Origin: an uncultured Pelagibacteraceae bacterium
Lineage (GTDB): Bacteria; Pseudomonadota; Alphaproteobacteria; Pelagibacterales; Pelagibacteraceae
Length of the DNA: 64,000 nucleotides
NCBI GenBank assembly: GCA_902572605.1
Contig: CACGGD010000002.1
Span: forward strand, 124,001-188,000
Direction: 5' to 3'
Shown: positions 1-64,000 of the stretch, piece by piece
Layout of the letters: every line of letters starts with the position of its first letter
Position numbering within the stretch: position 1 is the stretch's first letter
Translations under genes and position numbers: made by a program
Notes under the pieces: model-generated
Told to the model about the DNA's origin: nothing
Seen by the model: the letters and a program-made list of their open reading frames with translations, nothing else
Database searches by the model: none

Positions 1-3000
1 ACCAACCTAAGTGGGTTTCAAGAATTTGTCCTACATTCATTCGACTTGGTACACCCAAAGGATTCAAAACAATATCAACTGGTTTTCCATTTTCCATGTA
101 AGGCATGTCTTCTACTGGAACAATCTTGCTGACCACTCCTTTATTTCCATGTCTTCCAGCCATTTTGTCCCCTGGCATCAGTCTTCTTTTTACAGCAACA
201 AAAACTTTTACAACTTTCATTACAGTTGGTAGTAGATCATCGCCTTGTTGTATCTTGGTAACTTTATCTTCAAACCTGAGCTTTATATCTTCAGAAGCAT
301 TATCAAACTGATTTTTTAATTTTTCTAAATTACTATTGAGTTCTTGTTTTTGAAAACTAAGTTTCCATAAATCTTTTAAAGTTAAATTCTCAAAATCATT
401 TTTATTTAATGTAGTTTCTGCTTTAAGAGTTTTATATTGTTTGCTGATGCTTTGACCGTTCAATAAATCTATTGCTCTTAATTTTATGTTTCTATTTAAA
501 ATCTCTTCTTCAACTTTTTTATCTTCTTGTACTACTTCGATTTCAGCTCTCTCGATTGCGATGGATCTTTCATCTTTTTCGATCCCATGTCTATTAAAAA
601 CTCTTACGTCAATTACGACACCCGTGCTTCCAGATGGTAATTTTAGAGAAGAGTCTCTTACGTCAGTAGCTTTTTCACCGAAAATTGATCTTAATAATTT
701 TTCTTCAGGACTTGATGAAGTTTCACTTTTCGGTGTAACTTTTCCAACTAATATATCACCAGGCTTAACTTCTGCTCCAACATATACAATTCCAGACTCA
801 TCTAGGTTTCTTAAGCTTTCTTCGCTTACGTTCGGAATATCTCTTGTAATCTCTTCTGCTCCTAATTTTGTATCACGTGCCATCGACTCATACTCCTCTA
901 TATGGACTGAAGTAAATACGTCGTCAGTTACACATCTCTCAGAAATTAAAATTGAGTCTTCAAAATTGTATCCTTGCCAGGGCATAAATGCTACTGTCAC
1001 ATTTTTACCTAAAGCTAATTCACCAAGTTTAGTTGCTGGTCCGTCAGCAATAATATCACCTTTTTTAATTTGATCTCCAACCTTAACTAATGGTTTTTGG
1101 TTAATGCAAGTATTTTGATTTGATCTTTGAAATTTAGATAAATTATAAATATCTACAGCTGACTGAGATAAATCAGTTACATCTGTGACTTTTACAACAA
1201 TTCGTTTTCCATCAATTTTATCTACTATTCCATTTCTTTTTGCTACAATAGTTACTCCAGAATCCAAAGCAACATCTGACTCGATTCCTGTGCCAACTAA
1301 AGGCGATTCTGGTTTTAAAAGTGGTACAGCTTGTCTCATCATATTTGATCCCATTAAAGCTCTGTTTGCATCATCGTTTTCTAAAAATGGAATTAAAGCA
1401 GCTGCAACAGAAACTAATTGTTTAGGAGAGACATCAATAAAATCTATATTTTCTCTATTTGCTAATTCAAAGTTAAGATTTTTTCTACAAGCAACTAGTT
1501 CTTCCTCAAAAGATCCATCTTTTTTAATAGGAGAATTAGCCTGAGCAATTGTGTATTTTTCCTCCTCGATTGCAGACAAATATTGAATTTCAGATGTAAC
1601 TTTCCCGTTAACAACTCTTTTATAAGGACTCTCTATATATCCGAATTTATTCACTCTGCAGTAAGTTGCTAAACTATTGATTAATCCAATATTAGGACCT
1701 TCGGGTGTTTCTATAGGGCAAATTCTACCGTAATGAGTTGGGTGTACATCCCTTACTTCAAAGCCAGCTCTCTCTCTAGTTAAGCCCCCAGGACCTAGTG
1801 CAGAAACTCTCCTTTTATGAGTTATTTCTGACAATGGATTAGTTTGATCCATAAATTGTGAAAGCTGTGAAGTAGCAAAAAAATCTTTTAAAGAAGTTGT
1901 TATGGGTTTTGCATTTATCAAATCTTGGGGCATTGCAGACTCAATTTCAAGAAATGTAGACATTTTTTCTTTGACGGTTCTTTCCATTCTTAAAAGACCA
2001 ATTCTAAATTGATTTTCTACTAACTCACCAACGGATCGTACTCTTCTGTTTCCAAGATGGTCTATATCATCTACATCTCCTCTACCATCTCTTAAATCAA
2101 GCATAAACTTAATAATAGCTACAATGTCATCAATGGTTAAAATTGTTTTCTTATCGCTAATTTCTAGATTTAATTTAGAATTTAATTTAACTCTTCCAAC
2201 TTCAGAAAGATCATAACGTTCTTTTGTAAAATAAAGATTATTAAATATTTCTTCAGCAACATCCAATGATGGTGCTTCACCTGGTCTTAAAACTTTATAA
2301 ATATCATTTAAAGCATCTGCTTTATTTAGATTTTTATCAATTTTAAGAGTTTCTAATAAATAAGGACCTTTGTTAATCGGATCTATATTAACTAGATTTA
2401 TAGTTTTTTCCCCTTGATTAATAATATTTTCTAGTTGTTCTTGAGTTATGTCAAAACCACTTCCTATTAAAATCTCGCCATCTTTTTTTTTGATATCATT
2501 TGCTATATATTTTCCTACGATTTGTTCATTAGAAGCTAAAATTGATTTTAAACCTTTTTCCTGAAGTTTTTTAGCTATTATGAAATTTAGTTTTTCTCCT
2601 TTTGATAAAATCTTTTTATTATTTTTAGAATCTACTAAGTCATAAGAAATCTTTATAGGCCTTTTGTAATTCTCAGGATTAAAATCAGTCATCCACATTT
2701 TTTTTTCAGAATCAAATGTATATTTGTTAGTGGTATAAAATGTATTGATAATTTTATCTTTAGAAAAACCTAATGCAAATAAAATTGAAGTAATTGGTAA
2801 TTTTTTCTTTCTATCAACTCTAAAATATAAAATATCTTTAGGATCAAATTCAAAATCTAGCCAAGATCCTCTTCCTGGAATTATTCTACAATTAAATAGC
2901 AATTTTCCGCTAGAATGAGTTTTTCCTTTATCGTGATCAAAAAAAACTCCAGGACTTCTATGCATTTGATTTACAACAACTCTTTCAACACCATTTGTAA

Positions 3001-3434
3001 TAAAAGTAGCGCTAGGCGTCATCAAAGGTAATTCTCCAATAAAAACTTCTTGTTCCTTTGCTGAAAGAATTTGCTTAGTATTATTTTCAGGATCTATATC
3101 GTAAACAACTAATCTTAAATTAGCTTTAAGTGCAGCTGAATAGGAAAGGCTTCTCTGTTTACACTCTATCACATCAAATTTAGGTTTTTCTAATTTATAA
3201 GAAATATATTCAAGTGTAGATTTGTCAGAACCATCTTCTATAGGAAAGATATTCTTAAAAACTTTATCAATTCCTTTTGATAAGTCACTCATTTGTTCTT
3301 TAAGTGTTTTTGACTCTAAAAACTCATTGTAAGAATTTTTTTGTACTTCTATAAGGTTTGGAATTGATAAGCCCTCAACGAGCTTGCCGAAATTTTTTCT
3401 AATATTTTTCTTTTGAGTAAAAGATAATTGCATC
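1..3434 (-). CDS. rpoB: DNA-directed RNA polymerase subunit beta (partial, runs off window start)
   Basis: Reverse strand is open from ATG at 3434 ([35 protein letters not shown]...) to the window edge; lies directly after rplL. Absent from the ORF track because it has no stop in the window. Confidence 0.96.
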
Positions 3435-3447
3435 AATAATAAAAAAA

Positions 3448-3481
3448 TTTTACTGTAAAATTTTTATAGTACAGTAAAATT
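3448..3481 (-). terminator. Terminator/attenuator-like hairpin between rplL and rpoB
   Basis: Perfect 11-bp inverted repeat ATTTTACTGTA ... TACAGTAAAAT with a 12-nt loop, followed on the minus strand by seven T's. Confidence 0.6.
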
Positions 3482-3497
3482 CAGTCTTAAATTTTAT

Positions 3498-3869
3498 TTA
3501 CTTTAATTCTACTTTAGCTCCAGCTGCCTCAAGTTTTTTCTTAAATTCTTCAGCTTCTTTCTTAGCTACACCACCTTTAATCTCTTTTGGTGCGCCTTCT
3601 ACTAAATCTTTTGCTTCTTTTAGTCCTAAACCTGTTATTGCTCTTACTTCTTTAATAACATTTATTTTTTTATCTCCTGCTGCTGATAAAAAAAGTGAAA
3701 ATTCAGATTTTTCTTCACCTGCTGGTGCTGCACTTCCTGCGGCTGCGGCTACTGCAACTGGTGCTGCTGCTGTAACACCCCATTTTTCTTCTAATTGTTT
3801 TGATAGTTCTGCTGCCTCAACAACAGTTAAAGTTGATAATTCGTCAATAATTTTATTTAAGTCTGCCAT
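3498..3869 (-). CDS. rplL: 50S ribosomal protein L7/L12
   Basis: [32 protein letters not shown]..., Ala-rich hinge, C-terminal [39 protein letters not shown]. Confidence 0.98.
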
Positions 3870-3884
3870 TTTGAATCCTATGAA

Positions 3885-4397
3885 TTAATTTTTTAAACTC
3901 TTTGCGCGCGCTAAATTAGCAATTTTTGAGCCAGGTGCAAGTAAAATACTCACTAATTTTTGAGCTGGAGATGCTAAAATACCTACTATTTTCGCTCTTG
4001 CTTCTTCGAGTGAAGGTAGTGTGGCGATTATAGCCACTTCTTTTTGATCTAAAACTTTGCCATCCATGAATCCAGCAACAATTTTTAACTTGTCATGAGA
4101 TTTAGCAAACTTAGTTAAGATTTTTGCAGTTGAAATTGGATCCGATGAAATTGCTGCGGCAGTGGGACCAGTAAAATATTTTTCTAAATCTTTTACTGGT
4201 GTTTCTTTAATTGCAATTTTTGTGATTCTATTTTTTGTTATTTTAAAAAGAATTCCTTTTTCTCTTAACTCTTTTCTTAGCTCATCAAGTTCATTAACAT
4301 TAAGACCTTGGTATTGAGCTATCATAACTGACTCATTAGATGAAAAATTTTTTTTCATTTCTTCTATGTAGTTTTTTTTTGCAGTTTTGCTCATCAT
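3885..4397 (-). CDS. rplJ: 50S ribosomal protein L10
   Basis: Sequence and synteny (GLNVNELDELRKELREKGILFKITKNRITKIA). Confidence 0.96.
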   Translation of the reverse strand: MMSKTAKKNYIEEMKKNFSSNESVMIAQYQGLNVNELDELRKELREKGILFKITKNRITKIAIKETPVKDLEKYFTGPTAAAISSDPISTAKILTKFAKSHDKLKIVAGFMDGKVLDQKEVAIIATLPSLEEARAKIVGILASPAQKLVSILLAPGSKIANLARAKSLKN

Positions 4398-4402
4398 AAC
4401 AA

Positions 4403-5089
4403 TTAATTAGCTCCTACTTTGTACGAAATACCCATTGTAGAAGTTATAAAAGTTTTTTTAATAAATTCTCCTTTTATTGTATCGGGTTTTTCCTTTTTTA
4501 CACTTTCAATAAAATAATTAAAATTTTCTAATAATTTTTCACTTGAGAAACTTTTTCTTCCTATTGTAGAAGCAAGATTACCATCTTTATCGTTTCTGAT
4601 TTCGACTAGTCCCTTTTTAATATCTTTTACTGCTTTTGTTATATCATTTGTTACTGTTCCTAGTTTTGGATTAGGCATTAATCCTTTGGGTCCTAAAATC
4701 TTTCCATGTTTTCCAATTTTACCCATCATGGCTGGAGTACAAACCAATTTGGTAAAATCAAATTTCCCAGCAGCAATTTTTTCTATTAAATCATCTGAAC
4801 CTGTAATATCAGCTCCACTTTTTTTTGCCTCATCAATTTTCTCTGGCTCACATAAAACAGCAACTTTACTTTTTTTTCCTGAACCATTTGGAAGGTTCAC
4901 AACTGATCTTAAGCTCAAATCTCCACCCTTGGACTGTTTTAAATTTATTTTTAAAGAAACATCAATTGACTCATCAAATTTAGAATTAGAGTTTACTTTA
5001 ACTAAATCTATAATTTCCTTAGCAGTAATTTTTTTGTCTTTAACAGCTGTTTTTAAAATTTCTTTATATCTTTTTGATCTTTTTTTCAT
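4403..5089 (-). CDS. rplA: 50S ribosomal protein L1
   Basis: GKIGKHGKILGPKGLMPNPKLGTVTNDITKAV motif; synteny. Confidence 0.97.
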   Translation of the reverse strand: MKKRSKRYKEILKTAVKDKKITAKEIIDLVKVNSNSKFDESIDVSLKINLKQSKGGDLSLRSVVNLPNGSGKKSKVAVLCEPEKIDEAKKSGADITGSDDLIEKIAAGKFDFTKLVCTPAMMGKIGKHGKILGPKGLMPNPKLGTVTNDITKAVKDIKKGLVEIRNDKDGNLASTIGRKSFSSEKLLENFNYFIESVKKEKPDTIKGEFIKKTFITSTMGISYKVGAN

Positions 5090-5091
5090 AA

Positions 5092-5520
5092 TTATTCTTT
5101 TACTTCTATTCCCATTGATCTAGCAGAACCGCAAATAATTTTAGTTGCTTCTTTAATATCAAACGCATTTAAATCTTTCATTTTTTCCTTAGCAATAGAT
5201 TCAGCTTGTTTCATTGTAATAGAACCTGCAACAATTCTACCAGGTTCTTGTGATCCACTTTTTAACTTAGCTGCTTCTCTTATAAAATGTGAAGCTGGTG
5301 GTGATTTTATTATAAAGTCAAATTTTTTATCTTTGTAAACTGTAATTACTACAGGAACTGGTTTGCCCATAAAAGATTTTGTCTTTTCATTAAATGCTTT
5401 ACAAAATTCCATTATGTTAATACCTCTTTGACCTAGAGCAGGTCCTACTGGTGGAGCTGGGTTAGCTTGACCACCTTTGATTTGTAACTTTACATATCCT
5501 GTTATTTCTTTTTTTGCCAT
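5092..5520 (-). CDS. rplK: 50S ribosomal protein L11
   Basis: [35 protein letters not shown]. Confidence 0.98.
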
Positions 5521-6045
5521 TTAATTTTTCTCCACTTGGTTAAATTCTAAATCTACCGGAGTTGCTCTACCAAATATAGAAACTGATACTTTAAGTCTAG
5601 ATTTTTCTTCATCAATTTCTTCAATTAATCCGTTAAATGAAGCAAATGGACCATCACAAACTTTAACTTTTTCACCAATTTCAAAGTTCATACCTGTTTT
5701 TTGATTAACTGCACTTTCCGATACTTGACCAAGTATACGTTTGATTTCTTCATCAGAGATTGGAGTAGGTTTTTCTGCTGAACCCAAAAATCCACTTACT
5801 TTTTGAAGATTTTTAATTAAATGATAAATCTGTTTTGTTAGCTCAACCTTCACTAATACATAACCCGGAAAATATTTTTTTTCTTTTTTTGTACGTTTTC
5901 CCTTTTTTACTTCTGTGACTTGATGCGTAGGCACTAAAATTTCACCTAACTTCTCCTGTAGTTTATTCTTTTTTAATTCATCTTTAATTGAGTCTACTAC
6001 TTTTTTTTCAAAACCAGAATAAGCTTGTACAATGTACCAATTCAT
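5521..6045 (-). CDS. nusG: Transcription termination/antitermination protein NusG
   Basis: WYIVQAYSGFEKKVVDSI..., KYFPGYVLVKVEL, KVCDGPFASFNGLIEEID (KOW). Confidence 0.97.
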   Translation of the reverse strand: MNWYIVQAYSGFEKKVVDSIKDELKKNKLQEKLGEILVPTHQVTEVKKGKRTKKEKKYFPGYVLVKVELTKQIYHLIKNLQKVSGFLGSAEKPTPISDEEIKRILGQVSESAVNQKTGMNFEIGEKVKVCDGPFASFNGLIEEIDEEKSRLKVSVSIFGRATPVDLEFNQVEKN

Positions 6046-6048
6046 AAA

Positions 6049-6240
6049 TTAAAAATTAATAGTTAAAACTAAATTTAAAAGAAATCTTAAAATTTGATCA
6101 AGGATAAGAAAAAAAATTGCAGCAACGGATGCCAATGCAAATACCATTAAAGCTCCCATCATAGTATCTTTTTTCGTTGGCCAAGTAATTCTAAAAGTTT
6201 CCTGTTTAACTTCTTGAATAAATTTTAAAGGATTTTTCAT
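6049..6240 (-). CDS. secE: Preprotein translocase subunit SecE
   Basis: MKNPLKFIQEVKQETFRITWPTKKDTMMGALMVF...; ORF-track start at 6282 extends into the tRNA-Trp gene, so the internal Met at 6240 is the likely start. Confidence 0.93.
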   Translation of the reverse strand: MKNPLKFIQEVKQETFRITWPTKKDTMMGALMVFALASVAAIFFLILDQILRFLLNLVLTINF

Positions 6241-6252
6241 AACTCTTTTTTT

Positions 6253-6328
6253 TGGCAGGAGCGGAGGGACTCGAACCCACAACCTCCGGTTTTGGAGACC
6301 GGCGCTCTACCAATTGAACTACGCTCCT
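6253..6328 (-). tRNA. tRNA-Trp (CCA anticodon), CCA end encoded
   Basis: Reverse complement AGGAGCGTAGTTCAATTGGTAGAGCGCCGGTCTCCAAAACCGGAGGTTGTGGGTTCGAGTCCCTCCGCTCCTGCCA folds as a cloverleaf. Confidence 0.96.
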
Positions 6329-6334
6329 AAGCGT

Positions 6335-7534
6335 TTATTTTATAATTTTAGTAACTACCCCAGCTCCAACTGTTTTTCCACCTTCTCTAATTGCAAAGTT
6401 TAATTTTTCGTTCATAGCTATTGGAGTAATTAATTTTACACTAAATTTTCCATCATCACCAGGCATGACCATTTCTGTACCAGACGGTAAAGTTACTTCA
6501 CCAGTAACATCAGTAGTTCTAAAATAAAACTGTGGTCTGTATTTTGTAAAGAAAGGGGTATGTCTTCCACCTTCCTCTTTTTTTAAAATATAGGCCTGAC
6601 ATTCAAACTCTGTATGTGGAGTAATTGATCCTGGTTTGCAAAGAACTTGTCCTCTTTCAACATCTTCTCTTTCAACACCTCTTAATAAAGCTCCAATGTT
6701 GTCTCCAGCCTCACCACTGTCCAAAAGTTTTCTGAACATCTCAACGCCAGTACAAACAGATTTCTTCGTATCTCTAATACCAACAATTTCAATCTCTTCT
6801 CCAACTTTGATAACACCTGACTCAACTCTACCTGTTACAACTGTACCTCTACCCGAAATAGAAAAAACATCTTCTACTGGCATAAGGAAAGGTTTATCTT
6901 TTGGTCTATTAGGTTGAGGAATAGTATCGTCGACTGCCTTCATTAATTCCATAATTGCATTTTTACCTGTTGCTTCATCTTTCCCTTCAACAGCATTTAA
7001 AGCAGATCCTTTAACTATTGGAATTTTATCACCTGGAAATTTGTAAGAAGTTAAAAGTTCTCTTATTTCTTCTTCAACAAGATCAACTAACTCTTTATCT
7101 TTAACTGTATCAATCTTATTTAAAAACACTACTATTGCCGGAACTCCAACTTGACGAGCTAAAAGAATATGTTCTCTAGTTTGAGGCATTGGTCCGTCAG
7201 CTGCATTCACAACTAAAATTGCTCCATCCATCTGAGCAGCACCTGTGATCATATTTTTTACATAGTCGGCGTGACCTGGACAATCAACATGAGCATAATG
7301 TCTTTTTTCAGTTTCATACTCTACGTGAGCTGTTGAAATTGTTATTCCTCTTTCTTTTTCTTCAGGCGCTTTATCGATTTGATCATAAGCTACAAAGTTT
7401 GCACTTGATTTTCCTCCTGCCTCAGACAATACTTTAGTAATTGCAGCAGTTAGTGTTGTTTTACCATGGTCAACGTGTCCGATAGTACCGATATTACAAT
7501 GCGGTTTGTTTCGCTGAAACTTTTCTTTTGACAT
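6335..7534 (-). CDS. tuf: Elongation factor Tu
   Basis: [50 protein letters not shown]. Confidence 0.99.
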
Positions 7535-7572
7535 TTTATTTTATCCTCACTTTATATTTTAATTTTTAACTT

Positions 7573-7646
7573 TGGAGCGGGTAAAGGGAATCGAACCCTT
7601 ACATCCAGCTTGGAAGGCTAGCGTTCTACCATTGAACTACACCCGC
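7573..7646 (-). tRNA. tRNA-Gly (TCC anticodon)
   Basis: Reverse complement GCGGGTGTAGTTCAATGGTAGAACGCTAGCCTTCCAAGCTGGATGTAAGGGTTCGATTCCCTTTACCCGCTCCA. Confidence 0.96.
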
Positions 7647-7691
7647 AATATCCAAACTTATCTCGCTCTTACGTTCTTAAATACTCAAATT

Positions 7692-7777
7692 TGGTGGAGG
7701 GGGAAAGATTCGAACTTTCGAAGACCGAAGTCAACGGGTTTACAGCCCGCCCCATTTGACCGCTTTGGTACCCCTCC
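7692..7777 (-). tRNA. tRNA-Tyr (GTA anticodon)
   Basis: Reverse complement GGAGGGGTACCAAAGCGGTCAAATGGGGCGGGCTGTAAACCCGTTGACTTCGGTCTTCGAAAGTTCGAATCTTTCCCCCTCCACCA; long variable arm. Confidence 0.96.
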
Positions 7778-7915
7778 TTAAATTATCTTACTAGGGATAC
7801 CCCCTAACTTAAAAAGTATTTAACAACAAGCGTTTTATAAGCTTTTGTGAAATAATTGCAATAAATCATTTTTCCTTGAAATATGCTAATTATTTAAAAA
7901 AATTGCATAAAAATT

Positions 7916-8659
7916 ATGAAAAAAATGACATTTTTTATAGTCGGTAAGCACGCTGTTATAGAGGCATTAAAAAACCCTTCTAGAAAGATTGAAAGAGTCT
8001 TTTTAACTGAAGATGCTCTAAAAAATCTCAATAGAGAAAATCAATCTCTTAATTTACTAAAAAACATTCAAGTCTTTTATAAATCTCGAAGAGAATTAGA
8101 TAATTTGTGTGGTAGAGATGAGACATCTCACCAAGGATTAATAGCAGAAGTTGAACAATTAGAAGAAATTACATTAAAAGAGTTTGTGATAGATAGTAAA
8201 AAAAAAAATATCAATTTAATTGCGCTTGAAGAGGTGTCAGATCCAAGAAATATAGGATCAATTATTAGAAGTGCTGTAGCATTCAATATTGATGGAATAA
8301 TTGTTAAAGAAAGATCTTTTCCCTCTAAAAGTAAATTACTTTATAAAAGTGCAAGTGGTGGAGCCGAACACTTAAAAATTTTTAAAGTTTCTAACATTAA
8401 TACCTCCTTAAAATTTTTAAAAACAAAAAACTTTTGGGTCAGTGCGTTTGATGTTTCGGCTACTAAAGATTTTACTAAAAACAAATGGGAAGGAAAAAAC
8501 GTATTGTTATTTGGTTCAGAGGGATTTGGCTTAAAATCTAAAACATTAATGCACTCTGATTTTAAATTTAAAGTTAATATGAATAGAAATATTGAAAGTT
8601 TGAATATTTCAAATACTGTTTCCGTGGTTTGCCATCACATTTATCAATCAATTAAATAA
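7916..8659 (+). CDS. rlmB: TrmH-family (SpoU) 23S rRNA 2'-O-ribose methyltransferase, RlmB-like
   Basis: VGKHAVIEALKNPSRKI..., EEVSDPRNIGSIIRSAVAFNIDGIIV, LFGSEGFGLKSKTL, SLNISNTVSVVCHHIYQ. Confidence 0.88.
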   Translation: MKKMTFFIVGKHAVIEALKNPSRKIERVFLTEDALKNLNRENQSLNLLKNIQVFYKSRRELDNLCGRDETSHQGLIAEVEQLEEITLKEFVIDSKKKNINLIALEEVSDPRNIGSIIRSAVAFNIDGIIVKERSFPSKSKLLYKSASGGAEHLKIFKVSNINTSLKFLKTKNFWVSAFDVSATKDFTKNKWEGKNVLLFGSEGFGLKSKTLMHSDFKFKVNMNRNIESLNISNTVSVVCHHIYQSIK

Positions 8660-8671
8660 AAATTATTTAAT
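8651..8671. terminator. AT-only inverted repeat between convergent genes, possible bidirectional terminator
   Basis: ATTAAATAA-AAA-TTATTTAAT; contains the stop codons of both convergent genes. Confidence 0.4.
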
Positions 8672-9686
8672 CAAATATAATACTAAAAATTTGTTTTAAC
8701 ATATCTTTTCTAAGCGAAAATTTATTTTGTTTTAAACTGTTTTGAATTTTATTATAGTTCTCTATTACATATTTTGCTGTTTGAGATAACGAATCTACTG
8801 TTCTTTTTGAAATAAAGACTCCTTTTCGATCTTTTATTATATGTGAAATTTCTTCAAATATAATTACAGGTCGTCTTCGGGCAAGAGACTCATCAACAAC
8901 ATGTGGTTGGCCTTCTGTAAATGATGGCAGTATCAAAATATTGTGTTCATCATAAATATCAATTAAAGATTGCTTATCTGAAATATATCCAACTAACTTT
9001 ACATTTTTATTTTTTGAAACTTGAATATTTTTAAGGTTACCGACTATAGAGAGTTCTGCGTTAATATTTATTTTTTCAAACATTTCTAAGAATTGATAAA
9101 TGCCTTTTTCAGGATTTGCTCTTCCAACATATAAAAACTTAATTTTATTGAGTTTTGCATCTTTATAATCTTTAAACCAATCTTCATCTAAAGTTGAAGA
9201 AGTTATTAAATGACAATTTTTTCCGTGGTATAGTCTCTCATGAAGAGTAAGGACCGTTGAATTTGAAGTCATTATTGAATACATAAAGTGGTAAATCCAA
9301 ATTGACCAAGAACCTAATATAAATTTCCATTCTTCATGACCGCTACTAATTAAATACAAAAAAACTTTTTTTCTAAATAATAATAAAAATAAAAATGAAA
9401 TAAATGTGTAAGGATTAATAGAAACAATCAAATACTTAGAATTTTTAGATTTAAAAGTTAAGAATATAAAATAAATAAATTGAATTATGTTAGATGCTAT
9501 ATCTATTTTTTCTAAATTTATCTTATGGCTTCCTTTTTTTTTAGATTTTCTCCCTATGTATTTAACTTTATGAAAGTTGTTTAATCCCTCAGGAATAATT
9601 TTTAAATTATAATTACTGCTAGAAAATTCATTACTTTCTTCAAAAACTTTATCATTATTAATGACTACTAATAAATTATTACTCAT
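8667..9686 (-). CDS. Glycosyltransferase (GT4-like, group 1)
   Basis: KIKFLYVGRANPEKGIYQFLEMFEKI..., ILILPSFTEGQPHVVDESLARRRPVI. Confidence 0.75.
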   Translation of the reverse strand: MSNNLLVVINNDKVFEESNEFSSSNYNLKIIPEGLNNFHKVKYIGRKSKKKGSHKINLEKIDIASNIIQFIYFIFLTFKSKNSKYLIVSINPYTFISFLFLLLFRKKVFLYLISSGHEEWKFILGSWSIWIYHFMYSIMTSNSTVLTLHERLYHGKNCHLITSSTLDEDWFKDYKDAKLNKIKFLYVGRANPEKGIYQFLEMFEKININAELSIVGNLKNIQVSKNKNVKLVGYISDKQSLIDIYDEHNILILPSFTEGQPHVVDESLARRRPVIIFEEISHIIKDRKGVFISKRTVDSLSQTAKYVIENYNKIQNSLKQNKFSLRKDMLKQIFSIIFD

Positions 9687-9822
9687 CTAATTATACAAAT
9701 TTAAGTTTTTAGAAGTTTTCAATTAAACCTAATGTATTGTTGAAAACCTTTCAATAAGACTCTGCGAGCACTATCCTGAAAAGGATTGGATTTATTAGTG
9801 TTTCATGATAAATAATCCGCAA

Positions 9823-9898
9823 GCCCTCATAGCTCAATTGGTAGAGCAATTGATTTGTAATCAATAGGTTCGCGGTTCGAGTCCGTGTGAGGGCACCA
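9823..9898 (+). tRNA. tRNA-Thr (TGT anticodon), CCA encoded
   Basis: GCCCTCATAGCTCAATTGGTAGAGCAATTGATTTGTAATCAATAGGTTCGCGGTTCGAGTCCGTGTGAGGGCACCA. Confidence 0.96.
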
Positions 9899-9900
9899 GA

Positions 9901-10923
9901 TTAAATTTGATTGTTTTTTTCGACAAGAATCTTATTTTTACGTCTACTTCTTAATAATAAAATTACTAATGAAAAAATAATTAAAAATATTATTGAAATC
10001 CCTACATAGAGTTTTTTCCACTTCACAAGAAAAAACTTCTCTCTCGCAAAATCTTTAAACTCAGACTCAAATTCTAATGATAATCCTCTTGTGTTATATT
10101 GAATTAAATTTTTTGGTAATATGTCATAATCTTCGATAGTTGAATAATCACCTTTAATTAGTAAATTTTCTTTTAAAATATTCACTACAACAAAAGATGC
10201 TTTTGGATCACCATTTCCCATTCCAACAGAATATGCTTCTAAATTTTCAATTTTGTCACTCCAGTAAATTAAATTTACATTTTGTTTGCCGTAAGCAATG
10301 GACTCAACTAAGTCTCTGAAATATTGTCTTTTTGAATTTCCTGCAAATATAAAGTCAACTTTATCTTTTATAGCAGGATATATATCTTCAAAATAATAGC
10401 TTTTATCATGCATGTAAGGTTTTGGATCGATTATTGTATCATCCCAGATTCGATGATGAGTAAGTAGAATTGTTGGTCCATTTTGAAAATCATCTTTCAA
10501 ACTTTCCTCTAAAAATTTGATTATATTTTCTTTGCTATCCGAAGAATCTAACAATATAAACTTAACATCTTTCTCAACAATCACTTTATTAAGATATCCA
10601 ACATTTGTTATATAATTTTCTTTTGAAATTCTTAATTCATTATTGCCTGGAGAGAAGAATATTTTAGTATCAATAATTGTATTAAAATAATCAAAAATAT
10701 CTTTGTTTTGTAAATCAGAGTCACCTAATAAAAAAATGTAGTCAGCATTATGGGAATTAACTTTTTCTGCAAACTTATTTAGTTTTTTTTGATCTTTGGT
10801 AATCGGATATAAATGGCCAGCAACTATGAACTTGGTTCCAGAGTTAAGATCTTCTGCATATAGCTTAGAAATATTAAAAAATATAATTAAAACAGTTATT
10901 GATATGAATTTAATAGCTTTCAT
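9901..10923 (-). CDS. Calcineurin-like metallophosphatase-fold protein, signal peptide plus C-terminal TM helix
   Basis: N-terminal hydrophobic signal (FISITVLIIFFNISKLYAE), motifs LLGDSD, SPGNNE, LLTHHRIWDD, C-terminal TM (ISIIFLIIFSLVILLL). Confidence 0.7.
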   Translation of the reverse strand: MKAIKFISITVLIIFFNISKLYAEDLNSGTKFIVAGHLYPITKDQKKLNKFAEKVNSHNADYIFLLGDSDLQNKDIFDYFNTIIDTKIFFSPGNNELRISKENYITNVGYLNKVIVEKDVKFILLDSSDSKENIIKFLEESLKDDFQNGPTILLTHHRIWDDTIIDPKPYMHDKSYYFEDIYPAIKDKVDFIFAGNSKRQYFRDLVESIAYGKQNVNLIYWSDKIENLEAYSVGMGNGDPKASFVVVNILKENLLIKGDYSTIEDYDILPKNLIQYNTRGLSLEFESEFKDFAREKFFLVKWKKLYVGISIIFLIIFSLVILLLRSRRKNKILVEKNNQI

Positions 10924-10932
10924 TTATTAATA

Positions 10933-13581
10933 CTACATAAAATTCTTAAAATTAAAATCTACAGAAGGTATATCACGATTATTAACTTTAATGCTAGAAC
11001 CTTTTTCCACTAAATATTTTTCTTCGCTATTAGAAACCAAAATATCTTTAATATTAATTTTTGAAGGTCCGTATTCATTTTTTTTCATATAAGAAACTAC
11101 ACCGTACCTTGTATTGGAAATCTTTACATTATTTGCCTCAAGACTTGAATTGTCTTTGCTGGCTAACCCTATCTTACTATTAAACACTGAAATGTCATTA
11201 ATGCTAATTTTACTTTTCTCACCCACACTAATGGCTTTATCTCCTGCTCCATAAATGATTATTTCTTTTAACTCAACTTCACTACCTGAAAAATCTAATG
11301 CATCATTGCCGGATTCTTGGAAATTTAATTTTGACATTACTCCTTTACTAAAATCTATGTCTACCGCATCTAAATTAACATCTTTAAAAATACAGTTTTT
11401 TAATACAAAATTTGATCTTATTATATTTAAATAATCATCTCCTACTATATTTTCTAAAAATTTAGAATTCTTAATTCTCACATCAGACTGATAAAAATTT
11501 ATCGATCCCAATAAACCTAATCCAGATAATTGCGGGGGAGCAGACATCCTATAAAATACAGTGTTGTCAATTTCTGAAACTTCATTAGCATTAATAACTA
11601 CTATACCATAACCATTTTTTTCTGTTTTAGTGTTGTGATTTAAGCTGTTTGATCTAAATGATTTTATGTTTCCAATAAAATTAGACCTAATAAGAATTGG
11701 ATTTTCAGTCGTTCCGTTAAAGAAAATTGGTGATCGAGAAATAATATGACCTTGGTTTGAAAAAATAATTTCTGTACCTGGTTTAACTAAAACTCTGAAA
11801 TTTGAAGGAATGTAAATTGGTTCATTAATTTCTATCTTATCTGTGTCAAAGATTATATTTTTGTCTTCTATCTTTAAAAAAACATGTTTTTTCAAATTTT
11901 CTAAATCTCCTGTATATAAAGTAGATAGATAATTATTCACTGTATTAGACCAAAAAGCGATTGTAGCTGTTCTATGTTTAGTTTGACCTAAAATTTTATA
12001 TACTATCTTTAGGCTATCCAAGTTTTCTTTATTACACAAATTTTCACTTAAACAATCTATTTTAATCAGTTCTAGTTTTGTAGCTTTGTTTAAAAGTTTG
12101 CCTTTTAAATATATAGGTTTTTTAAAAACACTAACATCTTCATCTTTCTCTTTAATGCCAATAATTTGTACGGGTAATCTTTGTAAATTTGAAGCATTAA
12201 GGAGTAATGAATTTTTTTTACCTTCAATGAAGTTAAGATTAACTCCTTGTATTGGGTTAAGAGTTTTTTCAATTTCACTTCTATATTTTTCTATATACTC
12301 CAAAGAAAAAATATTCTCACCTGGATAATTTTGATTTAAAACTTTTTCGTATTTTTTGAATTCTTCAGAATTTTTACCTATAATTCCACGAATATAATTT
12401 TTTTTTGACATACGAGACAAGTCTTTTAAATACATTTCAAAAAAAGATCTGTCATTGAACAATAAAGAAAGAAAGTATTTTTGATCCATAGAATGTGAAA
12501 AGTTTCTTGGACTTAAATCAGCCCACCAACTGTTTATTTGAGATTGATTAAGATCAATGTGAACTTCTCTACCTATTGGCTCAAGAAGTTTAGTAACTGG
12601 ATTGTAGTAAAATTTAAGGTCTCTCCAATCAAATTCTATTGATCCTAATACAGCCTTTGCAGCCATTAGTTTTGATAATTGCTCCAAGTCGAATATTTCT
12701 GATAATTGTTTGGAATTTTGTCTAAAGCTCTCTAAAAGAGTTATAGCTTCATTTAAATACATTTCCTGCTCTGTATTCTTCTTGCTGTCTTTAAATTGAA
12801 CAGGTTTAATTTCTGATCTCCAAAATGAACCTTCTAAATTATTTATACTCAATTTGTTTACATTGTTTGCTTCATTAATCCATAAATTTTTATTAAAACC
12901 TATGATAGGACCCTCACGTCTATTATTAGACTCCAAAAGTTCTTTTGAGTGTTGCTCCTCTAAATTATAAATTCCTAAATTATTTCCATTTAAAACAAAA
13001 TTTACAAATCTAGTTCTGTGAGCTATTAACCCCTCATCTTTTAAAACTTTCATAAATAACCACTCATGCAAATATCCTCTTGTCTTAGAGTGTTGTAAAG
13101 AAAACCTTTTTAAATTGAATATAGTTTTCAATTCATTTTGTTCTTCGTCCATTTTAATTTTGAAAGACCATTTTAAGGGGTGTTTCCAGTGATCTTCGTG
13201 AACACCTTTCAATTTTGCTTTAATCTTAAAATCTTTATTATCGTAATTAAGAGTTGCAATAACCCACTTATGCATGTCCTCACTAGCCCTAAATGACTGT
13301 AAACTTTCATTCCGAGTTTCTAAAATTTTTTGATAATTTCTGTAATTCATGTCAATAACTAATTTATCAATATCATAAAAATTAGAATATAATCTGTTTG
13401 CAATTGTCTCTGAGATATCATTTAAAAATAGTTTTGTTTTTTTATTAAAATCATATTTTTCAGACCAAATACCAAGAAGAAAGAATATCGAAAATGATAA
13501 AAGTAAAAATATTGTATAAAATATTTTATATTTATAAAAAAATATTTTTTTTGATTTTTTTTTAATTGATTGAGCTTTCAT
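10933..13581 (-). CDS. cotH-like: CotH-kinase-family protein fused to a C-terminal right-handed beta-helix region, membrane anchored
   Basis: N-terminal TM; LHEWLFMKVLKDEGLIAHRTRFVNFVLNGNNLGIYNLEEQHSKELLESN...EGPIIGFNK; FDWRDLKFYYNPVTKLLEPIGREVHIDLNQ; C-terminal degenerate repeats with I/V-rich strand periodicity. Start may be 13593 or 13581. Confidence 0.78.
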   Translation of the reverse strand: MKAQSIKKKSKKIFFYKYKIFYTIFLLLSFSIFFLLGIWSEKYDFNKKTKLFLNDISETIANRLYSNFYDIDKLVIDMNYRNYQKILETRNESLQSFRASEDMHKWVIATLNYDNKDFKIKAKLKGVHEDHWKHPLKWSFKIKMDEEQNELKTIFNLKRFSLQHSKTRGYLHEWLFMKVLKDEGLIAHRTRFVNFVLNGNNLGIYNLEEQHSKELLESNNRREGPIIGFNKNLWINEANNVNKLSINNLEGSFWRSEIKPVQFKDSKKNTEQEMYLNEAITLLESFRQNSKQLSEIFDLEQLSKLMAAKAVLGSIEFDWRDLKFYYNPVTKLLEPIGREVHIDLNQSQINSWWADLSPRNFSHSMDQKYFLSLLFNDRSFFEMYLKDLSRMSKKNYIRGIIGKNSEEFKKYEKVLNQNYPGENIFSLEYIEKYRSEIEKTLNPIQGVNLNFIEGKKNSLLLNASNLQRLPVQIIGIKEKDEDVSVFKKPIYLKGKLLNKATKLELIKIDCLSENLCNKENLDSLKIVYKILGQTKHRTATIAFWSNTVNNYLSTLYTGDLENLKKHVFLKIEDKNIIFDTDKIEINEPIYIPSNFRVLVKPGTEIIFSNQGHIISRSPIFFNGTTENPILIRSNFIGNIKSFRSNSLNHNTKTEKNGYGIVVINANEVSEIDNTVFYRMSAPPQLSGLGLLGSINFYQSDVRIKNSKFLENIVGDDYLNIIRSNFVLKNCIFKDVNLDAVDIDFSKGVMSKLNFQESGNDALDFSGSEVELKEIIIYGAGDKAISVGEKSKISINDISVFNSKIGLASKDNSSLEANNVKISNTRYGVVSYMKKNEYGPSKINIKDILVSNSEEKYLVEKGSSIKVNNRDIPSVDFNFKNFM

Positions 13582-13582
13582 T

Positions 13583-14275
13583 TTAAATTCCACTTACACT
13601 TCTTATCGAATTTATATATTTAGAGTTTCTACTAATTCTAAATGGAAGAGTTTTTAGCATCTCTTTGGATAAGTGGCTGCTGTCTCTGTCAAATTTGAAT
13701 TCTACAATAACATATTTTTGTATCAAAGTTTTTTTAACTAAATTAACCTTTTTGTAAAAACGTTGATCATATATATTGTGTAAAGTATCTATAGTTACTC
13801 TGAATTTTTTATTATAATTTTCATAATATTCTCTTTTGTATTGATTTATTATTTTAGGTTCACAATTGTTTTCAAAAATTATTTTTTCATAACCAGATAA
13901 ATTATCCTTTATAATTTCTTTTAGTTTCTTCAATCTTAGATTTGAATTAATTTTTAAACCGGGTACTTCAAATCTTCTTTTCCATCCAAAAATATTTCTT
14001 TTAAATTTAAATTCTAATTTCCCTTTTTTTTCTTCATTGAAATGAGAATACCATCTATATCTTACTTTCATCCTAGAACTGCTTCCGTAAATATTGTCCT
14101 TAAAAGCCTCATAATCGAAAGAGTCAAAATATATATTATTTACAATTCTATCTAAGTATCTTTTTTTAAAATTTTCTTTATTTAATTTTATCCAATTGAC
14201 TACTAAAGGATAATTTAAATCTTGAGTTATAAATTTAATTTCCAATCTGCTATCTTTAGGAACTAAATTATTCAT
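13583..14275 (-). CDS. VTC-domain (TTM superfamily) polyphosphate-polymerase-like protein
   Basis: Tunnel-type charged motifs RLEIKFI, RMKVRYRWYS, GKLEFKFKRN, RVTIDTLHNIYD, VIVEFKFD. Confidence 0.75.
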   Translation of the reverse strand: MNNLVPKDSRLEIKFITQDLNYPLVVNWIKLNKENFKKRYLDRIVNNIYFDSFDYEAFKDNIYGSSSRMKVRYRWYSHFNEEKKGKLEFKFKRNIFGWKRRFEVPGLKINSNLRLKKLKEIIKDNLSGYEKIIFENNCEPKIINQYKREYYENYNKKFRVTIDTLHNIYDQRFYKKVNLVKKTLIQKYVIVEFKFDRDSSHLSKEMLKTLPFRISRNSKYINSIRSVSGI

Positions 14276-14283
14276 GATAAAGT

Positions 14284-14970
14284 TTATATACTGGGAATTT
14301 GATTTTGATCAATATACGTCACTGAAATACCGGGAAAGTTTTTTCTCAAATTACCCATCATTTTTTCAATAGAATCAATTTTTTTTACACTAATCATATA
14401 AGTAGCTTCAATATTATTGTCTTTTGTATCAAATCTTCGTAAATCAAAATTATCAACTTCGTTCAAAATAATTTTATTAATTTTCTTTAACAGGTTTGCT
14501 TTATCTTTCAGTTTCTCGGTGTTTAATTCTAAGGATATAAACATATTTTTTTCAATAGATGATTTTCTGAAAATCTTAAACAACATCATAAATAATAAAA
14601 TCAAGACTACTGAGGTTAATGTTATCAAAGTTTGATTAGCACCAAAACCTAGGCCAGCAGCTATACAAATAAACAAATAAGATAGTTCTTCTGGTTCTTT
14701 AATGGGAGTTCTGAATCTTACTATTGAAAGAGCTCCTACCAAACCTAATGATAGTGCAAGAGATGATTTTACAATCGTGATAACAAGAGTTGTCGTTAAT
14801 AAAATAAAAGGGAATATATTACTAAACTCCTCTCGATTACTAATTGTTGAACCAAATTTCTTATAATGAATCTTTAAAAAGATAGATACTACTGCACCTA
14901 TCGCTAGGTTTATAAATAACGAAGTAAAGGAAATCGGGGCAGACTCAGTTAATTGAAAATTTTCAAACAT
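14284..14970 (-). CDS. DUF4956-family integral membrane protein
   Basis: VKSSLALSLGLVGALSIVRFRTPIKEPEELSYLFICIAAGLGFGANQ; multiple TM helices then soluble C-terminus. Confidence 0.8.
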   Translation of the reverse strand: MFENFQLTESAPISFTSLFINLAIGAVVSIFLKIHYKKFGSTISNREEFSNIFPFILLTTTLVITIVKSSLALSLGLVGALSIVRFRTPIKEPEELSYLFICIAAGLGFGANQTLITLTSVVLILLFMMLFKIFRKSSIEKNMFISLELNTEKLKDKANLLKKINKIILNEVDNFDLRRFDTKDNNIEATYMISVKKIDSIEKMMGNLRKNFPGISVTYIDQNQIPSI

Positions 14971-15084
14971 ACATTTTTATACATTAATAAATAATAAATA
15001 TCGACTTTTTATATTTAGTGTTGATCAAGCAAATTCATATTATAATAAAATTATTTTAAACAAAACGCTTAAATAAATAGCTAG

Positions 15085-15852
15085 TTAAAAAGTTTCTTTT
15101 CTTAATTGCTCCAATTTAATTTTTTTTTGGAGACTTGTATTTTTGTCATATAGTAAATTAAATTTAATTTTATTGTTTACTTTTACATAAATAGTTTTGG
15201 CATTTCTTATCTCAATATTGTCAGCAACAGCGCTTATAGGTCTTTTAACGGGATTTAAGTTTTTTATAATTATTTTTGATCTATCACTAGCAATTTTACC
15301 TTTCCATCTACGAGGGCGAAAAGCGCTTATAGGTGCAATAGAAATTTTTTTTGAATTTAAATTCAATATTGGCCCAGAAACAGATAAGTTATAGGCGGTG
15401 CTTCCTGCAGGAGTTGAAACTAATACTCCATCTGAAATTAATTTTTTAATTAGGTATTTAGAACCATTTTTAATTGAAATTGAAGCAGCTTGTCTACTTT
15501 GTCTCAAAATTGATACCTCGTTTATTGCTAGAGATTTTTTGATTTTGTTTTTAGTAACTACTCTCATCTCTAATGGAGAGATACTTGTCATTTTTGCATT
15601 AGATAAATTTTTAATAATATTTTTTTTTGAAAATTTATTCATCAAAAAACCATAGTTGCCAGAATTAATTCCATAAAATAAGTTTGACTTTTTTTTATTT
15701 CTTTTCAAAACCTGTAACATAAAACCATCGCCTCCAATTACTATTACTAAATTTTGTCTTTTAATAAGGTTATCTTCTATAATTCTTAATAAAAAATTTT
15801 TTATCTTTATAGACTTTGTGTTTTTATCCGAGATTATAGTCGTTTTAATCAT
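15085..15852 (-). CDS. nadK: NAD kinase
   Basis: VIVIGGDGFMLQVLKR, YGINSGNYGFLMN, SDGVLVSTPAGSTAYNLSVSGPIL. Confidence 0.93.
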   Translation of the reverse strand: MIKTTIISDKNTKSIKIKNFLLRIIEDNLIKRQNLVIVIGGDGFMLQVLKRNKKKSNLFYGINSGNYGFLMNKFSKKNIIKNLSNAKMTSISPLEMRVVTKNKIKKSLAINEVSILRQSRQAASISIKNGSKYLIKKLISDGVLVSTPAGSTAYNLSVSGPILNLNSKKISIAPISAFRPRRWKGKIASDRSKIIIKNLNPVKRPISAVADNIEIRNAKTIYVKVNNKIKFNLLYDKNTSLQKKIKLEQLRKETF

Positions 15853-15860
15853 TTTAAATA

Positions 15861-15946
15861 TGGTGCCCTCGGCCAGACTCGAACTGGCACTCCCAAAAGG
15901 GCAAGGATTTTAAGTCCTTTGTGTCTACCAATTTCACCACGAGGGC
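15861..15946 (-). tRNA. tRNA-Leu (TAA anticodon)
   Basis: Reverse complement GCCCTCGTGGTGAAATTGGTAGACACAAAGGACTTAAAATCCTTGCCCTTTTGGGAGTGCCAGTTCGAGTCTGGCCGAGGGCACCA. Confidence 0.96.
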
Positions 15947-16009
15947 ACATTATTATTTTGTTAATGACATTTATATTATTTTATTAATCTTATAAAGTAT
16001 AATTATCTA

Positions 16010-16963
16010 ATGAAAAAAATCTTACTATATAACTCTGGTGGAGGTTTAGGTGACTCAATACAATTGTTTACCTTAATATTGAGCCTTCAAAATCATTTTA
16101 AATCCTCAGAATTTTTTTATTTAGGGTCACATGCAAATCATTTTGTCGGCAAATTAAAAGAATTTAATATTAATATTAAAACACTAGACTTAAGCTTAAA
16201 ATACTTCGGTTTCAGATGGTGGCACTTTTTCCTAGCAAAAAAGAGATTTACCGATCAAAACTTAGATAAGATAGATTTAATCATAGATCTACAATCCAAA
16301 TTAAGAAATACAATAATTTTAAATAAAATACCTCATGATAATTTTTATTCATCGACTTTTAATTTTAGATTCTGCACTAAAAAAAAAGACTATTCATCGA
16401 AGGATCATCTAATAAATTTGGATAAGTTCTTTGATACAAATATCAAGGTATTAATGTTTAACTTAAAAAAGATATCAGAAAAATATATAAATGAAGCTAA
16501 AAGATTATTGCCAGATAAAAATTATGTTGGATTTTCTATTACTCAAGGTAATGTTTATAGAAAAAAAAATTGGTCAATCAATAAATTTATAGATCTTGCA
16601 AATAAGATTGATGAAATTAATAAGGTGCCAGTTTTTTTTATTGAAAGAGATGAGATAGAGTTAATAGAAAAAATAAAGTCTCAAGTACCTAATGCTTTAT
16701 TTCCGGAACATCAGTCCAAAATTTCCTGTCCAGCTCTAGTAACAGCACTTGCTTCAAGACTGAGTTTAGCTATATCAATTGATAACGGAGTGATGCATAT
16801 GATGGGATTAGCTAATATTCCAATGATTGTTTTATTTGGACCTACCGATGCAGAAAAATTTGCTCCAAAAATTAATTCTATTAAAATCTTAGATAGTAAG
16901 CAGATGTATAAATCTAAAAATATTGATACGATAACAACTCATGATGTTTTTAAATTGATTTAA
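16010..16963 (+). CDS. Glycosyltransferase family 9 (heptosyltransferase-like)
   Basis: SGGGLGDSIQLFTLILSL, GFSITQGNVYRKKNWSINKFIDLA, SIDNGVMHMMGLANIPMIVLFGPTDAEKFAP. Confidence 0.82.
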   Translation: MKKILLYNSGGGLGDSIQLFTLILSLQNHFKSSEFFYLGSHANHFVGKLKEFNINIKTLDLSLKYFGFRWWHFFLAKKRFTDQNLDKIDLIIDLQSKLRNTIILNKIPHDNFYSSTFNFRFCTKKKDYSSKDHLINLDKFFDTNIKVLMFNLKKISEKYINEAKRLLPDKNYVGFSITQGNVYRKKNWSINKFIDLANKIDEINKVPVFFIERDEIELIEKIKSQVPNALFPEHQSKISCPALVTALASRLSLAISIDNGVMHMMGLANIPMIVLFGPTDAEKFAPKINSIKILDSKQMYKSKNIDTITTHDVFKLI

Positions 16964-17718
16964 ATTTTTAATATTTCAATCTTTTTCAGTCTAGCTAAAT
17001 TAATTAAATCTCGATTAACTTTTTGTAGTTTTATTTTTGATGTTGATCTTGTCACAATAGAAACTCCTATTTTTCCTAATCTAAAAAAAGGATAGCTTCC
17101 TATATCAACAAATTTTTTATTTTTTTTTTGTATAATGCCTAATTGTTTAGAAATATTACTTTCAACTGTAAAAAGATTTAATGTTTTGCTATGAATTGTT
17201 GAACCTTTAATTAAATAGCGTTTACAGTTTTCAATCATGGAATTTAAGATAGATGGTACTCCTGGTAAAGAAAATACATTCTTAATTATAAAACCTGGAG
17301 CAGCACTTGAGGGATTATAAATTAATTTTGCCCCGCTAGGCATTTTAGCCATTTTTTTTCTACCATCATTAAATTTTGACTTCCCATAATAATTTTCTAA
17401 AATTTTAAACGCCTCTTTATGATATTCATATTTTATTTTAAAAGCTTTTGAAATAGATTCTGCCGTTATATCATCATGGGTTGGACCTATACCTCCTGTA
17501 GTAAAAACATAATTAAAATTTTTTGATAGTTCTAATACATTTTTAACTAACACTTTCTGTAAATCAGGAATAATTCTCACCTCGTTTACAGAGATTCCAC
17601 ATTTTGAATTTAGCCAATTTGATATAAATGCAGTATTTTTATCTTGTGTTCTTCCAGAGAGAATTTCGTTGCCTATAATTAAAATTGCAGCATTTACTTT
17701 TTTGTTTTTTTTCTTCAT
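16960..17718 (-). CDS. CinA-N-terminal / MoCF-domain competence-damage-like protein
   Basis: AAILIIGNEILSGRTQDKNTAFISNWL, VFTTGGIGPTHDDITAESISKAF; lacks the C-terminal deamidase domain. Confidence 0.85.
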   Translation of the reverse strand: MKKKNKKVNAAILIIGNEILSGRTQDKNTAFISNWLNSKCGISVNEVRIIPDLQKVLVKNVLELSKNFNYVFTTGGIGPTHDDITAESISKAFKIKYEYHKEAFKILENYYGKSKFNDGRKKMAKMPSGAKLIYNPSSAAPGFIIKNVFSLPGVPSILNSMIENCKRYLIKGSTIHSKTLNLFTVESNISKQLGIIQKKNKKFVDIGSYPFFRLGKIGVSIVTRSTSKIKLQKVNRDLINLARLKKIEILKI

Positions 17719-17734
17719 AGATTGATAATTATAT

Positions 17735-18430
17735 ATGAACTTTGAAAATAAATTAATATCAGGAGTGTTTATAAAAAGATATAAGCGTTTTTTTGTAGAT
17801 GTGCTAATTCAAAACAAGATAGTTACGGCCCATTGTCCTAATACTGGGTCAATGCGGGGTCTTTTAAAAGAAGGTAATAAAGTCTGGTTAAGTAAGTCGA
17901 ATAATCCAGGTAGAAAGTTAAAATATACTCTTCAAATTATTGAAGATAAGAAGTCAAAGGTTGGGGTAAATACACATTCAACGAATAAAATTTTTTTGAA
18001 TGCTTTACAAGACGGTCTAATAAAAGATTTTAATAAAGAAATTGAGATTAAACCAGAAGTAAAATTCGGTAATAATACCAGATTTGATTTTTTAATTACT
18101 AAAAAAAATTTTAAAGCTTTTATAGAAGTTAAGAATGTAACTTTAATGAGAAAAGCTTCAATCGCAGAGTTTCCAGACTCTGTTACATCAAGGGGGGCTA
18201 AGCATATTAATGAGCTACTTAAAGCAAGTAAAAGTGGTTATAAAATTTATATTGCTTTTATTATTCAGCGGGAAGATTGCAATCTGTGCACCATTGCGAG
18301 AGATATAGATCCTGAATATTCAGATTTACTATCTAAAGCTGTTAAGAAAAAACTAAACATACTTTCCTATGATTGTAAATTTTCATCAAAAGGAATAAAA
18401 GTAAATAAAAGAATAAAATTTAAAATTTAA
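17735..18430 (+). CDS. sfsA: SfsA family protein (sugar fermentation stimulation homolog)
   Basis: VTAHCPNTGSMRGLLKEGNKVWLSKS, FIEVKNVTLMRKASIAEFPDSVTSRGAKHINEL. Confidence 0.93.
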   Translation: MNFENKLISGVFIKRYKRFFVDVLIQNKIVTAHCPNTGSMRGLLKEGNKVWLSKSNNPGRKLKYTLQIIEDKKSKVGVNTHSTNKIFLNALQDGLIKDFNKEIEIKPEVKFGNNTRFDFLITKKNFKAFIEVKNVTLMRKASIAEFPDSVTSRGAKHINELLKASKSGYKIYIAFIIQREDCNLCTIARDIDPEYSDLLSKAVKKKLNILSYDCKFSSKGIKVNKRIKFKI

Positions 18431-19185
18431 TGAAAGAAAGCACAAAAGAGTCTTTTGAAAAAACTAGAATAGCTGGATCAATAGCAGCTGGTGCGCTAGA
18501 TGAAGTGTCTAATATAATTAAACCCGGCATTACTACTGATGAAATTGATAAAATTTGTTATGAATATATAAATGATCATGGGGCCTATTCAGCACCATTA
18601 TTTTATAGAGGTTTTCCCAAATCATGTTGTACATCTCCTAATCATGTAGTTTGCCACGGAATTCCTTCAGATAAAATTTTAAAAGAAGGTGACATTCTGA
18701 ATGTAGATGTCACAGCTTATAAAGATGGTTGGCATGGAGATACTAGTAGAATGTTTGAAGTAGGTAAAATATCTGTAAAAGCAAAAAAATTAATTGATAC
18801 AACTTACGAGTCTATGATGAAAGGAATTAAGATATTAAAAGAAGGCATTCAATTAGGAGACATAGGTCATGCTATACAAAAGCATGTTGAAGCTCAAGGA
18901 TTTTCAGTTGTTCAAGATTTCTGTGGTCATGGTATTGGTCAATCATTTCATGAAGAACCAACTATTTTACATTATGGAAAAATGAGGACTGGAAAAAAAA
19001 TAAAGGCTGGTATGATTTTTACTATTGAACCCATGATCAACCTTGGTGATTACCAAACAAAAGTATTGAATGATGGCTGGACAGCAGTTACAAAAGATAA
19101 ATCTTTATCTGCACAATTTGAACATACTGTTGGTATAACAAAAGATGGATACGAAATTTTTACTCATTCACAAAAATTTAGTTAA
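18430..19185 (+). CDS. map: Type I methionyl aminopeptidase
   Basis: APLFYRGFPKSCCTSPNHVVCHGIPSDKILKEGDILNVDVTAYKDGWHGDTSRMF, CGHGIGQSFHEEP. Confidence 0.97.
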   Translation: MKESTKESFEKTRIAGSIAAGALDEVSNIIKPGITTDEIDKICYEYINDHGAYSAPLFYRGFPKSCCTSPNHVVCHGIPSDKILKEGDILNVDVTAYKDGWHGDTSRMFEVGKISVKAKKLIDTTYESMMKGIKILKEGIQLGDIGHAIQKHVEAQGFSVVQDFCGHGIGQSFHEEPTILHYGKMRTGKKIKAGMIFTIEPMINLGDYQTKVLNDGWTAVTKDKSLSAQFEHTVGITKDGYEIFTHSQKFS

Positions 19186-19194
19186 TCTATTAAA

Positions 19195-20493
19195 ATGATT
19201 GAAAGATATTCTAGAAAAGAACTTAAAGATATTTGGGAAGATTATAATAAATATTCTATTTGGTTAGATATCGAATTAGCAGCTGCTGAATCAATGGAAA
19301 AACTTAAGATTATTCCAAAAGGTGTTGTGAAAAAAGTTAAATCTAAAGCAAAAATTAATGTAAAAAGAATTCTAGATATTGAGAGCAAAGTAAAGCATGA
19401 TGTTATAGCATTTTTAACTTCTATAACAGAAAAAACTGGTAAAGAAGCAAGATACCTTCATAAAGGTATGACCTCTTCTGATGTTCTTGATACTTGCTTT
19501 AATTTACAATTAAAACAATCAGGTAATATTTTATTAAAAGATATAGATGAATTGTTAAAATCTTTAAAAAAACAAGCTATAAAACATAAATTTACTTTAT
19601 GCATTGGAAGAAGTCATGGTATTCACGCAGAGCCAATTACTTTTGGTTTAAAAATGTTAACTTTTTATCAAGAATTCTTAAGAAATAGAAAAAGACTTGA
19701 AAACTCAATTAAAGAAATATCAACATGTGCAATTTCTGGAGCAGTAGGAACTTTTGCAAATATTGATCCTCGAATAGAAAAATATGTTGCTAAAAAATTA
19801 AAACTTCAAATAGAACCTGTTTCAACTCAAATTATTCCAAGAGATCGACATGCACAATTCTTTTCAACTCTAGGAATCATCGCAAGCTCAATAGAAAGAC
19901 TAGCAGTGGAAATTAGACATTTACAAAGAACTGAAGTCTTGGAAGTTGAGGAGTTTTTTGGAAAAAAACAAAAAGGATCTTCGGCAATGCCTCATAAAAA
20001 AAATCCAATTTTAAGTGAAAACCTGACAGGTCTAGCAAGATTAATAAGATCAAGTGTAGTTCCAGCTTTAGAAAATGTTGCGTTATGGCATGAAAGAGAT
20101 ATTTCCCACTCTGCTGTGGAGAGAAATATTGGTCCAGACTCAACAACAGCTTTAGATTTTGCTCTTTGTAGATTAAATAATGTTATAAAAAATTTAAATA
20201 TTTATCCAAAAAATATGATAAAAAACTTAAATATCACTAATGGTATTATTTTTTCACAAAGAATTTTATTAGAGTTAACTAATTTTGGATTTACTAGAGA
20301 AGAATCCTATAAGATAGTTCAAAAAAATGCCATGAAGTCTTGGAATGAGAATTCCTCCTTTTATAAAAATATTGTTACTGATAAGAAAATTACAAACAAA
20401 ATACCTGTTAATAAGCTTAAAAAATTATTCAATTTTAGTTATCATACCAAAAAAATTAATATAATTTTCAGAAGAAGTTTAAAAAAAAAATAA
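19195..20493 (+). CDS. purB: Adenylosuccinate lyase
   Basis: GMTSSDVLDTC, GRSHGIHAEPITFGLK, KKQKGSSAMPHKKNPILSENLTGLAR. Confidence 0.97.
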   Translation: MIERYSRKELKDIWEDYNKYSIWLDIELAAAESMEKLKIIPKGVVKKVKSKAKINVKRILDIESKVKHDVIAFLTSITEKTGKEARYLHKGMTSSDVLDTCFNLQLKQSGNILLKDIDELLKSLKKQAIKHKFTLCIGRSHGIHAEPITFGLKMLTFYQEFLRNRKRLENSIKEISTCAISGAVGTFANIDPRIEKYVAKKLKLQIEPVSTQIIPRDRHAQFFSTLGIIASSIERLAVEIRHLQRTEVLEVEEFFGKKQKGSSAMPHKKNPILSENLTGLARLIRSSVVPALENVALWHERDISHSAVERNIGPDSTTALDFALCRLNNVIKNLNIYPKNMIKNLNITNGIIFSQRILLELTNFGFTREESYKIVQKNAMKSWNENSSFYKNIVTDKKITNKIPVNKLKKLFNFSYHTKKINIIFRRSLKKK

Positions 20494-20503
20494 AATTTAA
20501 ATA

Positions 20504-21295
20504 ATGAATAAAGGTAATAAACTATACGAAGGTAAAGCTAAAATTATCTACGAAACTAAAGATAAAAATTTAGTTATTCAACATTTTAAAGACGATGCAA
20601 CTGCTTTTAATAATTTAAAAAAATCAAAAGTAGAGGGTAAAGGTGTCTTAAATAATAGAATTTCAGAGTACATTTTAACTAATTTAACTCAATGTGGAAT
20701 AAAAACTCACTTGGTCAAAAGACTAAACATGAGAGAACAACTTATTAGAAAGGCGGAAATATTTCCTATTGAATTTATAGTCAGAAATATTGCTACAGGA
20801 TCTTTAACTAAAAGATTAGATATTTCTGAAGGGACTATATTAGAAAAACCTTTATTGGAGTATTGTTATAAGAAGGATGAACTACAAGACCCTATTGTTT
20901 CAAAAGAACATATTTATTCTTTTGGCTGGGCGACTGAAGAAGAAATAAAAGAAATAGATAAAACTACTTTAAGAATTAATGACTTATTGCTTGGACTGTT
21001 TAGAGGTATAGGAATAAAGTTGGTGGATTTTAAGATAGAGTACGGTAAGGCCTGGAATAAAGACACAGAACAAAAAGAAATCGTCCTCGCTGATGAAATT
21101 AGCCCTGATACCTGCCGATTGTGGGATGTAAAAACTGAAAAGAAATTAGACAAGGACAGATTCAGAAAAGATTTAGGAAATATTATTCAAGGATATCAAG
21201 AAGTAGCCAGAAGATTAGGTATTATGCCCGAAGAGACAAATATAAGTGAGGTAAACTTCGGCAAAGCTACTTCAATTAAATTTAAGAAAAAATAA
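20504..21295 (+). CDS. purC: Phosphoribosylaminoimidazole-succinocarboxamide synthase
   Basis: KLYEGKAKIIYETKDKNLVIQHFKDDATAFN, FIVRNIATGSLTKRL, VLADEISPDTCRLWD. Confidence 0.97.
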   Translation: MNKGNKLYEGKAKIIYETKDKNLVIQHFKDDATAFNNLKKSKVEGKGVLNNRISEYILTNLTQCGIKTHLVKRLNMREQLIRKAEIFPIEFIVRNIATGSLTKRLDISEGTILEKPLLEYCYKKDELQDPIVSKEHIYSFGWATEEEIKEIDKTTLRINDLLLGLFRGIGIKLVDFKIEYGKAWNKDTEQKEIVLADEISPDTCRLWDVKTEKKLDKDRFRKDLGNIIQGYQEVARRLGIMPEETNISEVNFGKATSIKFKKK

Positions 21296-21296
21296 A

Positions 21297-21536
21297 TTGA
21301 AATTTTCAGTCACAGTTACATTAAAAAAAGATGTGTTAGATCCTCAAGGTAAAGTTGTACAAAACACCTTACAAAACCTTGGAATGGAGAATCTAAAAAG
21401 CATTAGGCAAGGAAAATATTTTGAGATTGAGTTAAATGATAATGATCAAATTAAAGCAGAGAAAAAAGTTGATGATATGTGTAAAAAACTTTTGGCTAAT
21501 TTGATCATAGAGGATTACAAGGTTAACAAGATTTAA
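21297..21536 (+). CDS. purS: Phosphoribosylformylglycinamidine synthase subunit PurS (TTG start)
   Basis: VTLKKDVLDPQGKVVQNTLQNLGMENLKSIRQGKYFEIEL; between purC and purQ. Confidence 0.93.
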   Translation: MKFSVTVTLKKDVLDPQGKVVQNTLQNLGMENLKSIRQGKYFEIELNDNDQIKAEKKVDDMCKKLLANLIIEDYKVNKI

Positions 21537-22213
21537 TGAATTCATCGGTTATTGTTTTTCCAGGCTCAAATTGTGATAGAGATATTGCTTCTGCTTTAGA
21601 AAAATTCCAATTTAAAAACCAAATGGTTTGGCACAAAGAAACTAAACTACCCAAATCAGATTTAATTGTTGTTCCAGGTGGTTTCTCTTATGGAGATTAT
21701 TTAAGATCAGGAGCAATAGCAGGTAAATCACTGATAATTAATGAAGTTATTAAGGCAGCTAATCAAGGTTGTTTAGTTCTAGGTATTTGTAATGGTTTTC
21801 AAATATTGACTGAAACAGGATTGTTGAAGGGAGTATTATTGAGAAATAAAAATTTAAAATTCATTAACAAAGATGTGAATATTAAAGTCATTAACAATGA
21901 AACAAAATTTTCTAATAAATATAAAAAAGATCAAATTCTAAAAATTAATATTGCCCATAATGAAGGTAATTATTTTACAAATCCAAATCATTTAAAAGAC
22001 TTAAAAGATGAAAACTTAATAGCATTTAAATATTGCAATAAAAATGGAGTTATAAATGATGATTTTAATCCTAATGGTTCTTTAGAAAATATTGCAGGAA
22101 TATTTAATTCGAAAAAAAATATTTTAGGAATGATGCCTCATCCTGAAAGAATGGTTGATAACTTAATCTCTAATACAGATGGAGTAAATTTGTTTTCTAG
22201 TTTACTTAATTAA
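21536..22213 (+). CDS. purQ: Phosphoribosylformylglycinamidine synthase subunit PurQ
   Basis: [55 protein letters not shown]. Confidence 0.97.
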
Positions 22214-22218
22214 AAATA

Positions 22219-24399
22219 ATGAAAATTACTAATCAAGTTGTAGAAAGTCATGGATTAAAGATAGAAGAATATTCTAATATAAAAAAACTTTTAAAAAGAG
22301 AGCCTAATTTATTAGAACTTGGAATTTTTTCTGCTATGTGGAATGAACACTGTTCCTACAAATCATCAAGAAAACATCTAAAAAATTTACCTACAAAAGG
22401 AAAACATGTTATTCAAGGCCCTGGTGAAAATGCGGGTGTGATTGATATTGGGGATAATGATGCAATTATTTTTAAAATTGAAAGTCATAATCACCCCTCT
22501 TATATAGAGCCCTATCAAGGAGCTGCTACAGGTGTTGGGGGAATACTGAGAGATGTTTTTACTATGGGTGCAAGACCTATAGCACTTTTGAATTCAATTC
22601 ATTTCGGTTCACCAAATCATTTTAAAACAAAAAGTTTATTAAATGGGGTTGTTTCAGGTATTGGAGGATACGGAAACTGTATAGGTATACCAACAGTTGC
22701 TGGAGAAACAAAATTTAATAGTACTTACAATGAAAATATTTTAGTAAATGCTATGGCTGTAGGTCATGCACAAAAAGATAAGATTTTTTACTCTAGAGCC
22801 AAAGGTCTGAATAAATCTGTTGTTTATGTTGGCTCTAAAACTGGGAGAGATGGTATTCACGGTGCTTCAATGGCTTCTGCAGAGTTTGATGAAAATTCTG
22901 AAGAGAAAAAACCTACCGTACAAGTAGGTGATCCTTTTACAGAAAAATTATTAATGGAAGCTTGTTTGGAGTTAATGAAAGATAACTCTATTATTTCGAT
23001 TCAAGATATGGGAGCTGCAGGATTAACTTCCTCTAGTGTCGAAATGGCTTCCAAAGGAGAATTAGGTATTGAAATTAATCTTGAGAAAGTTCCTTGCAGG
23101 GAAGAAAATATGACTCCCTATGAAATGATGTTATCTGAAAGTCAGGAGAGAATGTTGATCATTCTTGAAGATGGAAAAGAAAAACATGCAAAAGAAATAT
23201 TTAAAAAATGGGATCTTGATTTTGTAGTAATTGGAAAAACTACTAATACCAATAAGTTGACACTTAAGTTTAATAATATTGTTAAAGGAGAAATTCCTAT
23301 AAATGCATTAGCCTCTGAGGCACCTATTTATGATAGAAAATGGGTTAAAAAAAAATTAAGTAAAAGTAAATTTGATATTAAAAAATTAAAAAATATCAAG
23401 ATAGAAGAAGCTTTAATTAAAATTTTATCTTCAGCTAATCATTCAAATAAAAGATGGATCACTAGTCAATACGATCAAATGGTAATGTGTGACACAGTTC
23501 AAAAGTCAGGAGCTGATGCTGCAATAATAAGAATACATAACAAAAAAAAGGCAGTAGCTGTCTCAGTAGATTCATCTTCAAACTACTGTAAAGCTCATCC
23601 TTTAACTGGTGGAAAGCAAATTGTTTGTGAAAATTGGAGAAATTTAATTTCTGTGGGCGCTACTCCTATTGCAATAACTAATTGTTTAAATTTTGGCAAT
23701 CCTGAAAATCCAAAAATTATGGGTGAGTTTGCAGAATGTTTAATTGGTATTAAAGAATCGTGTGAATACCTAAATTACCCAGTAGTTTCAGGAAATGTAT
23801 CTTTTTATAATGGAACAAATAAAAAAAATATCTCACCAACTCCAGTCATTGGAGGTGTTGGTTTAATTCAAAAATTAAAAGAACCTATAGATCATCAATT
23901 TAAAAAAGATAACAGTAGCATAATTGTTGTTGGTAAAACTTTTGGTCATTTAGAACAAAGTGTTCTTTTAGAAGAAATTTACTCTATTACAGATGGTCAG
24001 CCACCAGAAATCAATTTGCTTAATGAAAAAAATAATGGAGAGAGTGTTTTGTCTATTATTAAAAATAATCTAGTTAACTCTGTTCATGATGTTTCAACTG
24101 GAGGTATATTAATTACTCTAGCTGAAATGTCCATGGGTAGTAATTATGGTGTTAAAATTAATAAACCTAAAAAATTAACAAATTTATTTAAATACTTTTT
24201 TGGAGAAGATCAGAGTAGGTATATTTTAGAAGTTGATAAAAATAATATTGAAAAAGTTGAGAAAATACTAAAAAATAACAACGTTTTTTACGAGAATATT
24301 GGTTCAACTCAAAAAGACTTTTTTGAAATTGAGAAGGAAATGAAAATCAATGTTAAAGAACTGTATAAAATTAACAATCAGTGGTATAATAATTATTAA
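22219..24399 (+). CDS. purL: Phosphoribosylformylglycinamidine synthase subunit PurL (short type)
   Basis: [65 protein letters not shown]. Confidence 0.98.
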
Positions 24400-24629
24400 T
24401 GGCTCTTGCAGTAGAAGAAATTAAAAAACTTATAACCTCATCAATTCCAGATGCGTCAATAGAAATTAAAGATCTCATGGGTGATAACAATCACTATTCT
24501 GCTCTTATTAAGTCTAAAATGTTTTCTGGGTTAAGTAAAATTGAACAACATAAGTTAGTATATAAATCACTTAAGGGTAAAATGGGTAATGAATTACATG
24601 CTTTATCTATTACAACAGAAGAAAAATAA
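24399..24629 (+). CDS. BolA family protein
   Basis: Small protein; NNHYSALIKSKMFSGLSKIEQHKLVYKSLKGKMGNELHALSITT; next to monothiol glutaredoxin. Confidence 0.92.
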   Translation: MALAVEEIKKLITSSIPDASIEIKDLMGDNNHYSALIKSKMFSGLSKIEQHKLVYKSLKGKMGNELHALSITTEEK

Positions 24630-24946
24630 TGGAAATTAAAGAAAAGATAAAAAATTTAATTAATAGTAATGATGTTTGCCTATTTATGAAAGGAACTCCT
24701 GACTCTCCACAATGCGGTTTTTCAATGGCTGTATCAAATGTTCTTAAACATCTAAAAGTTAATTTTAATGGAGTTAATGTTTTGGAAGATGAAAATTTAA
24801 GACAAGGAATAAAAGAATTTAGTGATTGGCCTACTATACCCCAGCTATATATCAAAGGAGAATTTGTAGGTGGCTGCGATATAGTAAAAGAAATGTTTGA
24901 AAAAGGGGAGCTTTTAAATCTTTTGAAAGAAAAAAAAATAATTTAA
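24629..24946 (+). CDS. grxD: Grx4-family monothiol glutaredoxin
   Basis: VCLFMKGTPDSPQCGFSMAVSNVLK (CGFS), WPTIPQLYIKGEFVGGCDIVKEMFEKGEL. Confidence 0.96.
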   Translation: MEIKEKIKNLINSNDVCLFMKGTPDSPQCGFSMAVSNVLKHLKVNFNGVNVLEDENLRQGIKEFSDWPTIPQLYIKGEFVGGCDIVKEMFEKGELLNLLKEKKII

Positions 24947-25686
24947 TTTTTTTTAATAAAGCATATATCTGAATTTTTTAAATTACCTTTGTAAGTTATT
25001 ATCTTATTTATACTATTTTGTAAATAAACCTGATCCTCATTTTTAATAATGTTTGAGTTAAATAGTTTTTTTTCTTTTATATTTTCTAAAACTTTATCAA
25101 CTAGAACGTGGTCTATATTTCTATTATAATCGTAGTAATTAGGATATTTAAAATCTTCAATAACATAAACTCCTCCTTTTTTTAAATATTTAAATAAAAC
25201 ATTTAAACTTATTAAAATATCACTTAAATAATGAGAACCATCATCAATTATTATATCAAAAAAATTTGAGTTGGAGTCTAAGTTTATATTTTGTAAAGTT
25301 TTTTGTAATTGATTTTGATTATTAATATCTAAACCATAAACTTTAATATTTTTAGAGGAATACAGAAATTTAGAAATATTAATATCAAAGCAATAAATAG
25401 TAGAATTTGGAAAATATTTTACAAATGAAGCTGCTGAAGCTCCTGCATAAGACCCTATTTCTAAGATTTTTATTTTTTTTTCTTTTAAATGTTTAAAATT
25501 CTGAATGTAAAATTCTGAAAATCCGTGCCCTCTATCTTGAGTTGTCTTAAAAATATTTGCTTTATCACTACCATAATAATGTAATAGCTCATCCAAATCA
25601 TCTCTATTAACATTGTCTGAATCAATGTTAATCTTTTTTTTAATTTTATATAAGATTTTTCTTTTAAATAAACTAAAGAAATTCAA
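24943..25686 (-). CDS. Class I SAM-dependent methyltransferase
   Basis: KKIKILEIGSYAGASAASFVKYFPNSTIYCFDIN, FFDIIIDDGSHYLSDIL. Confidence 0.7.
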   Translation of the reverse strand: MNFFSLFKRKILYKIKKKINIDSDNVNRDDLDELLHYYGSDKANIFKTTQDRGHGFSEFYIQNFKHLKEKKIKILEIGSYAGASAASFVKYFPNSTIYCFDINISKFLYSSKNIKVYGLDINNQNQLQKTLQNINLDSNSNFFDIIIDDGSHYLSDILISLNVLFKYLKKGGVYVIEDFKYPNYYDYNRNIDHVLVDKVLENIKEKKLFNSNIIKNEDQVYLQNSINKIITYKGNLKNSDICFIKKN

Positions 25687-26304
25687 TTATCTAGAATAGT
25701 ATTCTATAACAAGGTTCGGCTCCATTATTATAGGATAAGGAACCTCTGCAAATTTTGGTACTCTGACTAATTTTGCAGTTTTATTTTTATCATCTAACTG
25801 TATGTATTCAGGCACATCTCTTTCTTTACTTTGAAGAGCACCATCTATAACAACTAATTTTTTTGATTTTTCTCTTACTTCAATCAAATCAGTTTCTTTT
25901 ACTAAATAGCTAGAAATATTAACTCTTTTTTTATTAACCTTAATATGTCCATGATTAATCATCTGTCTTGCAGAAAAAACTGTCGTAGCAAATTTCGCTC
26001 TATAAATTACTGTATCTAATCTACTTTCAAGTAATGCAATTAAATTTTCAGTTGTGTCACCTTTTTTAGCAAGAGCTTTTCTATAAATATTTCTAAATTG
26101 TCGTTCATTTATATTTCCGTAATAAGCCTTAAGTTTTTGTTTAGCTTGTAATTGAATTCCATAATCTGTAGGTTTCCCCTTTTTATTTTGTCCATGTTGT
26201 CCTGGAGGATACGCTCTTGAGTTAAAAGGACTTTTAGGTCTGCCCCAAAGATTGGCTTTTAACCTTCGGTCAACTTTATGTTTAGATTTAAGTCTTTTTG
26301 TCAT
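25687..26304 (-). CDS. rpsD: 30S ribosomal protein S4
   Basis: [38 protein letters not shown]4 domain [17 protein letters not shown]. Confidence 0.98.
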
Positions 26305-26344
26305 ATTTAAATGATGAGTTTTTATAAGGTTTCAGGGGTAATTG

Positions 26345-27073
26345 TCAATTATGGTTAATATTTTTTTTGCTTAAAGAACTAATAATACTAGCTAAAATCC
26401 TCAATTCTTTGTCGTTGGGCTCTAATCTGTAAATTAAATTGTTAATATTCATTAACATAGAGTGTTTTTTTTCAGTTGGTACAAAAAAACTTTTTTTTTC
26501 AAGTAGTTTTTTAAGATGTAAAACTAAAGACGAAATTTTCTTTTTTGAAGAAATTTTTAAACTTTTTTTGTCTTTTTCAAATTTTTTAAAGTTTATTAAT
26601 TTAAATATCTCATAACATATTAAAGTTAAAGAGTGAGATAAGTTTAATGACTTAAATTTTTTTGAGGTTGGTATTTGTAAAACAAAATTTGATAAGGATA
26701 AATCATCATTTGATAAACCAGATGCTTCAGGGCCAAACATAAGTCCGAATCTTGTATTATTTTTTGATTTAATCATTTTTAAAAAATGATTAATAGAAAT
26801 ATGTCTCTTATTAATATCCCTTTTTCTTGCACTAAGGGATATAACTACATTAAAATCGTTAATCGCATCATAGGTACTGTTATAAATTTTTGCTTTTTTA
26901 AGAATATCATATGCTCCAACAGATGTAGCTTTAGCTTTATTATTTGACCAGGATTGTTTTGGGGACACTATGTGAAGTTTTGAAAATCCAAAATTTTTTA
27001 ATGATCTTGCACAAGCTCCTATGTTCTCACCAAGTTGAGGCTTTACTAAAATAAATCCAAATTTATTTTTCAT
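26345..27073 (-). CDS. TrmJ-like tRNA/rRNA methyltransferase (SpoU family)
   Basis: FILVKPQLGENIGACARSLKNFGFSKLHIVSP, GLMFGPEASGLSNDDLSLSNFVLQIPTS. Confidence 0.87.
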   Translation of the reverse strand: MKNKFGFILVKPQLGENIGACARSLKNFGFSKLHIVSPKQSWSNNKAKATSVGAYDILKKAKIYNSTYDAINDFNVVISLSARKRDINKRHISINHFLKMIKSKNNTRFGLMFGPEASGLSNDDLSLSNFVLQIPTSKKFKSLNLSHSLTLICYEIFKLINFKKFEKDKKSLKISSKKKISSLVLHLKKLLEKKSFFVPTEKKHSMLMNINNLIYRLEPNDKELRILASIISSLSKKNINHN

Positions 27074-28679
27074 TTAAATTAGCTGGAGCTTTTTCTTTAT
27101 AAAGTTTATAATCTAAACTATCTATTAAAGCTTTAAATGAAGCCTCAATAATATTTGGGGACACTCCAACAGTGAACCAGCTAATTCCAGTTTTATCGGT
27201 GCTCTCTATTAAAACTCTTGTAGTTGCCTCTGTTCCAGTATTTAAAATTCTTACTTTATAATCTAATAATTTTAAATCAGAAAAAAAATTATAATATTTT
27301 TCAACTTTCTTAAAATTTGATCTAATTGCATTGTCTAATGCATTAACGGGACCATTCCCCTCTCCATTGCATTCAATGTCTTTTCCATCAATTAAAAAAA
27401 CAACATTTGCTTTTGTTTTTATAGTATCTGATTTTGCTACACTAACATTATAACTTTTAACCTTTAAATATTCAGGAACTTTTCCTAAAAGCCTATTAGC
27501 TAATAATTCAAAAGAGGCATCAGCACCATCATACGAATACCCACTGAACTCTCTATCTTTGACTTCTTCTAAAATTTTTTTAACTTTTGGATCTTTTGAA
27601 TCAATTTTAATGCCATATTTTTCTAAACGAGAAAGAATATTTGATCTACCAGCTTGGTTGGAAACAACTATATTTCTGTGATTACCAACAAGCTTAGGAT
27701 CAACATGCTCATAAGTTTTTGGATCTTTTTGTACAGCAGATACGTGTAGACCTCCTTTATGAGAAAATGCAGATGCCCCTACATAAGCCATATTTTTATT
27801 TGGCTTTCTATTTAAAATTTCATCTAGCAGTCTCGAACATTCTGTTAATGAAGATAATTTATCTTTTTTAATATTAATCTCATATTTCTCACTAAATGAT
27901 TTTTTTAAAAAAAGTGTAGGTATAATTGACATTAGATTAGCATTGCCACACCTTTCACCTAAGCCATTAATAGTACCTTGAATTTGTCTAGCACCTGCCT
28001 CTACAGCAGCTAACGAATTTGCTACTGCATTTTCTGTATCGTTGTGGGCATGTATTCCAAGATTTTTTCCTGGTATAGTTTTGGAAACTTTTGAAACTAT
28101 TTCACTAATTTCATGGGGTAAAGTTCCACCATTCGTGTCACACAATACTAGCCATCTAGCCCCTGAATCATAAGCATGTTTAAGACAGTCTAGCGCATAA
28201 CTTGAATTAGCTTTATAACCATCGAAAAAATGCTCAGCATCAAACAAAAATTCTTTTTTATTTTTGACAAAGTGCTTTGTAGTTTCTTTAATATTTTCTA
28301 AATTTTCCTCATTTTTAATGCCTAAGGCAACTTTCACATGAAAATCCCAAGCTTTACCTACAACGCAAACTGCGGGTGAATTTGCATTCATTAAAGATGC
28401 TAACCCTGGATCATTATCAGCGCTTCTTCCTATCTTTTTTGTCATACCAAAAGCTGTGAAAATACTTTTTTTTAATTTTGGTGGATGAGAAAAAAATTTA
28501 GTATCATTGGGGTTTGCTCCTGGCCAACCTCCTTCAATGTAGTCAACTCCAATATCTGATAAAACATTTGCAATTTTATTCTTATCTTCAATAGAAAAAT
28601 CTACTCCTTCAGTTTGAGCACCATCTCTTAGTGTAGTATCAAATATATAAATTTTATCTTTACTCATTTTAATTTCCAA
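27063..28679 (-). CDS. cimA: Citramalate synthase
   Basis: IYIFDTTLRDGAQTEGVDFSIEDK, LGIHAHNDTENAVANSLAAVEAGARQIQGTINGLGERCGNANL; C-terminal LeuA allosteric-type domain. Confidence 0.93.
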   Translation of the reverse strand: MEIKMSKDKIYIFDTTLRDGAQTEGVDFSIEDKNKIANVLSDIGVDYIEGGWPGANPNDTKFFSHPPKLKKSIFTAFGMTKKIGRSADNDPGLASLMNANSPAVCVVGKAWDFHVKVALGIKNEENLENIKETTKHFVKNKKEFLFDAEHFFDGYKANSSYALDCLKHAYDSGARWLVLCDTNGGTLPHEISEIVSKVSKTIPGKNLGIHAHNDTENAVANSLAAVEAGARQIQGTINGLGERCGNANLMSIIPTLFLKKSFSEKYEINIKKDKLSSLTECSRLLDEILNRKPNKNMAYVGASAFSHKGGLHVSAVQKDPKTYEHVDPKLVGNHRNIVVSNQAGRSNILSRLEKYGIKIDSKDPKVKKILEEVKDREFSGYSYDGADASFELLANRLLGKVPEYLKVKSYNVSVAKSDTIKTKANVVFLIDGKDIECNGEGNGPVNALDNAIRSNFKKVEKYYNFFSDLKLLDYKVRILNTGTEATTRVLIESTDKTGISWFTVGVSPNIIEASFKALIDSLDYKLYKEKAPANLNEK

Positions 28680-30013
28680 ACTGTTTTATCTTGTTGATCT
28701 TCAATTACAATCCCTTGTCCTAACAAATCTTTCCTTATTTGATCAGCTAGAGTAAAATTTCCCTCTTTTTTTGCTTTAGTTCTTTCAGCAATTTTCTTTG
28801 AAATATAATCATCTGAAACTTTTATATTAGATTTTTTTAAATTCTCCCATTCTTGTTTATTGATATTAAATAAACCTATTAATTTACATGCATTATTAAA
28901 TAGCGATTTACTTTTTTTATCTCCATTACTCGCAGCATTATATAATTCGTGTATTTTAGCAATAAAGCCTGGGGTATTTAAATCATCTAATAAAGTTTCT
29001 GAAATATCTAAAATATTTGTATCTTTAGTTTCTTCATAAAGTTTGTACCATTTATCAATTATGTTTTTTTGATTTTGTAACAATTCATCATTCCAGTCCA
29101 ATGGTTGACTGTAATGTGCGCTCAATAAAGCTAATCTTACAACTTGTCCAGAGTATTGCTTCACAGCTTCTGAAATCGTAATGATGTTGCCTAAAGATTT
29201 AGACATCTTTTCTTTGTTAAATGTAACAAAGCCATTATGAACCCAATAATTCGCAAAACTTTCTGTAGAATTATTACTGCAAGACTGCGCAATTTCATTT
29301 TCATGGTGTGGAAAAATTAAGTCTAAACCTCCACCGTGTATATCAAAATTTTTTCCTAAATACTTTTCGCTCATGACAGAACATTCTAAATGCCAACCTG
29401 GTCTACCCCTTCCCCATGGCGAATTCCATCCTGGATCATTGTCTTCTGAAGGTTTCCATAAAACAAAATCTAATGGATTTTTCTTAAGATCAGAAATTTC
29501 TATTCTACTTCCAGCTTTTAATTCCTCTAAATTTTTATTTGATAACTTTCCATAGTTCTTGAAGGAATTAATGGCAAAATAAACATGACCTTTATTTTCA
29601 TAAGCATAACCTTTTTTTATTAAAGAGGAGGACATTTCAATCATCTCTTTGATATGTTCTGTTGCTTTTGGCTCTACAGTAGGGTCTAAACAATTCAAAC
29701 TTCTGCAATTTTCATGGAAAACTTTTGTGACTTCATTTGTGATTTCATTAATGCTTTTTTTATTTCTCTTAGAGGCTTCAATTATTTTATCATCTACGTC
29801 TGTAATGTTTCTTACGTAATTTACATTTGTTCCATAAATTAATCTTAAAACTCTAAACAAAATATCAAATACTACTAAACTTCTAGCGTTTCCTACATGC
29901 GGATTATCGTAAACAGTAGGACCACAAGCGTATAAAGAAATTTTCTTAGAATTTATTGGTTTAAAAATTTCTTTTTTTCTTGATAAGGAGTTAGTAAGTT
30001 GAAGATTACTCAT
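28664..30013 (-). CDS. cysS: Cysteinyl-tRNA synthetase
   Basis: YACGPTVYDNPHVGNARSLVVFD, WHLECSVMSEKYLG, GGGLDLIFPHHENEIAQS, KMSKSLGN. Confidence 0.98.
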   Translation of the reverse strand: MSNLQLTNSLSRKKEIFKPINSKKISLYACGPTVYDNPHVGNARSLVVFDILFRVLRLIYGTNVNYVRNITDVDDKIIEASKRNKKSINEITNEVTKVFHENCRSLNCLDPTVEPKATEHIKEMIEMSSSLIKKGYAYENKGHVYFAINSFKNYGKLSNKNLEELKAGSRIEISDLKKNPLDFVLWKPSEDNDPGWNSPWGRGRPGWHLECSVMSEKYLGKNFDIHGGGLDLIFPHHENEIAQSCSNNSTESFANYWVHNGFVTFNKEKMSKSLGNIITISEAVKQYSGQVVRLALLSAHYSQPLDWNDELLQNQKNIIDKWYKLYEETKDTNILDISETLLDDLNTPGFIAKIHELYNAASNGDKKSKSLFNNACKLIGLFNINKQEWENLKKSNIKVSDDYISKKIAERTKAKKEGNFTLADQIRKDLLGQGIVIEDQQDKTVWKLK

Positions 30014-30743
30014 TAAATTTGCAGACTGGTATAGGATTCATTTTGTGTAAATTTTTTTCTCTAATTTCTAAATATTTTTTATAATTAGGATCATTTTTAT
30101 TTTCCATAGCTTTTTCTAAATCTTCGTAACTCATTCCAAGTTGTTGAACATCGTTTCTTCCATCGTCCCATAAACCGTCGGTTGGCGGTGTATCTATTAT
30201 ATCTTGAGAAACACCTAAATGTTTTCCGAGTTCCCAAACTTGTGTTTTAGTACAATCAGCTATCGGAGAAATATCAACTCCACCGTCACCATATTTAGTA
30301 TAAAAACCAACGCCAAAATCTTCAACTTTATTTCCTGTGCCTACAACTATTCCATTATTAGCTGCTGCTACTTGATATAAAGTTGCCATTCTTAACCTCG
30401 CTCTAGAGTTTGCGTATCCATGATCATTATTAAATTTTGTTAAAACCTGAGAAAATGAAGTAAAAATTTTATCCATTTCTAATAAATGGTGCTCCACATT
30501 TTTATATTTTTGTTTTAACCATTTAGCATGTAACAAACTTAGGTCATGTTGAGATTTAATTTGTTTAATTGGCATCGTTAACACAATTGTTTTACGTCCA
30601 GTACTTGCACATAAAGTACTAACTACAGAAGAGTCAATTCCACCAGAAATTCCAACGATTAAAGCTTTCGGCTTATAAGATGCCGAATCGCAATAATTAT
30701 TGATCCAATTTGTAATAATTTCTGCTCTTTTTTTTACTTCCAT
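30006..30743 (-). CDS. nadE: NAD+ synthase (ammonia-dependent)
   Basis: ALIVGISGGIDSSVVSTLCAS, VVGTGNKVEDFGVGFYTKYGDGGVDISPIADCTKTQVWELGK. Confidence 0.95.
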   Translation of the reverse strand: MEVKKRAEIITNWINNYCDSASYKPKALIVGISGGIDSSVVSTLCASTGRKTIVLTMPIKQIKSQHDLSLLHAKWLKQKYKNVEHHLLEMDKIFTSFSQVLTKFNNDHGYANSRARLRMATLYQVAAANNGIVVGTGNKVEDFGVGFYTKYGDGGVDISPIADCTKTQVWELGKHLGVSQDIIDTPPTDGLWDDGRNDVQQLGMSYEDLEKAMENKNDPNYKKYLEIREKNLHKMNPIPVCKFNE

Positions 30744-30795
30744 AAATAGTACCTACCTCTCTTTTAAGGTTTGGTTTTAATAATTTCAATAACTA

Positions 30796-32178
30796 TTAAG
30801 ACGCTTCTTTAATAATATTTTTTGAATATTTAGAATTTTTCTTTATTTCCTCAGAAATTAGGAAAGCAAGTTCTAAAGCTTGTGAGGCATTTAATCTCGG
30901 ATCACAATGAGTTCTGTATCTATTAGATAAATCTCTATCTGATATTTTTTGGGCTCCACCAGTACATTCTGTTACATCTTGACCTGTCATTTCAACGTGA
31001 AGTCCGCCAGCGTAAGTTCCTTCAGATTGATGAATGCCAAACACATTTTTTACTTCTTTTAAAACACTGTCAAAAGGTCTGGTTTTTAGTCCGCTGGTTG
31101 CCTTAATTGTATTACCATGCATTGGATCACAAGACCAAATTACATTTAAACCTTCTTTCTTAACAGCTTTGATTAATTTAGGTAAAAACTCTTCTGCTTT
31201 GTTTGCTCCAAATCTAGAAATTAAAGTAAGTCTTCCAGCTTCATTTTTGGGATTTAAAATGTTGCAAAGCTTAATTAGTTCATCTGCTTTGAGCGAAGGT
31301 CCGCATTTCAATCCGATGGGATTTTCTATACCTCTACAAAATTCAACATGTGCACCATCTGGTTGTCTTGTTCTATCTCCTATCCAAACAAAATGAGCTG
31401 ATGTATCGTGATACTCTCCAGTTGTGGAGTCTACTCTTGTCATAGCTTCTTCGAATGGAAGTAAAAGAGCTTCATGCGAAGTATAAAAGTTGACTGTTCT
31501 TAGTCTTCTGTTGTTTTCAGGAGTTATTCCACAAGCTTCCATAAATGATAAAGCGTCACTTATTTTGTCTTCTATTTCTTTATATTTCCCTTTAGTCTTT
31601 TTATTTATAAATCCTAAGTTCCATAAATGAACTTGCCTTAAATCTGCAAATCCTCCTTGTGAGAATGCTCTAATTAAATTTAATGTAGAAGCAGATTGAG
31701 AATAAGCTCTGAATAATCTTTTCGCATCTGGAACTCTAGCTTTTTCTGTAAATTCCATACCATTAATATTATCACCTAGATAACTAGGTAGTTCTTTTCC
31801 ATCTTTTTCTTCAGTAGGTGAACTTCGTGGTTTTGAAAACTGTCCAGCAATTCTTCCAATTTTAATGACTGGCATTGAAGCTGAATGAGTTAAAACTAAA
31901 GACATTTGAAGAATAGCTTTAAATGTATCTCTTATATTGTCAGGATTAAATTCCTCAAAACTTTCAGCACAGTCTCCTCCTTGCAATAAGAAAGCTTTAC
32001 CCTTAACAACTTCCGCTAAAGATTGTTTTAATGATCTCGTTTCTCCTGCAAAAACTAATGGAGGATATTTCTTTACTTTGCTAAGTACTAAATCCAATTC
32101 TTTCTTATCCTTGTACACAGGTAAGTGTTTTGCAGGAAATTTAGTCCAACTGTTTAAATTCCATTTTTTCATATTCAA
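30796..32178 (-). CDS. Class II 3-deoxy-7-phosphoheptulonate synthase
   Basis: AFLLQGGDCAESFEEF, KIGRIAGQFSKPRSSPTE, WSCDPMHGNTIKATSGLKTRPFD, GLHVEMTGQDVTECTGG. Confidence 0.97.
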   Translation of the reverse strand: MNMKKWNLNSWTKFPAKHLPVYKDKKELDLVLSKVKKYPPLVFAGETRSLKQSLAEVVKGKAFLLQGGDCAESFEEFNPDNIRDTFKAILQMSLVLTHSASMPVIKIGRIAGQFSKPRSSPTEEKDGKELPSYLGDNINGMEFTEKARVPDAKRLFRAYSQSASTLNLIRAFSQGGFADLRQVHLWNLGFINKKTKGKYKEIEDKISDALSFMEACGITPENNRRLRTVNFYTSHEALLLPFEEAMTRVDSTTGEYHDTSAHFVWIGDRTRQPDGAHVEFCRGIENPIGLKCGPSLKADELIKLCNILNPKNEAGRLTLISRFGANKAEEFLPKLIKAVKKEGLNVIWSCDPMHGNTIKATSGLKTRPFDSVLKEVKNVFGIHQSEGTYAGGLHVEMTGQDVTECTGGAQKISDRDLSNRYRTHCDPRLNASQALELAFLISEEIKKNSKYSKNIIKEAS

Positions 32179-32233
32179 CCTGAGATATATATAAATTATA
32201 AAAAAGACTTTTTAAAGACTTTTGAAAAATAAA

Positions 32234-34051
32234 TTACTCAACAGTGACTGATTTAGCTAGGTTTCTTGGTTTATCTATATCACAACCTTTTAATAGTGCT
32301 ACATGATAAGCCAATAACTGAATCGGAATGGTTAACAATATAGGAGAAAGTAAATTGTCTACAGCTGGAACTCTGATACCAAATCTAATGTTTTCATTCA
32401 TTAATTGTTTTTTGTGATCAGTAATAAATAAAATCTTTCCTCCTCTTGCTATAACTTCTTGCATATTTGAGAGAGTTTTTTCAAAATATTTATCTTTTGG
32501 AGCAATCACAATTACAGGTAGGCCTTCTTCAATTAAAGCTAGAGGACCGTGCTTCATTTCTCCCGCTGGATATCCTTCTGCATGTAGGTAAGACAATTCT
32601 TTAAGTTTTAAAGCTCCCTCTAATGCAATTGGAAAAGATAAACCTCTTCCTAAAAACATAGATCCTTTAGCATCAAGAAATTCTTTAGCCATAGCTTGAA
32701 TATTATTCTCTATTTTTAAACTTTCTTTAATTGACTCAGGAAGAATTTTTAAATTTTTTATGCTATTTTGATATTTTGACTCATCTATATCTTTTCTTAT
32801 TTTAGATATCTTTAAACATAAAATATAAAGAACTAACATTTGACCTAAAAATGCTTTCGTTGAAGCAACACCAATTTCTGGGCCAGCGTGTATTGGAAGA
32901 ACCCAATCAGAGTTTCTTGCAATCGTACTTTCTACTGCGTTTACTATAGAACAAGTTTTTACATTATTTTTTTTGCATATATCTAATGCGGCTGCAGTAT
33001 CTGCTGTTTCTCCAGATTGTGAAACAAATATATACAAATTTTCAGAATTAAATCTTAATTTTCTATATCTAAACTCAGAAGCTATATCAGTTTCAACATC
33101 GATAGATGTTAACTCTTCAAACCAATATTTTGCAACTAGACATGAATGATAAGCAGTTCCACATCCTATTAGAATAATTTTATTAATTTTTTCTGGTTTT
33201 ATTGGAAAGTTATAAATGTTAATATCTTTTTTTAAACTATCAATATATTCATTAATACAATTTTTTGCAGTCGTAGATTGTTCAAATATCTCTTTTGACA
33301 TAAAGTTTTTGTAATCTCCTTTATCAGAAATATTTTCATCATCAGATAAAGCGTATACTTTTTTATTAATCTTTCTTTTATTAACGTCATAAAATTCAAC
33401 TTTGTCTTTGGATAAAACACATAGGTCGCCATCATCTAAATAAGAAATTTTATTAGTCATTGACTTTAGTGCGTAAGAATCTGAACCAAGATAATTTTCT
33501 TTATTTGAATATCCGACAGCCAAAGGACTCCCTCTTCGAGCGCCTATAATTATATCTTTAAAATCTTTAAAAATAATTCCAAGAGCAAAACTACCTTTTA
33601 ATTGTTTCAATGTTTTAAAAACAGACTCTAAAGGCTCATTGTCTTTTAAAGCCTCTGTAATCAATAAAGTTATAACTTCCGTATCTGTTTGAGATTTAAA
33701 TCTTAAACCTTTCGATTCTAATTTTTTTTTTATTTCATCTGAATTTTCTATAATTCCATTGTGGACAACAGAAACAATTTCCGAAGAATGAGGATGTGCG
33801 TTTACTTCGTTAGGTATGCCATGAGTTGCCCATCTAACGTGTCCAATGCCAAGATTTCCATTTGATGGTGTTTTAAATAAAATCTTCTCTAGTTCTTCAA
33901 CTCTACCTGAACATTTTTTTTCACTTATTTCATTTTTACTTATTGTGGCTAATCCAGCAGAATCATATCCTCTGTATTCCAATTTTTTTAATGAATTTAT
34001 AATATTCATTGAAACTGGTTTACTACTTGCTATTCCAATAATCCCACACAT
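32234..34051 (-). CDS. glmS: Glutamine-fructose-6-phosphate aminotransferase
   Basis: MCGIIGIAS, LEYRGYDSAGLA, GHVRWATHGIPNEVNAHPH, SQSGETADTAAAL, KSVTVE terminus. Confidence 0.98.
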   Translation of the reverse strand: MCGIIGIASSKPVSMNIINSLKKLEYRGYDSAGLATISKNEISEKKCSGRVEELEKILFKTPSNGNLGIGHVRWATHGIPNEVNAHPHSSEIVSVVHNGIIENSDEIKKKLESKGLRFKSQTDTEVITLLITEALKDNEPLESVFKTLKQLKGSFALGIIFKDFKDIIIGARRGSPLAVGYSNKENYLGSDSYALKSMTNKISYLDDGDLCVLSKDKVEFYDVNKRKINKKVYALSDDENISDKGDYKNFMSKEIFEQSTTAKNCINEYIDSLKKDINIYNFPIKPEKINKIILIGCGTAYHSCLVAKYWFEELTSIDVETDIASEFRYRKLRFNSENLYIFVSQSGETADTAAALDICKKNNVKTCSIVNAVESTIARNSDWVLPIHAGPEIGVASTKAFLGQMLVLYILCLKISKIRKDIDESKYQNSIKNLKILPESIKESLKIENNIQAMAKEFLDAKGSMFLGRGLSFPIALEGALKLKELSYLHAEGYPAGEMKHGPLALIEEGLPVIVIAPKDKYFEKTLSNMQEVIARGGKILFITDHKKQLMNENIRFGIRVPAVDNLLSPILLTIPIQLLAYHVALLKGCDIDKPRNLAKSVTVE

Positions 34052-34698
34052 TATTTTTTCTTTTTTCTTTTATAGTTTTTGATTTCGTTTTGAAATGCTC
34101 TTGTAATTGCTAGAGAGTCTTTTTTTACATTTCTAGTTATTACCGAACCAGCTCCAATTATAGAATTTTTTTCTAATTTAACTGGGGCTACAAGGGCTGA
34201 ATTAGAGCCTACAAAAACATTGTCAGATATTTTTGTCTTAGATTTCTTAATACCATCGTAGTTGCAAGTAATTGTGCCAGCTCCAATATTTGAATTTTTT
34301 CCTATTACAGTATCGCCGATATAAGAAAGATGATTAACTTTCGAATTAGTATTAATGCTTGATTTTTTTGTTTCTACAAAATTTCCAATTTTCGTATTTG
34401 ACTTTAAAATAGTACCTGGTCTTAATCTTGCGTATGGACCAACAACTACATTGTTTTCAATTCTAGTTCCTTCAATGTGCGTAAAAGATTTTATGTAACT
34501 ATTATCGCCAATTTTTACTTTAGCTCCAATCACTACGTAAGGTTCTACAGTTACATTTTTTCCAAAAAAAGTGTCTTTAGATAAAAAAATTGTCTCTGGA
34601 GCAATCAAGTTAACCCCCTTCTTTAAAGCTTTATTTCTTAAAAGTTCTTGCGAAAGTCTATATGAGTTAGCCTTATTTAATTTATTATTTGTATTCAT
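34051..34698 (-). CDS. GlmU-type left-handed beta-helix acetyltransferase domain only (no uridyltransferase domain)
   Basis: YARLRPGTILKSNTKIGNFVETKKSSI...VNHLSYIGDTVIGKNSNIGAGTITCNYDGIKKSKTKISDNVFVGSNSALVAPV; upstream gene on the opposite strand leaves no room for the N-terminal domain. ORF track starts at 34740. Confidence 0.88.
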   Translation of the reverse strand: MNTNNKLNKANSYRLSQELLRNKALKKGVNLIAPETIFLSKDTFFGKNVTVEPYVVIGAKVKIGDNSYIKSFTHIEGTRIENNVVVGPYARLRPGTILKSNTKIGNFVETKKSSINTNSKVNHLSYIGDTVIGKNSNIGAGTITCNYDGIKKSKTKISDNVFVGSNSALVAPVKLEKNSIIGAGSVITRNVKKDSLAITRAFQNEIKNYKRKKKK

Positions 34699-34767
34699 AG
34701 AATTTTTCTTTACATTATTAATGTAACTGAAATAAGTCACAAAATATTTCTTTTTAATACTTTAAAA

Positions 34768-35430
34768 ATGACTCAAAATTTAACAATTTTATTCGATTTG
34801 GATGGAACGATTATTAACACAGCTCCCGATTTAATGGCAGCACATAACCACGTAATGAGAAAATTTGGATATGAAGAAAAAAAAATGGAGGATATTAAAA
34901 CTCTTGCAGGTAAAGGTGCCTGGGTAATGATGCAAAGATCTTTTAAAGAAAAAATAAATGATGAAAGTTTAAAAAAAAATATGACAAAGGAATTTATTGA
35001 TTATTATTCTAAGAATATTGACAGAAATAGTAAACCTATAAACGGCCTTGTTGACTTTCTTAAATGGGCGAAATCAAAAAAAATTGTTATGGCAATATGT
35101 ACTAATAAACAAGAAAGATTAGCAAATGATCTTTTAATTAAACTTGATTTAATGAAATATTTTGATTTTGTAGCAGGATCTGACACGTTTGATTTTAACA
35201 AACCAGATGCTAGACACTTAACAAATGTTGTTGAAATATTAGAAGGTAATTTAAAGAAAACAATTATGGTAGGAGATAGTGAAGTTGATGAAATTGCAGC
35301 AGTAAATGCTAAGCTACCTTTTATATTAGTAGAAGATGGGTACACAGGCAAATCACCAAAAGAAATAAAACACGACTACTTGATCAAAGATTTTGTAAAT
35401 TTTGATAAAATTATCAATAATTATCTATGA
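34768..35430 (+). CDS. gph: HAD-family phosphoglycolate phosphatase-like protein
   Basis: ILFDLDGTIINTAPDL, MAICTNKQERLANDLL, IMVGDSEVDEIAAVNA. Confidence 0.85.
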   Translation: MTQNLTILFDLDGTIINTAPDLMAAHNHVMRKFGYEEKKMEDIKTLAGKGAWVMMQRSFKEKINDESLKKNMTKEFIDYYSKNIDRNSKPINGLVDFLKWAKSKKIVMAICTNKQERLANDLLIKLDLMKYFDFVAGSDTFDFNKPDARHLTNVVEILEGNLKKTIMVGDSEVDEIAAVNAKLPFILVEDGYTGKSPKEIKHDYLIKDFVNFDKIINNYL

Positions 35431-36026
35431 TTTCATTTGCATTATTATCAGCTTTATCAACATATTATTTTATTATGTTTGTTACTCCCGGTCCTAATAA
35501 CGCAATGCTCACTGCTTCTGGCATGAAATTTGGTTTTGTAAAAACACTTCCACATTTAATAGGAATTCCAACTGGTCATATAATTCAAATATCTTTAGTT
35601 TGCTTAGGTTTAGGAAATTTATTTATTCGATTTCCAGAATTACAATTTTATTTAAAAATTATTTGTTTTTTTTATTTACTGTATTTGAGTTGGACAATAT
35701 TAGGTTCTCTAAGCTTAACTAAAAAAAAAAGTGGAAGACCTTTAAAGTTGTATGAAGCTGCTTTATTTCAATTTATCAATCCTAAAGCTTGGACTATTGC
35801 TATAACGGTTGTATCTGCTTTTTTTCCTTCAGAAGAAAATTTTTATTTAGCAACTATTTTTTTGACTTCTACTGCAGCTTTAATATGTTTTCCATCTATC
35901 TGTATTTGGGCAATTTTTGGAAATAGTCTAAGACTTTATATTAATAACACTAAAACCAAAAAAATAATTGAGTATATTCTTGCAATACTATTGTTTGTAA
36001 CTGCTAGTTATATTTTGATTAAATAA
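35427..36026 (+). CDS. LysE/RhtB-family amino-acid exporter
   Basis: FVTPGPNNAMLTASGMKFGFVKTLPHLIGIPTGH, FQFINPKAWTIAITVVSAF. Confidence 0.9.
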   Translation: MISFALLSALSTYYFIMFVTPGPNNAMLTASGMKFGFVKTLPHLIGIPTGHIIQISLVCLGLGNLFIRFPELQFYLKIICFFYLLYLSWTILGSLSLTKKKSGRPLKLYEAALFQFINPKAWTIAITVVSAFFPSEENFYLATIFLTSTAALICFPSICIWAIFGNSLRLYINNTKTKKIIEYILAILLFVTASYILIK

Positions 36027-36065
36027 TCTTTGATTTTTTAAATTCTCTCTAATATAAAACTTCTA

Positions 36066-36962
36066 ATGCATTTTACAAAAAAGACTAATATTGAAAAACG
36101 CTCTGATCTAGTAAAGTTATTAAAATCAAATAAACTCCTTAGATTTCCCGGTGCCTATAACCCTTTATGTGCAAAAGTTATTTCTGAAATAGGATTTGAC
36201 GGTGTTTATATTTCAGGTGGTGTTATGTCTAATGATTTAGGAATACCAGATATAGGTTTAACAACGTTAAACCAAGTAAGTTATAGATCTGAACAAATAG
36301 CTAAAGTTACAGATTTACCCTCAATAGTTGATGCTGATACCGGATTTAAAAATTGTGAAAAAACTGTTTCAACATTTGAAAGTAAAGGTTTATCTGGATG
36401 TCATATAGAAGATCAAATTGATGAAAAAAGATGCGGACATTTAGATAACAAAGAGCTTATTTCCACAAAAGAAATGGTTGAAAAAATTAAAATCGCTGTA
36501 AAAACAAGAAAAGATAAAAACTTTTTAATTATAGTAAGAACTGATGCTAATTTAGTTGAGGGACTAGATAAGACAATAAACAGAATTAAATCATACGAAG
36601 ATGCAGGCGCAGATATGATATTTCCTGAAGCAATGAAAAATGAAAGCGAGTTTGAAAAGGTAAGAAAAAACACCAAAGGATATTTATTAGCTAATATGAC
36701 AGAGTTTGGTAAATCTAAATTATTAGATAAAAAACAATTAGAAAATCTTGGATATAATTTGGTTATATATCCTGTAACAACTCAAAGGTTGGCTATGAAA
36801 AGCGTAGAAGATGGTCTTAAATCTATTTTTAAGGAGGGACATCAAAACAATATTATAGACAAGATGCAAACTAGAAAAAGGTTGTACGAATTAGTAGAAT
36901 ATGAGAAGTACAATACGCCTGGAAAAAAAATAACTGATTTTTCCACCGAAGGACATGAATAA
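36066..36962 (+). CDS. prpB: Methylisocitrate lyase-like (ICL/PEP-mutase superfamily)
   Basis: FPGAYNPLCAKVISEIGFDGVYISGGVMSNDLGIPDIGLTTLNQV, IVDADTGFKN, EDQIDEKRCGHLDNKELIS. Confidence 0.9.
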   Translation: MHFTKKTNIEKRSDLVKLLKSNKLLRFPGAYNPLCAKVISEIGFDGVYISGGVMSNDLGIPDIGLTTLNQVSYRSEQIAKVTDLPSIVDADTGFKNCEKTVSTFESKGLSGCHIEDQIDEKRCGHLDNKELISTKEMVEKIKIAVKTRKDKNFLIIVRTDANLVEGLDKTINRIKSYEDAGADMIFPEAMKNESEFEKVRKNTKGYLLANMTEFGKSKLLDKKQLENLGYNLVIYPVTTQRLAMKSVEDGLKSIFKEGHQNNIIDKMQTRKRLYELVEYEKYNTPGKKITDFSTEGHE

Positions 36963-38086
36963 TGAGTGAAGAAATTAAAAAAGGTCTATTAGGAATTGTT
37001 GTAGATGAAACTACGATTTCCCACGTTGTTCCAGAATTAAGCGCGTTGACTTACAGAGGTTATAAAGTTCAAGATCTCTGTGATAAATGTGACTTCGAAG
37101 AAGTTGCATTTTTAGTTCTTCATGGAGAACTTCCAAGTAAAAAACAGCTAAAAAAATTTATTAAGGATGAAAGATCAAACAGAAAACTATCTAAAACTAT
37201 AATAAAGAATATTCAACAAATGCCAAAAAATGCTCATCCTATGGATGTGATTAGAACTTGTGTTAGCTTAATGGCATTAGAGGACAAAGATACTAAAGAT
37301 AACTCTCCTAAAGCCAATATGAGAAAAGCTTTAAGAATTTTTTCTCAAACTCCAACTGCAGTTGCGGCATACTTTAGAGCTAGAAAAGGAAAAAAAATAA
37401 TATCTCCTAGTAAGAAATTATCCTTTTCAGAGAATTTTTTTAAAATGATGTTTAACAAAGTGCCTGACAAAGAAATTGTTAGAGCATTTGACATCTCTTT
37501 AATTTTATACGCTGAACATAGCTTTAATGTTTCTACTTTTACCGCTAGGACTATTACAAGTAGTTTATCGGATCTACATGGAGCAATTACTGGAGCAATA
37601 GCATCTTTAAAAGGGCCTCTTCATGGTGGTGCAAATGAAGCAGTAATGCACATGATGAAAGAAATAGGTAAGCCAGAAAAAGCTAAAGCGTGGATAGAAA
37701 ATGCATTAGCAAAGAAAAAAGTAGTAATGGGTTTCGGTCATAGAGTTTATAGAACAGGTGACTCTAGAGTGCCGACAATGAAACATTATATGTTTAAAGT
37801 GGCAAAACTTTTGAAAAAAGAAAAGTACACTAAAATGTATGAAATTTTAGAAAAAGTAATGATAGATAGAAAAAATATCCATCCCAATGTAGATTTCCCT
37901 TGTGGTCCTACTTACTACATGATGGGCATCGATATAGACTTTTATACTCCAATATTTGTCATGTCTCGAATTACTGGCTGGTCAGCTCATATCATGGAAC
38001 AACATACTTCAAACAAATTAATTAGACCTCTATCTAAATATAAAGGAAAAGAAGTAAGAGAAGTAATGTTGTTAAATCAAAGATAA
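36962..38086 (+). CDS. prpC: 2-methylcitrate synthase / citrate synthase family
   Basis: LTYRGYKVQDLCDKCDFEEVAFLVLHGELPS, LHGGANEAVMHMMKEIG, MGFGHRVYRTGDSRVP; adjacent to prpB. Confidence 0.9.
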   Translation: MSEEIKKGLLGIVVDETTISHVVPELSALTYRGYKVQDLCDKCDFEEVAFLVLHGELPSKKQLKKFIKDERSNRKLSKTIIKNIQQMPKNAHPMDVIRTCVSLMALEDKDTKDNSPKANMRKALRIFSQTPTAVAAYFRARKGKKIISPSKKLSFSENFFKMMFNKVPDKEIVRAFDISLILYAEHSFNVSTFTARTITSSLSDLHGAITGAIASLKGPLHGGANEAVMHMMKEIGKPEKAKAWIENALAKKKVVMGFGHRVYRTGDSRVPTMKHYMFKVAKLLKKEKYTKMYEILEKVMIDRKNIHPNVDFPCGPTYYMMGIDIDFYTPIFVMSRITGWSAHIMEQHTSNKLIRPLSKYKGKEVREVMLLNQR

Positions 38087-39262
38087 ATGATCGATAAAAT
38101 ATTTCCTGAAACGTTAAAGATTTTATCTACTCTTATAAAATTTAAAACAACGTCTGGTACGTCAAATCTTGAACTAATTAAATATTGTGAGAAAAAATTA
38201 GAAGAAGTTGGAGCAAAATCCTTTAAAACTTTTAATGAATCTGGTTCTCAAGCCAATTTATTTTCAACAATTGGTGATAAAGATAATTCTAATAATAAAG
38301 GAATTATCCTGTCAGGACATACAGATGTAGTTCCTGCACTATCTAGCGAATGGACTTCTGATCCGTATATATCAAGGGAAAAAGATAATAAAGTTTATGG
38401 CCGAGGGACATGTGATATGAAAGGTTTTATCGCTTGTACTTTAGCAGTTGCACCTTTATTTGCTTCTAAAAAATTAAAAGTACCAATTCATTTTTCTTAT
38501 ACATTTGATGAAGAAACTGGTTGTTTGGGAGCACCATTCGTTTTAGCTGACTTAAAAAAAAGAAATGTTAATTTTTCTGCTTGTATAATTGGTGAACCAA
38601 CAAGAATGAAAGCTATAACTGCTCACAAAGGATACAATGAATACATAACTCACTTTACTGGATTGTCTGGACACGCTTCCAACCCTGAAAATGGTATTAG
38701 TGCTATTGAATATGCTATTCGATACAGTAACAAACTTATTGAATTGAGGGATGAATTAAAAAAAAGAAACTCAAAAAAAACATCTTTTTCTCCTTCTTAT
38801 TCGACTCTTCAAATAGGAAAAATTTCTGGAGGAATAGGAGCAAATGTAATTCCGGATCAATGTTCTCTTGAATGGGAAGTTAGACCTATCAATAAAGATG
38901 ACGGGGATTTTGTTAGCAAGAATATTGATTCTTTTGCCAAAGATATTTTGTTACCTGAAATGAAAAAAAATAATCCAAAAGGAAATATCAAAAAGGAAAT
39001 AATTGGTGAGGTAGTTGGTTTTAATAAAGAAGAAAAATCAGAAGCTGCAAATCTTGTTTGTAATCTCACTGGAGATAATGCAAAAGAAACAATGTCATTT
39101 GGTACTGAAGCAGGTCTATTTCAAAATTCTGGAATAAGCACTGTTATTTGTGGACCTGGATCTATTGAGCAAGCTCACACGGTGGACGAATATATCACCT
39201 TTGATCAACTAAAAAAGTGTCTTAAAATGCTTATCTCTTTACAAGAAAAAATGGTTAATTAA
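38087..39262 (+). CDS. argE: Acetylornithine deacetylase / M20 peptidase
   Basis: GIILSGHTDVVPA, VYGRGTCDMKGFIAC, FDEETGCLGAPF, IIGEPTRMKAITAHKGYNEY. Confidence 0.88.
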   Translation: MIDKIFPETLKILSTLIKFKTTSGTSNLELIKYCEKKLEEVGAKSFKTFNESGSQANLFSTIGDKDNSNNKGIILSGHTDVVPALSSEWTSDPYISREKDNKVYGRGTCDMKGFIACTLAVAPLFASKKLKVPIHFSYTFDEETGCLGAPFVLADLKKRNVNFSACIIGEPTRMKAITAHKGYNEYITHFTGLSGHASNPENGISAIEYAIRYSNKLIELRDELKKRNSKKTSFSPSYSTLQIGKISGGIGANVIPDQCSLEWEVRPINKDDGDFVSKNIDSFAKDILLPEMKKNNPKGNIKKEIIGEVVGFNKEEKSEAANLVCNLTGDNAKETMSFGTEAGLFQNSGISTVICGPGSIEQAHTVDEYITFDQLKKCLKMLISLQEKMVN

Positions 39263-39286
39263 ATTTAACATTTTTAAAGTATTGAT

Positions 39287-40024
39287 ATGAGATTATTCCT
39301 TTTTACTTTTTTATTGCTTAAAATTTTTTCACCAGCCTACGGCAATACAATCTATTATTTAACAAAAATACCCAATCTACAAGTATACGATCTTACAGCT
39401 TCGAATGGCATTAAATATCTTAAAGCTGAAAAATCATTTAAGGTTGGAATAGTCAAAAATAATGTTCAGTGTAATAAACCCAGTGAAAATAATATTAAAA
39501 ATAAATTTAATCTAATAAAAAGTAATTTAGAAAAATATGAAAAAAATTTTTTAGAAAAAATAAACCTTAAATATGTTGTGCTTTGTGAAAACCTTAAAGT
39601 ATCAGACATTAGAACTGCGGGTGTACCAAATCATAAAGTTAAAACACTTATTATTGATATCAAATCTGATCCGAGATACTTTGAAAGGTCAATTCATCAT
39701 GAGCTTTTTCATATGGCTGATGAAAGTTATGGTAACTTATTTTCATATGATGAATGGGAAAAATTTAATATTTCAAATTTTCAATACGCTGAATGTTCAA
39801 CTTGTTCAAATAGATCAGATTTATCTCTAATTAAAGACACTAAAGGATTTATTACTGAATATTCAATGTCTACTGCCTCTGAGGATATGGCGGAAATATT
39901 CTCATTTATGATGACTGATATGGATAATCTATCAATAATGTCTCAAAAAGACTCTATATTAAATAACAAAATTAATTTTATAGTAAGTGAAATTCGAAAA
40001 ATAGATAATAACTTTAAATTTTAA
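39287..40024 (+). CDS. Putative secreted zinc-dependent metallopeptidase
   Basis: N-terminal signal-like segment; HELFHMAD (HExxH); downstream SEDMAEIFSFMM. Confidence 0.6.
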   Translation: MRLFLFTFLLLKIFSPAYGNTIYYLTKIPNLQVYDLTASNGIKYLKAEKSFKVGIVKNNVQCNKPSENNIKNKFNLIKSNLEKYEKNFLEKINLKYVVLCENLKVSDIRTAGVPNHKVKTLIIDIKSDPRYFERSIHHELFHMADESYGNLFSYDEWEKFNISNFQYAECSTCSNRSDLSLIKDTKGFITEYSMSTASEDMAEIFSFMMTDMDNLSIMSQKDSILNNKINFIVSEIRKIDNNFKF

Positions 40025-40027
40025 TAA

Positions 40028-40675
40028 ATGATTGAAAAAGTAAAACAAACAACTTCGGAAAAATTATTATTAGCTTTGTTTATAATTTTAGGAATTATAG
40101 CTATTTACATATTTGTAATATTACCACAAAAATGTTTATTCATTAAAGACTATGACCCCAATAAAATTTTTTTTCAAAATCCTGAAAATATTGTTGTTTT
40201 AAATGTAGATTGTGGAAATATTATAATTAAACTATATCCAGAAATTTCCCCAAAATCTGTCAAAAGATTTAAAATGTTAATTGAGTCAAGTAAGTATGAT
40301 GATATTGCTTTTCACCGAGTTATAAAAAATGTTTTAGTTCAATCCGGTGATTTAGAATTTGGAAGAAAAGATAATTTTAACTATCTTTATATAGGATCAG
40401 GAAAATCAGGATTTGGAACTATCAAATCGGAATTAAATAATCTTGTTGATTTTAAAATAGGAACTGTTGGCATGGCCAGAACAAATGAATTAAATACAGA
40501 AGATAGCCAGTTTTTTATTTTACTTGAGGATGCCCCTTTATTTAAAGGAGAGTATACGCCTATAGGAGAAGTAATTTATGGTTTAGAGATTTTAGGCACT
40601 ATAACTGATGATCATAGGAGAGAGTATGTCCTTAGACCTGATTTTATAAATTCTTTTAAATTACTTCAAGATTAA
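40028..40675 (+). CDS. Membrane-anchored cyclophilin-type peptidyl-prolyl isomerase
   Basis: N-terminal TM; FHRVIKNVLVQSGDLEFG, GTVGMARTNELNTEDSQFFILLEDAPLFKGEYTPIGEVIYGLEIL. Confidence 0.85.
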   Translation: MIEKVKQTTSEKLLLALFIILGIIAIYIFVILPQKCLFIKDYDPNKIFFQNPENIVVLNVDCGNIIIKLYPEISPKSVKRFKMLIESSKYDDIAFHRVIKNVLVQSGDLEFGRKDNFNYLYIGSGKSGFGTIKSELNNLVDFKIGTVGMARTNELNTEDSQFFILLEDAPLFKGEYTPIGEVIYGLEILGTITDDHRREYVLRPDFINSFKLLQD

Positions 40676-40677
40676 AT

Positions 40678-41532
40678 TTATCTGTTAATTCCTCTTATTC
40701 TTTCAGACCTTCTCCTTAAAAGTTCTGCAGCAATCAAGACTAAAGTTGATAAAAGAATTAAACAAGTAGCAACAGATAATATTGTTGGACTTAGTTGTTC
40801 TCTCAAGCCAGTCCACATTTGAATTGGAATAGTTGTATTATCTAATCCAGCTAAGAATAACACAATAACAACTTCGTCAAAAGATGTAACAAATGCAAAT
40901 AAAGCTCCAGAAATAACTCCAGGTAAAATAAGTGGTAGCGTTATTTTCATGAAAGTGTTTACAGGGTTGCTTCCAAGACTTGCTGCAGCTCTTGTAACAC
41001 TATGATCAAATCCTGATAATGTAGCAGTAACTGTAATTACTACGAATGGAGTTCCCAATATTATATGTGCTAACACTATTCCTGTGTGAGTTGCTGCTAA
41101 GCCTGCTTTAGCCATAAAAAAGAAAATTGCTACTCCTGAAATAATTAATGGAACAATCATAGGGGAAATTAAAGTAGCCATTATTATTCCTTTATAAGGC
41201 ATATATCTGCTGCTTAATCCCAAGGCTGCAACTGTTCCAAGAATAACAGCTCCTATTGTTGCAAATATTGCTATAAAAAAACTATTTTTTGCAGCTAATC
41301 CCCAAGGATTTTTTGTTCCATAAACCATGTCCTTATACCACCTTAAAGAGAAAGCATCTGGATCTAATCTTTTCATTCCATCTGTTATTACTAAAAATTC
41401 TTCTGCATTAAATGATAATGGAAAAATTACAAACAAAGGTGCAATTAAAAAGAAAAAAACACAACCGCATATAAAAAGATAAAAATAATGCCATACTCTA
41501 TAATGTGGTTCTGTATATTTTGGTAAAGCCAT
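40678..41532 (-). CDS. ABC transporter permease (PotC-like)
   Basis: Multi-TM; RAAASLGSNPVNTFMKITLPLILPGVISGALFAFVTSFDEVVIVLFL. Confidence 0.9.
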   Translation of the reverse strand: MALPKYTEPHYRVWHYFYLFICGCVFFFLIAPLFVIFPLSFNAEEFLVITDGMKRLDPDAFSLRWYKDMVYGTKNPWGLAAKNSFFIAIFATIGAVILGTVAALGLSSRYMPYKGIIMATLISPMIVPLIISGVAIFFFMAKAGLAATHTGIVLAHIILGTPFVVITVTATLSGFDHSVTRAAASLGSNPVNTFMKITLPLILPGVISGALFAFVTSFDEVVIVLFLAGLDNTTIPIQMWTGLREQLSPTILSVATCLILLSTLVLIAAELLRRRSERIRGINR

Positions 41533-41534
41533 AT

Positions 41535-42788
41535 TTATCCTAATTTTATATTATCAATTCCTACTAATTTATTGTACACCCAGTAAACAGCTAGCACGCC
41601 AACTAATAGCATTAGCCCCATTGCCGATGCAAAACTCCAATCTAAAGTATATTTCATATGATAAGCAATTTGATTGCTTATAAGTGTTCCTGAAGCTCCT
41701 CCAACTAATTCTGGAGTAATATAGTATCCTATCGCAAGAATAAAAACTAAAAGAGAACCAGCACCTATTCCTGGTATAGTTAATGGAAAATATACCTTCC
41801 AAAAAGTTATAAATGGTGTTCCTCCCAAAGATTTACCTGCTCTAACTAAACTTGGTGAAATAGTTTTCATTACGCTATAAAGAGGTAAAACCATAAATGG
41901 TAACAAAATTTGAGTCATGGCAATATAAGTTCCTGTTTCGTTGTACATCATCACCAATCTTTTATCGTCTGCTACAAGACCAATCCAAACTAAAAAATCA
42001 TTAACTACTCCTTGCTGTTGAAGTAAAATCATCCAACTTGCAGTTCTGACAAGCAATGAAGTCCAGAAAGGTAAAAGAACACAAATCATTAACAAATTGC
42101 TATATTTCATAGGAAGAGTCGCTAGCAAATGAGCTATTGGGTAAGCCATCAAAAAACAAAATAGGGTGACATAAAAAGCTATTTTTAAAGTTCTAACCCA
42201 TAATTTCTTATAAATTCTTCGATCTTCTTCAACTTGAACTATTTTTCCATCTTCATTTTGATACATGTCGACGCCCTTTAAATATTTAGAATATGAATAA
42301 GCTGGTGCACGTCTTTGAATTGCTCTCCAATATTCAACATCTCCCCATCTTTCATGAACAGCCATAATTTGTTCTTTATAATTTCCTTCTTCAAAAGATT
42401 TTGATTTTCGTCTTAATTTTTTAATGATACTTTTAAAACCATTTTTAGTGTAATTAAGTTGAGTTGATAATTTTCCCTCTCTTTCTTCTTCGATTAATTT
42501 TTGAAAATCAAAATAAAAAGCTTCGAATACTTTTTCTGATGGAAGTTCTTTACCATCCCAATCTTCCATTGCTTTGAATGTTTTTGGAAGTGCATTGGTT
42601 ACCATTCGATCATCAACGCTATTAAAAAGCATTCCAACTATTGGAGAAATATATACAATTAATAAAAAAAGTAACAAGGGAGCAACAAGAAGAAAAGCTT
42701 TTAATTTATTTCTTCTTTCAACTTTTTTAAGGCTTACCTCTAGAGGTATTCCATCAGTTGTTAAAATTTGTTGTGTTTCACTGCTCAT
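41535..42788 (-). CDS. ABC transporter permease (PotB-like) with long N-terminal extracytoplasmic insertion
   Basis: RAGKSLGGTPFITFWKVYFPLTIPGIGAGSLLVFILAIGYYITPELVGG; 417 aa with ~130-residue hydrophilic insert after TM1. Confidence 0.9.
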   Translation of the reverse strand: MSSETQQILTTDGIPLEVSLKKVERRNKLKAFLLVAPLLLFLLIVYISPIVGMLFNSVDDRMVTNALPKTFKAMEDWDGKELPSEKVFEAFYFDFQKLIEEEREGKLSTQLNYTKNGFKSIIKKLRRKSKSFEEGNYKEQIMAVHERWGDVEYWRAIQRRAPAYSYSKYLKGVDMYQNEDGKIVQVEEDRRIYKKLWVRTLKIAFYVTLFCFLMAYPIAHLLATLPMKYSNLLMICVLLPFWTSLLVRTASWMILLQQQGVVNDFLVWIGLVADDKRLVMMYNETGTYIAMTQILLPFMVLPLYSVMKTISPSLVRAGKSLGGTPFITFWKVYFPLTIPGIGAGSLLVFILAIGYYITPELVGGASGTLISNQIAYHMKYTLDWSFASAMGLMLLVGVLAVYWVYNKLVGIDNIKLG

Positions 42789-42796
42789 AAATAAAA

Positions 42797-42821
42797 AGGG
42801 CGGTTAGTTTATAACCGCCCT
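42797..42821 (-). terminator. GC-rich terminator-like hairpin between substrate-binding-protein gene and permease gene
   Basis: AGGGCGGTTA-GTTTA-TAACCGCCCT (perfect 10-bp stem, 5-nt loop), followed on minus strand by TTTTATTT then ATG of the permease. Confidence 0.75.
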
Positions 42822-42856
42822 AAATATAATATATCATCTAAGTCTTTAAAACTTTA

Positions 42857-43975
42857 TTAAAGACCAGATTTCATAGCTTCCCATTTTTCGCCAATTTCTG
42901 TGCCGTTGTCAGCCCAGAATAATGCATCAATTAGGATATAGCTTTTTGTATTGTTTGGATGAGTTGGCATTTGAGTCATCATGTTTGTTTTACCATCTTT
43001 GTACCATGGTTCACCCGCTTCAATAACTTTTAGAGAAGATTTTCTCCAAGGTGCGTAAGCAATGTACTTCGCAGAACCAGCTAAACCTTCTGTGCTAGTC
43101 ATTTCCGCAATTGCTTTCATTGCATCAGATTCATTTGGTCCACCTTTTACAACTACCATGTATTGGTAATCTAAACCTTGAGCATCCCAAACTTGTTTTA
43201 ATGGTGCGCCTTCTCCAACTTCTGCGTTAAAGAATCTACCATTCCAACCTGTTGCCATTACAACTTCACCCTGCATAAGTAGTTCAGGTGGTTTTGCACC
43301 AGCTGACCAAAATACACATCCGCCGTTAGGGTCCTTGCAAAGAGCTTCCATCTTATCCATTGCTTTTTTTAGACCTTTTTCCTTTGAAAGTTGTTTGTAA
43401 ATTTTCTTTCCACCTTTACCTGGCTTAGTTCCAGAAGCTGCTAATGCCATCTCTAGATTGTGCATAGCACTTTTGTAAACACCTCTTTTACCTGGCCATG
43501 TTTTAGTGTCAAAGAAATCTTTTATAGTTTTTGGTTTTTTGCTTCCGATTTTTGAATCGTTATAAGCATATGTCCAAGAATATAAAATATTCCCTACAGC
43601 ACAATCACTAGGCATTGACGTAAAGAAATCTTTGCTCGCTTTAGTTCCATCTGGAGCTGGCGGAAAGTCTTTGTCAAAATCAAATTTAACAAATAAACCT
43701 TCGTCACATCCATTGATAGTGTCCATAGCGAAAACGTCCATTATGTCCCAAGTAATTTTTCCTGCTGCTTTTTGAGCTTTAACTTCAGATAATCCGCCTG
43801 AATAGTCTACCCAGTTAATAGGTATACCTAGTTTTTTTGCAGATGGATCACCATAACCTAATTTTTGACTTTCAGTATAAGCTCCACCCCAAGATGCAAC
43901 CGTAACTGCATATGAAGTTGAAGAAATTGAAAGTGCAAAAACCAAAGTAAGTAATAGTTTACTTAATTTTCTCAT
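42857..43975 (-). CDS. ABC transporter periplasmic substrate-binding protein (PotD-like)
   Basis: Signal peptide MRKLSKLLLTLVFALSISSTSYA; VTVASWGGAYTESQKLGY; strong SD (GGAGGGG) upstream. Confidence 0.92.
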   Translation of the reverse strand: MRKLSKLLLTLVFALSISSTSYAVTVASWGGAYTESQKLGYGDPSAKKLGIPINWVDYSGGLSEVKAQKAAGKITWDIMDVFAMDTINGCDEGLFVKFDFDKDFPPAPDGTKASKDFFTSMPSDCAVGNILYSWTYAYNDSKIGSKKPKTIKDFFDTKTWPGKRGVYKSAMHNLEMALAASGTKPGKGGKKIYKQLSKEKGLKKAMDKMEALCKDPNGGCVFWSAGAKPPELLMQGEVVMATGWNGRFFNAEVGEGAPLKQVWDAQGLDYQYMVVVKGGPNESDAMKAIAEMTSTEGLAGSAKYIAYAPWRKSSLKVIEAGEPWYKDGKTNMMTQMPTHPNNTKSYILIDALFWADNGTEIGEKWEAMKSGL

Positions 43976-44094
43976 TTGTTCCCCTCCGTTTAAACGTTTA
44001 TTATTTTTTTATTACAACAAGTAACAAAAATTAAGTCAACCTCTGATTTAGGGTTATTATTGTTTAAAATTAGGATTTTTTGATTGAATCAATC

Positions 44095-45189
44095 TCAGAT
44101 TGATTTTGGATCTAAAGCTCTAGCATCATTACTGTTCCAACCTACATTAATTTCATTACCAGGTTTTATATCCATTCTTGCTGAGCTATTTGGAACTTTT
44201 AAAATAAATTCTTTATTGCCCAACAAATTTAACCTAACTCTTGCATGATCTCCGTGGTAAATAACTTCCTCTATTTTCCCTTTATGTTTGTTATCCATTT
44301 TTTCTTCTGGATCTATTATCGCCCTCTCAGGTCTCAATGAAACTTTAGTTTTTTCTCCCTTTGTTTTTACCCTTATCGGATTAGAAATTATTTCAGCGCC
44401 AGTATCTAGTTTAACTTTACATTTACCTCCTGAGATATCTGTCACTTGTCCAGAAAAAGTATTGTTCTCTCCTATAAACTCTGCAACAAATGAATTGACT
44501 GGTTCTTCATATAATTTATCTGGACTTGATAGTTGTTGAACTTTCCCATCATTAAATACTGCAATTCTACTAGACATGGTAAGAGCTTCGCTTTGATCAT
44601 GAGTGACATAAACTACAGTTACACCAATATTTTCGTGAATATGTTTTATCTCATACTGCATACTTTCTCTTAAATTTTTATCTAAAGCTCCTAATGGTTC
44701 ATCCATTAAAACTAATTGAGGGTCAAATACTAGAGATCTTGCAACAGCAACTCTTTGCTGTTGTCCCCCTGAGAGTTGATTAGGCATTCTTTTTTCAAAT
44801 CCAGATAAAGAAACCATAGATAAAGCTTTATCAACTTTTTTATCAATATCATCTTTTGAAAGCTTTCTAACTTTTAGAGGAAAAGCTAAATTTTCATAAA
44901 CTGTCAGATGAGGAAATAAAGCATAATTTTGAAAAACCATTCCAATTCCTCTTTTATGAGGTGGAATTCTAGAAATAGGTTTTGAGTCTAAATAAATTTC
45001 ACCGTTAGTTGGTGTTTCAAAACCTGCTAACATCATTAAGCAAGTTGTTTTTCCTGATCCGGATGGTCCCAGCATTGTAATAAATTCACCTTCGTTGATA
45101 TCAAGATTTAAGTCTTTAACGACTAAAACTTTACCATCATAACTTTTGTCTACTTTATCAAATTTTACAAAGCTTTTTGAAGACGTCAT
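44095..45189 (-). CDS. ABC transporter ATP-binding protein (PotA-like)
   Basis: LGPSGSGKTTCLMMLAGFETP, LSGGQQQRVAVARSLVFDPQLVLMDEPLGALD, C-terminal TOBE domain. Confidence 0.94.
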   Translation of the reverse strand: MTSSKSFVKFDKVDKSYDGKVLVVKDLNLDINEGEFITMLGPSGSGKTTCLMMLAGFETPTNGEIYLDSKPISRIPPHKRGIGMVFQNYALFPHLTVYENLAFPLKVRKLSKDDIDKKVDKALSMVSLSGFEKRMPNQLSGGQQQRVAVARSLVFDPQLVLMDEPLGALDKNLRESMQYEIKHIHENIGVTVVYVTHDQSEALTMSSRIAVFNDGKVQQLSSPDKLYEEPVNSFVAEFIGENNTFSGQVTDISGGKCKVKLDTGAEIISNPIRVKTKGEKTKVSLRPERAIIDPEEKMDNKHKGKIEEVIYHGDHARVRLNLLGNKEFILKVPNSSARMDIKPGNEINVGWNSNDARALDPKSI

Positions 45190-45236
45190 ATAATGATTAT
45201 TTAAAGCATTTAAGAAAATTTATTTCAAGGTTTTTA

Positions 45237-46403
45237 TTATTTAATATGTAATTCTCGAGATAAATTACAGAATAATTCTGAACCTTTCTCAGTTACTCTT
45301 ACTGCCTCACTAGATTCTACCCCCCAACCGTCGAACTGCATTACTGCAATCATATGAAAAGTAACGTTAGGTTGTAAAATGGTTTTATCTCCTTTTAATA
45401 TATTGAATGTTTGCTCTCCCCAATCAGGTGGGTAGCCAATTCCAATTGAGTAACCGGTTCTTGAGTCTTTTTTAATTTTATATTTATCTAAAACCCCCCA
45501 AAATTTCTGTGCAACATCATCAATGGTATTTCCAGGTTTTGTAACATCAATACCAGCATCCAGTGCTTCATTAGTGGCTTTCATTGTGTCAATTTTTTTT
45601 TGATCTTTTTTACCGAGCAAAACTGTTCGAGCCATTGGACAATGGTATCTTTTATAAGCACCAGCTATTTCAATAATAGTTGCCTCACCTGAAACAAATT
45701 TTTCTTCAGTAGCTGTTAAATGTGAAGCTGATGTTCCTTTTCCCGTCGGTAATAAAGTTGCAATACTAGGGTAGTCGCCACCAAATTCTTTTGTTCCATT
45801 AAATAAAGCTTTTTGGATTTCTGCTACAGCATCGCATTGTCTTACTCCAGGATTGATACTTTTAAACGCAGTTTTCATTCCATTTTCCACTATACGAGCT
45901 GCTGATTGCATTAATTTAATTTCTGTATCTGATTTTACAACTCGAACCCAATTAACTAATCTTTCGGCATCTTTGAACTTCGCATTTGGCAAACCTTTTT
46001 TAATAGTTTCATAGCAAAAAGCTGTAAAATAATGACTATCCATTTCTAAACCGATATTAAGATTATCCCACTTTTTTTTTTTAATTATTTTAACTAAGTA
46101 CTGATAAGGATGTAGAGGCCAAGTATGAATATACTTTTCATTATACTGGATAATATTTTTACCTTTTAAATATGTTTTGATATATGCTCCTCCTGCATCT
46201 TGGGCTCGTACAAAACAAACAGGTTCATCTTCGTTAACATGAACTAAAACACACTGCGCATAATAAAAAGACCAAGCATCATAACCAGTTAAATAATTCA
46301 TATTTGCTGGATCATGGGATACAAGAAGATCTATGCCTTTTTTTTGCATATCGATTTTGACCTTTTTTAAACGATCTTTGTACTCTTGTTTTTCAAAAAG
46401 CAT
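45237..46403 (-). CDS. M24-family Xaa-Pro-like hydrolase, ectoine hydrolase (DoeA)-like
   Basis: DLLVSHDPANMNYLTGYDAWSFYYAQCVLV, IEIAGAYKRYHCPMARTVLLGK, GYSIGIGYPPDWGEQ. Confidence 0.75.
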   Translation of the reverse strand: MLFEKQEYKDRLKKVKIDMQKKGIDLLVSHDPANMNYLTGYDAWSFYYAQCVLVHVNEDEPVCFVRAQDAGGAYIKTYLKGKNIIQYNEKYIHTWPLHPYQYLVKIIKKKKWDNLNIGLEMDSHYFTAFCYETIKKGLPNAKFKDAERLVNWVRVVKSDTEIKLMQSAARIVENGMKTAFKSINPGVRQCDAVAEIQKALFNGTKEFGGDYPSIATLLPTGKGTSASHLTATEEKFVSGEATIIEIAGAYKRYHCPMARTVLLGKKDQKKIDTMKATNEALDAGIDVTKPGNTIDDVAQKFWGVLDKYKIKKDSRTGYSIGIGYPPDWGEQTFNILKGDKTILQPNVTFHMIAVMQFDGWGVESSEAVRVTEKGSELFCNLSRELHIK

Positions 46404-47153
46404 TTAGTTTTTAAAAAGTTTTCCGTATCCTTTTATTGAAGATTTATATCCTATTGATCTTATAGTATCCCAAATTAAGGTTTGATTACTAGATAACACT
46501 GGTTTTTGTATTTTATTTTCTAATTCATCTATAATATCAAGTACTGGTAAAGCAGTGCAAGAAATAAATAAAGCATCTGCATTTTTCATCTCTAACTTTG
46601 TAGATATTTCTAAAATATAATTTGGATCTACATTAGCAAACTCTGAGTCGTGGTTTAAATTTAAACTTGCAAATGATGTAACTTGAATATTTTTTGAAAT
46701 AAAATATTCCAAAATTGTTTTATTTACTGCTTCAGGATAAGGAGTAAATAAAGCTATTTTTTTTATATTCATTTGTTGAAAAGCTTTTATTGCTGATGAT
46801 GTTGGTGTGGTGACATAACAACCGGGTTTAGCTGATAATATCTTTGCTTTTACATTACTTTCTCCAATAGCTATAGTTCCTGATGTGCAGCCGTAAGCAA
46901 TAGTATTAACTTTTTCGTTGGGGAGTATTTTATTTGTCACCGACTCAAGATCATTTTGCATTTTTAATAAATTTTCCCTTGTAAGTGGATTTTGATTATG
47001 GATACGATTAATAAAAATATCTAAAGGTAAATTTTTACATATGTTATTAAAATCACCTTCTATAGTTTGATCAGTAGATAAAGCAATTAAGCCAACTTTA
47101 GGATTTAGTTCTTTCTTAAATTTAGCGTTGAAATGCTTTATAGCTAAGGTCAT
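46404..47153 (-). CDS. Asp/Glu racemase / arylmalonate decarboxylase superfamily (EutA-like)
   Basis: VGLIALSTDQTIEGDF, TIAYGCTSGTIAIGE, TPTSSAIKAFQQMNIKKIALFTPYPEAVN, ADALFISCTALPVLDIIDELE. Confidence 0.75.
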   Translation of the reverse strand: MTLAIKHFNAKFKKELNPKVGLIALSTDQTIEGDFNNICKNLPLDIFINRIHNQNPLTRENLLKMQNDLESVTNKILPNEKVNTIAYGCTSGTIAIGESNVKAKILSAKPGCYVTTPTSSAIKAFQQMNIKKIALFTPYPEAVNKTILEYFISKNIQVTSFASLNLNHDSEFANVDPNYILEISTKLEMKNADALFISCTALPVLDIIDELENKIQKPVLSSNQTLIWDTIRSIGYKSSIKGYGKLFKN

Positions 47154-47206
47154 TAAACTCTATGATACTTTAATATCTTTTAAAATTAAAGATTAAAGAA
47201 AACAGA

Positions 47207-47854
47207 TTAAGTAATGATCTCAGCAAAACGATCTTCTATTACATTTATATCTAAACTTTTTTTCTTAGAAAAATCGTTAATTGCTCTTTCCACTTCAGGT
47301 ATGTGGCTAGCTTTTCCATAATCATCGCAAAGTAAAACTTTATTTTTTCCTTTAAGATTTGCATATAATGTATCTAAATCATTCATTACAGTTTGGTAGC
47401 TGTGACCACCGTCTATGAAAGCAAAATCAATAATGTTTAAATTAACTTTATTTAGCACTGTGTTTGTGTCTCCAGCTATAAGATTAATATTATTTTCATA
47501 TTTTCTTAAAAAATTTTTTACACTATCTAATGAATTAAGATTTTCTTTAACAATATAATTGTAGTAAAAATTTTTAAGTGGATTTGAAAATTTTTGATCT
47601 TTTAAAAATTTAGGTTCTACTTCATCATTTGATAAATTTTTTTTAGTTCCAAATAAGTCAATTCCAGTATACTTAAAATTATTTCCATGAATTTGAAACA
47701 AATAATCGCAAGTATTTCTTGCTGTAACACCACAAAACACTCCTATCTCTAAAAAAAATTTAGGTTTATATTTTTCTAGTCTGCTAAGATAGACATCTCC
47801 CCATCTGCCTTTTAAGCCAGATTTTCTCCAGAATGTTCTGTAATTTAATTTCAA
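47207..47854 (-). CDS. Class I SAM-dependent methyltransferase
   Basis: KPKFFLEIGVFCGVTARNTCDYL, IIDFAFIDGGHSYQTVMNDLDTLYANLKGKNKVLLCDDYGKASHIPEVERAI. Confidence 0.65.
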   Translation of the reverse strand: MKLNYRTFWRKSGLKGRWGDVYLSRLEKYKPKFFLEIGVFCGVTARNTCDYLFQIHGNNFKYTGIDLFGTKKNLSNDEVEPKFLKDQKFSNPLKNFYYNYIVKENLNSLDSVKNFLRKYENNINLIAGDTNTVLNKVNLNIIDFAFIDGGHSYQTVMNDLDTLYANLKGKNKVLLCDDYGKASHIPEVERAINDFSKKKSLDINVIEDRFAEIIT

Positions 47855-47857
47855 AAA

Positions 47858-48874
47858 TTAAGCAAAAACTTCACCCCATGTACCTCTAGTAGAAGCTTTT
47901 GAATATTCAGTTGCTCTACCTTCAAAGAAGTTCATGTGTTCAACTCCATTTAACATTGTATCTAACCACGTTAAAGGATTTTTCTTAACATCGTAGATAG
48001 GGTTTAAACCTAACTGTTCTAATCTTCTATTTCCAATAAATCTTATATACTGTTTTACTTGATCTGCAGTTAAACCTTCTAAAGGACCCATTTGAAAAGC
48101 TAAATCGATAAATGCATCTTCGTGTTGAACTATTGTTTTGCATGCATCGTAGATTTCTTTTTTTAATTTATCGTTCCAAATTTGCGGCTCTTCTTTTACA
48201 AAATCTCTAAACAATCTTATCATAGAGTTACAATGTAAAGTTTCATCCCTCACTGACCAGGTAACAATCTGGCCCATTCCCTTCATTTTATTAAATCTTG
48301 GGAAATTTAAAAGTATTGCAAAGCTTGCAAATAACTGAAGACCTTCTGTAAAAGCAGAAAATACAGCCATTGTCATCGCAATGTTGTGTTTTGATTTTAC
48401 ATCAAACCCTTGCATGTAATCATATTTATCTTTCATTTCTTTGTATTGCAAAAATGCAGAGTATTCTGTTTCAGGCATTCCTATGGTGTCTAAAAGATGA
48501 GAGTAAGCAGCAATATGAACTGTTTCCATTGCTGCGAAAGCCGTCATCATCATTAAAACTTCAGTTGGTTTGAAAACAGTTGTGTAATGTCTTAAATAAC
48601 AATTATTAACTTCAACATCAGCTTGAGTGAAAAACCTAAATATGTGAGTTAAAAGATTCTTCTCTTCAACAGTTAAATTTTTTTGCCAATCTTTAACGTC
48701 ATCTCCAAGGGGAACTTCTTCTGGCAACCAGTGAATTCTTTGTTGTGTTAACCATGCATCGTAACACCATGGATATCTGAATGGTTTGTAAACAGGGTTT
48801 TCCACTAATAAACCCATTTTTTTTGGTTGAATTATTTTTGGTTTAACTTTTTCTGCTACTGACATGATAAACAC
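47858..48874 (-). CDS. nrdB: Ribonucleoside-diphosphate reductase beta subunit
   Basis: LTHIFRFFTQADVEVNNCYLRH, AMETVHIAAYSHLLDTIG, SVRDETLHCNSMIRLF. Confidence 0.96.
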   Translation of the reverse strand: MFIMSVAEKVKPKIIQPKKMGLLVENPVYKPFRYPWCYDAWLTQQRIHWLPEEVPLGDDVKDWQKNLTVEEKNLLTHIFRFFTQADVEVNNCYLRHYTTVFKPTEVLMMMTAFAAMETVHIAAYSHLLDTIGMPETEYSAFLQYKEMKDKYDYMQGFDVKSKHNIAMTMAVFSAFTEGLQLFASFAILLNFPRFNKMKGMGQIVTWSVRDETLHCNSMIRLFRDFVKEEPQIWNDKLKKEIYDACKTIVQHEDAFIDLAFQMGPLEGLTADQVKQYIRFIGNRRLEQLGLNPIYDVKKNPLTWLDTMLNGVEHMNFFEGRATEYSKASTRGTWGEVFA

Positions 48875-50805
48875 TCCTCATAGTTATTGTCTTTATTATT
48901 TGATTCATTAGATTTTGAATAAACATTTTTCGTCACATCTGTTGATGATCCTGCTTCTACGTTTTCAGCTCTTTGAATAGATTTAGATCTACAGTAGTAA
49001 AGACTTTTAAGACCTTTTTTCCACGCCTGAAAATGAATATCATGAAGTTCTTTTTTATGTATGTCTGCTGGAACAAAAACATTAACGGATTGTGCTTGTG
49101 AAATAAAAGGTGTCCTATCAGCGCCTAGTTCAACTATCCATCTTTGATCAATTTCAAAAGCTGTTTTAAAAGTATCTTTCTCCTCTGCAGTTAAAAAATC
49201 TAAATGTGAAACAGAACCTTGATTTGTTGTAATACTTGACCAAACTTCATCTGTATTTTTTTTGTATTTTTCAAGTATCTTTTTTAAATATTTGTTTCTT
49301 ACATTAAAAGAGCCCGATAAAGTTTTATGTGTATAGCTATTTGCTGCAATTGGTTCTATTCCAGGAGATGATCCTCCACAAATTATAGAGATTGATGCTG
49401 TTGGGGCTATTGCAGTTTTATTGGAGAATCTTTCCTTAATTCCATACTCTTCTGCGTCTGGGCAAGCTCCTCGTTCTTCGGCGAGAGCTACAGAAGCTGC
49501 ATCTACTTTTTCTTGAATATTTTTAAAAATCTTTTTATTCCATACTTTGCTCATTACAGAACCAAAAGGAATATTTTTTTGCTGAAAATAAGAATGTAAG
49601 CCCATAACCCCAAGTCCAACACTTCTTTCTCTCATTGCCGAGTATTTAGCATGTGCAAATTCATCAGGAGCTCTATTAATAAAATCAGTCATAACATTGT
49701 CTAAAAATCTCATTACATCTTCTACAAATTGAGGATCGTCTTTCCATTGATCATATGTATCTATATTTAAAGATGATAAACAACAAACTGCTGTTCTTTG
49801 TTTTCCATCGTTATCCATTCCTGTGGGTAGAGTAATTTCACTACAAAGATTTGATGTCTTAACTTTCAAACCTGCAAGCTTGTGATGTTGAGGTATTTGT
49901 CTGTTAACAGTGTCTATATAAACTATATATGGTTCACCTGTCTCAATTCTAGCAGTTAAAAGTCTAATCCATAAATTTCTTGCAGATAAAGTTGACTGGA
50001 CTGTTCCATCATAAGGACTACGAAGAGCCCATTGACCATCAGTTTCAACAGCTCTCATAAAGTCATCTGTCACTAAAACTCCATGATGTAAATTTAATGA
50101 TCTTCTGTTAACATCTCCACCAGTTGGTCTTCTCATCTCAATAAATTCTTCTATTTCGGGATGATCAATTTGTAAGTAACATGCTGCAGATCCTCTTCTT
50201 AAAGAACCTTGGCTTATAGCTAATGTTAAAGAGTCCATAACTTTAATAAAAGGAATTATCCCTGAGGTTTTTCCAACTTTACCTATTTTTTCTCCGATAG
50301 ATCTTAAGTTTCCCCAGTAACTTCCGATTCCTCCACCTCTAGCGGCTAACCAAACATTTTCTTCCCATAAATCTGTGATACCTTCGAGACTATCGTTAGC
50401 TTCATTTAAAAAACATGAAATTGGTAAACCTCTTTCTGTTCCGCCATTTGATAAGACAGGCGTTGCTGGCATAAACCAGAGATTGCTTATGTAATTATAA
50501 ATTCTTTGAGCATGTAAATTGTCGTCAGCATATATGCTTGCCACCCTAGCAAATAAGTCTTGAAAGCCCTCGTTCTGCCCTAGATACCTATCTCGAAGAG
50601 TTGCTTTTCCAAAATCAGTTAAATTAGAATCTCTAGACCTATCAATTTTGATCGTTATACCTTTTTCGTTTTGAAAAAGTTCAGTCTCTCCTGATAATGA
50701 GAATAAATCTGGCTTTTTTGGACCATTATTTTTCACTTCTTTGTGATTTTTTTGGTTTATACTGCCGACAGCTTTCTCTATTGCCAATGATACGTTTTTA
50801 TTCAT
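48856..50805 (-). CDS. nrdA: Ribonucleoside-diphosphate reductase alpha subunit
   Basis: PATPVLSNGGTERGLPISCFLNEANDSLEGI, AARGGGIGSYWG, SNLCSEITLP, ERSVGLGVMGLHSYFQ; C-terminal CLSCQ. Confidence 0.97.
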   Translation of the reverse strand: MNKNVSLAIEKAVGSINQKNHKEVKNNGPKKPDLFSLSGETELFQNEKGITIKIDRSRDSNLTDFGKATLRDRYLGQNEGFQDLFARVASIYADDNLHAQRIYNYISNLWFMPATPVLSNGGTERGLPISCFLNEANDSLEGITDLWEENVWLAARGGGIGSYWGNLRSIGEKIGKVGKTSGIIPFIKVMDSLTLAISQGSLRRGSAACYLQIDHPEIEEFIEMRRPTGGDVNRRSLNLHHGVLVTDDFMRAVETDGQWALRSPYDGTVQSTLSARNLWIRLLTARIETGEPYIVYIDTVNRQIPQHHKLAGLKVKTSNLCSEITLPTGMDNDGKQRTAVCCLSSLNIDTYDQWKDDPQFVEDVMRFLDNVMTDFINRAPDEFAHAKYSAMRERSVGLGVMGLHSYFQQKNIPFGSVMSKVWNKKIFKNIQEKVDAASVALAEERGACPDAEEYGIKERFSNKTAIAPTASISIICGGSSPGIEPIAANSYTHKTLSGSFNVRNKYLKKILEKYKKNTDEVWSSITTNQGSVSHLDFLTAEEKDTFKTAFEIDQRWIVELGADRTPFISQAQSVNVFVPADIHKKELHDIHFQAWKKGLKSLYYCRSKSIQRAENVEAGSSTDVTKNVYSKSNESNNKDNNYEECLSCQ

Positions 50806-50838
50806 ATTTTCCTTATTTTGTACGGTTTATTAACAAAA

Positions 50839-50885
50839 CAACTACATGTTGTGTTACAAATATATTAATATACTATATAACATCA
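50839..50885. promoter_or_regulatory. Two NrdR-box-like sites, 31 bp apart, upstream of nrdAB
   Basis: CAACTACATGTTGTGT (50839-50854) and weaker ATACTATATAACATCA (50870-50885) versus consensus acaCwAtATaTwGtgt. Confidence 0.55.
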
Positions 50886-50990
50886 AAATCAATAGAACAT
50901 TATAAGAACATTTAACTAAATTAGCAAGTGGAAAGTTTTGTTAATAAACATTTAATAACAAATCATTATATTCTTTAGTATTTATAATTA

Positions 50991-52433
50991 ATGAAAATCA
51001 ATCCTAACGGTTTTAGAGAATATGATGCTAGATGGTTGTTTGAAAAAGACATCGATTTAGAGGGAGTCGTTGATTTAGGAAAAGGTCTTGGGACTCAAAT
51101 TATCAAGCATACAAAAAAAACTAATCCTAGAGTTATCGTAGGTCATGATTATCGTTCTTATAGTGAAGAAATTAAAAAAAATTTAATTAAAGGGCTAGTG
51201 TCTGCGGGATGTAATGTTGAAGATATTGGATTATCATTATCCCCTACAGTTTATTTTGCTCAATTTAAAATGGACTCAGATGCAATTGCTATGGTTACTG
51301 CAAGTCATAATGAAAATGGCTGGACAGGAGTAAAGATGGGGATAAAAAAAGGATTAACCCATGATCCAGAAGAAATGAATGAATTAAAAGAAATAACGCT
51401 AGGTAAAAAATTTATTGAAGGTCGAGGTTCTTATAAAAGTATAAAGGATTTCAAAAAAATTTATACAGAAAATTTAATTGCAAAAAATAAAATTAAAAAA
51501 AAAATCAAAGCAATTGTAGCTTGTGGAAATGGAACAGCAAGTATATTTGCTCCTGAGATTTTAAGGGGTATAGGATGTGAAGTTATAGAATTAGATTGCA
51601 AATTAGACTGGTCGTTTCCAAAATATAATCCAAATCCTGAAGATATAAAAATGCTTCATGAAATATCAAATGCTGTAAAAAATAATAAGGCAGATATTGG
51701 TTTTGGCTTTGATGGAGATGGTGACAGGTGTGGAGTGATTGACAATAATGGAAATGAAATTTATTCTGATAAAATCGGATTACTAATAGCTAGAAATTTA
51801 TCTAATAAATACAAAAACTCCAAGTTTATAGTAGATGTCAAATCCACTGGCCTTTATTCAAAAGATAAGATTCTTTTAGAAAATCAATGCAAAACAATTT
51901 ATTGGAAAACAGGTCATTCCCATATTAAAAGAAAAGTATATTTAGAAAAAGCTTTAGCTGGTTTTGAAAAAAGTGGTCATTTCTTTTTTAATCAACCTTT
52001 GGGGTATGGTTATGATGATGGTGTTAATTCAGCAATACAAATCTGCCATTTGCTAGATAATCAAAATAAAAAAATTAGTGAAATTATTAATGAATTACCA
52101 AAAACTTTTCAGTCGCCTACTATGGCGCCATTCTGTAAAGATGAAGAAAAATATGAGGTTGTTGATGAAATAATAAAAAGGATTCAACAACTTAAAAAGG
52201 AAAAAGTTAAAATTGATAATCAACATATTACTGAATTGTTAACGATTAATGGAATTAGATTTTCTTTAGAAGATGGTTCATGGGGTTTAATTAGAGCTTC
52301 ATCGAACAAACCTTCACTAGTTGTTGTTACCGAAAGTCCTACCTCAGAGATTAGAAAGAAAAATATTTTTAATTTTATAGACTCTTTGCTTCAAAAAACT
52401 AAAAAAATTGGTGAATACGATCAAAAAATTTAG
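50991..52433 (+). CDS. manB: Phosphomannomutase/phosphoglucomutase
   Basis: FREYDARWLFEKDIDLEGVVDLGKGLGT, MVTASHNENGWTGVKMG, GFGFDGDGDRCGVIDNNGNEIYSDKIG. Confidence 0.92.
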   Translation: MKINPNGFREYDARWLFEKDIDLEGVVDLGKGLGTQIIKHTKKTNPRVIVGHDYRSYSEEIKKNLIKGLVSAGCNVEDIGLSLSPTVYFAQFKMDSDAIAMVTASHNENGWTGVKMGIKKGLTHDPEEMNELKEITLGKKFIEGRGSYKSIKDFKKIYTENLIAKNKIKKKIKAIVACGNGTASIFAPEILRGIGCEVIELDCKLDWSFPKYNPNPEDIKMLHEISNAVKNNKADIGFGFDGDGDRCGVIDNNGNEIYSDKIGLLIARNLSNKYKNSKFIVDVKSTGLYSKDKILLENQCKTIYWKTGHSHIKRKVYLEKALAGFEKSGHFFFNQPLGYGYDDGVNSAIQICHLLDNQNKKISEIINELPKTFQSPTMAPFCKDEEKYEVVDEIIKRIQQLKKEKVKIDNQHITELLTINGIRFSLEDGSWGLIRASSNKPSLVVVTESPTSEIRKKNIFNFIDSLLQKTKKIGEYDQKI

Positions 52434-52442
52434 CTTCTGGAA

Positions 52443-53171
52443 ATGAAAAAAAATTTATTCTTGAATTTTTCTTTAAAGTTTAAATACTTTTATAAAATAT
52501 ATCTTTTATACAATATTTACATAAGAAATTTAAAATACTTATTGAAAGATAGCTATTCTCAGTTTGGCGAAGATGCTTATTTAAAAAAATATTTTAAGAA
52601 AAGAAATGGTTTTTATGTTGATATAGGTTGCCACCATCCGTTCAGATACAATAACACTTTTATTCTATATAAACGAGGTTGGACTGGTTTAAATATTGAT
52701 CTTAGTCAAATTAGTATTGATTTATTTAATTTACTTAGACCTAAAGATATTAATATATGTACAGCAATATCTAATAAAACAGGTAAAATTAAATTTTACA
52801 TACCTAATAAAAATCCATTATCTCCAGAAATAACAACAGACCAAAATTTTACTAAAAAATTCAAGAAATTACATGGAAATTCTTATGATGCTTATACGAC
52901 AAAAAGTACAACATGGAAAGCTATTGAAAAAAAATATAAAAACAAAATTAAAAAAATTGATTTACTTAAAATTGACATTGAAGGATCCGACTTAAAAGTT
53001 TTAAAATCTATCAATCTTTTCAAACTTAAACCTACTCTTATAATGACAGAGGCTCCATCCTTTGAAAAATTATTAAAAAGAAAAATTATAAGTTTTTTAA
53101 AAACTAAAAACTACTCCATTATTTTTGATAATAATCTTAATATAATTTTTAAAAGAAAAGATGGTCATTAA
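52443..53171 (+). CDS. FkbM-family methyltransferase
   Basis: YSQFGEDAYLKKYF, GFYVDIGCHHPFRYNNTFILYKRGWTGLNIDLS, IDLLKIDIEGSDLKVLKSI. Confidence 0.85.
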   Translation: MKKNLFLNFSLKFKYFYKIYLLYNIYIRNLKYLLKDSYSQFGEDAYLKKYFKKRNGFYVDIGCHHPFRYNNTFILYKRGWTGLNIDLSQISIDLFNLLRPKDINICTAISNKTGKIKFYIPNKNPLSPEITTDQNFTKKFKKLHGNSYDAYTTKSTTWKAIEKKYKNKIKKIDLLKIDIEGSDLKVLKSINLFKLKPTLIMTEAPSFEKLLKRKIISFLKTKNYSIIFDNNLNIIFKRKDGH

Positions 53172-53998
53172 AGATTGAAATATTCATATAAAAATTTTGT
53201 ACCAATAATGATTAAAAATAAACCAAAATATTTGGTCATCTTTTTTTTATCTATTCTATGGCTTGCTTTTGCTCCTAATCTTGCCATGAAAGCAGTTATT
53301 GGAAAAAAGACTAAGAATGCCGGCACATTTAGAAATCCTAAACTGAACGGTAAATTTGTTCTTAAATAATTTCCAGAGATAAAAAATCCTATAGCACCAA
53401 AAAGAGCTATTATGAATCCTATCGCAGCTGCACTTCCAATTGCTTTGTTAATCGGATAACCGAAAAACTTTAGAATAGGAACATTCATTACTGCACCACC
53501 AATGCCCATAGGTGCTGATATAAATCCCGTGATAATACCTGAAATAACTTTAGCAGGTAAGCCCATCTTAATTGAAAGATCCGACTCCTTCTCTTTTAAA
53601 TATAATAAATAAAAAGCTAGTATGTAAACAATGACAGTAAAAAATAATATTAAAGGTTTAGTTTTTAACCCAGCAGCTAAAATTGTTCCTAGAATTACTC
53701 CTATGACAACGAAAAATCCGTAACCTCTGACGATATTAAAGTCTACAGCTTTATGTTGATGATGAGTTAAAACAGAAACTATCGATGTAGGAATAATTAT
53801 TGCAAAAGAAGTTCCAACTGCTAGATGCATCAGGTAAGCAGGCTCAATACCTGCTAAACCAAAAGTGTAAAATAAAATTGGCACTGTAATTAATCCTCCT
53901 CCAATTCCAAACAATCCAGCTGCAAATCCAGCTGGTATTGCTGTGGCAACCATGATTAAAATTAAATAAATAGTTTCTTGTTGAGAGAGGATATCCAA
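53168..53998 (-). CDS. TauE/SafE-family sulfite exporter-like membrane protein
   Basis: GFAAGLFGIGGGLITVPILFY, GFISAPMGIGGAVMNVPILKFFGYP. Confidence 0.9.
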   Translation of the reverse strand: MDILSQQETIYLILIMVATAIPAGFAAGLFGIGGGLITVPILFYTFGLAGIEPAYLMHLAVGTSFAIIIPTSIVSVLTHHQHKAVDFNIVRGYGFFVVIGVILGTILAAGLKTKPLILFFTVIVYILAFYLLYLKEKESDLSIKMGLPAKVISGIITGFISAPMGIGGAVMNVPILKFFGYPINKAIGSAAAIGFIIALFGAIGFFISGNYLRTNLPFSLGFLNVPAFLVFFPITAFMARLGAKASHRIDKKKMTKYFGLFLIIIGTKFLYEYFNL

Positions 53999-54000
53999 AA

Positions 54001-54984
54001 CTATCTTTCTAGTGATACTAGATTTTTTTGTCTAACCTGATCCATTATATGATTTACTTTTTGAAGGTCAGCATTTCTTATACACATATTTTTTGAAAGA
54101 TATTGTTTCCAGGTTCTTGAGCCATTTTGCCCATGAAATAAACCAACTGTGTGTCTCATAATATGATTTAACTGAACTCCCTTAGCAGTTTCTTCTTGAA
54201 TATATGGTATTAATTTTTCCATAACTTCGGTTCTTGTAGGAACATTTTTATTATTAAAAATATTTCTTTCAATATCAGCTAAGAAATACGGTGAATGATA
54301 TATAGCCCTTCCTATCATAGCGCCATCAACTTTAGATAAATGATTTTTAATATCTTCAGTCGTTTTAATGCCTCCATTAATTATAATTTCATCATTTTTA
54401 AAATATTCTTTTAATTTATAAACAAATTCATACTTTAAGGGTGGTATATTTAAATTCTCTTTAGGGCTTAGTTTTTTTAATAATGCTTTCCTCGCATGTA
54501 TTACAAATTTTTTTGAACCAGCATCTTTGGTAGTTTTTATAAAAGATTTTAAAAATTCAAAATTTTCAATTTCATTGTATCCAATTCTTGTTTTAATTGT
54601 CACTGGAAGTCTAGTTGCTTTGACCATTGCTTCTATACATCTTCCAACAAGATACGGCTCTTGCATTAAACAAGCTCCAAATTTATTTTTTTGGACTTTT
54701 CTACTTGGACAACCAAGATTTAAATTTATTTCTTTATAACCATAGTCTTCTGAAATTTTGCACGCTTCTGCTAATTCGTCCGGATTCGAACCTCCAATTT
54801 GTAAAATTACTGGATTAGTAATATTCTTGAAGGATAAAAGTTTATTTCGATCACCTCTTATGATTGCATTGGCTACAATCATTTCAGTGTAAAGATGAAT
54901 ATTCTTACTAATTAAACTTAAAAAATATATTTCATGTTTGTCAGTGCAATCCATCATAGGTGCTACTGAGACGGTCTTAATCAT
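54001..54984 (-). CDS. dusA: tRNA-dihydrouridine synthase DusA-like
   Basis: SVAPMMDCTDKHEIYFLSLISK, EINLNLGCPSRKVQKNKFGACLM, DGAMIGRAIYHSPYFL, RHTVGLFHGQNGSRTWKQYLS. Confidence 0.93.
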   Translation of the reverse strand: MIKTVSVAPMMDCTDKHEIYFLSLISKNIHLYTEMIVANAIIRGDRNKLLSFKNITNPVILQIGGSNPDELAEACKISEDYGYKEINLNLGCPSRKVQKNKFGACLMQEPYLVGRCIEAMVKATRLPVTIKTRIGYNEIENFEFLKSFIKTTKDAGSKKFVIHARKALLKKLSPKENLNIPPLKYEFVYKLKEYFKNDEIIINGGIKTTEDIKNHLSKVDGAMIGRAIYHSPYFLADIERNIFNNKNVPTRTEVMEKLIPYIQEETAKGVQLNHIMRHTVGLFHGQNGSRTWKQYLSKNMCIRNADLQKVNHIMDQVRQKNLVSLER

Positions 54985-54987
54985 AAT

Positions 54988-55503
54988 TTATTCTGATTTG
55001 TTTTTTTCTTCTGTTGAGGCCTCTTCTTTTAGTTCAAGAGGAGCTTCTTCTGTTTCAGTTTCCAAATTTTCTTCTTTGATTTCAGGCTGTTCTGCTTTTA
55101 ATTCTGAAAGAGCCTCTTTTGCTAAATTGCTCGATGCAGGTTTCTTAATTTCAGGAATTCTTCTTGTTCTTTTAGAAGGTAAAATAGCTACTCCACTTTT
55201 AGAAATTTGCCCTTTGTATAAATTTTCAAATTCATCATTTGTCTCTTCTTCTACGTCTTCTTGTTGTTCGTCTTCATCTGGCTCTTTTCGAAGTCTTTTG
55301 ATAGCATTCTGTTCTAATTCTTCTATGGAAATCTTACCGTCACCTATCTCTCTTAAAGAGATAATCGTTCTTTTGTCATTATCCTCTTCAACTAAAATTG
55401 GAGCGCCAGAGTTTAATTGAACAGTTCTTTCTTTAGCTAATAAAACTAGATCGTATTGGTTATCAACTTTTTCTAAGCAGTCTTCAACTGTAATTCTTGC
55501 CAT
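54988..55503 (-). CDS. rpoZ: RNA polymerase omega subunit with long acidic C-terminal extension
   Basis: MARITVEDCLEKVDNQYDLVLLAKERTVQLNSGAPILVEEDNDKRTIISLREIGDGKI; 171 aa with Glu-rich tail. Confidence 0.9.
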   Translation of the reverse strand: MARITVEDCLEKVDNQYDLVLLAKERTVQLNSGAPILVEEDNDKRTIISLREIGDGKISIEELEQNAIKRLRKEPDEDEQQEDVEEETNDEFENLYKGQISKSGVAILPSKRTRRIPEIKKPASSNLAKEALSELKAEQPEIKEENLETETEEAPLELKEEASTEEKNKSE

Positions 55504-55541
55504 GATGATGAGTGTATATTCAAATAATCTATATAAATCAA

Positions 55542-56756
55542 TTATTTTTTGAGCCTAATTGGTTCTAAAGTTTTTCTTATTATTATTAAAAGAGTTAATG
55601 AAATGACTACGTATATGCCAGAAATAGTAGCAATGTTTTCAATAGAAAATCCCTGATCAATTAATAGTCCAAACACTGCAGTGCCGAAAGCTGTTGAAAA
55701 AACCATAAAAGCAGTTGTTAAAGCTTTTATTGAACCAATGAATTTTACCCCATAAATTTCAGCCCAAGTAGAAGAGCCAAGAACATTTGCAAAACCGTTA
55801 GAAATTCCAATTAAACCCAAAAAAACAAAAGCAGAAATTTCCTGTTGATAATAGAACAATACAAACATAGCTAAAAGCAATGGAATATTCATTAAAGGGA
55901 TTAATTTCCTGCTAGTAAATTTATCAACTAAAAAACCGGAAAACAATAAAGTAATAATTGAAGCTATCGAATAAACCATAAAAGCTTTAGGTATTGTGTA
56001 TACGGTCCACATTTTTGAATCAGAAATAAAAGATTGATATACGAATACTCCAGTAGCTATCCAAGGCATAGCTAACATATTTAAAGAAACAATATAAAAT
56101 CTATAATCTTTAATTACTTCTCCTCTATTCCAACTTTTTATTTTAAAACTTTTTGATGAATTTTCATCTTTTTCCCTTGAGTCTAATTTAATATTCCTAA
56201 TTGTATTTAGAACTATAAATGGTAAAAATAAAATTATTAATAATGCAATTCCTTGCCATACTGTCCTCCATGAATACATTGCTAGTAAATAAGTTACTAA
56301 TACAGGTAGTATAAATTCTGCAGAAGATAATCCAAACCAGATACTGCTAAGAGCCTTTCCTCTAGATTTTTCAAAAAATCTTGAAATTGTAGTTGTAGCA
56401 GTATGACTCATTAAACCCTGGCCAGAAAATCTCATTAAAAAAACTCCAGCTGCTAAAAAATAAACACTTTTTAAAATAGAAAAAAAAAGAGAAGATAAAA
56501 ATAATAATATAATAACAAAAATAGAATAATAAATTATTTGATACTCATCTATTTTCTTTCCGACCCATATTAATAAAACACTAGAAAAGATTGTTGCAAT
56601 CGCATAAATATTTCCGAACTGTCCGTGGGTAATACCCAATTCATTTCTTATTGGTGCGTTAAACAATCCCAGAAAAAAGCTCTGTCCAAAACTAGAAAAA
56701 AATGTAAATATAAAACCAAATATAATTACTTTTTTGTTTAACGAAAGGTTAATCAT
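55542..56756 (-). CDS. MFS transporter
   Basis: 12-TM-like hydrophobicity; FIFTFFSSFGQSFFLGLFNAPIRNELGITHGQFGNIYAIATIFSSVLL. Confidence 0.85.
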   Translation of the reverse strand: MINLSLNKKVIIFGFIFTFFSSFGQSFFLGLFNAPIRNELGITHGQFGNIYAIATIFSSVLLIWVGKKIDEYQIIYYSIFVIILLFLSSLFFSILKSVYFLAAGVFLMRFSGQGLMSHTATTTISRFFEKSRGKALSSIWFGLSSAEFILPVLVTYLLAMYSWRTVWQGIALLIILFLPFIVLNTIRNIKLDSREKDENSSKSFKIKSWNRGEVIKDYRFYIVSLNMLAMPWIATGVFVYQSFISDSKMWTVYTIPKAFMVYSIASIITLLFSGFLVDKFTSRKLIPLMNIPLLLAMFVLFYYQQEISAFVFLGLIGISNGFANVLGSSTWAEIYGVKFIGSIKALTTAFMVFSTAFGTAVFGLLIDQGFSIENIATISGIYVVISLTLLIIIRKTLEPIRLKK

Positions 56757-56758
56757 TT

Positions 56759-57628
56759 ATGAGCTGTAAAGTTGCTTTCATAGGTTTGGGTGTGATGGGT
56801 TACCCTATGGCAGGTTATATATCAAAAGCAGGTCACCATGTAACTGTTTATAATCGCACAAAAACCAAAGCTGAAAAATGGACTAAGGAATATAAAGGAA
56901 AAATCGCTGATACACCTATGGATGCCGCTAAAGACTGTGATTTCATTTTTACATGTGTTGGAAATGATAATGATTTGAGAGAAGTTACTCTTGGAGATAA
57001 AGGATTATTTAAATCTGCTAAAAAAAATGCAATCTATGTCGATAACACAACTGCTTCTGCAAATATAGCTAGAGAACTTTATAAAGAAGCTAAGACAAAA
57101 GGATTTGATTTTTTAGATGCCCCTATATCTGGCGGTCAAGCTGGTGCAGAGGGTGGAACTTTAACTGTAATGGTCGGGGGAGATGAATCTGCATTTAAGA
57201 AAGCAGAGCCTGTAATCGATTGTTACAGTAAGAAAATTAAATTGCTTGGACCTTCTGGAAGCGGTCAACTAACAAAAATGGTAAATCAAATTTGTATAGC
57301 AGGATTAGTTCAAGGTTTATCTGAAGCTATAAATTTTGGAATGAACGCTGGCTTAAATATGCATGACGTAATAGAAGTTATTTCCAAAGGCGCAGCTCAA
57401 TCTTGGCAAATGGAAAATAGACACAAAACAATGATCGAAGACAAGTTCGATTATGGTTTTGCTGTTGATTGGATGAGAAAAGATTTAAAAATAGCGATGG
57501 ATGAAGCAAAGAAAAATAATTCTCCCCTACCTATAACTAAAATCATTGATGATTATTATGCAGAAGTACAAAAGATGGGCGGTCAAAGATGGGACACTTC
57601 AAGCTTAATCAAAAGATTTAGAAAGTAA
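56759..57628 (+). CDS. Beta-hydroxyacid dehydrogenase (3-hydroxyisobutyrate dehydrogenase-like)
   Basis: VAFIGLGVMGYPMAGYISKAGHHVTVYNRT, FLDAPISGGQAGAEGGTLTVMVGG, GSGQLTKMVNQI. Confidence 0.9.
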   Translation: MSCKVAFIGLGVMGYPMAGYISKAGHHVTVYNRTKTKAEKWTKEYKGKIADTPMDAAKDCDFIFTCVGNDNDLREVTLGDKGLFKSAKKNAIYVDNTTASANIARELYKEAKTKGFDFLDAPISGGQAGAEGGTLTVMVGGDESAFKKAEPVIDCYSKKIKLLGPSGSGQLTKMVNQICIAGLVQGLSEAINFGMNAGLNMHDVIEVISKGAAQSWQMENRHKTMIEDKFDYGFAVDWMRKDLKIAMDEAKKNNSPLPITKIIDDYYAEVQKMGGQRWDTSSLIKRFRK

Positions 57629-57631
57629 TGT

Positions 57632-58231
57632 ATGCAACCAGCATACTACGAAAACCTAAAGGAAATTCAGAAAAAGTTATGGTCCATGTTGGACGATGCA
57701 GTAGTTAATAGAAGTTCATCTTTTAGAATACCAGTTTTCATTTGTGCTGATCAAAATGATATCGATGGAAGGATAGTGGTTTTGAGAAAATCAGATAGGA
57801 AGAATAATGTATTGCAATTTCATACTGATCTTAGATCTCAAAAAGTTGATATACTTAAACAAAATAAGAATGCGTCTTTAGTTTTTTATGATAAAGAAGA
57901 AAAAATCCAATTAAGAGTAAAAGTTATTTGTGAAATTAATAATAAAAATTCAATAGCTGAAGAATCCTGGAAAAAAACTCAACACATTAGTAGACGATGT
58001 TATCTTACAGATAGTGGGCCTGGATCTGTATCAGAGAGTCCAACATCAGGTATGATTTCAAAATTAGAGGATTTTGATTATACGATGGAACAAAGTGAAA
58101 AAGGTTATGAAAATTTTACAGTAATCAAATGTAAAATTAAATCTATTGAGTGGTTATATTTAGCTGCAAAAGGTCACCGTAGAGCTATATTTGATTTTGA
58201 AAATAATAAAAACAATTGGTTAGTTCCCTAA
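57632..58231 (+). CDS. Pyridoxamine 5'-phosphate oxidase-family protein
   Basis: GRIVVLRKSDRKNNVLQFHTDLRSQKVDILKQNKNASLVFYDKEEKIQLRVK, GHRRAIFDF. Confidence 0.75.
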   Translation: MQPAYYENLKEIQKKLWSMLDDAVVNRSSSFRIPVFICADQNDIDGRIVVLRKSDRKNNVLQFHTDLRSQKVDILKQNKNASLVFYDKEEKIQLRVKVICEINNKNSIAEESWKKTQHISRRCYLTDSGPGSVSESPTSGMISKLEDFDYTMEQSEKGYENFTVIKCKIKSIEWLYLAAKGHRRAIFDFENNKNNWLVP

Positions 58232-58233
58232 AT

Positions 58234-58737
58234 TTATTTTTTATACTTTTTATAATTTGCAACATAATGTTCAGCATTTTCTTTAATGCTTTTTATTTCT
58301 TCATCTGTTACTTGTCTTACTATCTTACCAGGACTACCAAGAACTAGAGATCTTTCTGGAATAACTTTATTTTCAGTAACGAGAGCGTTCGCCCCTATAA
58401 TTGAATTCTTTCCAATCTTTGCTTTATTTAAGATAGTGCTGCCAATTCCTATTAAGCAGTCATCTTCAATAACACATCCATGAAGCATTACTAAATGACC
58501 CACGGTAACATTCTTTCCTATTATTGCCGGACAACCAGGATCTGTATGTACCACGCTTCCATCTTGAATATTTGACCCTTCTCCTATTGTAATAGTTTCA
58601 ACATCACCTCTCAGCGTAACATTAAACCATATATTCGAATCCTTTTTTAAATCTACGTTTCCAATTACTACTGCATTTGGTGCAACCCAACTGTTTGGGT
58701 CTAGTTTAGGTGTTTTGCCTTCAAAATCGTAAATCAT
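58234..58737 (-). CDS. Gamma-carbonic-anhydrase-family hexapeptide protein
   Basis: VAPNAVVIGNVDLKKDSNIWFNVTLRGDVETITIGEGSNIQDGSVVHTD, NVTVGHLVMLHGCVIEDDCLIGIGSTILN. Confidence 0.92.
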   Translation of the reverse strand: MIYDFEGKTPKLDPNSWVAPNAVVIGNVDLKKDSNIWFNVTLRGDVETITIGEGSNIQDGSVVHTDPGCPAIIGKNVTVGHLVMLHGCVIEDDCLIGIGSTILNKAKIGKNSIIGANALVTENKVIPERSLVLGSPGKIVRQVTDEEIKSIKENAEHYVANYKKYKK

Positions 58738-58778
58738 AAAATTGCTGTATAATTAATTAATAACTCTTATAATATATT

Positions 58779-59336
58779 ATGGCTCTAACTAAAACACCAA
58801 TTTGTGACTTCGGTAAAAAAGCAGAGGATTTCAAACTCAAATCTATAAATCACGAATTTATTTCTCTGGAAGATATAAAGGGGACAAATGGAACATTAAT
58901 AATGTTCATTTGTAATCATTGCCCATATGTCAAAGCTATCATAAGAGATCTTGTTGAGGATTGTAAAAATTTGAAAAAGGATGGAATTAGCTCTGTTGCT
59001 ATAATGTCTAATGATACAGAAAATTATCCTGAAGACTCGTTTGATAAAATGATTCAATTTTCAATAGATAATAAATTCGGTGATTTAAATTATTTAATAG
59101 ATAGTACTCAAGAAACTGCAAAAAAATATGGAGCTGTTTGTACTCCAGATTTTTTCGGCTTTAATAAAAATTTAGAACTTCAGTATAGAGGAAGAATAAG
59201 GGAGCTTAAAAATTTAAAACCTATTAGCGACGGAGAAAGTGATTTAAAATTAGCAATGCAAATGATTGCAAATACACAAAAAGGTCCTAAAGAGCAAATT
59301 CCAAGTATGGGATGTAACATTAAATGGTTTAAATAA
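58779..59336 (+). CDS. Thioredoxin-fold (AhpC/TSA-like) protein
   Basis: DFKLKSINHEFISLEDIKGTNGTLIMFICNHCPYVKAIIRDLVE, YGAVCTPDFFGFN. Confidence 0.88.
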   Translation: MALTKTPICDFGKKAEDFKLKSINHEFISLEDIKGTNGTLIMFICNHCPYVKAIIRDLVEDCKNLKKDGISSVAIMSNDTENYPEDSFDKMIQFSIDNKFGDLNYLIDSTQETAKKYGAVCTPDFFGFNKNLELQYRGRIRELKNLKPISDGESDLKLAMQMIANTQKGPKEQIPSMGCNIKWFK

Positions 59337-60427
59337 TGTTTTTAATTTCTACTAGAAATTTTCCACCAGATATAGGAGGTATACAAAATTTGATGGAAGG
59401 GTTGTCTATTGCGCTTCTGAATCATGGTCCTGTAAAAGTTTTTGCAGATAATTTTGAAAATTCTGAAAATTATGATCAAAATTCTAGATTAAACATACAA
59501 AGAGTTTCTGGTTTCAAAATTTTTAAAAAATATAGAAAAGCTAATTTAGTTAAAGAATTTATAAATAGTAACGAATTAAGAGCAGCTTTTTTTGATCATT
59601 GGAAAAGTATAGAAAATATAGACACATCTATTTTAGAAAAAACAAAAACTTTTTGTTTAATACACTCTAAAGAGATAAATCATCCTCTTGGGTCTACCTT
59701 AAACAAAAGGATGCTTGTGGCATTGAATAAAGCTGATTTTGTAATTGCGAACTCAAATTTTTCAAAAAGTTTAGCTATTAAACTAGGTTATAAAAAAAAA
59801 AATATAAAAATAATTAATCCTGGTTGCAACTATCCTATTGAGGTCAATCATAAAGGCAAAGAATTTGCAAAAATAATTTATGGTGATTCTTTTCCAAAAT
59901 TAATTACAATTTCCAGATTAGATGGAAGAAAAAGCCATCAAAATATTTTAATGACCATTAAAAACCTTTTACCTAAATTTCCAAAATTGAAATATGTATC
60001 AATTGGAGATGGAAATGAAAAAAATAATTTAATTAAATTAACAAAGGAACTTGGCCTATCAGATAAAGTAAATTTTATATATCAATCCACTGAACAAGAA
60101 AAATTAGGTTTACTTGAAAAATCAGATGTATTTGTAATGCCCTCTATAGTTTATAAAAAATCAGTAGAAGGATTTGGAATTACTTATATTGAAGCTGCAT
60201 CTTATGGAAAACCTTCGATCGGCGGAGTCTTTGGTGGTGAGGCAGATGCTATACTTGAAGGAAAAACTGGTTATCTTTGTGACGGTAACGATTTAAATTC
60301 TCTTTATGAAACATTACTAAAAATTTTTGAAAATGATCACTATAAAAAATTAGGTACTAATGCTTTAGAGTTTTCGAAAAACTTTAACTGGAATAAAATT
60401 ATAAAAAAATATATAGAATTAATTTAA
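59336..60427 (+). CDS. Glycosyltransferase family 4
   Basis: RNFPPDIGGIQNLMEGLSIAL, TISRLDGRKSHQNILMTI, FVMPSIVYKKSVEGFGITYIEAASYGKPSIGGVFGGEADAI. Confidence 0.9.
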   Translation: MFLISTRNFPPDIGGIQNLMEGLSIALLNHGPVKVFADNFENSENYDQNSRLNIQRVSGFKIFKKYRKANLVKEFINSNELRAAFFDHWKSIENIDTSILEKTKTFCLIHSKEINHPLGSTLNKRMLVALNKADFVIANSNFSKSLAIKLGYKKKNIKIINPGCNYPIEVNHKGKEFAKIIYGDSFPKLITISRLDGRKSHQNILMTIKNLLPKFPKLKYVSIGDGNEKNNLIKLTKELGLSDKVNFIYQSTEQEKLGLLEKSDVFVMPSIVYKKSVEGFGITYIEAASYGKPSIGGVFGGEADAILEGKTGYLCDGNDLNSLYETLLKIFENDHYKKLGTNALEFSKNFNWNKIIKKYIELI

Positions 60428-61351
60428 ATTACTTTTTATCTCTCTCATTACTGTATCAACATCTAGATCAGCTAAATTTTTTACACTTAATGCTTTGAAA
60501 ATTGAGCTTTCTATACTCACTTTTTTTGCAGAGGTATGCCTTCCGAAAAGAACTAATCCTTTTTTTTTTAAATGAGATGCTATGTGAGCAGGACCTGTGT
60601 CATTAGAAATAACAAATTTTGAACCATATATTAATGAGATCAACATTTTTATATTAATAGGTTGCTCATTGTTCATAACAATATTTGCATTTAATCCTTT
60701 AGCCTCTTCAATTTCATCTGGGCCAGGAGCAACTAATATAGAATAATTGTTTTTATATTCTCGCCTTATTCTTGAAATCAAATCTTTAAAGTAAGGCCAT
60801 TTTTTATTTAGATGTTTTTTTGAACAAAATGGAAAAACTAAAATATAATCCCTGTTTGTATATTGTTGTATTAAAGCTGATGGATCCTCACGGGCCCAGC
60901 TAAGATCTATATTCTTAATATATTTTGTGGGAATATTATTCTTTTTTAATTGTAATTCCATGCGATCTAAAACAGGATAATTATCAAAATCTTTTTTAGT
61001 CTGCCCAACTTCTAATGTGTCTTCAGAAGAAGACCATTCAGAATTTTTTAAAATGAAATTCTTATAAAATTTTGTTCTATTAGAATTTTGTAGATCAAAT
61101 ACTTTAGTAAAATTATATTTAGATAATAATTTTTTTAAATTATATAAGAAAAAAATATTCCAGCGTGGTAATCTTTTATCAATAATTACTCCATCTAGAT
61201 AAGGACACTCAGACATAAATATTGAATAAGGTCTAGAGGTTAGTAAGAAAACTTTTCTATTTGGATAAAATTCTTTAATATCTTTTATAGCCCCATTTGC
61301 TTGTATCAAATCTCCTAGAGAGCCGTGTTTAATTATTAATATATTTGACAT
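60419..61351 (-). CDS. Glycosyltransferase family 9 (heptosyltransferase-like)
   Basis: ILIIKHGSLGDLIQANGAIKDIKEFYPNRKVFLLTS, FVISNDTGPAHIASHLKKKGLVLFG. Confidence 0.9.
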   Translation of the reverse strand: MSNILIIKHGSLGDLIQANGAIKDIKEFYPNRKVFLLTSRPYSIFMSECPYLDGVIIDKRLPRWNIFFLYNLKKLLSKYNFTKVFDLQNSNRTKFYKNFILKNSEWSSSEDTLEVGQTKKDFDNYPVLDRMELQLKKNNIPTKYIKNIDLSWAREDPSALIQQYTNRDYILVFPFCSKKHLNKKWPYFKDLISRIRREYKNNYSILVAPGPDEIEEAKGLNANIVMNNEQPINIKMLISLIYGSKFVISNDTGPAHIASHLKKKGLVLFGRHTSAKKVSIESSIFKALSVKNLADLDVDTVMREIKSNLN

Positions 61352-61399
61352 TATACTAACTGCATATATTAAATGGTATTAAATATCTAAAAAAATATT

Positions 61400-61801
61400 A
61401 TGAATAAGAAATTTGGTAAAATATTGGCAGAGATTTCAATTGGTGAATTATTTGATAAAATTACAATTTTAGAGATTAAAAAATCAAAAATTAAAGATAA
61501 AGAAAAAATCAATAATATAGAGAAAGAACTTAATTCTCTCAATGATACTTTGAAAAAAAATGGACTGTATCAAATAGAAGGAAAACTTAAAAATTTGATT
61601 GAAGACTTGAGAAATATTAATTTAGAACTTTGGGAAATAGAAGATGCCAAAAGATTGGCTGAAAAAAATAATAATTTTGACGAAAAGTTTATTCAATTGG
61701 CTAGAAATGTTTATAAGAAAAATGATTTAAGAGCAAAAATTAAGTCAGAAATAAATAATCATTTAGGCTCAAATATTAAGGAAGTTAAATCTTACGATTA
61801 G
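61400..61801 (+). CDS. DUF6165-like small protein associated with glycosyltransferases
   Basis: KILAEISIGELFDKITILEIKKSKI..., LWEIEDAKRLAEKNNNFDEKFIQLARNVYKKND. Confidence 0.65.
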   Translation: MNKKFGKILAEISIGELFDKITILEIKKSKIKDKEKINNIEKELNSLNDTLKKNGLYQIEGKLKNLIEDLRNINLELWEIEDAKRLAEKNNNFDEKFIQLARNVYKKNDLRAKIKSEINNHLGSNIKEVKSYD

Positions 61802-62599
61802 TTAATTTGCTTTCAAACTTGGTATTATTGATCTTAATTTTTTTGCTATATTAGGATCAATTGATGCTGTGATGACACCTTCTTTTTTACCGAGCTCTTT
61901 AATAATTTTTCCATCTGGTGAAACAATTAATGAGTGGCCAAAAGTTTGCCTTCCATTGTAATGAGTTCCTGTTTGAGCAGGTGCAAAAATATAACAAAAG
62001 TTTTCAATTGCTCTAGCTTTCAATAAACAATGCCAATGTCTTTTACCTGTTGTTTTAGTAAATGCAGAGGGAACAGATAAAAATAAAGAACCTTTTTTCG
62101 CTAAACTTCGATATAAGTTTGGAAATCTCAAATCGTAACAAACTGACATTCCAAGTTTACCCCATGGCAGTTTAGAAATTTGCTGTTTTTTTCCAGCAAC
62201 AAAAGTTCGAGACTCAATATAACTCTCTTTTTTACTTAAATTTACATCAAACATATGAATTTTATCATAGTAAGATTCAATCTTTCCTTTTGAATTGATT
62301 AAAACTGATCTATTAACTAATTTTTTTTTTCCTACTTTAATTACCAATGAGCCCACTAATATCCATTTTTTAAATTTTTTAGCTAATCTTTTTACTCCTT
62401 TTAAGTACTCATCTTTATCCATAGAGGTACATTGTTTTAAAAGTTCTTTTTTGTTTAATGTAAATAAAGACGAAACCTCAGGAGTCAATATAAAATCTGT
62501 TTTTTGACTAATGGCTTTTTTAATTAATTTTTCTGTCTTAATAAGGTTGCTTTGAATATCATTATTAGATTTTAATTGAATACATGAAACTCTAAACAT
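61802..62599 (-). CDS. Carbon-nitrogen hydrolase (nitrilase superfamily)
   Basis: FILTPEVSSLF, GKLGMSVCYDLRFPNLYRSLAKKGSLFLSVPSAFTKTTGKRHWHCLLKARAIENFCYIFAPAQTG. Confidence 0.92.
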   Translation of the reverse strand: MFRVSCIQLKSNNDIQSNLIKTEKLIKKAISQKTDFILTPEVSSLFTLNKKELLKQCTSMDKDEYLKGVKRLAKKFKKWILVGSLVIKVGKKKLVNRSVLINSKGKIESYYDKIHMFDVNLSKKESYIESRTFVAGKKQQISKLPWGKLGMSVCYDLRFPNLYRSLAKKGSLFLSVPSAFTKTTGKRHWHCLLKARAIENFCYIFAPAQTGTHYNGRQTFGHSLIVSPDGKIIKELGKKEGVITASIDPNIAKKLRSIIPSLKAN

Positions 62600-63274
62600 T
62601 TAATTTGTTCCCATTTTTTTTTCAGCAAACTTAATAAAGTTATGTATGAGAAAAGTCAAAAATAAATATATACTTCCGGCAACAATAAAAACCTCCACAG
62701 GCTTGAAAGTAGTAGAAATGATATATTTTGCTACTCCTGTTAAATCCATTAAAGTTACTGTGCTCGCTAACGAAGTACCTTTCAACATTAATATAATTTC
62801 ATTTCCATAAGCAGGTAAAGATTGTTTAATAGCTATCGGTATCTGTATCTTGTAAAATATTATTTTGTTTGAAATTCCTAGGCTTTTTCCAGCTTCAATA
62901 AATCCTGGTTTAATTGTTTGAAAAGCTGATCTTAAAATTTCAGAAGTATATGCTCCAGTGTTAAGTGAAAAAGCTATAATCGCACACCAGTATGGTTCCT
63001 TTAAAACAGTCCATAAAATTGTTGATCTTAAATATTCAATTTGCCCTAATCCAAAATAAATAATAAATATCTGGACCAAAAGTGGAGTACCTCTGAATAC
63101 ATATGAAAAACTATAAGAAAAATTAGCAATAATCTTTTTCTTGCTTAATCTCATAATAGCAAAGATCAAACCAAGGATTAAACCAAAAATAAGTGATAGC
63201 GATAAAAGTTTTAAAGTTGTTAAAGTGGCACTCAATAACTTTGGAAAACTATTAATCATTAAATCTAAATCCAT
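62600..63274 (-). CDS. Polar amino-acid ABC transporter permease (HisM/GlnP family)
   Basis: VFRGTPLLVQIFIIYFGLG, NTGAYTSEILRSAFQTIKPGFIEAGKSLGIS. Confidence 0.92.
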   Translation of the reverse strand: MDLDLMINSFPKLLSATLTTLKLLSLSLIFGLILGLIFAIMRLSKKKIIANFSYSFSYVFRGTPLLVQIFIIYFGLGQIEYLRSTILWTVLKEPYWCAIIAFSLNTGAYTSEILRSAFQTIKPGFIEAGKSLGISNKIIFYKIQIPIAIKQSLPAYGNEIILMLKGTSLASTVTLMDLTGVAKYIISTTFKPVEVFIVAGSIYLFLTFLIHNFIKFAEKKMGTN

Positions 63275-63966
63275 TAAAAACCTCTGCTATATTTATTTTC
63301 TAATTTATTTAATATCTTCATACTTACGAAAGTTAAAATTAGATATAAAAGTGCTGCGAAAGAATAAAAAAATAAAGGATCTCTAGTAGATCCTGCCGCA
63401 ATATAAGATTGCCTCATTATTTCAACTAATCCAGTAACCGAAATTAAAGAGGTATCTTTTAATGTAATTTGCCAAACATTGCTTAAGTTTGGTATCGCTA
63501 ACCTTAGCATTTGAGGAATTATGACTTTTAAAAAGTAAATAAATTTTTTAAAGCCTAAAGCTTTGCAAGCTTCGAATTGTCCTCTGTCTATGGATTGAAT
63601 AGCCCCTCTAAAAACTTCTGTAGAATAAGCTCCAGAAATTATACCAATTGCAAATGATCCCGTAATAAAAGCATTAATTTCTATATACTTATTGTATCCG
63701 AACATACTCGCGACAAACATGACAGCGCCGCTTCCTCCAAAAAATAATAGATAAATTACTAATAGTTCAGGTACACCTCTAATAACAGTAGTATAAAAAT
63801 TAGAAATAAAATTTAGTACTTTGTTGTTAGATAATTTTAAAGGAGTAAAAACTATTGAAAACAATATTCCAATGAACATAGCTGTTATCGAAACAGCTAT
63901 TGTCATTAAAAATGCTACAAATAGTTCATCACCCCAACCTTTTGTTCCAAAATAAAGAAGTTCCAT
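63274..63966 (-). CDS. Polar amino-acid ABC transporter permease (HisQ family)
   Basis: VIRGVPELLVIYLLFFGG, GAYSTEVFRGAIQSIDRGQFEACKALGF, DTSLISVTGLVEIMRQS. Confidence 0.92.
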   Translation of the reverse strand: MELLYFGTKGWGDELFVAFLMTIAVSITAMFIGILFSIVFTPLKLSNNKVLNFISNFYTTVIRGVPELLVIYLLFFGGSGAVMFVASMFGYNKYIEINAFITGSFAIGIISGAYSTEVFRGAIQSIDRGQFEACKALGFKKFIYFLKVIIPQMLRLAIPNLSNVWQITLKDTSLISVTGLVEIMRQSYIAAGSTRDPLFFYSFAALLYLILTFVSMKILNKLENKYSRGF

Positions 63967-63974
63967 AAAGAAAA

Positions 63975-63995
63975 GGCGGTTATGAAATAACCGCC
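63975..63995 (-). terminator. Terminator-like hairpin directly upstream of HisQ-type permease gene
   Basis: GGCGGTTA-TGAAA-TAACCGCC, followed on minus strand by TTTTCTTT then ATG; same stem as 42797-42821. Confidence 0.72.
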
Positions 63996-64000
63996 ATTTC

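Follow-up and report, generated by a model that had tools for sequence, protein, structure and literature searches.

CotH, a polyphosphate polymerase and DUF4956 have been described as accessory genes of Gram-positive Pel loci (PMC7112168, PMC12345266), where the same three families are clustered and tied to a surface polysaccharide. In Streptococcus intermedius, deletion of the DUF4956 gene or the CotH gene alters both the amount of Pel and aggregation, the former deletion raising Pel and the latter lowering it; no aggregation phenotype was reported for deletion of the VTC gene SIR_1593 (PMC12345266), which was counted against the export model given below. In fungi, VTC serves polyphosphate storage (PMC10657179). 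A literature search gave no biochemical evidence of polyphosphate for bacterial VTC proteins, a point also counted against export, and found no paper assigning a function to the VTC/DUF4956/CotH module.

The locus described here belongs to this group. As the trio has already been published in Pel loci, the set in the window (the whole analysed stretch of 64,000 nucleotides) is a variant of a known, unsolved module. It differs from the Pel loci in its CotH protein, which has a beta-helix and non-canonical catalytic residues, whereas that of S. intermedius has FN3. Around the module, the window showed no Pel biosynthesis genes, and the trio was not contiguous with any. PMC12345266 states that the arrangement is unseen elsewhere; the module nevertheless also occurred well away from Pel loci. 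With the eukaryotic VTC complex (Vtc1/Vtc3/Vtc4; PMC10657179), it shares the catalytic tunnel residues, a membrane partner, and the proposed cytosolic synthesis and cross-membrane transfer. In contrast to that complex, the VTC protein of the module lacks an SPX domain and a membrane segment of its own, the partner DUF4956 belongs to a different Pfam family, and the partner genes act outside the cytoplasm.

Our preferred reading, which we put forward tentatively, is that the module may synthesize polyphosphate, export it and use it at the cell surface, and that it has been moved horizontally.

Gene Organization and Insertion Site

An earlier note on this DNA had described four minus-strand genes with tight junctions as one operon, and an ORF check of the window confirmed all four at that place in a Pelagibacterales genome, likely of SAR11 origin (Table 1). 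The junctions measured 8 nt between DUF4956 and VTC, 1 nt between VTC and the CotH-like gene (or an 11-nt overlap with a GTG start at 13593), and 9 nt between the CotH-like and phosphatase-fold genes.

Table 1. Features of the module and of its insertion site in the window.
Feature	Position	Strand	Remarks
tRNA-Thr(TGT)	9823..9898	+	left boundary of insert
Phosphatase-fold protein	9901..10923	-	340 aa
CotH-like protein	10933..13581 from ATG	-	882 aa
Beta-helix part of CotH-like protein	10936..11535	-	about residues 683-882; most invariant columns here
VTC protein	13583..14275	-	230 aa
DUF4956 membrane protein	14284..14970	-	228 aa
NAD kinase gene	15085..15852	-	right boundary of insert, outside module

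The four genes occupy a slot between tRNA-Thr and the NAD kinase gene, with nothing else in the insert. The slot was empty in at least eight genomes of the same genus, in which the two boundary genes are separated by 4-10 bp; it also carries other cargo. Neighbours of the module in the window were tRNA-Thr, a glycosyltransferase, an rRNA methyltransferase and NAD kinase.

The VTC-DUF4956 Pair

The VTC, DUF4956 and CotH family calls of the earlier note were all above the curated Pfam cut-offs, with 92.3 bits for VTC (PF09359, cut-off 23), 61.1 bits for DUF4956 (PF16316, cut-off 30.6) and 37.1 bits for the CotH-like protein (PF08757, cut-off 23.8).

The VTC protein is stand-alone and predicted to be cytosolic, with a TTM-type polyphosphate polymerase domain. 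Neither a transmembrane segment nor a signal peptide was found in it, and Pfam returned the VTC domain alone, with no SPX domain and no VTC1-type membrane domain. The five charged tunnel motifs that had been described as intact (EIKF, KVRYR, LEFKFKRN, RVTID and VEFKFD) were all present in the ORF. Across 37 loci, R10, E12, K14, K70, R72, R74, E88, K90, K99, Y146, R148, D163, E192, K194, S218 and K219 were invariant. The charged tunnel set (R/E/K/Y/S/D) was thus kept without exception, and it would bind triphosphate and metal in the manner of Vtc4; the tunnel positions were read by the roles of individual Vtc4 residues. The VTC profile of the order matched yeast Vtc4 (3g3q) with E=8.5e-15. The export model is supported by this invariance and by the alignment with Vtc4.

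The DUF4956 protein consists of N-terminal transmembrane helices, a conserved ALSLGLVGALSIVRFR loop in which R85 and R87 are invariant, and a C-terminal ACT-like domain. Its AlphaFold model (pLDDT 84) matched ACT-type domains, including the C-terminal domain of MgtC (2lqj). MgtC/SapB proteins share this layout, with an ACT-like domain after the membrane helices; the profile match was weak (15 bits for NF007431, below its cut-off of 214), the Pfam family is different, and DUF4956 is obligately paired with VTC. The likeness to MgtC, a regulator rather than a transporter, was counted against export. So was the comparison of the DUF4956 monomer model with the VTC membrane subunits, which yielded no match, the significant matches being those of its ACT-like domain.

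VTC was detected in 37 and DUF4956 in 41 of 297 Pelagibacterales genomes, both being present in 34 (Fisher p = 3e-34). Of 200 genomes in the phylum sample, 7 had VTC and the same 7 had DUF4956, the two genes being adjacent in 9/9 loci. VTC and DUF4956 are therefore a near-obligate pair, and their coincidence in both the order and the phylum supports the export model.

A different reading of the same genes is a regulatory or assembly unit for surface polysaccharide, in which the MgtC-like DUF4956, with its ACT sensor, and the CotH-like protein would control polymer export and VTC would act as a ligand sensor, with no phosphate polymer exported. The ACT-like domain, the glycosyltransferase genes adjoining many loci, and the opposite effects on Pel of DUF4956 and CotH deletion in S. 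intermedius, with VTC deletion silent, all agree with it. However, a sensor role would give the catalytic residues of VTC no need to be invariant, and the exported pyrophosphatase and PiT transporter described below would be left unexplained, so that we consider this reading unlikely.

The CotH-Like Protein and Its Beta-Helix

The CotH-like protein is membrane-anchored and carries a C-terminal right-handed beta-helix. No matches were obtained when the single sequence was searched against the PDB, but the family profile did find CotH, with E=1.8e-17 against B. cereus CotH. The best structural matches of the AlphaFold model were the Bacillus CotH spore-coat kinase structures (5jda/5jd9), followed by beta-helix polysaccharide enzymes. 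The beta-helix matches comprised alginate epimerase/lyase, polygalacturonase and tailspikes; these are matches at the level of fold and do not fix the substrate, which was counted against the export model. The window's protein shares the CotH fold with the Bacillus kinase and differs from it in its catalytic pair, its large beta-helix, its membrane anchor and the lack of spores.

In B. subtilis CotH, D228 and D251 are essential to kinase activity (PMC7821199). Both equivalent positions are Glu in the window's protein. In most module-linked relatives the pair is His/Asp, and the D228 position was His in 59 of 71 CotH proteins of the beta-helix type. Asp/Asp was found in 11 CotH sequences, the B. 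cereus reference included, all without the beta-helix motif; such proteins accompany the VTC-DUF4956 pair in Anaerolineae. Judged by its sequence, the window's protein is not a canonical kinase, since both catalytic Asp residues are replaced. Extracytoplasmic phosphorylation by a CotH kinase, as originally suggested, thus found no support here or, given the His at the first position, in most VTC-linked homologues.

Invariant columns in 33 loci were D716, D738, D741, D743, D760, D763, D781, K782, S785, G787, E788, S790, K809, D810 and K833. They lie approximately one 22-residue coil apart, and strands of the model were located at 716, 738, 782, 804 and 826. This pattern suggests that the beta-helix residues are the working site of the protein.

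The Phosphatase-Fold Protein and Phosphate-Related Partners

The phosphatase-fold protein has a predicted signal peptide and a C-terminal membrane anchor, both judged by eye from the sequence. It scored 16.3 bits against PF00149 (Metallophos), below the curated Pfam cut-off of 21.5, and matched the HMM of a module-linked metallophosphoesterase family with E=1.4e-15. That family keeps GD, GNHD and H, and not DxH and GHxH. In place of the metal motifs DxH, GDxxD, GNH[DE], H and GHxH, the window's protein reads AGHLYP, GDS, GNNE, THH and GNSKR, which leaves it without the catalytic His and with few of the metal ligands. Dephosphorylation, the last step in the earlier scheme, is therefore doubtful for this protein because its metal and catalytic motifs are degenerate.

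The phosphatase was also rejected as an invariant fourth SAR11 gene, as a family member stood beside the trio in only 3 of 39 compared loci (the window, L051, and L035 on the opposite strand). Co-occurrence had been set beforehand as a test of the four-gene set: three of the genes proved strongly linked, while the fourth, tied to the module in different phyla, is uncommon in SAR11.

The canonical route, i.e., polyphosphate synthesis, true Ser/Thr phosphorylation of surface proteins by CotH and dephosphorylation by the fourth gene, is suggested by the VTC and CotH family membership and by the Asp/Asp CotH beside the pair in Anaerolineae; against it stand the two Glu residues and the degenerate phosphatase motifs, and it is considered highly improbable.

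Inorganic pyrophosphatase (PF00719) was present in 5 of 297 Pelagibacterales genomes. It lay beside VTC every time, and in one case was joined to a CotH protein at the C-terminal end of the latter. The module-linked enzyme has a predicted signal peptide or lipobox, Bacteroidota loci included. Its occurrence in a minority of module loci, and its absence from that of the window, were counted against export. A PHO4/PiT phosphate transporter follows VTC in two alphaproteobacterial VTC-DUF4956 loci. Phosphate chemistry outside the cytoplasm is supported by the exported pyrophosphatase tied to the module and by the PiT linkage. The general idea of a surface phosphate module is supported, with the pyrophosphatase, CotH fusion and PiT in its favor, without the CotH phosphorylation and dephosphorylation steps first attached to it.

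The pyrophosphatase also bears on a scheme in which the CotH-like protein would be a nucleotidyl- or other group-transferase releasing PPi outside, the pyrophosphatase would pull the reaction, and VTC-DUF4956 would give an activated donor instead of long-chain polyphosphate. SelO is a kinase-fold protein without the catalytic Asp that acts as a transferase. The frequent His in place of the catalytic Asp could be the mark of such changed chemistry, and the pyrophosphatase-CotH fusion would fit PPi released by CotH itself. On the other hand, no ATP or other nucleotide donor is known here outside the cytoplasm, and the linkage of VTC and PiT fits inorganic phosphate better; this scheme appears improbable.

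The host genome already encodes PPK1 and an H+-pyrophosphatase, so that the module is needed neither for cytosolic polyphosphate nor for cytosolic PPi removal. Replacement of PPK1 by VTC was rejected for this genome, both being present. Storage only, as a polyphosphate reserve under low-phosphate open-ocean conditions, would agree with the fungal VTC (PMC10657179) and the PiT linkage. It is nevertheless very unlikely, as PPK1 is available, the CotH/beta-helix, metallophosphoesterase and pyrophosphatase partners are all extracytoplasmic, and the sporadic spread is ill-matched to a storage need.

Proposed Mechanism

In the export model, VTC would work at the cytoplasmic face of the inner membrane and build polyphosphate from the gamma-phosphate of ATP. 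DUF4956, as its obligate membrane partner, would probably form the translocation path, with the ACT-like domain on the cytosolic side. The pair would thus do what in yeast is done by the catalytic domain of Vtc4 together with the membrane channel of the VTC complex. On the outer side, the anchored CotH-like protein with its beta-helix would bind or spend the exported chain and so modify a polymer of the surface, for which a polysaccharide lodged in the beta-helix groove is the best candidate. PPi or products of short chain length might be handled by the exported pyrophosphatase of other loci and by the degenerate metallophosphoesterase present here. Three steps are ones that we infer: polyphosphate as the product, its passage through DUF4956, and its use by CotH on polysaccharide. 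The polysaccharide side is supported by the beta-helix matches, by the fusion of the carbohydrate-type domain PF06439 to DUF4956 in Anaerolineae, by glycosyltransferases and MBOAT near module loci, by the link to Pel loci, and by the changes in Pel and aggregation on loss of the DUF4956 or CotH gene in S. intermedius.

A more specific form, possible at best and rather doubtful, is that bacteria have their own version of the VTC complex, which would export polyphosphate as a phosphate or energy donor. A His-type CotH/beta-helix enzyme would spend this donor on polysaccharide at the surface, and an exported pyrophosphatase would remove the end product. If true, polyphosphate would supply phosphoanhydride energy for envelope modification where ATP is absent, a new way of powering extracytoplasmic modification in bacteria. 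The unsolved gene neighbourhood is now turned into a specific, testable proposal, and the obligate VTC-DUF4956 core can now be told apart from its extracytoplasmic partners. New in this analysis are the usually non-canonical, His-type CotH partner with a beta-helix and the restriction of the pyrophosphatase to the module in Pelagibacterales.

Spread of the Module

The four-gene unit is horizontally transferable and occurs in many bacterial phyla; its genes are real and linked. All 19 CotH-positive genomes among the 297 Pelagibacterales also had VTC or DUF4956, and CotH is the usual third gene beside the pair from Bacteroidota to Chloroflexota. The G+C content of the module (24-28%) was no different from that of its flanks, and recent acquisition was rejected as a reading of base composition, which gave no signal. 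The case for transfer is therefore made by the tree and by the empty site.

A phage-borne origin was rejected as well: when viral contigs were scanned for the DUF4956 family, a single distant relative (28% identity) came up, so that the module is not typical phage cargo. The same applies to a defence system, the sole PADLOC match, at 14 bits, not being of note.

The view of the genes as unexpected baggage was half right: they are sporadic cargo, carried by about 12% of the Pelagibacterales sampled, and their tRNA-bounded slot holds other cargo too. Their repeated uptake by compact SAR11 genomes suggests a strong effect at the cell surface, perhaps, as a matter of speculation, in encounters with phages or grazers.

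Gene content and genomic linkage

The four minus-strand open reading frames of the earlier note were all found, with tight junctions (see table); the genome belongs to Pelagibacterales. In Pfam searches, the family assignments held for VTC (92.3 bits), DUF4956 (61.1 bits), and CotH (37.1 bits), all over the curated cut-offs, while the phosphatase remained under its cut-off (16.3 vs. 21.5 bits).

Coordinates of the module, its flanks, and associated genes
Feature	Location	Strand	Remark
Module, four ORFs	9901-14970	minus	junctions 8, 1, 9 nt
tRNA-Thr(TGT)	9823-9898		one edge of gap holding module
NAD kinase gene	from 15085		other edge of gap
tRNA-Thr/NAD kinase slot	9899-15084
Family-9 glycosyltransferases	16010-16963; 60419-61351
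Family-4 glycosyltransferase	8667-9686
280-350 aa protein	L031:13016-14041		SAR11 locus
Sulfatase-fold protein	L031:7136-9607		PF00884
CotH/pyrophosphatase fusion	L062:632-3334		PF00719
PiT transporter	L198:7159-8769; L200:4026-5579		PF01384; Alphaproteobacteria, cluster without CotH

Among 297 Pelagibacterales genomes, VTC was detected in 37 and DUF4956 in 41, with both in 34 (Fisher p = 3e-34); the exceptions were mostly matches in short contigs or at contig ends. CotH exceeded the Pfam threshold in 19 of these genomes, all of them with VTC or DUF4956. In the phylum set (200 genomes), VTC over the cut-off and DUF4956 marked the identical seven genomes, and the two genes stood together in 9/9 loci; in two alphaproteobacteria the pair lacked CotH, and many of the CotH proteins had no such pair with them. 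A DUF4956 scan yielded related clusters in Bacteroidota, Chloroflexota, Planctomycetota, Verrucomicrobiota, Myxococcota, Nitrospinota, and others. Based on these co-occurrence counts, VTC–DUF4956 forms the core, to which CotH is usually added as a third gene. The expected co-occurrence of four genes was thus borne out for these three; among the SAR11 loci compared, the fourth family was confined to the window, L035, and L051.

Gram-positive Pel loci were already known to carry this trio (PMC7112168; PMC12345266). Outside Pel loci it was not found by the authors of PMC12345266; contrary to that report, it is in fact widespread. In C. perfringens (CP4_0460-CP4_0465), two membrane proteins of 222–226 aa named 'tubulin/FtsZ GTPase' adjoin VTC genes near CotH (PMC2879425); judged by size and place in that table only, they are probably DUF4956.

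VTC and DUF4956 proteins

At least 16 charged or polar VTC positions were invariant across 37 loci, and the family profile matched yeast Vtc4 (3g3q) at E = 8.5e-15. Because the window protein lacks an SPX domain, a signal peptide, and a membrane segment, it should act in the cytosol. The yeast VTC complex synthesizes polyphosphate at the cytosolic face of the membrane and transfers it to the other side (PMC10657179). The window's genome also encodes a membrane H+-pyrophosphatase and PPK1; given the latter, the module is not the sole means of making polyphosphate.

In the DUF4956 model (pLDDT 84), an ACT-like domain comes after the membrane helices; in model comparison, its fold resembled several ACT and ferredoxin-like domains, MgtC's among them. 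Invariant Arg 85 and 87 lie within the loop GALSIVRFR. Pairing with VTC is the sole basis on which we infer a channel. In Anaerolineae, DUF4956 occurs as a fusion with an N-terminal signal peptide and a carbohydrate-type domain (PF06439).

CotH-like protein

The CotH profile matched B. cereus CotH (E = 1.8e-17), and the best matches of the window protein's model were 5jda and 5jd9; the CotH fold is retained. B. subtilis CotH requires both D228 and D251 for activity (PMC7821199), whereas both equivalents are Glu in the window protein, which speaks against the surface protein kinase proposed earlier. Of 71 CotH proteins that carry the beta-helix motif, 59 had His as the D228 equivalent; Asp/Asp occurred in 11 that lack the motif, a count including the B. 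cereus reference.

Across the aligned SAR11 proteins, the beta-helix accounted for 15 of the 18 invariant columns; their spacing, approximately one to each 22-residue coil, suggests that a groove runs along the face of the helix. Matches of the beta-helix, at fold level only, were tailspikes, polygalacturonases, alginate epimerase AlgG, and alginate lyase. The protein therefore works on or binds a substrate that is probably a polysaccharide, and it should not be named a protein kinase on sequence alone.

In four Anaerolineae loci (L102, L116, L117, L134), VTC–DUF4956 was accompanied by a canonical Asp/Asp CotH rather than the His/beta-helix type; the one scanned, from L117, contained PKD domains.

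Fourth gene and linked phosphate enzymes

The fourth gene belongs to an exported metallophosphoesterase family (window member, E = 1.4e-15) adjoining the trio in about 20 loci from several phyla. The DxH and GHxH metal motifs are absent from this family; in the members from the window and L035, the catalytic His of GNH is missing as well. The gene is linked to the module, yet its product may be inactive, and the dephosphorylation formerly assigned to it is doubtful.

PF00719 (inorganic pyrophosphatase) occurred in 5/297 Pelagibacterales genomes, every copy adjoining or fused with the module; the chance of all five being VTC genomes is 2e-5, adjacency not yet counted. At L062, it forms the C-terminus of a natural fusion with a CotH/beta-helix protein; if CotH is exported, its location would be extracytoplasmic. 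Separate copies carried N-terminal signals as judged by eye, of lipoprotein type in Bacteroidota. DUF4956–VTC was directly followed by a PiT transporter (352 and 335 bits) in two loci from Alphaproteobacteria. Both linkages point to phosphate chemistry, that of PF00719 to its extracytoplasmic end.

Proposed function

From the observed linkage, conservation, and folds, we infer a product, a transport step, and an acceptor. In the best-supported reading, VTC would make polyphosphate, DUF4956 would pass it across the membrane, and the CotH/beta-helix protein would use it outside on a polymer of the cell surface, while hydrolases would clear PPi or short chains. The strongest counter-evidence comes from S. 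intermedius: no aggregation phenotype is reported for deletion of the VTC gene, whereas Pel amount and aggregation were altered when the DUF4956 or CotH gene was deleted (PMC12345266).

Insertion site and probable acquisition

At least eight genomes of the same genus have the slot empty, with 4–10 bp between the tRNA-Thr and the NAD kinase match, so nearly the whole insert consists of the four module genes. Other genes occupy this slot in several further genomes of the genus, and G320 (locus L185), of the same genus, carries a different module version (DUF4956, 340-aa protein, CotH, VTC) on the opposite side of the same tRNA. In the joined DUF4956+VTC tree, the window and L035, its nearest SAR11 relative, clustered with a Nitrospina sequence (98% SH-aLRT), separate from the remaining SAR11 lineages. 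The simplest reading is repeated horizontal acquisition.

The slot is a cargo site in the genus (also loci L179, L181, L187, L195, and L196). In one SAR11 module version (L031, L032, L033, L034, L185), an unannotated protein of 280–350 aa stands between DUF4956 and CotH; it had no Pfam match, a repeat-like look, and an N-terminal membrane segment. In L031, the gene directly downstream of VTC encodes a membrane protein of 824 aa that bears a sulfatase-fold domain of the kind found in phosphoethanolamine or lipoteichoic-acid transferases. The window's three glycosyltransferase genes, solitary or near tRNAs, are possibly further surface-polysaccharide cargo.

Follow-up and report, generated by a model that had tools for sequence, protein, structure and literature searches.

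Introduction

In the stretch of DNA analysed here, 64,000 nt from an uncultured member of the Pelagibacteraceae (referred to as the window), two ABC transporter operons carry a hairpin between the gene of the substrate-binding protein (SBP) and that of the permease. The question raised by this locus is what such a hairpin does for its operon, and whether the element lies in the word that the two stems share or in the place where they stand. Among the heterotrophic plankton of the oceans, SAR11 bacteria are reported to be the most abundant, and their binding proteins rank with the most abundant proteins found in surface seawater. Transporters that depend on a binding protein need it in excess over the permease. 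PotD, the SBP of the first operon, is reported to be one of the most abundant proteins of SAR11 (PMC8437039).

Hairpins in the window

The features of the two operons are as follows.

40678-41532, minus strand, PotC-like permease gene
41535-42788, minus strand, PotB-like permease gene, directly downstream of hairpin 1
42789-42796, minus strand, U-rich tail of hairpin 1, TTTTATTT, spanning from the hairpin to the permease start codon
42797-42821, minus strand, hairpin 1, 10-bp stem AGGGCGGTTA/TAACCGCCCT with a 5-nt loop, TAAAC
42857-43975, minus strand, PotD-like SBP gene (SBP_bac_8), upstream of hairpin 1, with the Shine-Dalgarno sequence GGAGG
44095-45189, minus strand, PotA-like ATPase gene, upstream of the PotD-like gene and in the same direction
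62600-63274, minus strand, second amino-acid permease gene (HisM/ArtM position), PF00528 match at G000:C2:186612-187184
63274-63966, minus strand, HisQ/ArtQ-type permease gene, directly downstream of hairpin 2
63967-63974, minus strand, U-rich tail of hairpin 2, TTTTCTTT, spanning from the hairpin to the HisQ-like start codon
63975-63995, minus strand, hairpin 2, GGCGGTTATTTCATAACCGCC, near the window edge
L003:4012-4866, beyond the window edge, HisJ/ArgT-type SBP gene, whose end lies 15 nt before hairpin 2

An earlier note on this DNA had described a hairpin that ends 8 nt short of the PotB-like start codon. It is present at 42797-42821, 35 nt 3' of the SBP stop codon and 8 nt 5' of the PotB-like ATG (at 42788), and folds far better than shuffled sequences (RNAfold, -17.4 kcal/mol, z = -3.9; 0 of 200 shuffles equally good); with its tail it was scored as terminator-like. 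The matching hairpin that the note placed before the HisQ-type permease was also found, with an 8-nt T-rich spacer (RNAfold, -16.6 kcal/mol, z = -5.5), 15 nt 3' of the HisJ-like stop codon and 8 nt 5' of the HisQ-like ATG (at 63966). The 5-nt loop ascribed to it holds only if the 8-bp core alone is counted; RNAfold adds a ninth pair, which leaves 3 nt. Seven of the eight nucleotides in either tail are T. Both sites thus have the make-up of an intrinsic terminator, a GC-rich stem of suitable length with a U-tract directly 3', as well as the layout of a malE-malF-type element, a stable hairpin directly 3' of an SBP gene and before the next gene of the transporter operon. The 8 nt between stem and ATG leave no room for a separate promoter 3' of either hairpin, so that transcription of the permease genes must depend on read-through or on a promoter inside the SBP gene.

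Bar one hairpin within a tRNA sequence, these two are the sole strong intergenic hairpins of the window. An Rfam search of the window matched tRNAs alone, with no family above its gathering score at hairpins 1 or 2. The pattern GGCGGT-N3-15-ACCGCC occurred twice in the window (0 matches in 100 shuffles), and the genome-wide search proposed in the note returned two copies of GGCGGT...ACCGCC in the 909-kb assembly of this genome, namely hairpins 1 and 2, each between an SBP gene and a permease gene. With only two copies in the assembly, GGCGGTTA was rejected as a genome-wide repeat or uptake-type signal.

The PotD-like gene has a Shine-Dalgarno sequence and neither the PotB-like nor the HisQ-like permease gene has one, as the note had stated. 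As a sign of special control this absence is uninformative, because a Shine-Dalgarno sequence of at least 4 nt precedes only 14 of the 64 genes of the window.

Regarding the surrounding genes, Pelagibacteraceae single-cell genomes encode close homologues of the PotD-like protein, with identities of up to 99%. At about 420 aa, the PotB-like permease has a long N-terminal extension, found in both SAR11 families (window 41535-42788, minus strand; L196:3515-4798, minus strand), and PotB models match it only from about residue 180-190 onward. A relative of the DoeA/EutD-like ectoine hydrolases, scoring below the curated cut-off, adjoins the PotA-like gene (45237-46403, minus strand).

Hairpins at SBP junctions across the genome

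SBP junctions were gathered via the ABC permeases (PF00528, PF02653) and the TRAP DctP gene, together with their neighbourhoods, and were scanned in coding orientation for stems of at least 8 bp with at least 4 GC pairs; this orientation counts the G-U pairs of minus-strand transcripts, e.g., at the AapJ junction. The background was a 264-kb sample of the 82%-complete assembly (200 kb of contig C1 plus the 64-kb window). SBP labels were assigned after the hairpins had been seen, but by gene family, and both negative junctions were counted.

A hairpin was found at eight of the ten SBP junctions: PotD, HisJ, LivK, AapJ, NMT1-type, SBP_bac_1-type, PstS and TRAP DctP. The predicted free energies of these eight range from -12 to -21 kcal/mol, and the stems follow the SBP stop codon at 14-35 nt. 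From the hairpin to the next start codon there are 8-41 nt overall, and 12-41 nt at most junctions other than those of hairpins 1 and 2. Several hairpins besides these two also have U-rich tails. No hairpin was found at any of the approximately 200 other co-directional protein-gene junctions in the 264 kb; among the 208 co-directional junctions of C1:1-200000 and the window, the only other passes were tRNA, tmRNA and RNase P RNA. With only gaps of at least 20 nt considered, the ratio is 8/10 for SBP junctions versus 0/48 for all others (Fisher p ~2e-8). The idea of a reusable cis-element was therefore borne out as far as the hairpin is concerned, which is specific to the junction of an SBP gene with the next gene, a membrane-component or ATPase gene of its transporter. 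It failed for the word GGCGGTTA, since other SBP junctions use other stems (several sequences, of which AAAAGGGGGC is common to two junctions) and the His stem changes among relatives with its pairing kept.

The same scan found no hairpin at the GltI-like and FbpA junctions of this genome. The GltI-like SBP-permease junction (L075:2100-2140) is consistently without one in the inspected relatives too (such as L043, L045, L047, L048, L050, L052, L054-L056), its permease often starts with GTG, and it offers a natural negative control. The gap between the FbpA-like and FbpB-like genes (L076:8816-9003, contig C7 of this genome) holds an ORF of about 50 codons instead, with a good Shine-Dalgarno sequence (GAGGAG) and a CxxC motif (MNINFNKLKTGCSPCMREAEKMKQ...).

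Strong hairpins were also seen at two genes other than SBP genes:

L081:16798-16830 (C1:36798-36830), after a metY-like enzyme gene
L080:6603-6639, at a convergent gene end beside a porin-like gene

A few highly expressed non-SBP genes may thus share strong 3' hairpins, and in view of these two sites a position after highly expressed genes is not fully separable from a position after SBP genes.

Conservation among relatives

At the PotD-PotB junction the stem was kept in 80 of 80 Pelagibacteraceae junctions, the most distant of them at about 75% protein identity; loops vary, and the T-rich tail is retained within the genus. These 80, like the 30 Pst loci below, were drawn from related genomes and are not independent events. 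The six GC pairs of this stem showed zero changes in 80 genomes (window 42797-42821, L090-L169); the His and Pst stems drift at a similar degree of protein divergence.

A hairpin just 5' of the permease start was present in all 13 HisJ-HisQ loci of the genus, where the stem varies from GGCGGTTA to GGCGGTTTA, AGGCGGCAA and TGGGCAATAA. Across 14 hand-registered sequences, including one of another family and checked against their loci, all eight core pairs are standard in each and seven of the eight are changed on both sides, i.e., by compensatory change. In the diverged relatives L039-L042 the His hairpin is present and its U-tract is lost. The PstS-PstC junction has a hairpin in 30 of 30 loci, with several different stems and compensated pairing, so that conserved pairing with compensatory change, as expected of a malE-malF-type element, is found at both His and Pst.

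In another SAR11 family of the same order (f2), represented by one genome (G037), hairpins were found at six of the seven SBP junctions scanned (OpuAC, PstS, PhnD, PotD, HisJ and PotF-type), the FbpA junction having none. The PotD stem of this family, ACTTGGGCAACC/GGTTGCCCAAGT, is unrelated to the Pot stem of the window; several hairpins of the family, those of Pot and Pst among them, have no U-tract. The U-tract is thus not conserved along with the stem at orthologous sites (His in L039-L042; Pot and Pst in f2). A sequence-specific repeat family built on GGCGGTTA was rejected as well, there being two copies, with the word lost at His and at the Pot junction of f2. In G037 a 16-bp hairpin lies between two paralogous genes of small hydrophobic proteins (71 and 75 aa), just upstream of HisJ (L197:3878-4373).

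What is conserved, then, is the position after the SBP stop codon and the pairing; what varies is the sequence of the stem, the presence of a U-tract and the spacing to the next start codon. This pattern indicates that the element acts on the 3' end of the SBP mRNA, rather than on the permease start codon or through a specific word.

Proposed function and alternatives

Our analysis shows where the hairpins lie, that they pair and are conserved, that they are specific for SBP junctions and that the U-tract is optional; what becomes of the RNA and what protein ratio results is proposed. We consider it probable that the hairpins are intra-operonic 3'-end elements of the SBP message, at which some transcripts would also terminate if a U-tract is attached. 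RNA polymerase would transcribe the SBP gene together with the hairpin and the permease gene as one operon, and a fraction of the transcripts would stop at the hairpin wherever a U-tract follows the stem, as at hairpins 1 and 2. The stem would then shield the SBP fragments, whether they arise from termination or from later cleavage downstream, against 3'-5' exonucleases; SBP mRNA would rise above permease mRNA and lead to an excess of the protein. The hairpin is in this way predicted to let SAR11 probably make far more SBP than permease, by a layout that recurs at most SAR11 SBP genes with unrelated stem sequences. Judged from the sequences, partial termination is likely where the U-tract is present, both window sites included, and exonuclease blocking would be the simplest role where it is absent.

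Each half of this explanation can be taken on its own. If the hairpin and U-tract halted a fixed fraction of polymerases and had no other role, the U-rich tails at both window hairpins and several other SBP hairpins of the genome would be accounted for, as would the T-rich tail that PotD-PotB junctions retain within the genus; an element that only terminates is, however, not expected to persist where the U-tract is gone, as it does at His in L039-L042 and at Pot and Pst in f2, and such a pure terminator is rather unlikely. About as doubtful is a pure barrier of the malE-malF or REP-like kind, at which zero termination occurs and the stem merely protects cleaved SBP mRNA. It agrees with the dispensable U-tract across relatives and with comparable E. 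coli hairpins that lack U-tracts and were judged non-terminating (PMC5927463), but leaves unaccounted for the textbook U-tract at both window sites and several others, and its conservation at Pot across the genus sample. These two readings are halves of the combined explanation; the observations do not separate them, and our confidence in them overlaps with that in the whole.

The remaining alternatives place the function elsewhere. Of the functions suggested in the note, partial termination and 3'-end protection fit the element, and start-site occlusion is weak given the 8-41 nt between hairpin and start. Occlusion of permease initiation by a start-adjacent hairpin would suit hairpins 1 and 2, which end 8 nt 5' of an ATG that has no Shine-Dalgarno sequence; we regard it as improbable, given the 12-41 nt seen at most other SBP junctions and the fact that most genes of this genome have no Shine-Dalgarno sequence. 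Least credible of all, and very improbable, is a shared palindrome GGCGGTTA, copied as a mobile repeat or recognised by a protein, that links both operons. The exact word does occur at just these two places in the genome, and in the Pot stem all six GC pairs are unchanged across 80 junctions. Against this, the His stem arrived at GGCGGTTA within its own lineage (related states GGCGGTTTA and AGGCGGCAA), genome G077 carries GGCGGTTTA yet gave no PotD match, the Pot stem of f2 is unrelated, and equally long words are common to other unrelated junctions. In a crude simulation the chance that eight random stems share an 8-bp word was about 2%, and other junction pairs share words of 7-10 letters.

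A wider and more tentative reading, somewhat less likely than not, is that SAR11, having few transcriptional regulators, fixes transporter stoichiometry by a near-universal rule, each SBP gene having its own 3' hairpin that hard-wires the ratio of SBP to permease in RNA, and lineages switching between leaky terminator and pure exonuclease barrier by gain or loss of the U-tract. Such a simple sequence rule for binding-protein overproduction from compact operons in streamlined genomes is testable in existing metatranscriptomes, and it carries the caution that SBP transcript counts are no proxy for transporter counts.

Comparison with known systems

A search of open-licence papers with the terms used returned no description of SBP-junction hairpins in SAR11. 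The survey of structured RNAs in Ca. Pelagibacter ubique took only intergenic regions of more than 100 bp (PMC2704228), so that SBP spacers as short as those of this genome (45-84 nt) would lie outside its scope. The rhtB-associated motif described there (Meyer et al. 2009, PMC2704228) is also a SAR11 hairpin, with a poly-U track after about half of the examples, but differs in being bulged, in its conserved loop and in its locus. Leaky intrinsic terminators within operons share the GC-rich stem, short loop and U-tract with the SAR11 elements; in SAR11, in contrast, the stem is conserved across relatives and the U-tract is not.

In the maltose, polyamine, arginine, histidine and methionine ABC operons of E. 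coli the SBP mRNA is a stabilised segment (Dar and Sorek 2018, PMC5927463), and most stabilised 5' segments in that species end just 3' of a stable, conserved hairpin without a U-tract (PMC5927463). The differentially decaying ABC operons of E. coli, Salmonella and Enterobacter (potD, artI, his, met; PMC5927463) thus concern the same transporter types, with the SBP segment stabilised and with stable, evolutionarily conserved hairpins marking the segment ends, as in SAR11. Their protective hairpins lie mostly inside the downstream coding sequence and have no U-tracts, whereas those of SAR11 are intergenic and often have one. The closest layout is the malE-malF structure of the E. coli malEFG operon, known for segmental mRNA stability, where a stable hairpin likewise stands between an SBP gene and a permease gene and the SBP is needed in excess; SAR11 differs in that there is usually a single perfect hairpin, often with a U-tract, and in its repetition at most SBP junctions. 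The principle is therefore known from E. coli, and its near-genome-wide use in SAR11 is not mentioned in the literature searched. The SAR11 pattern is, in our analysis, best read as operon polarity of the malE-malF type that appears to be applied almost genome-wide.
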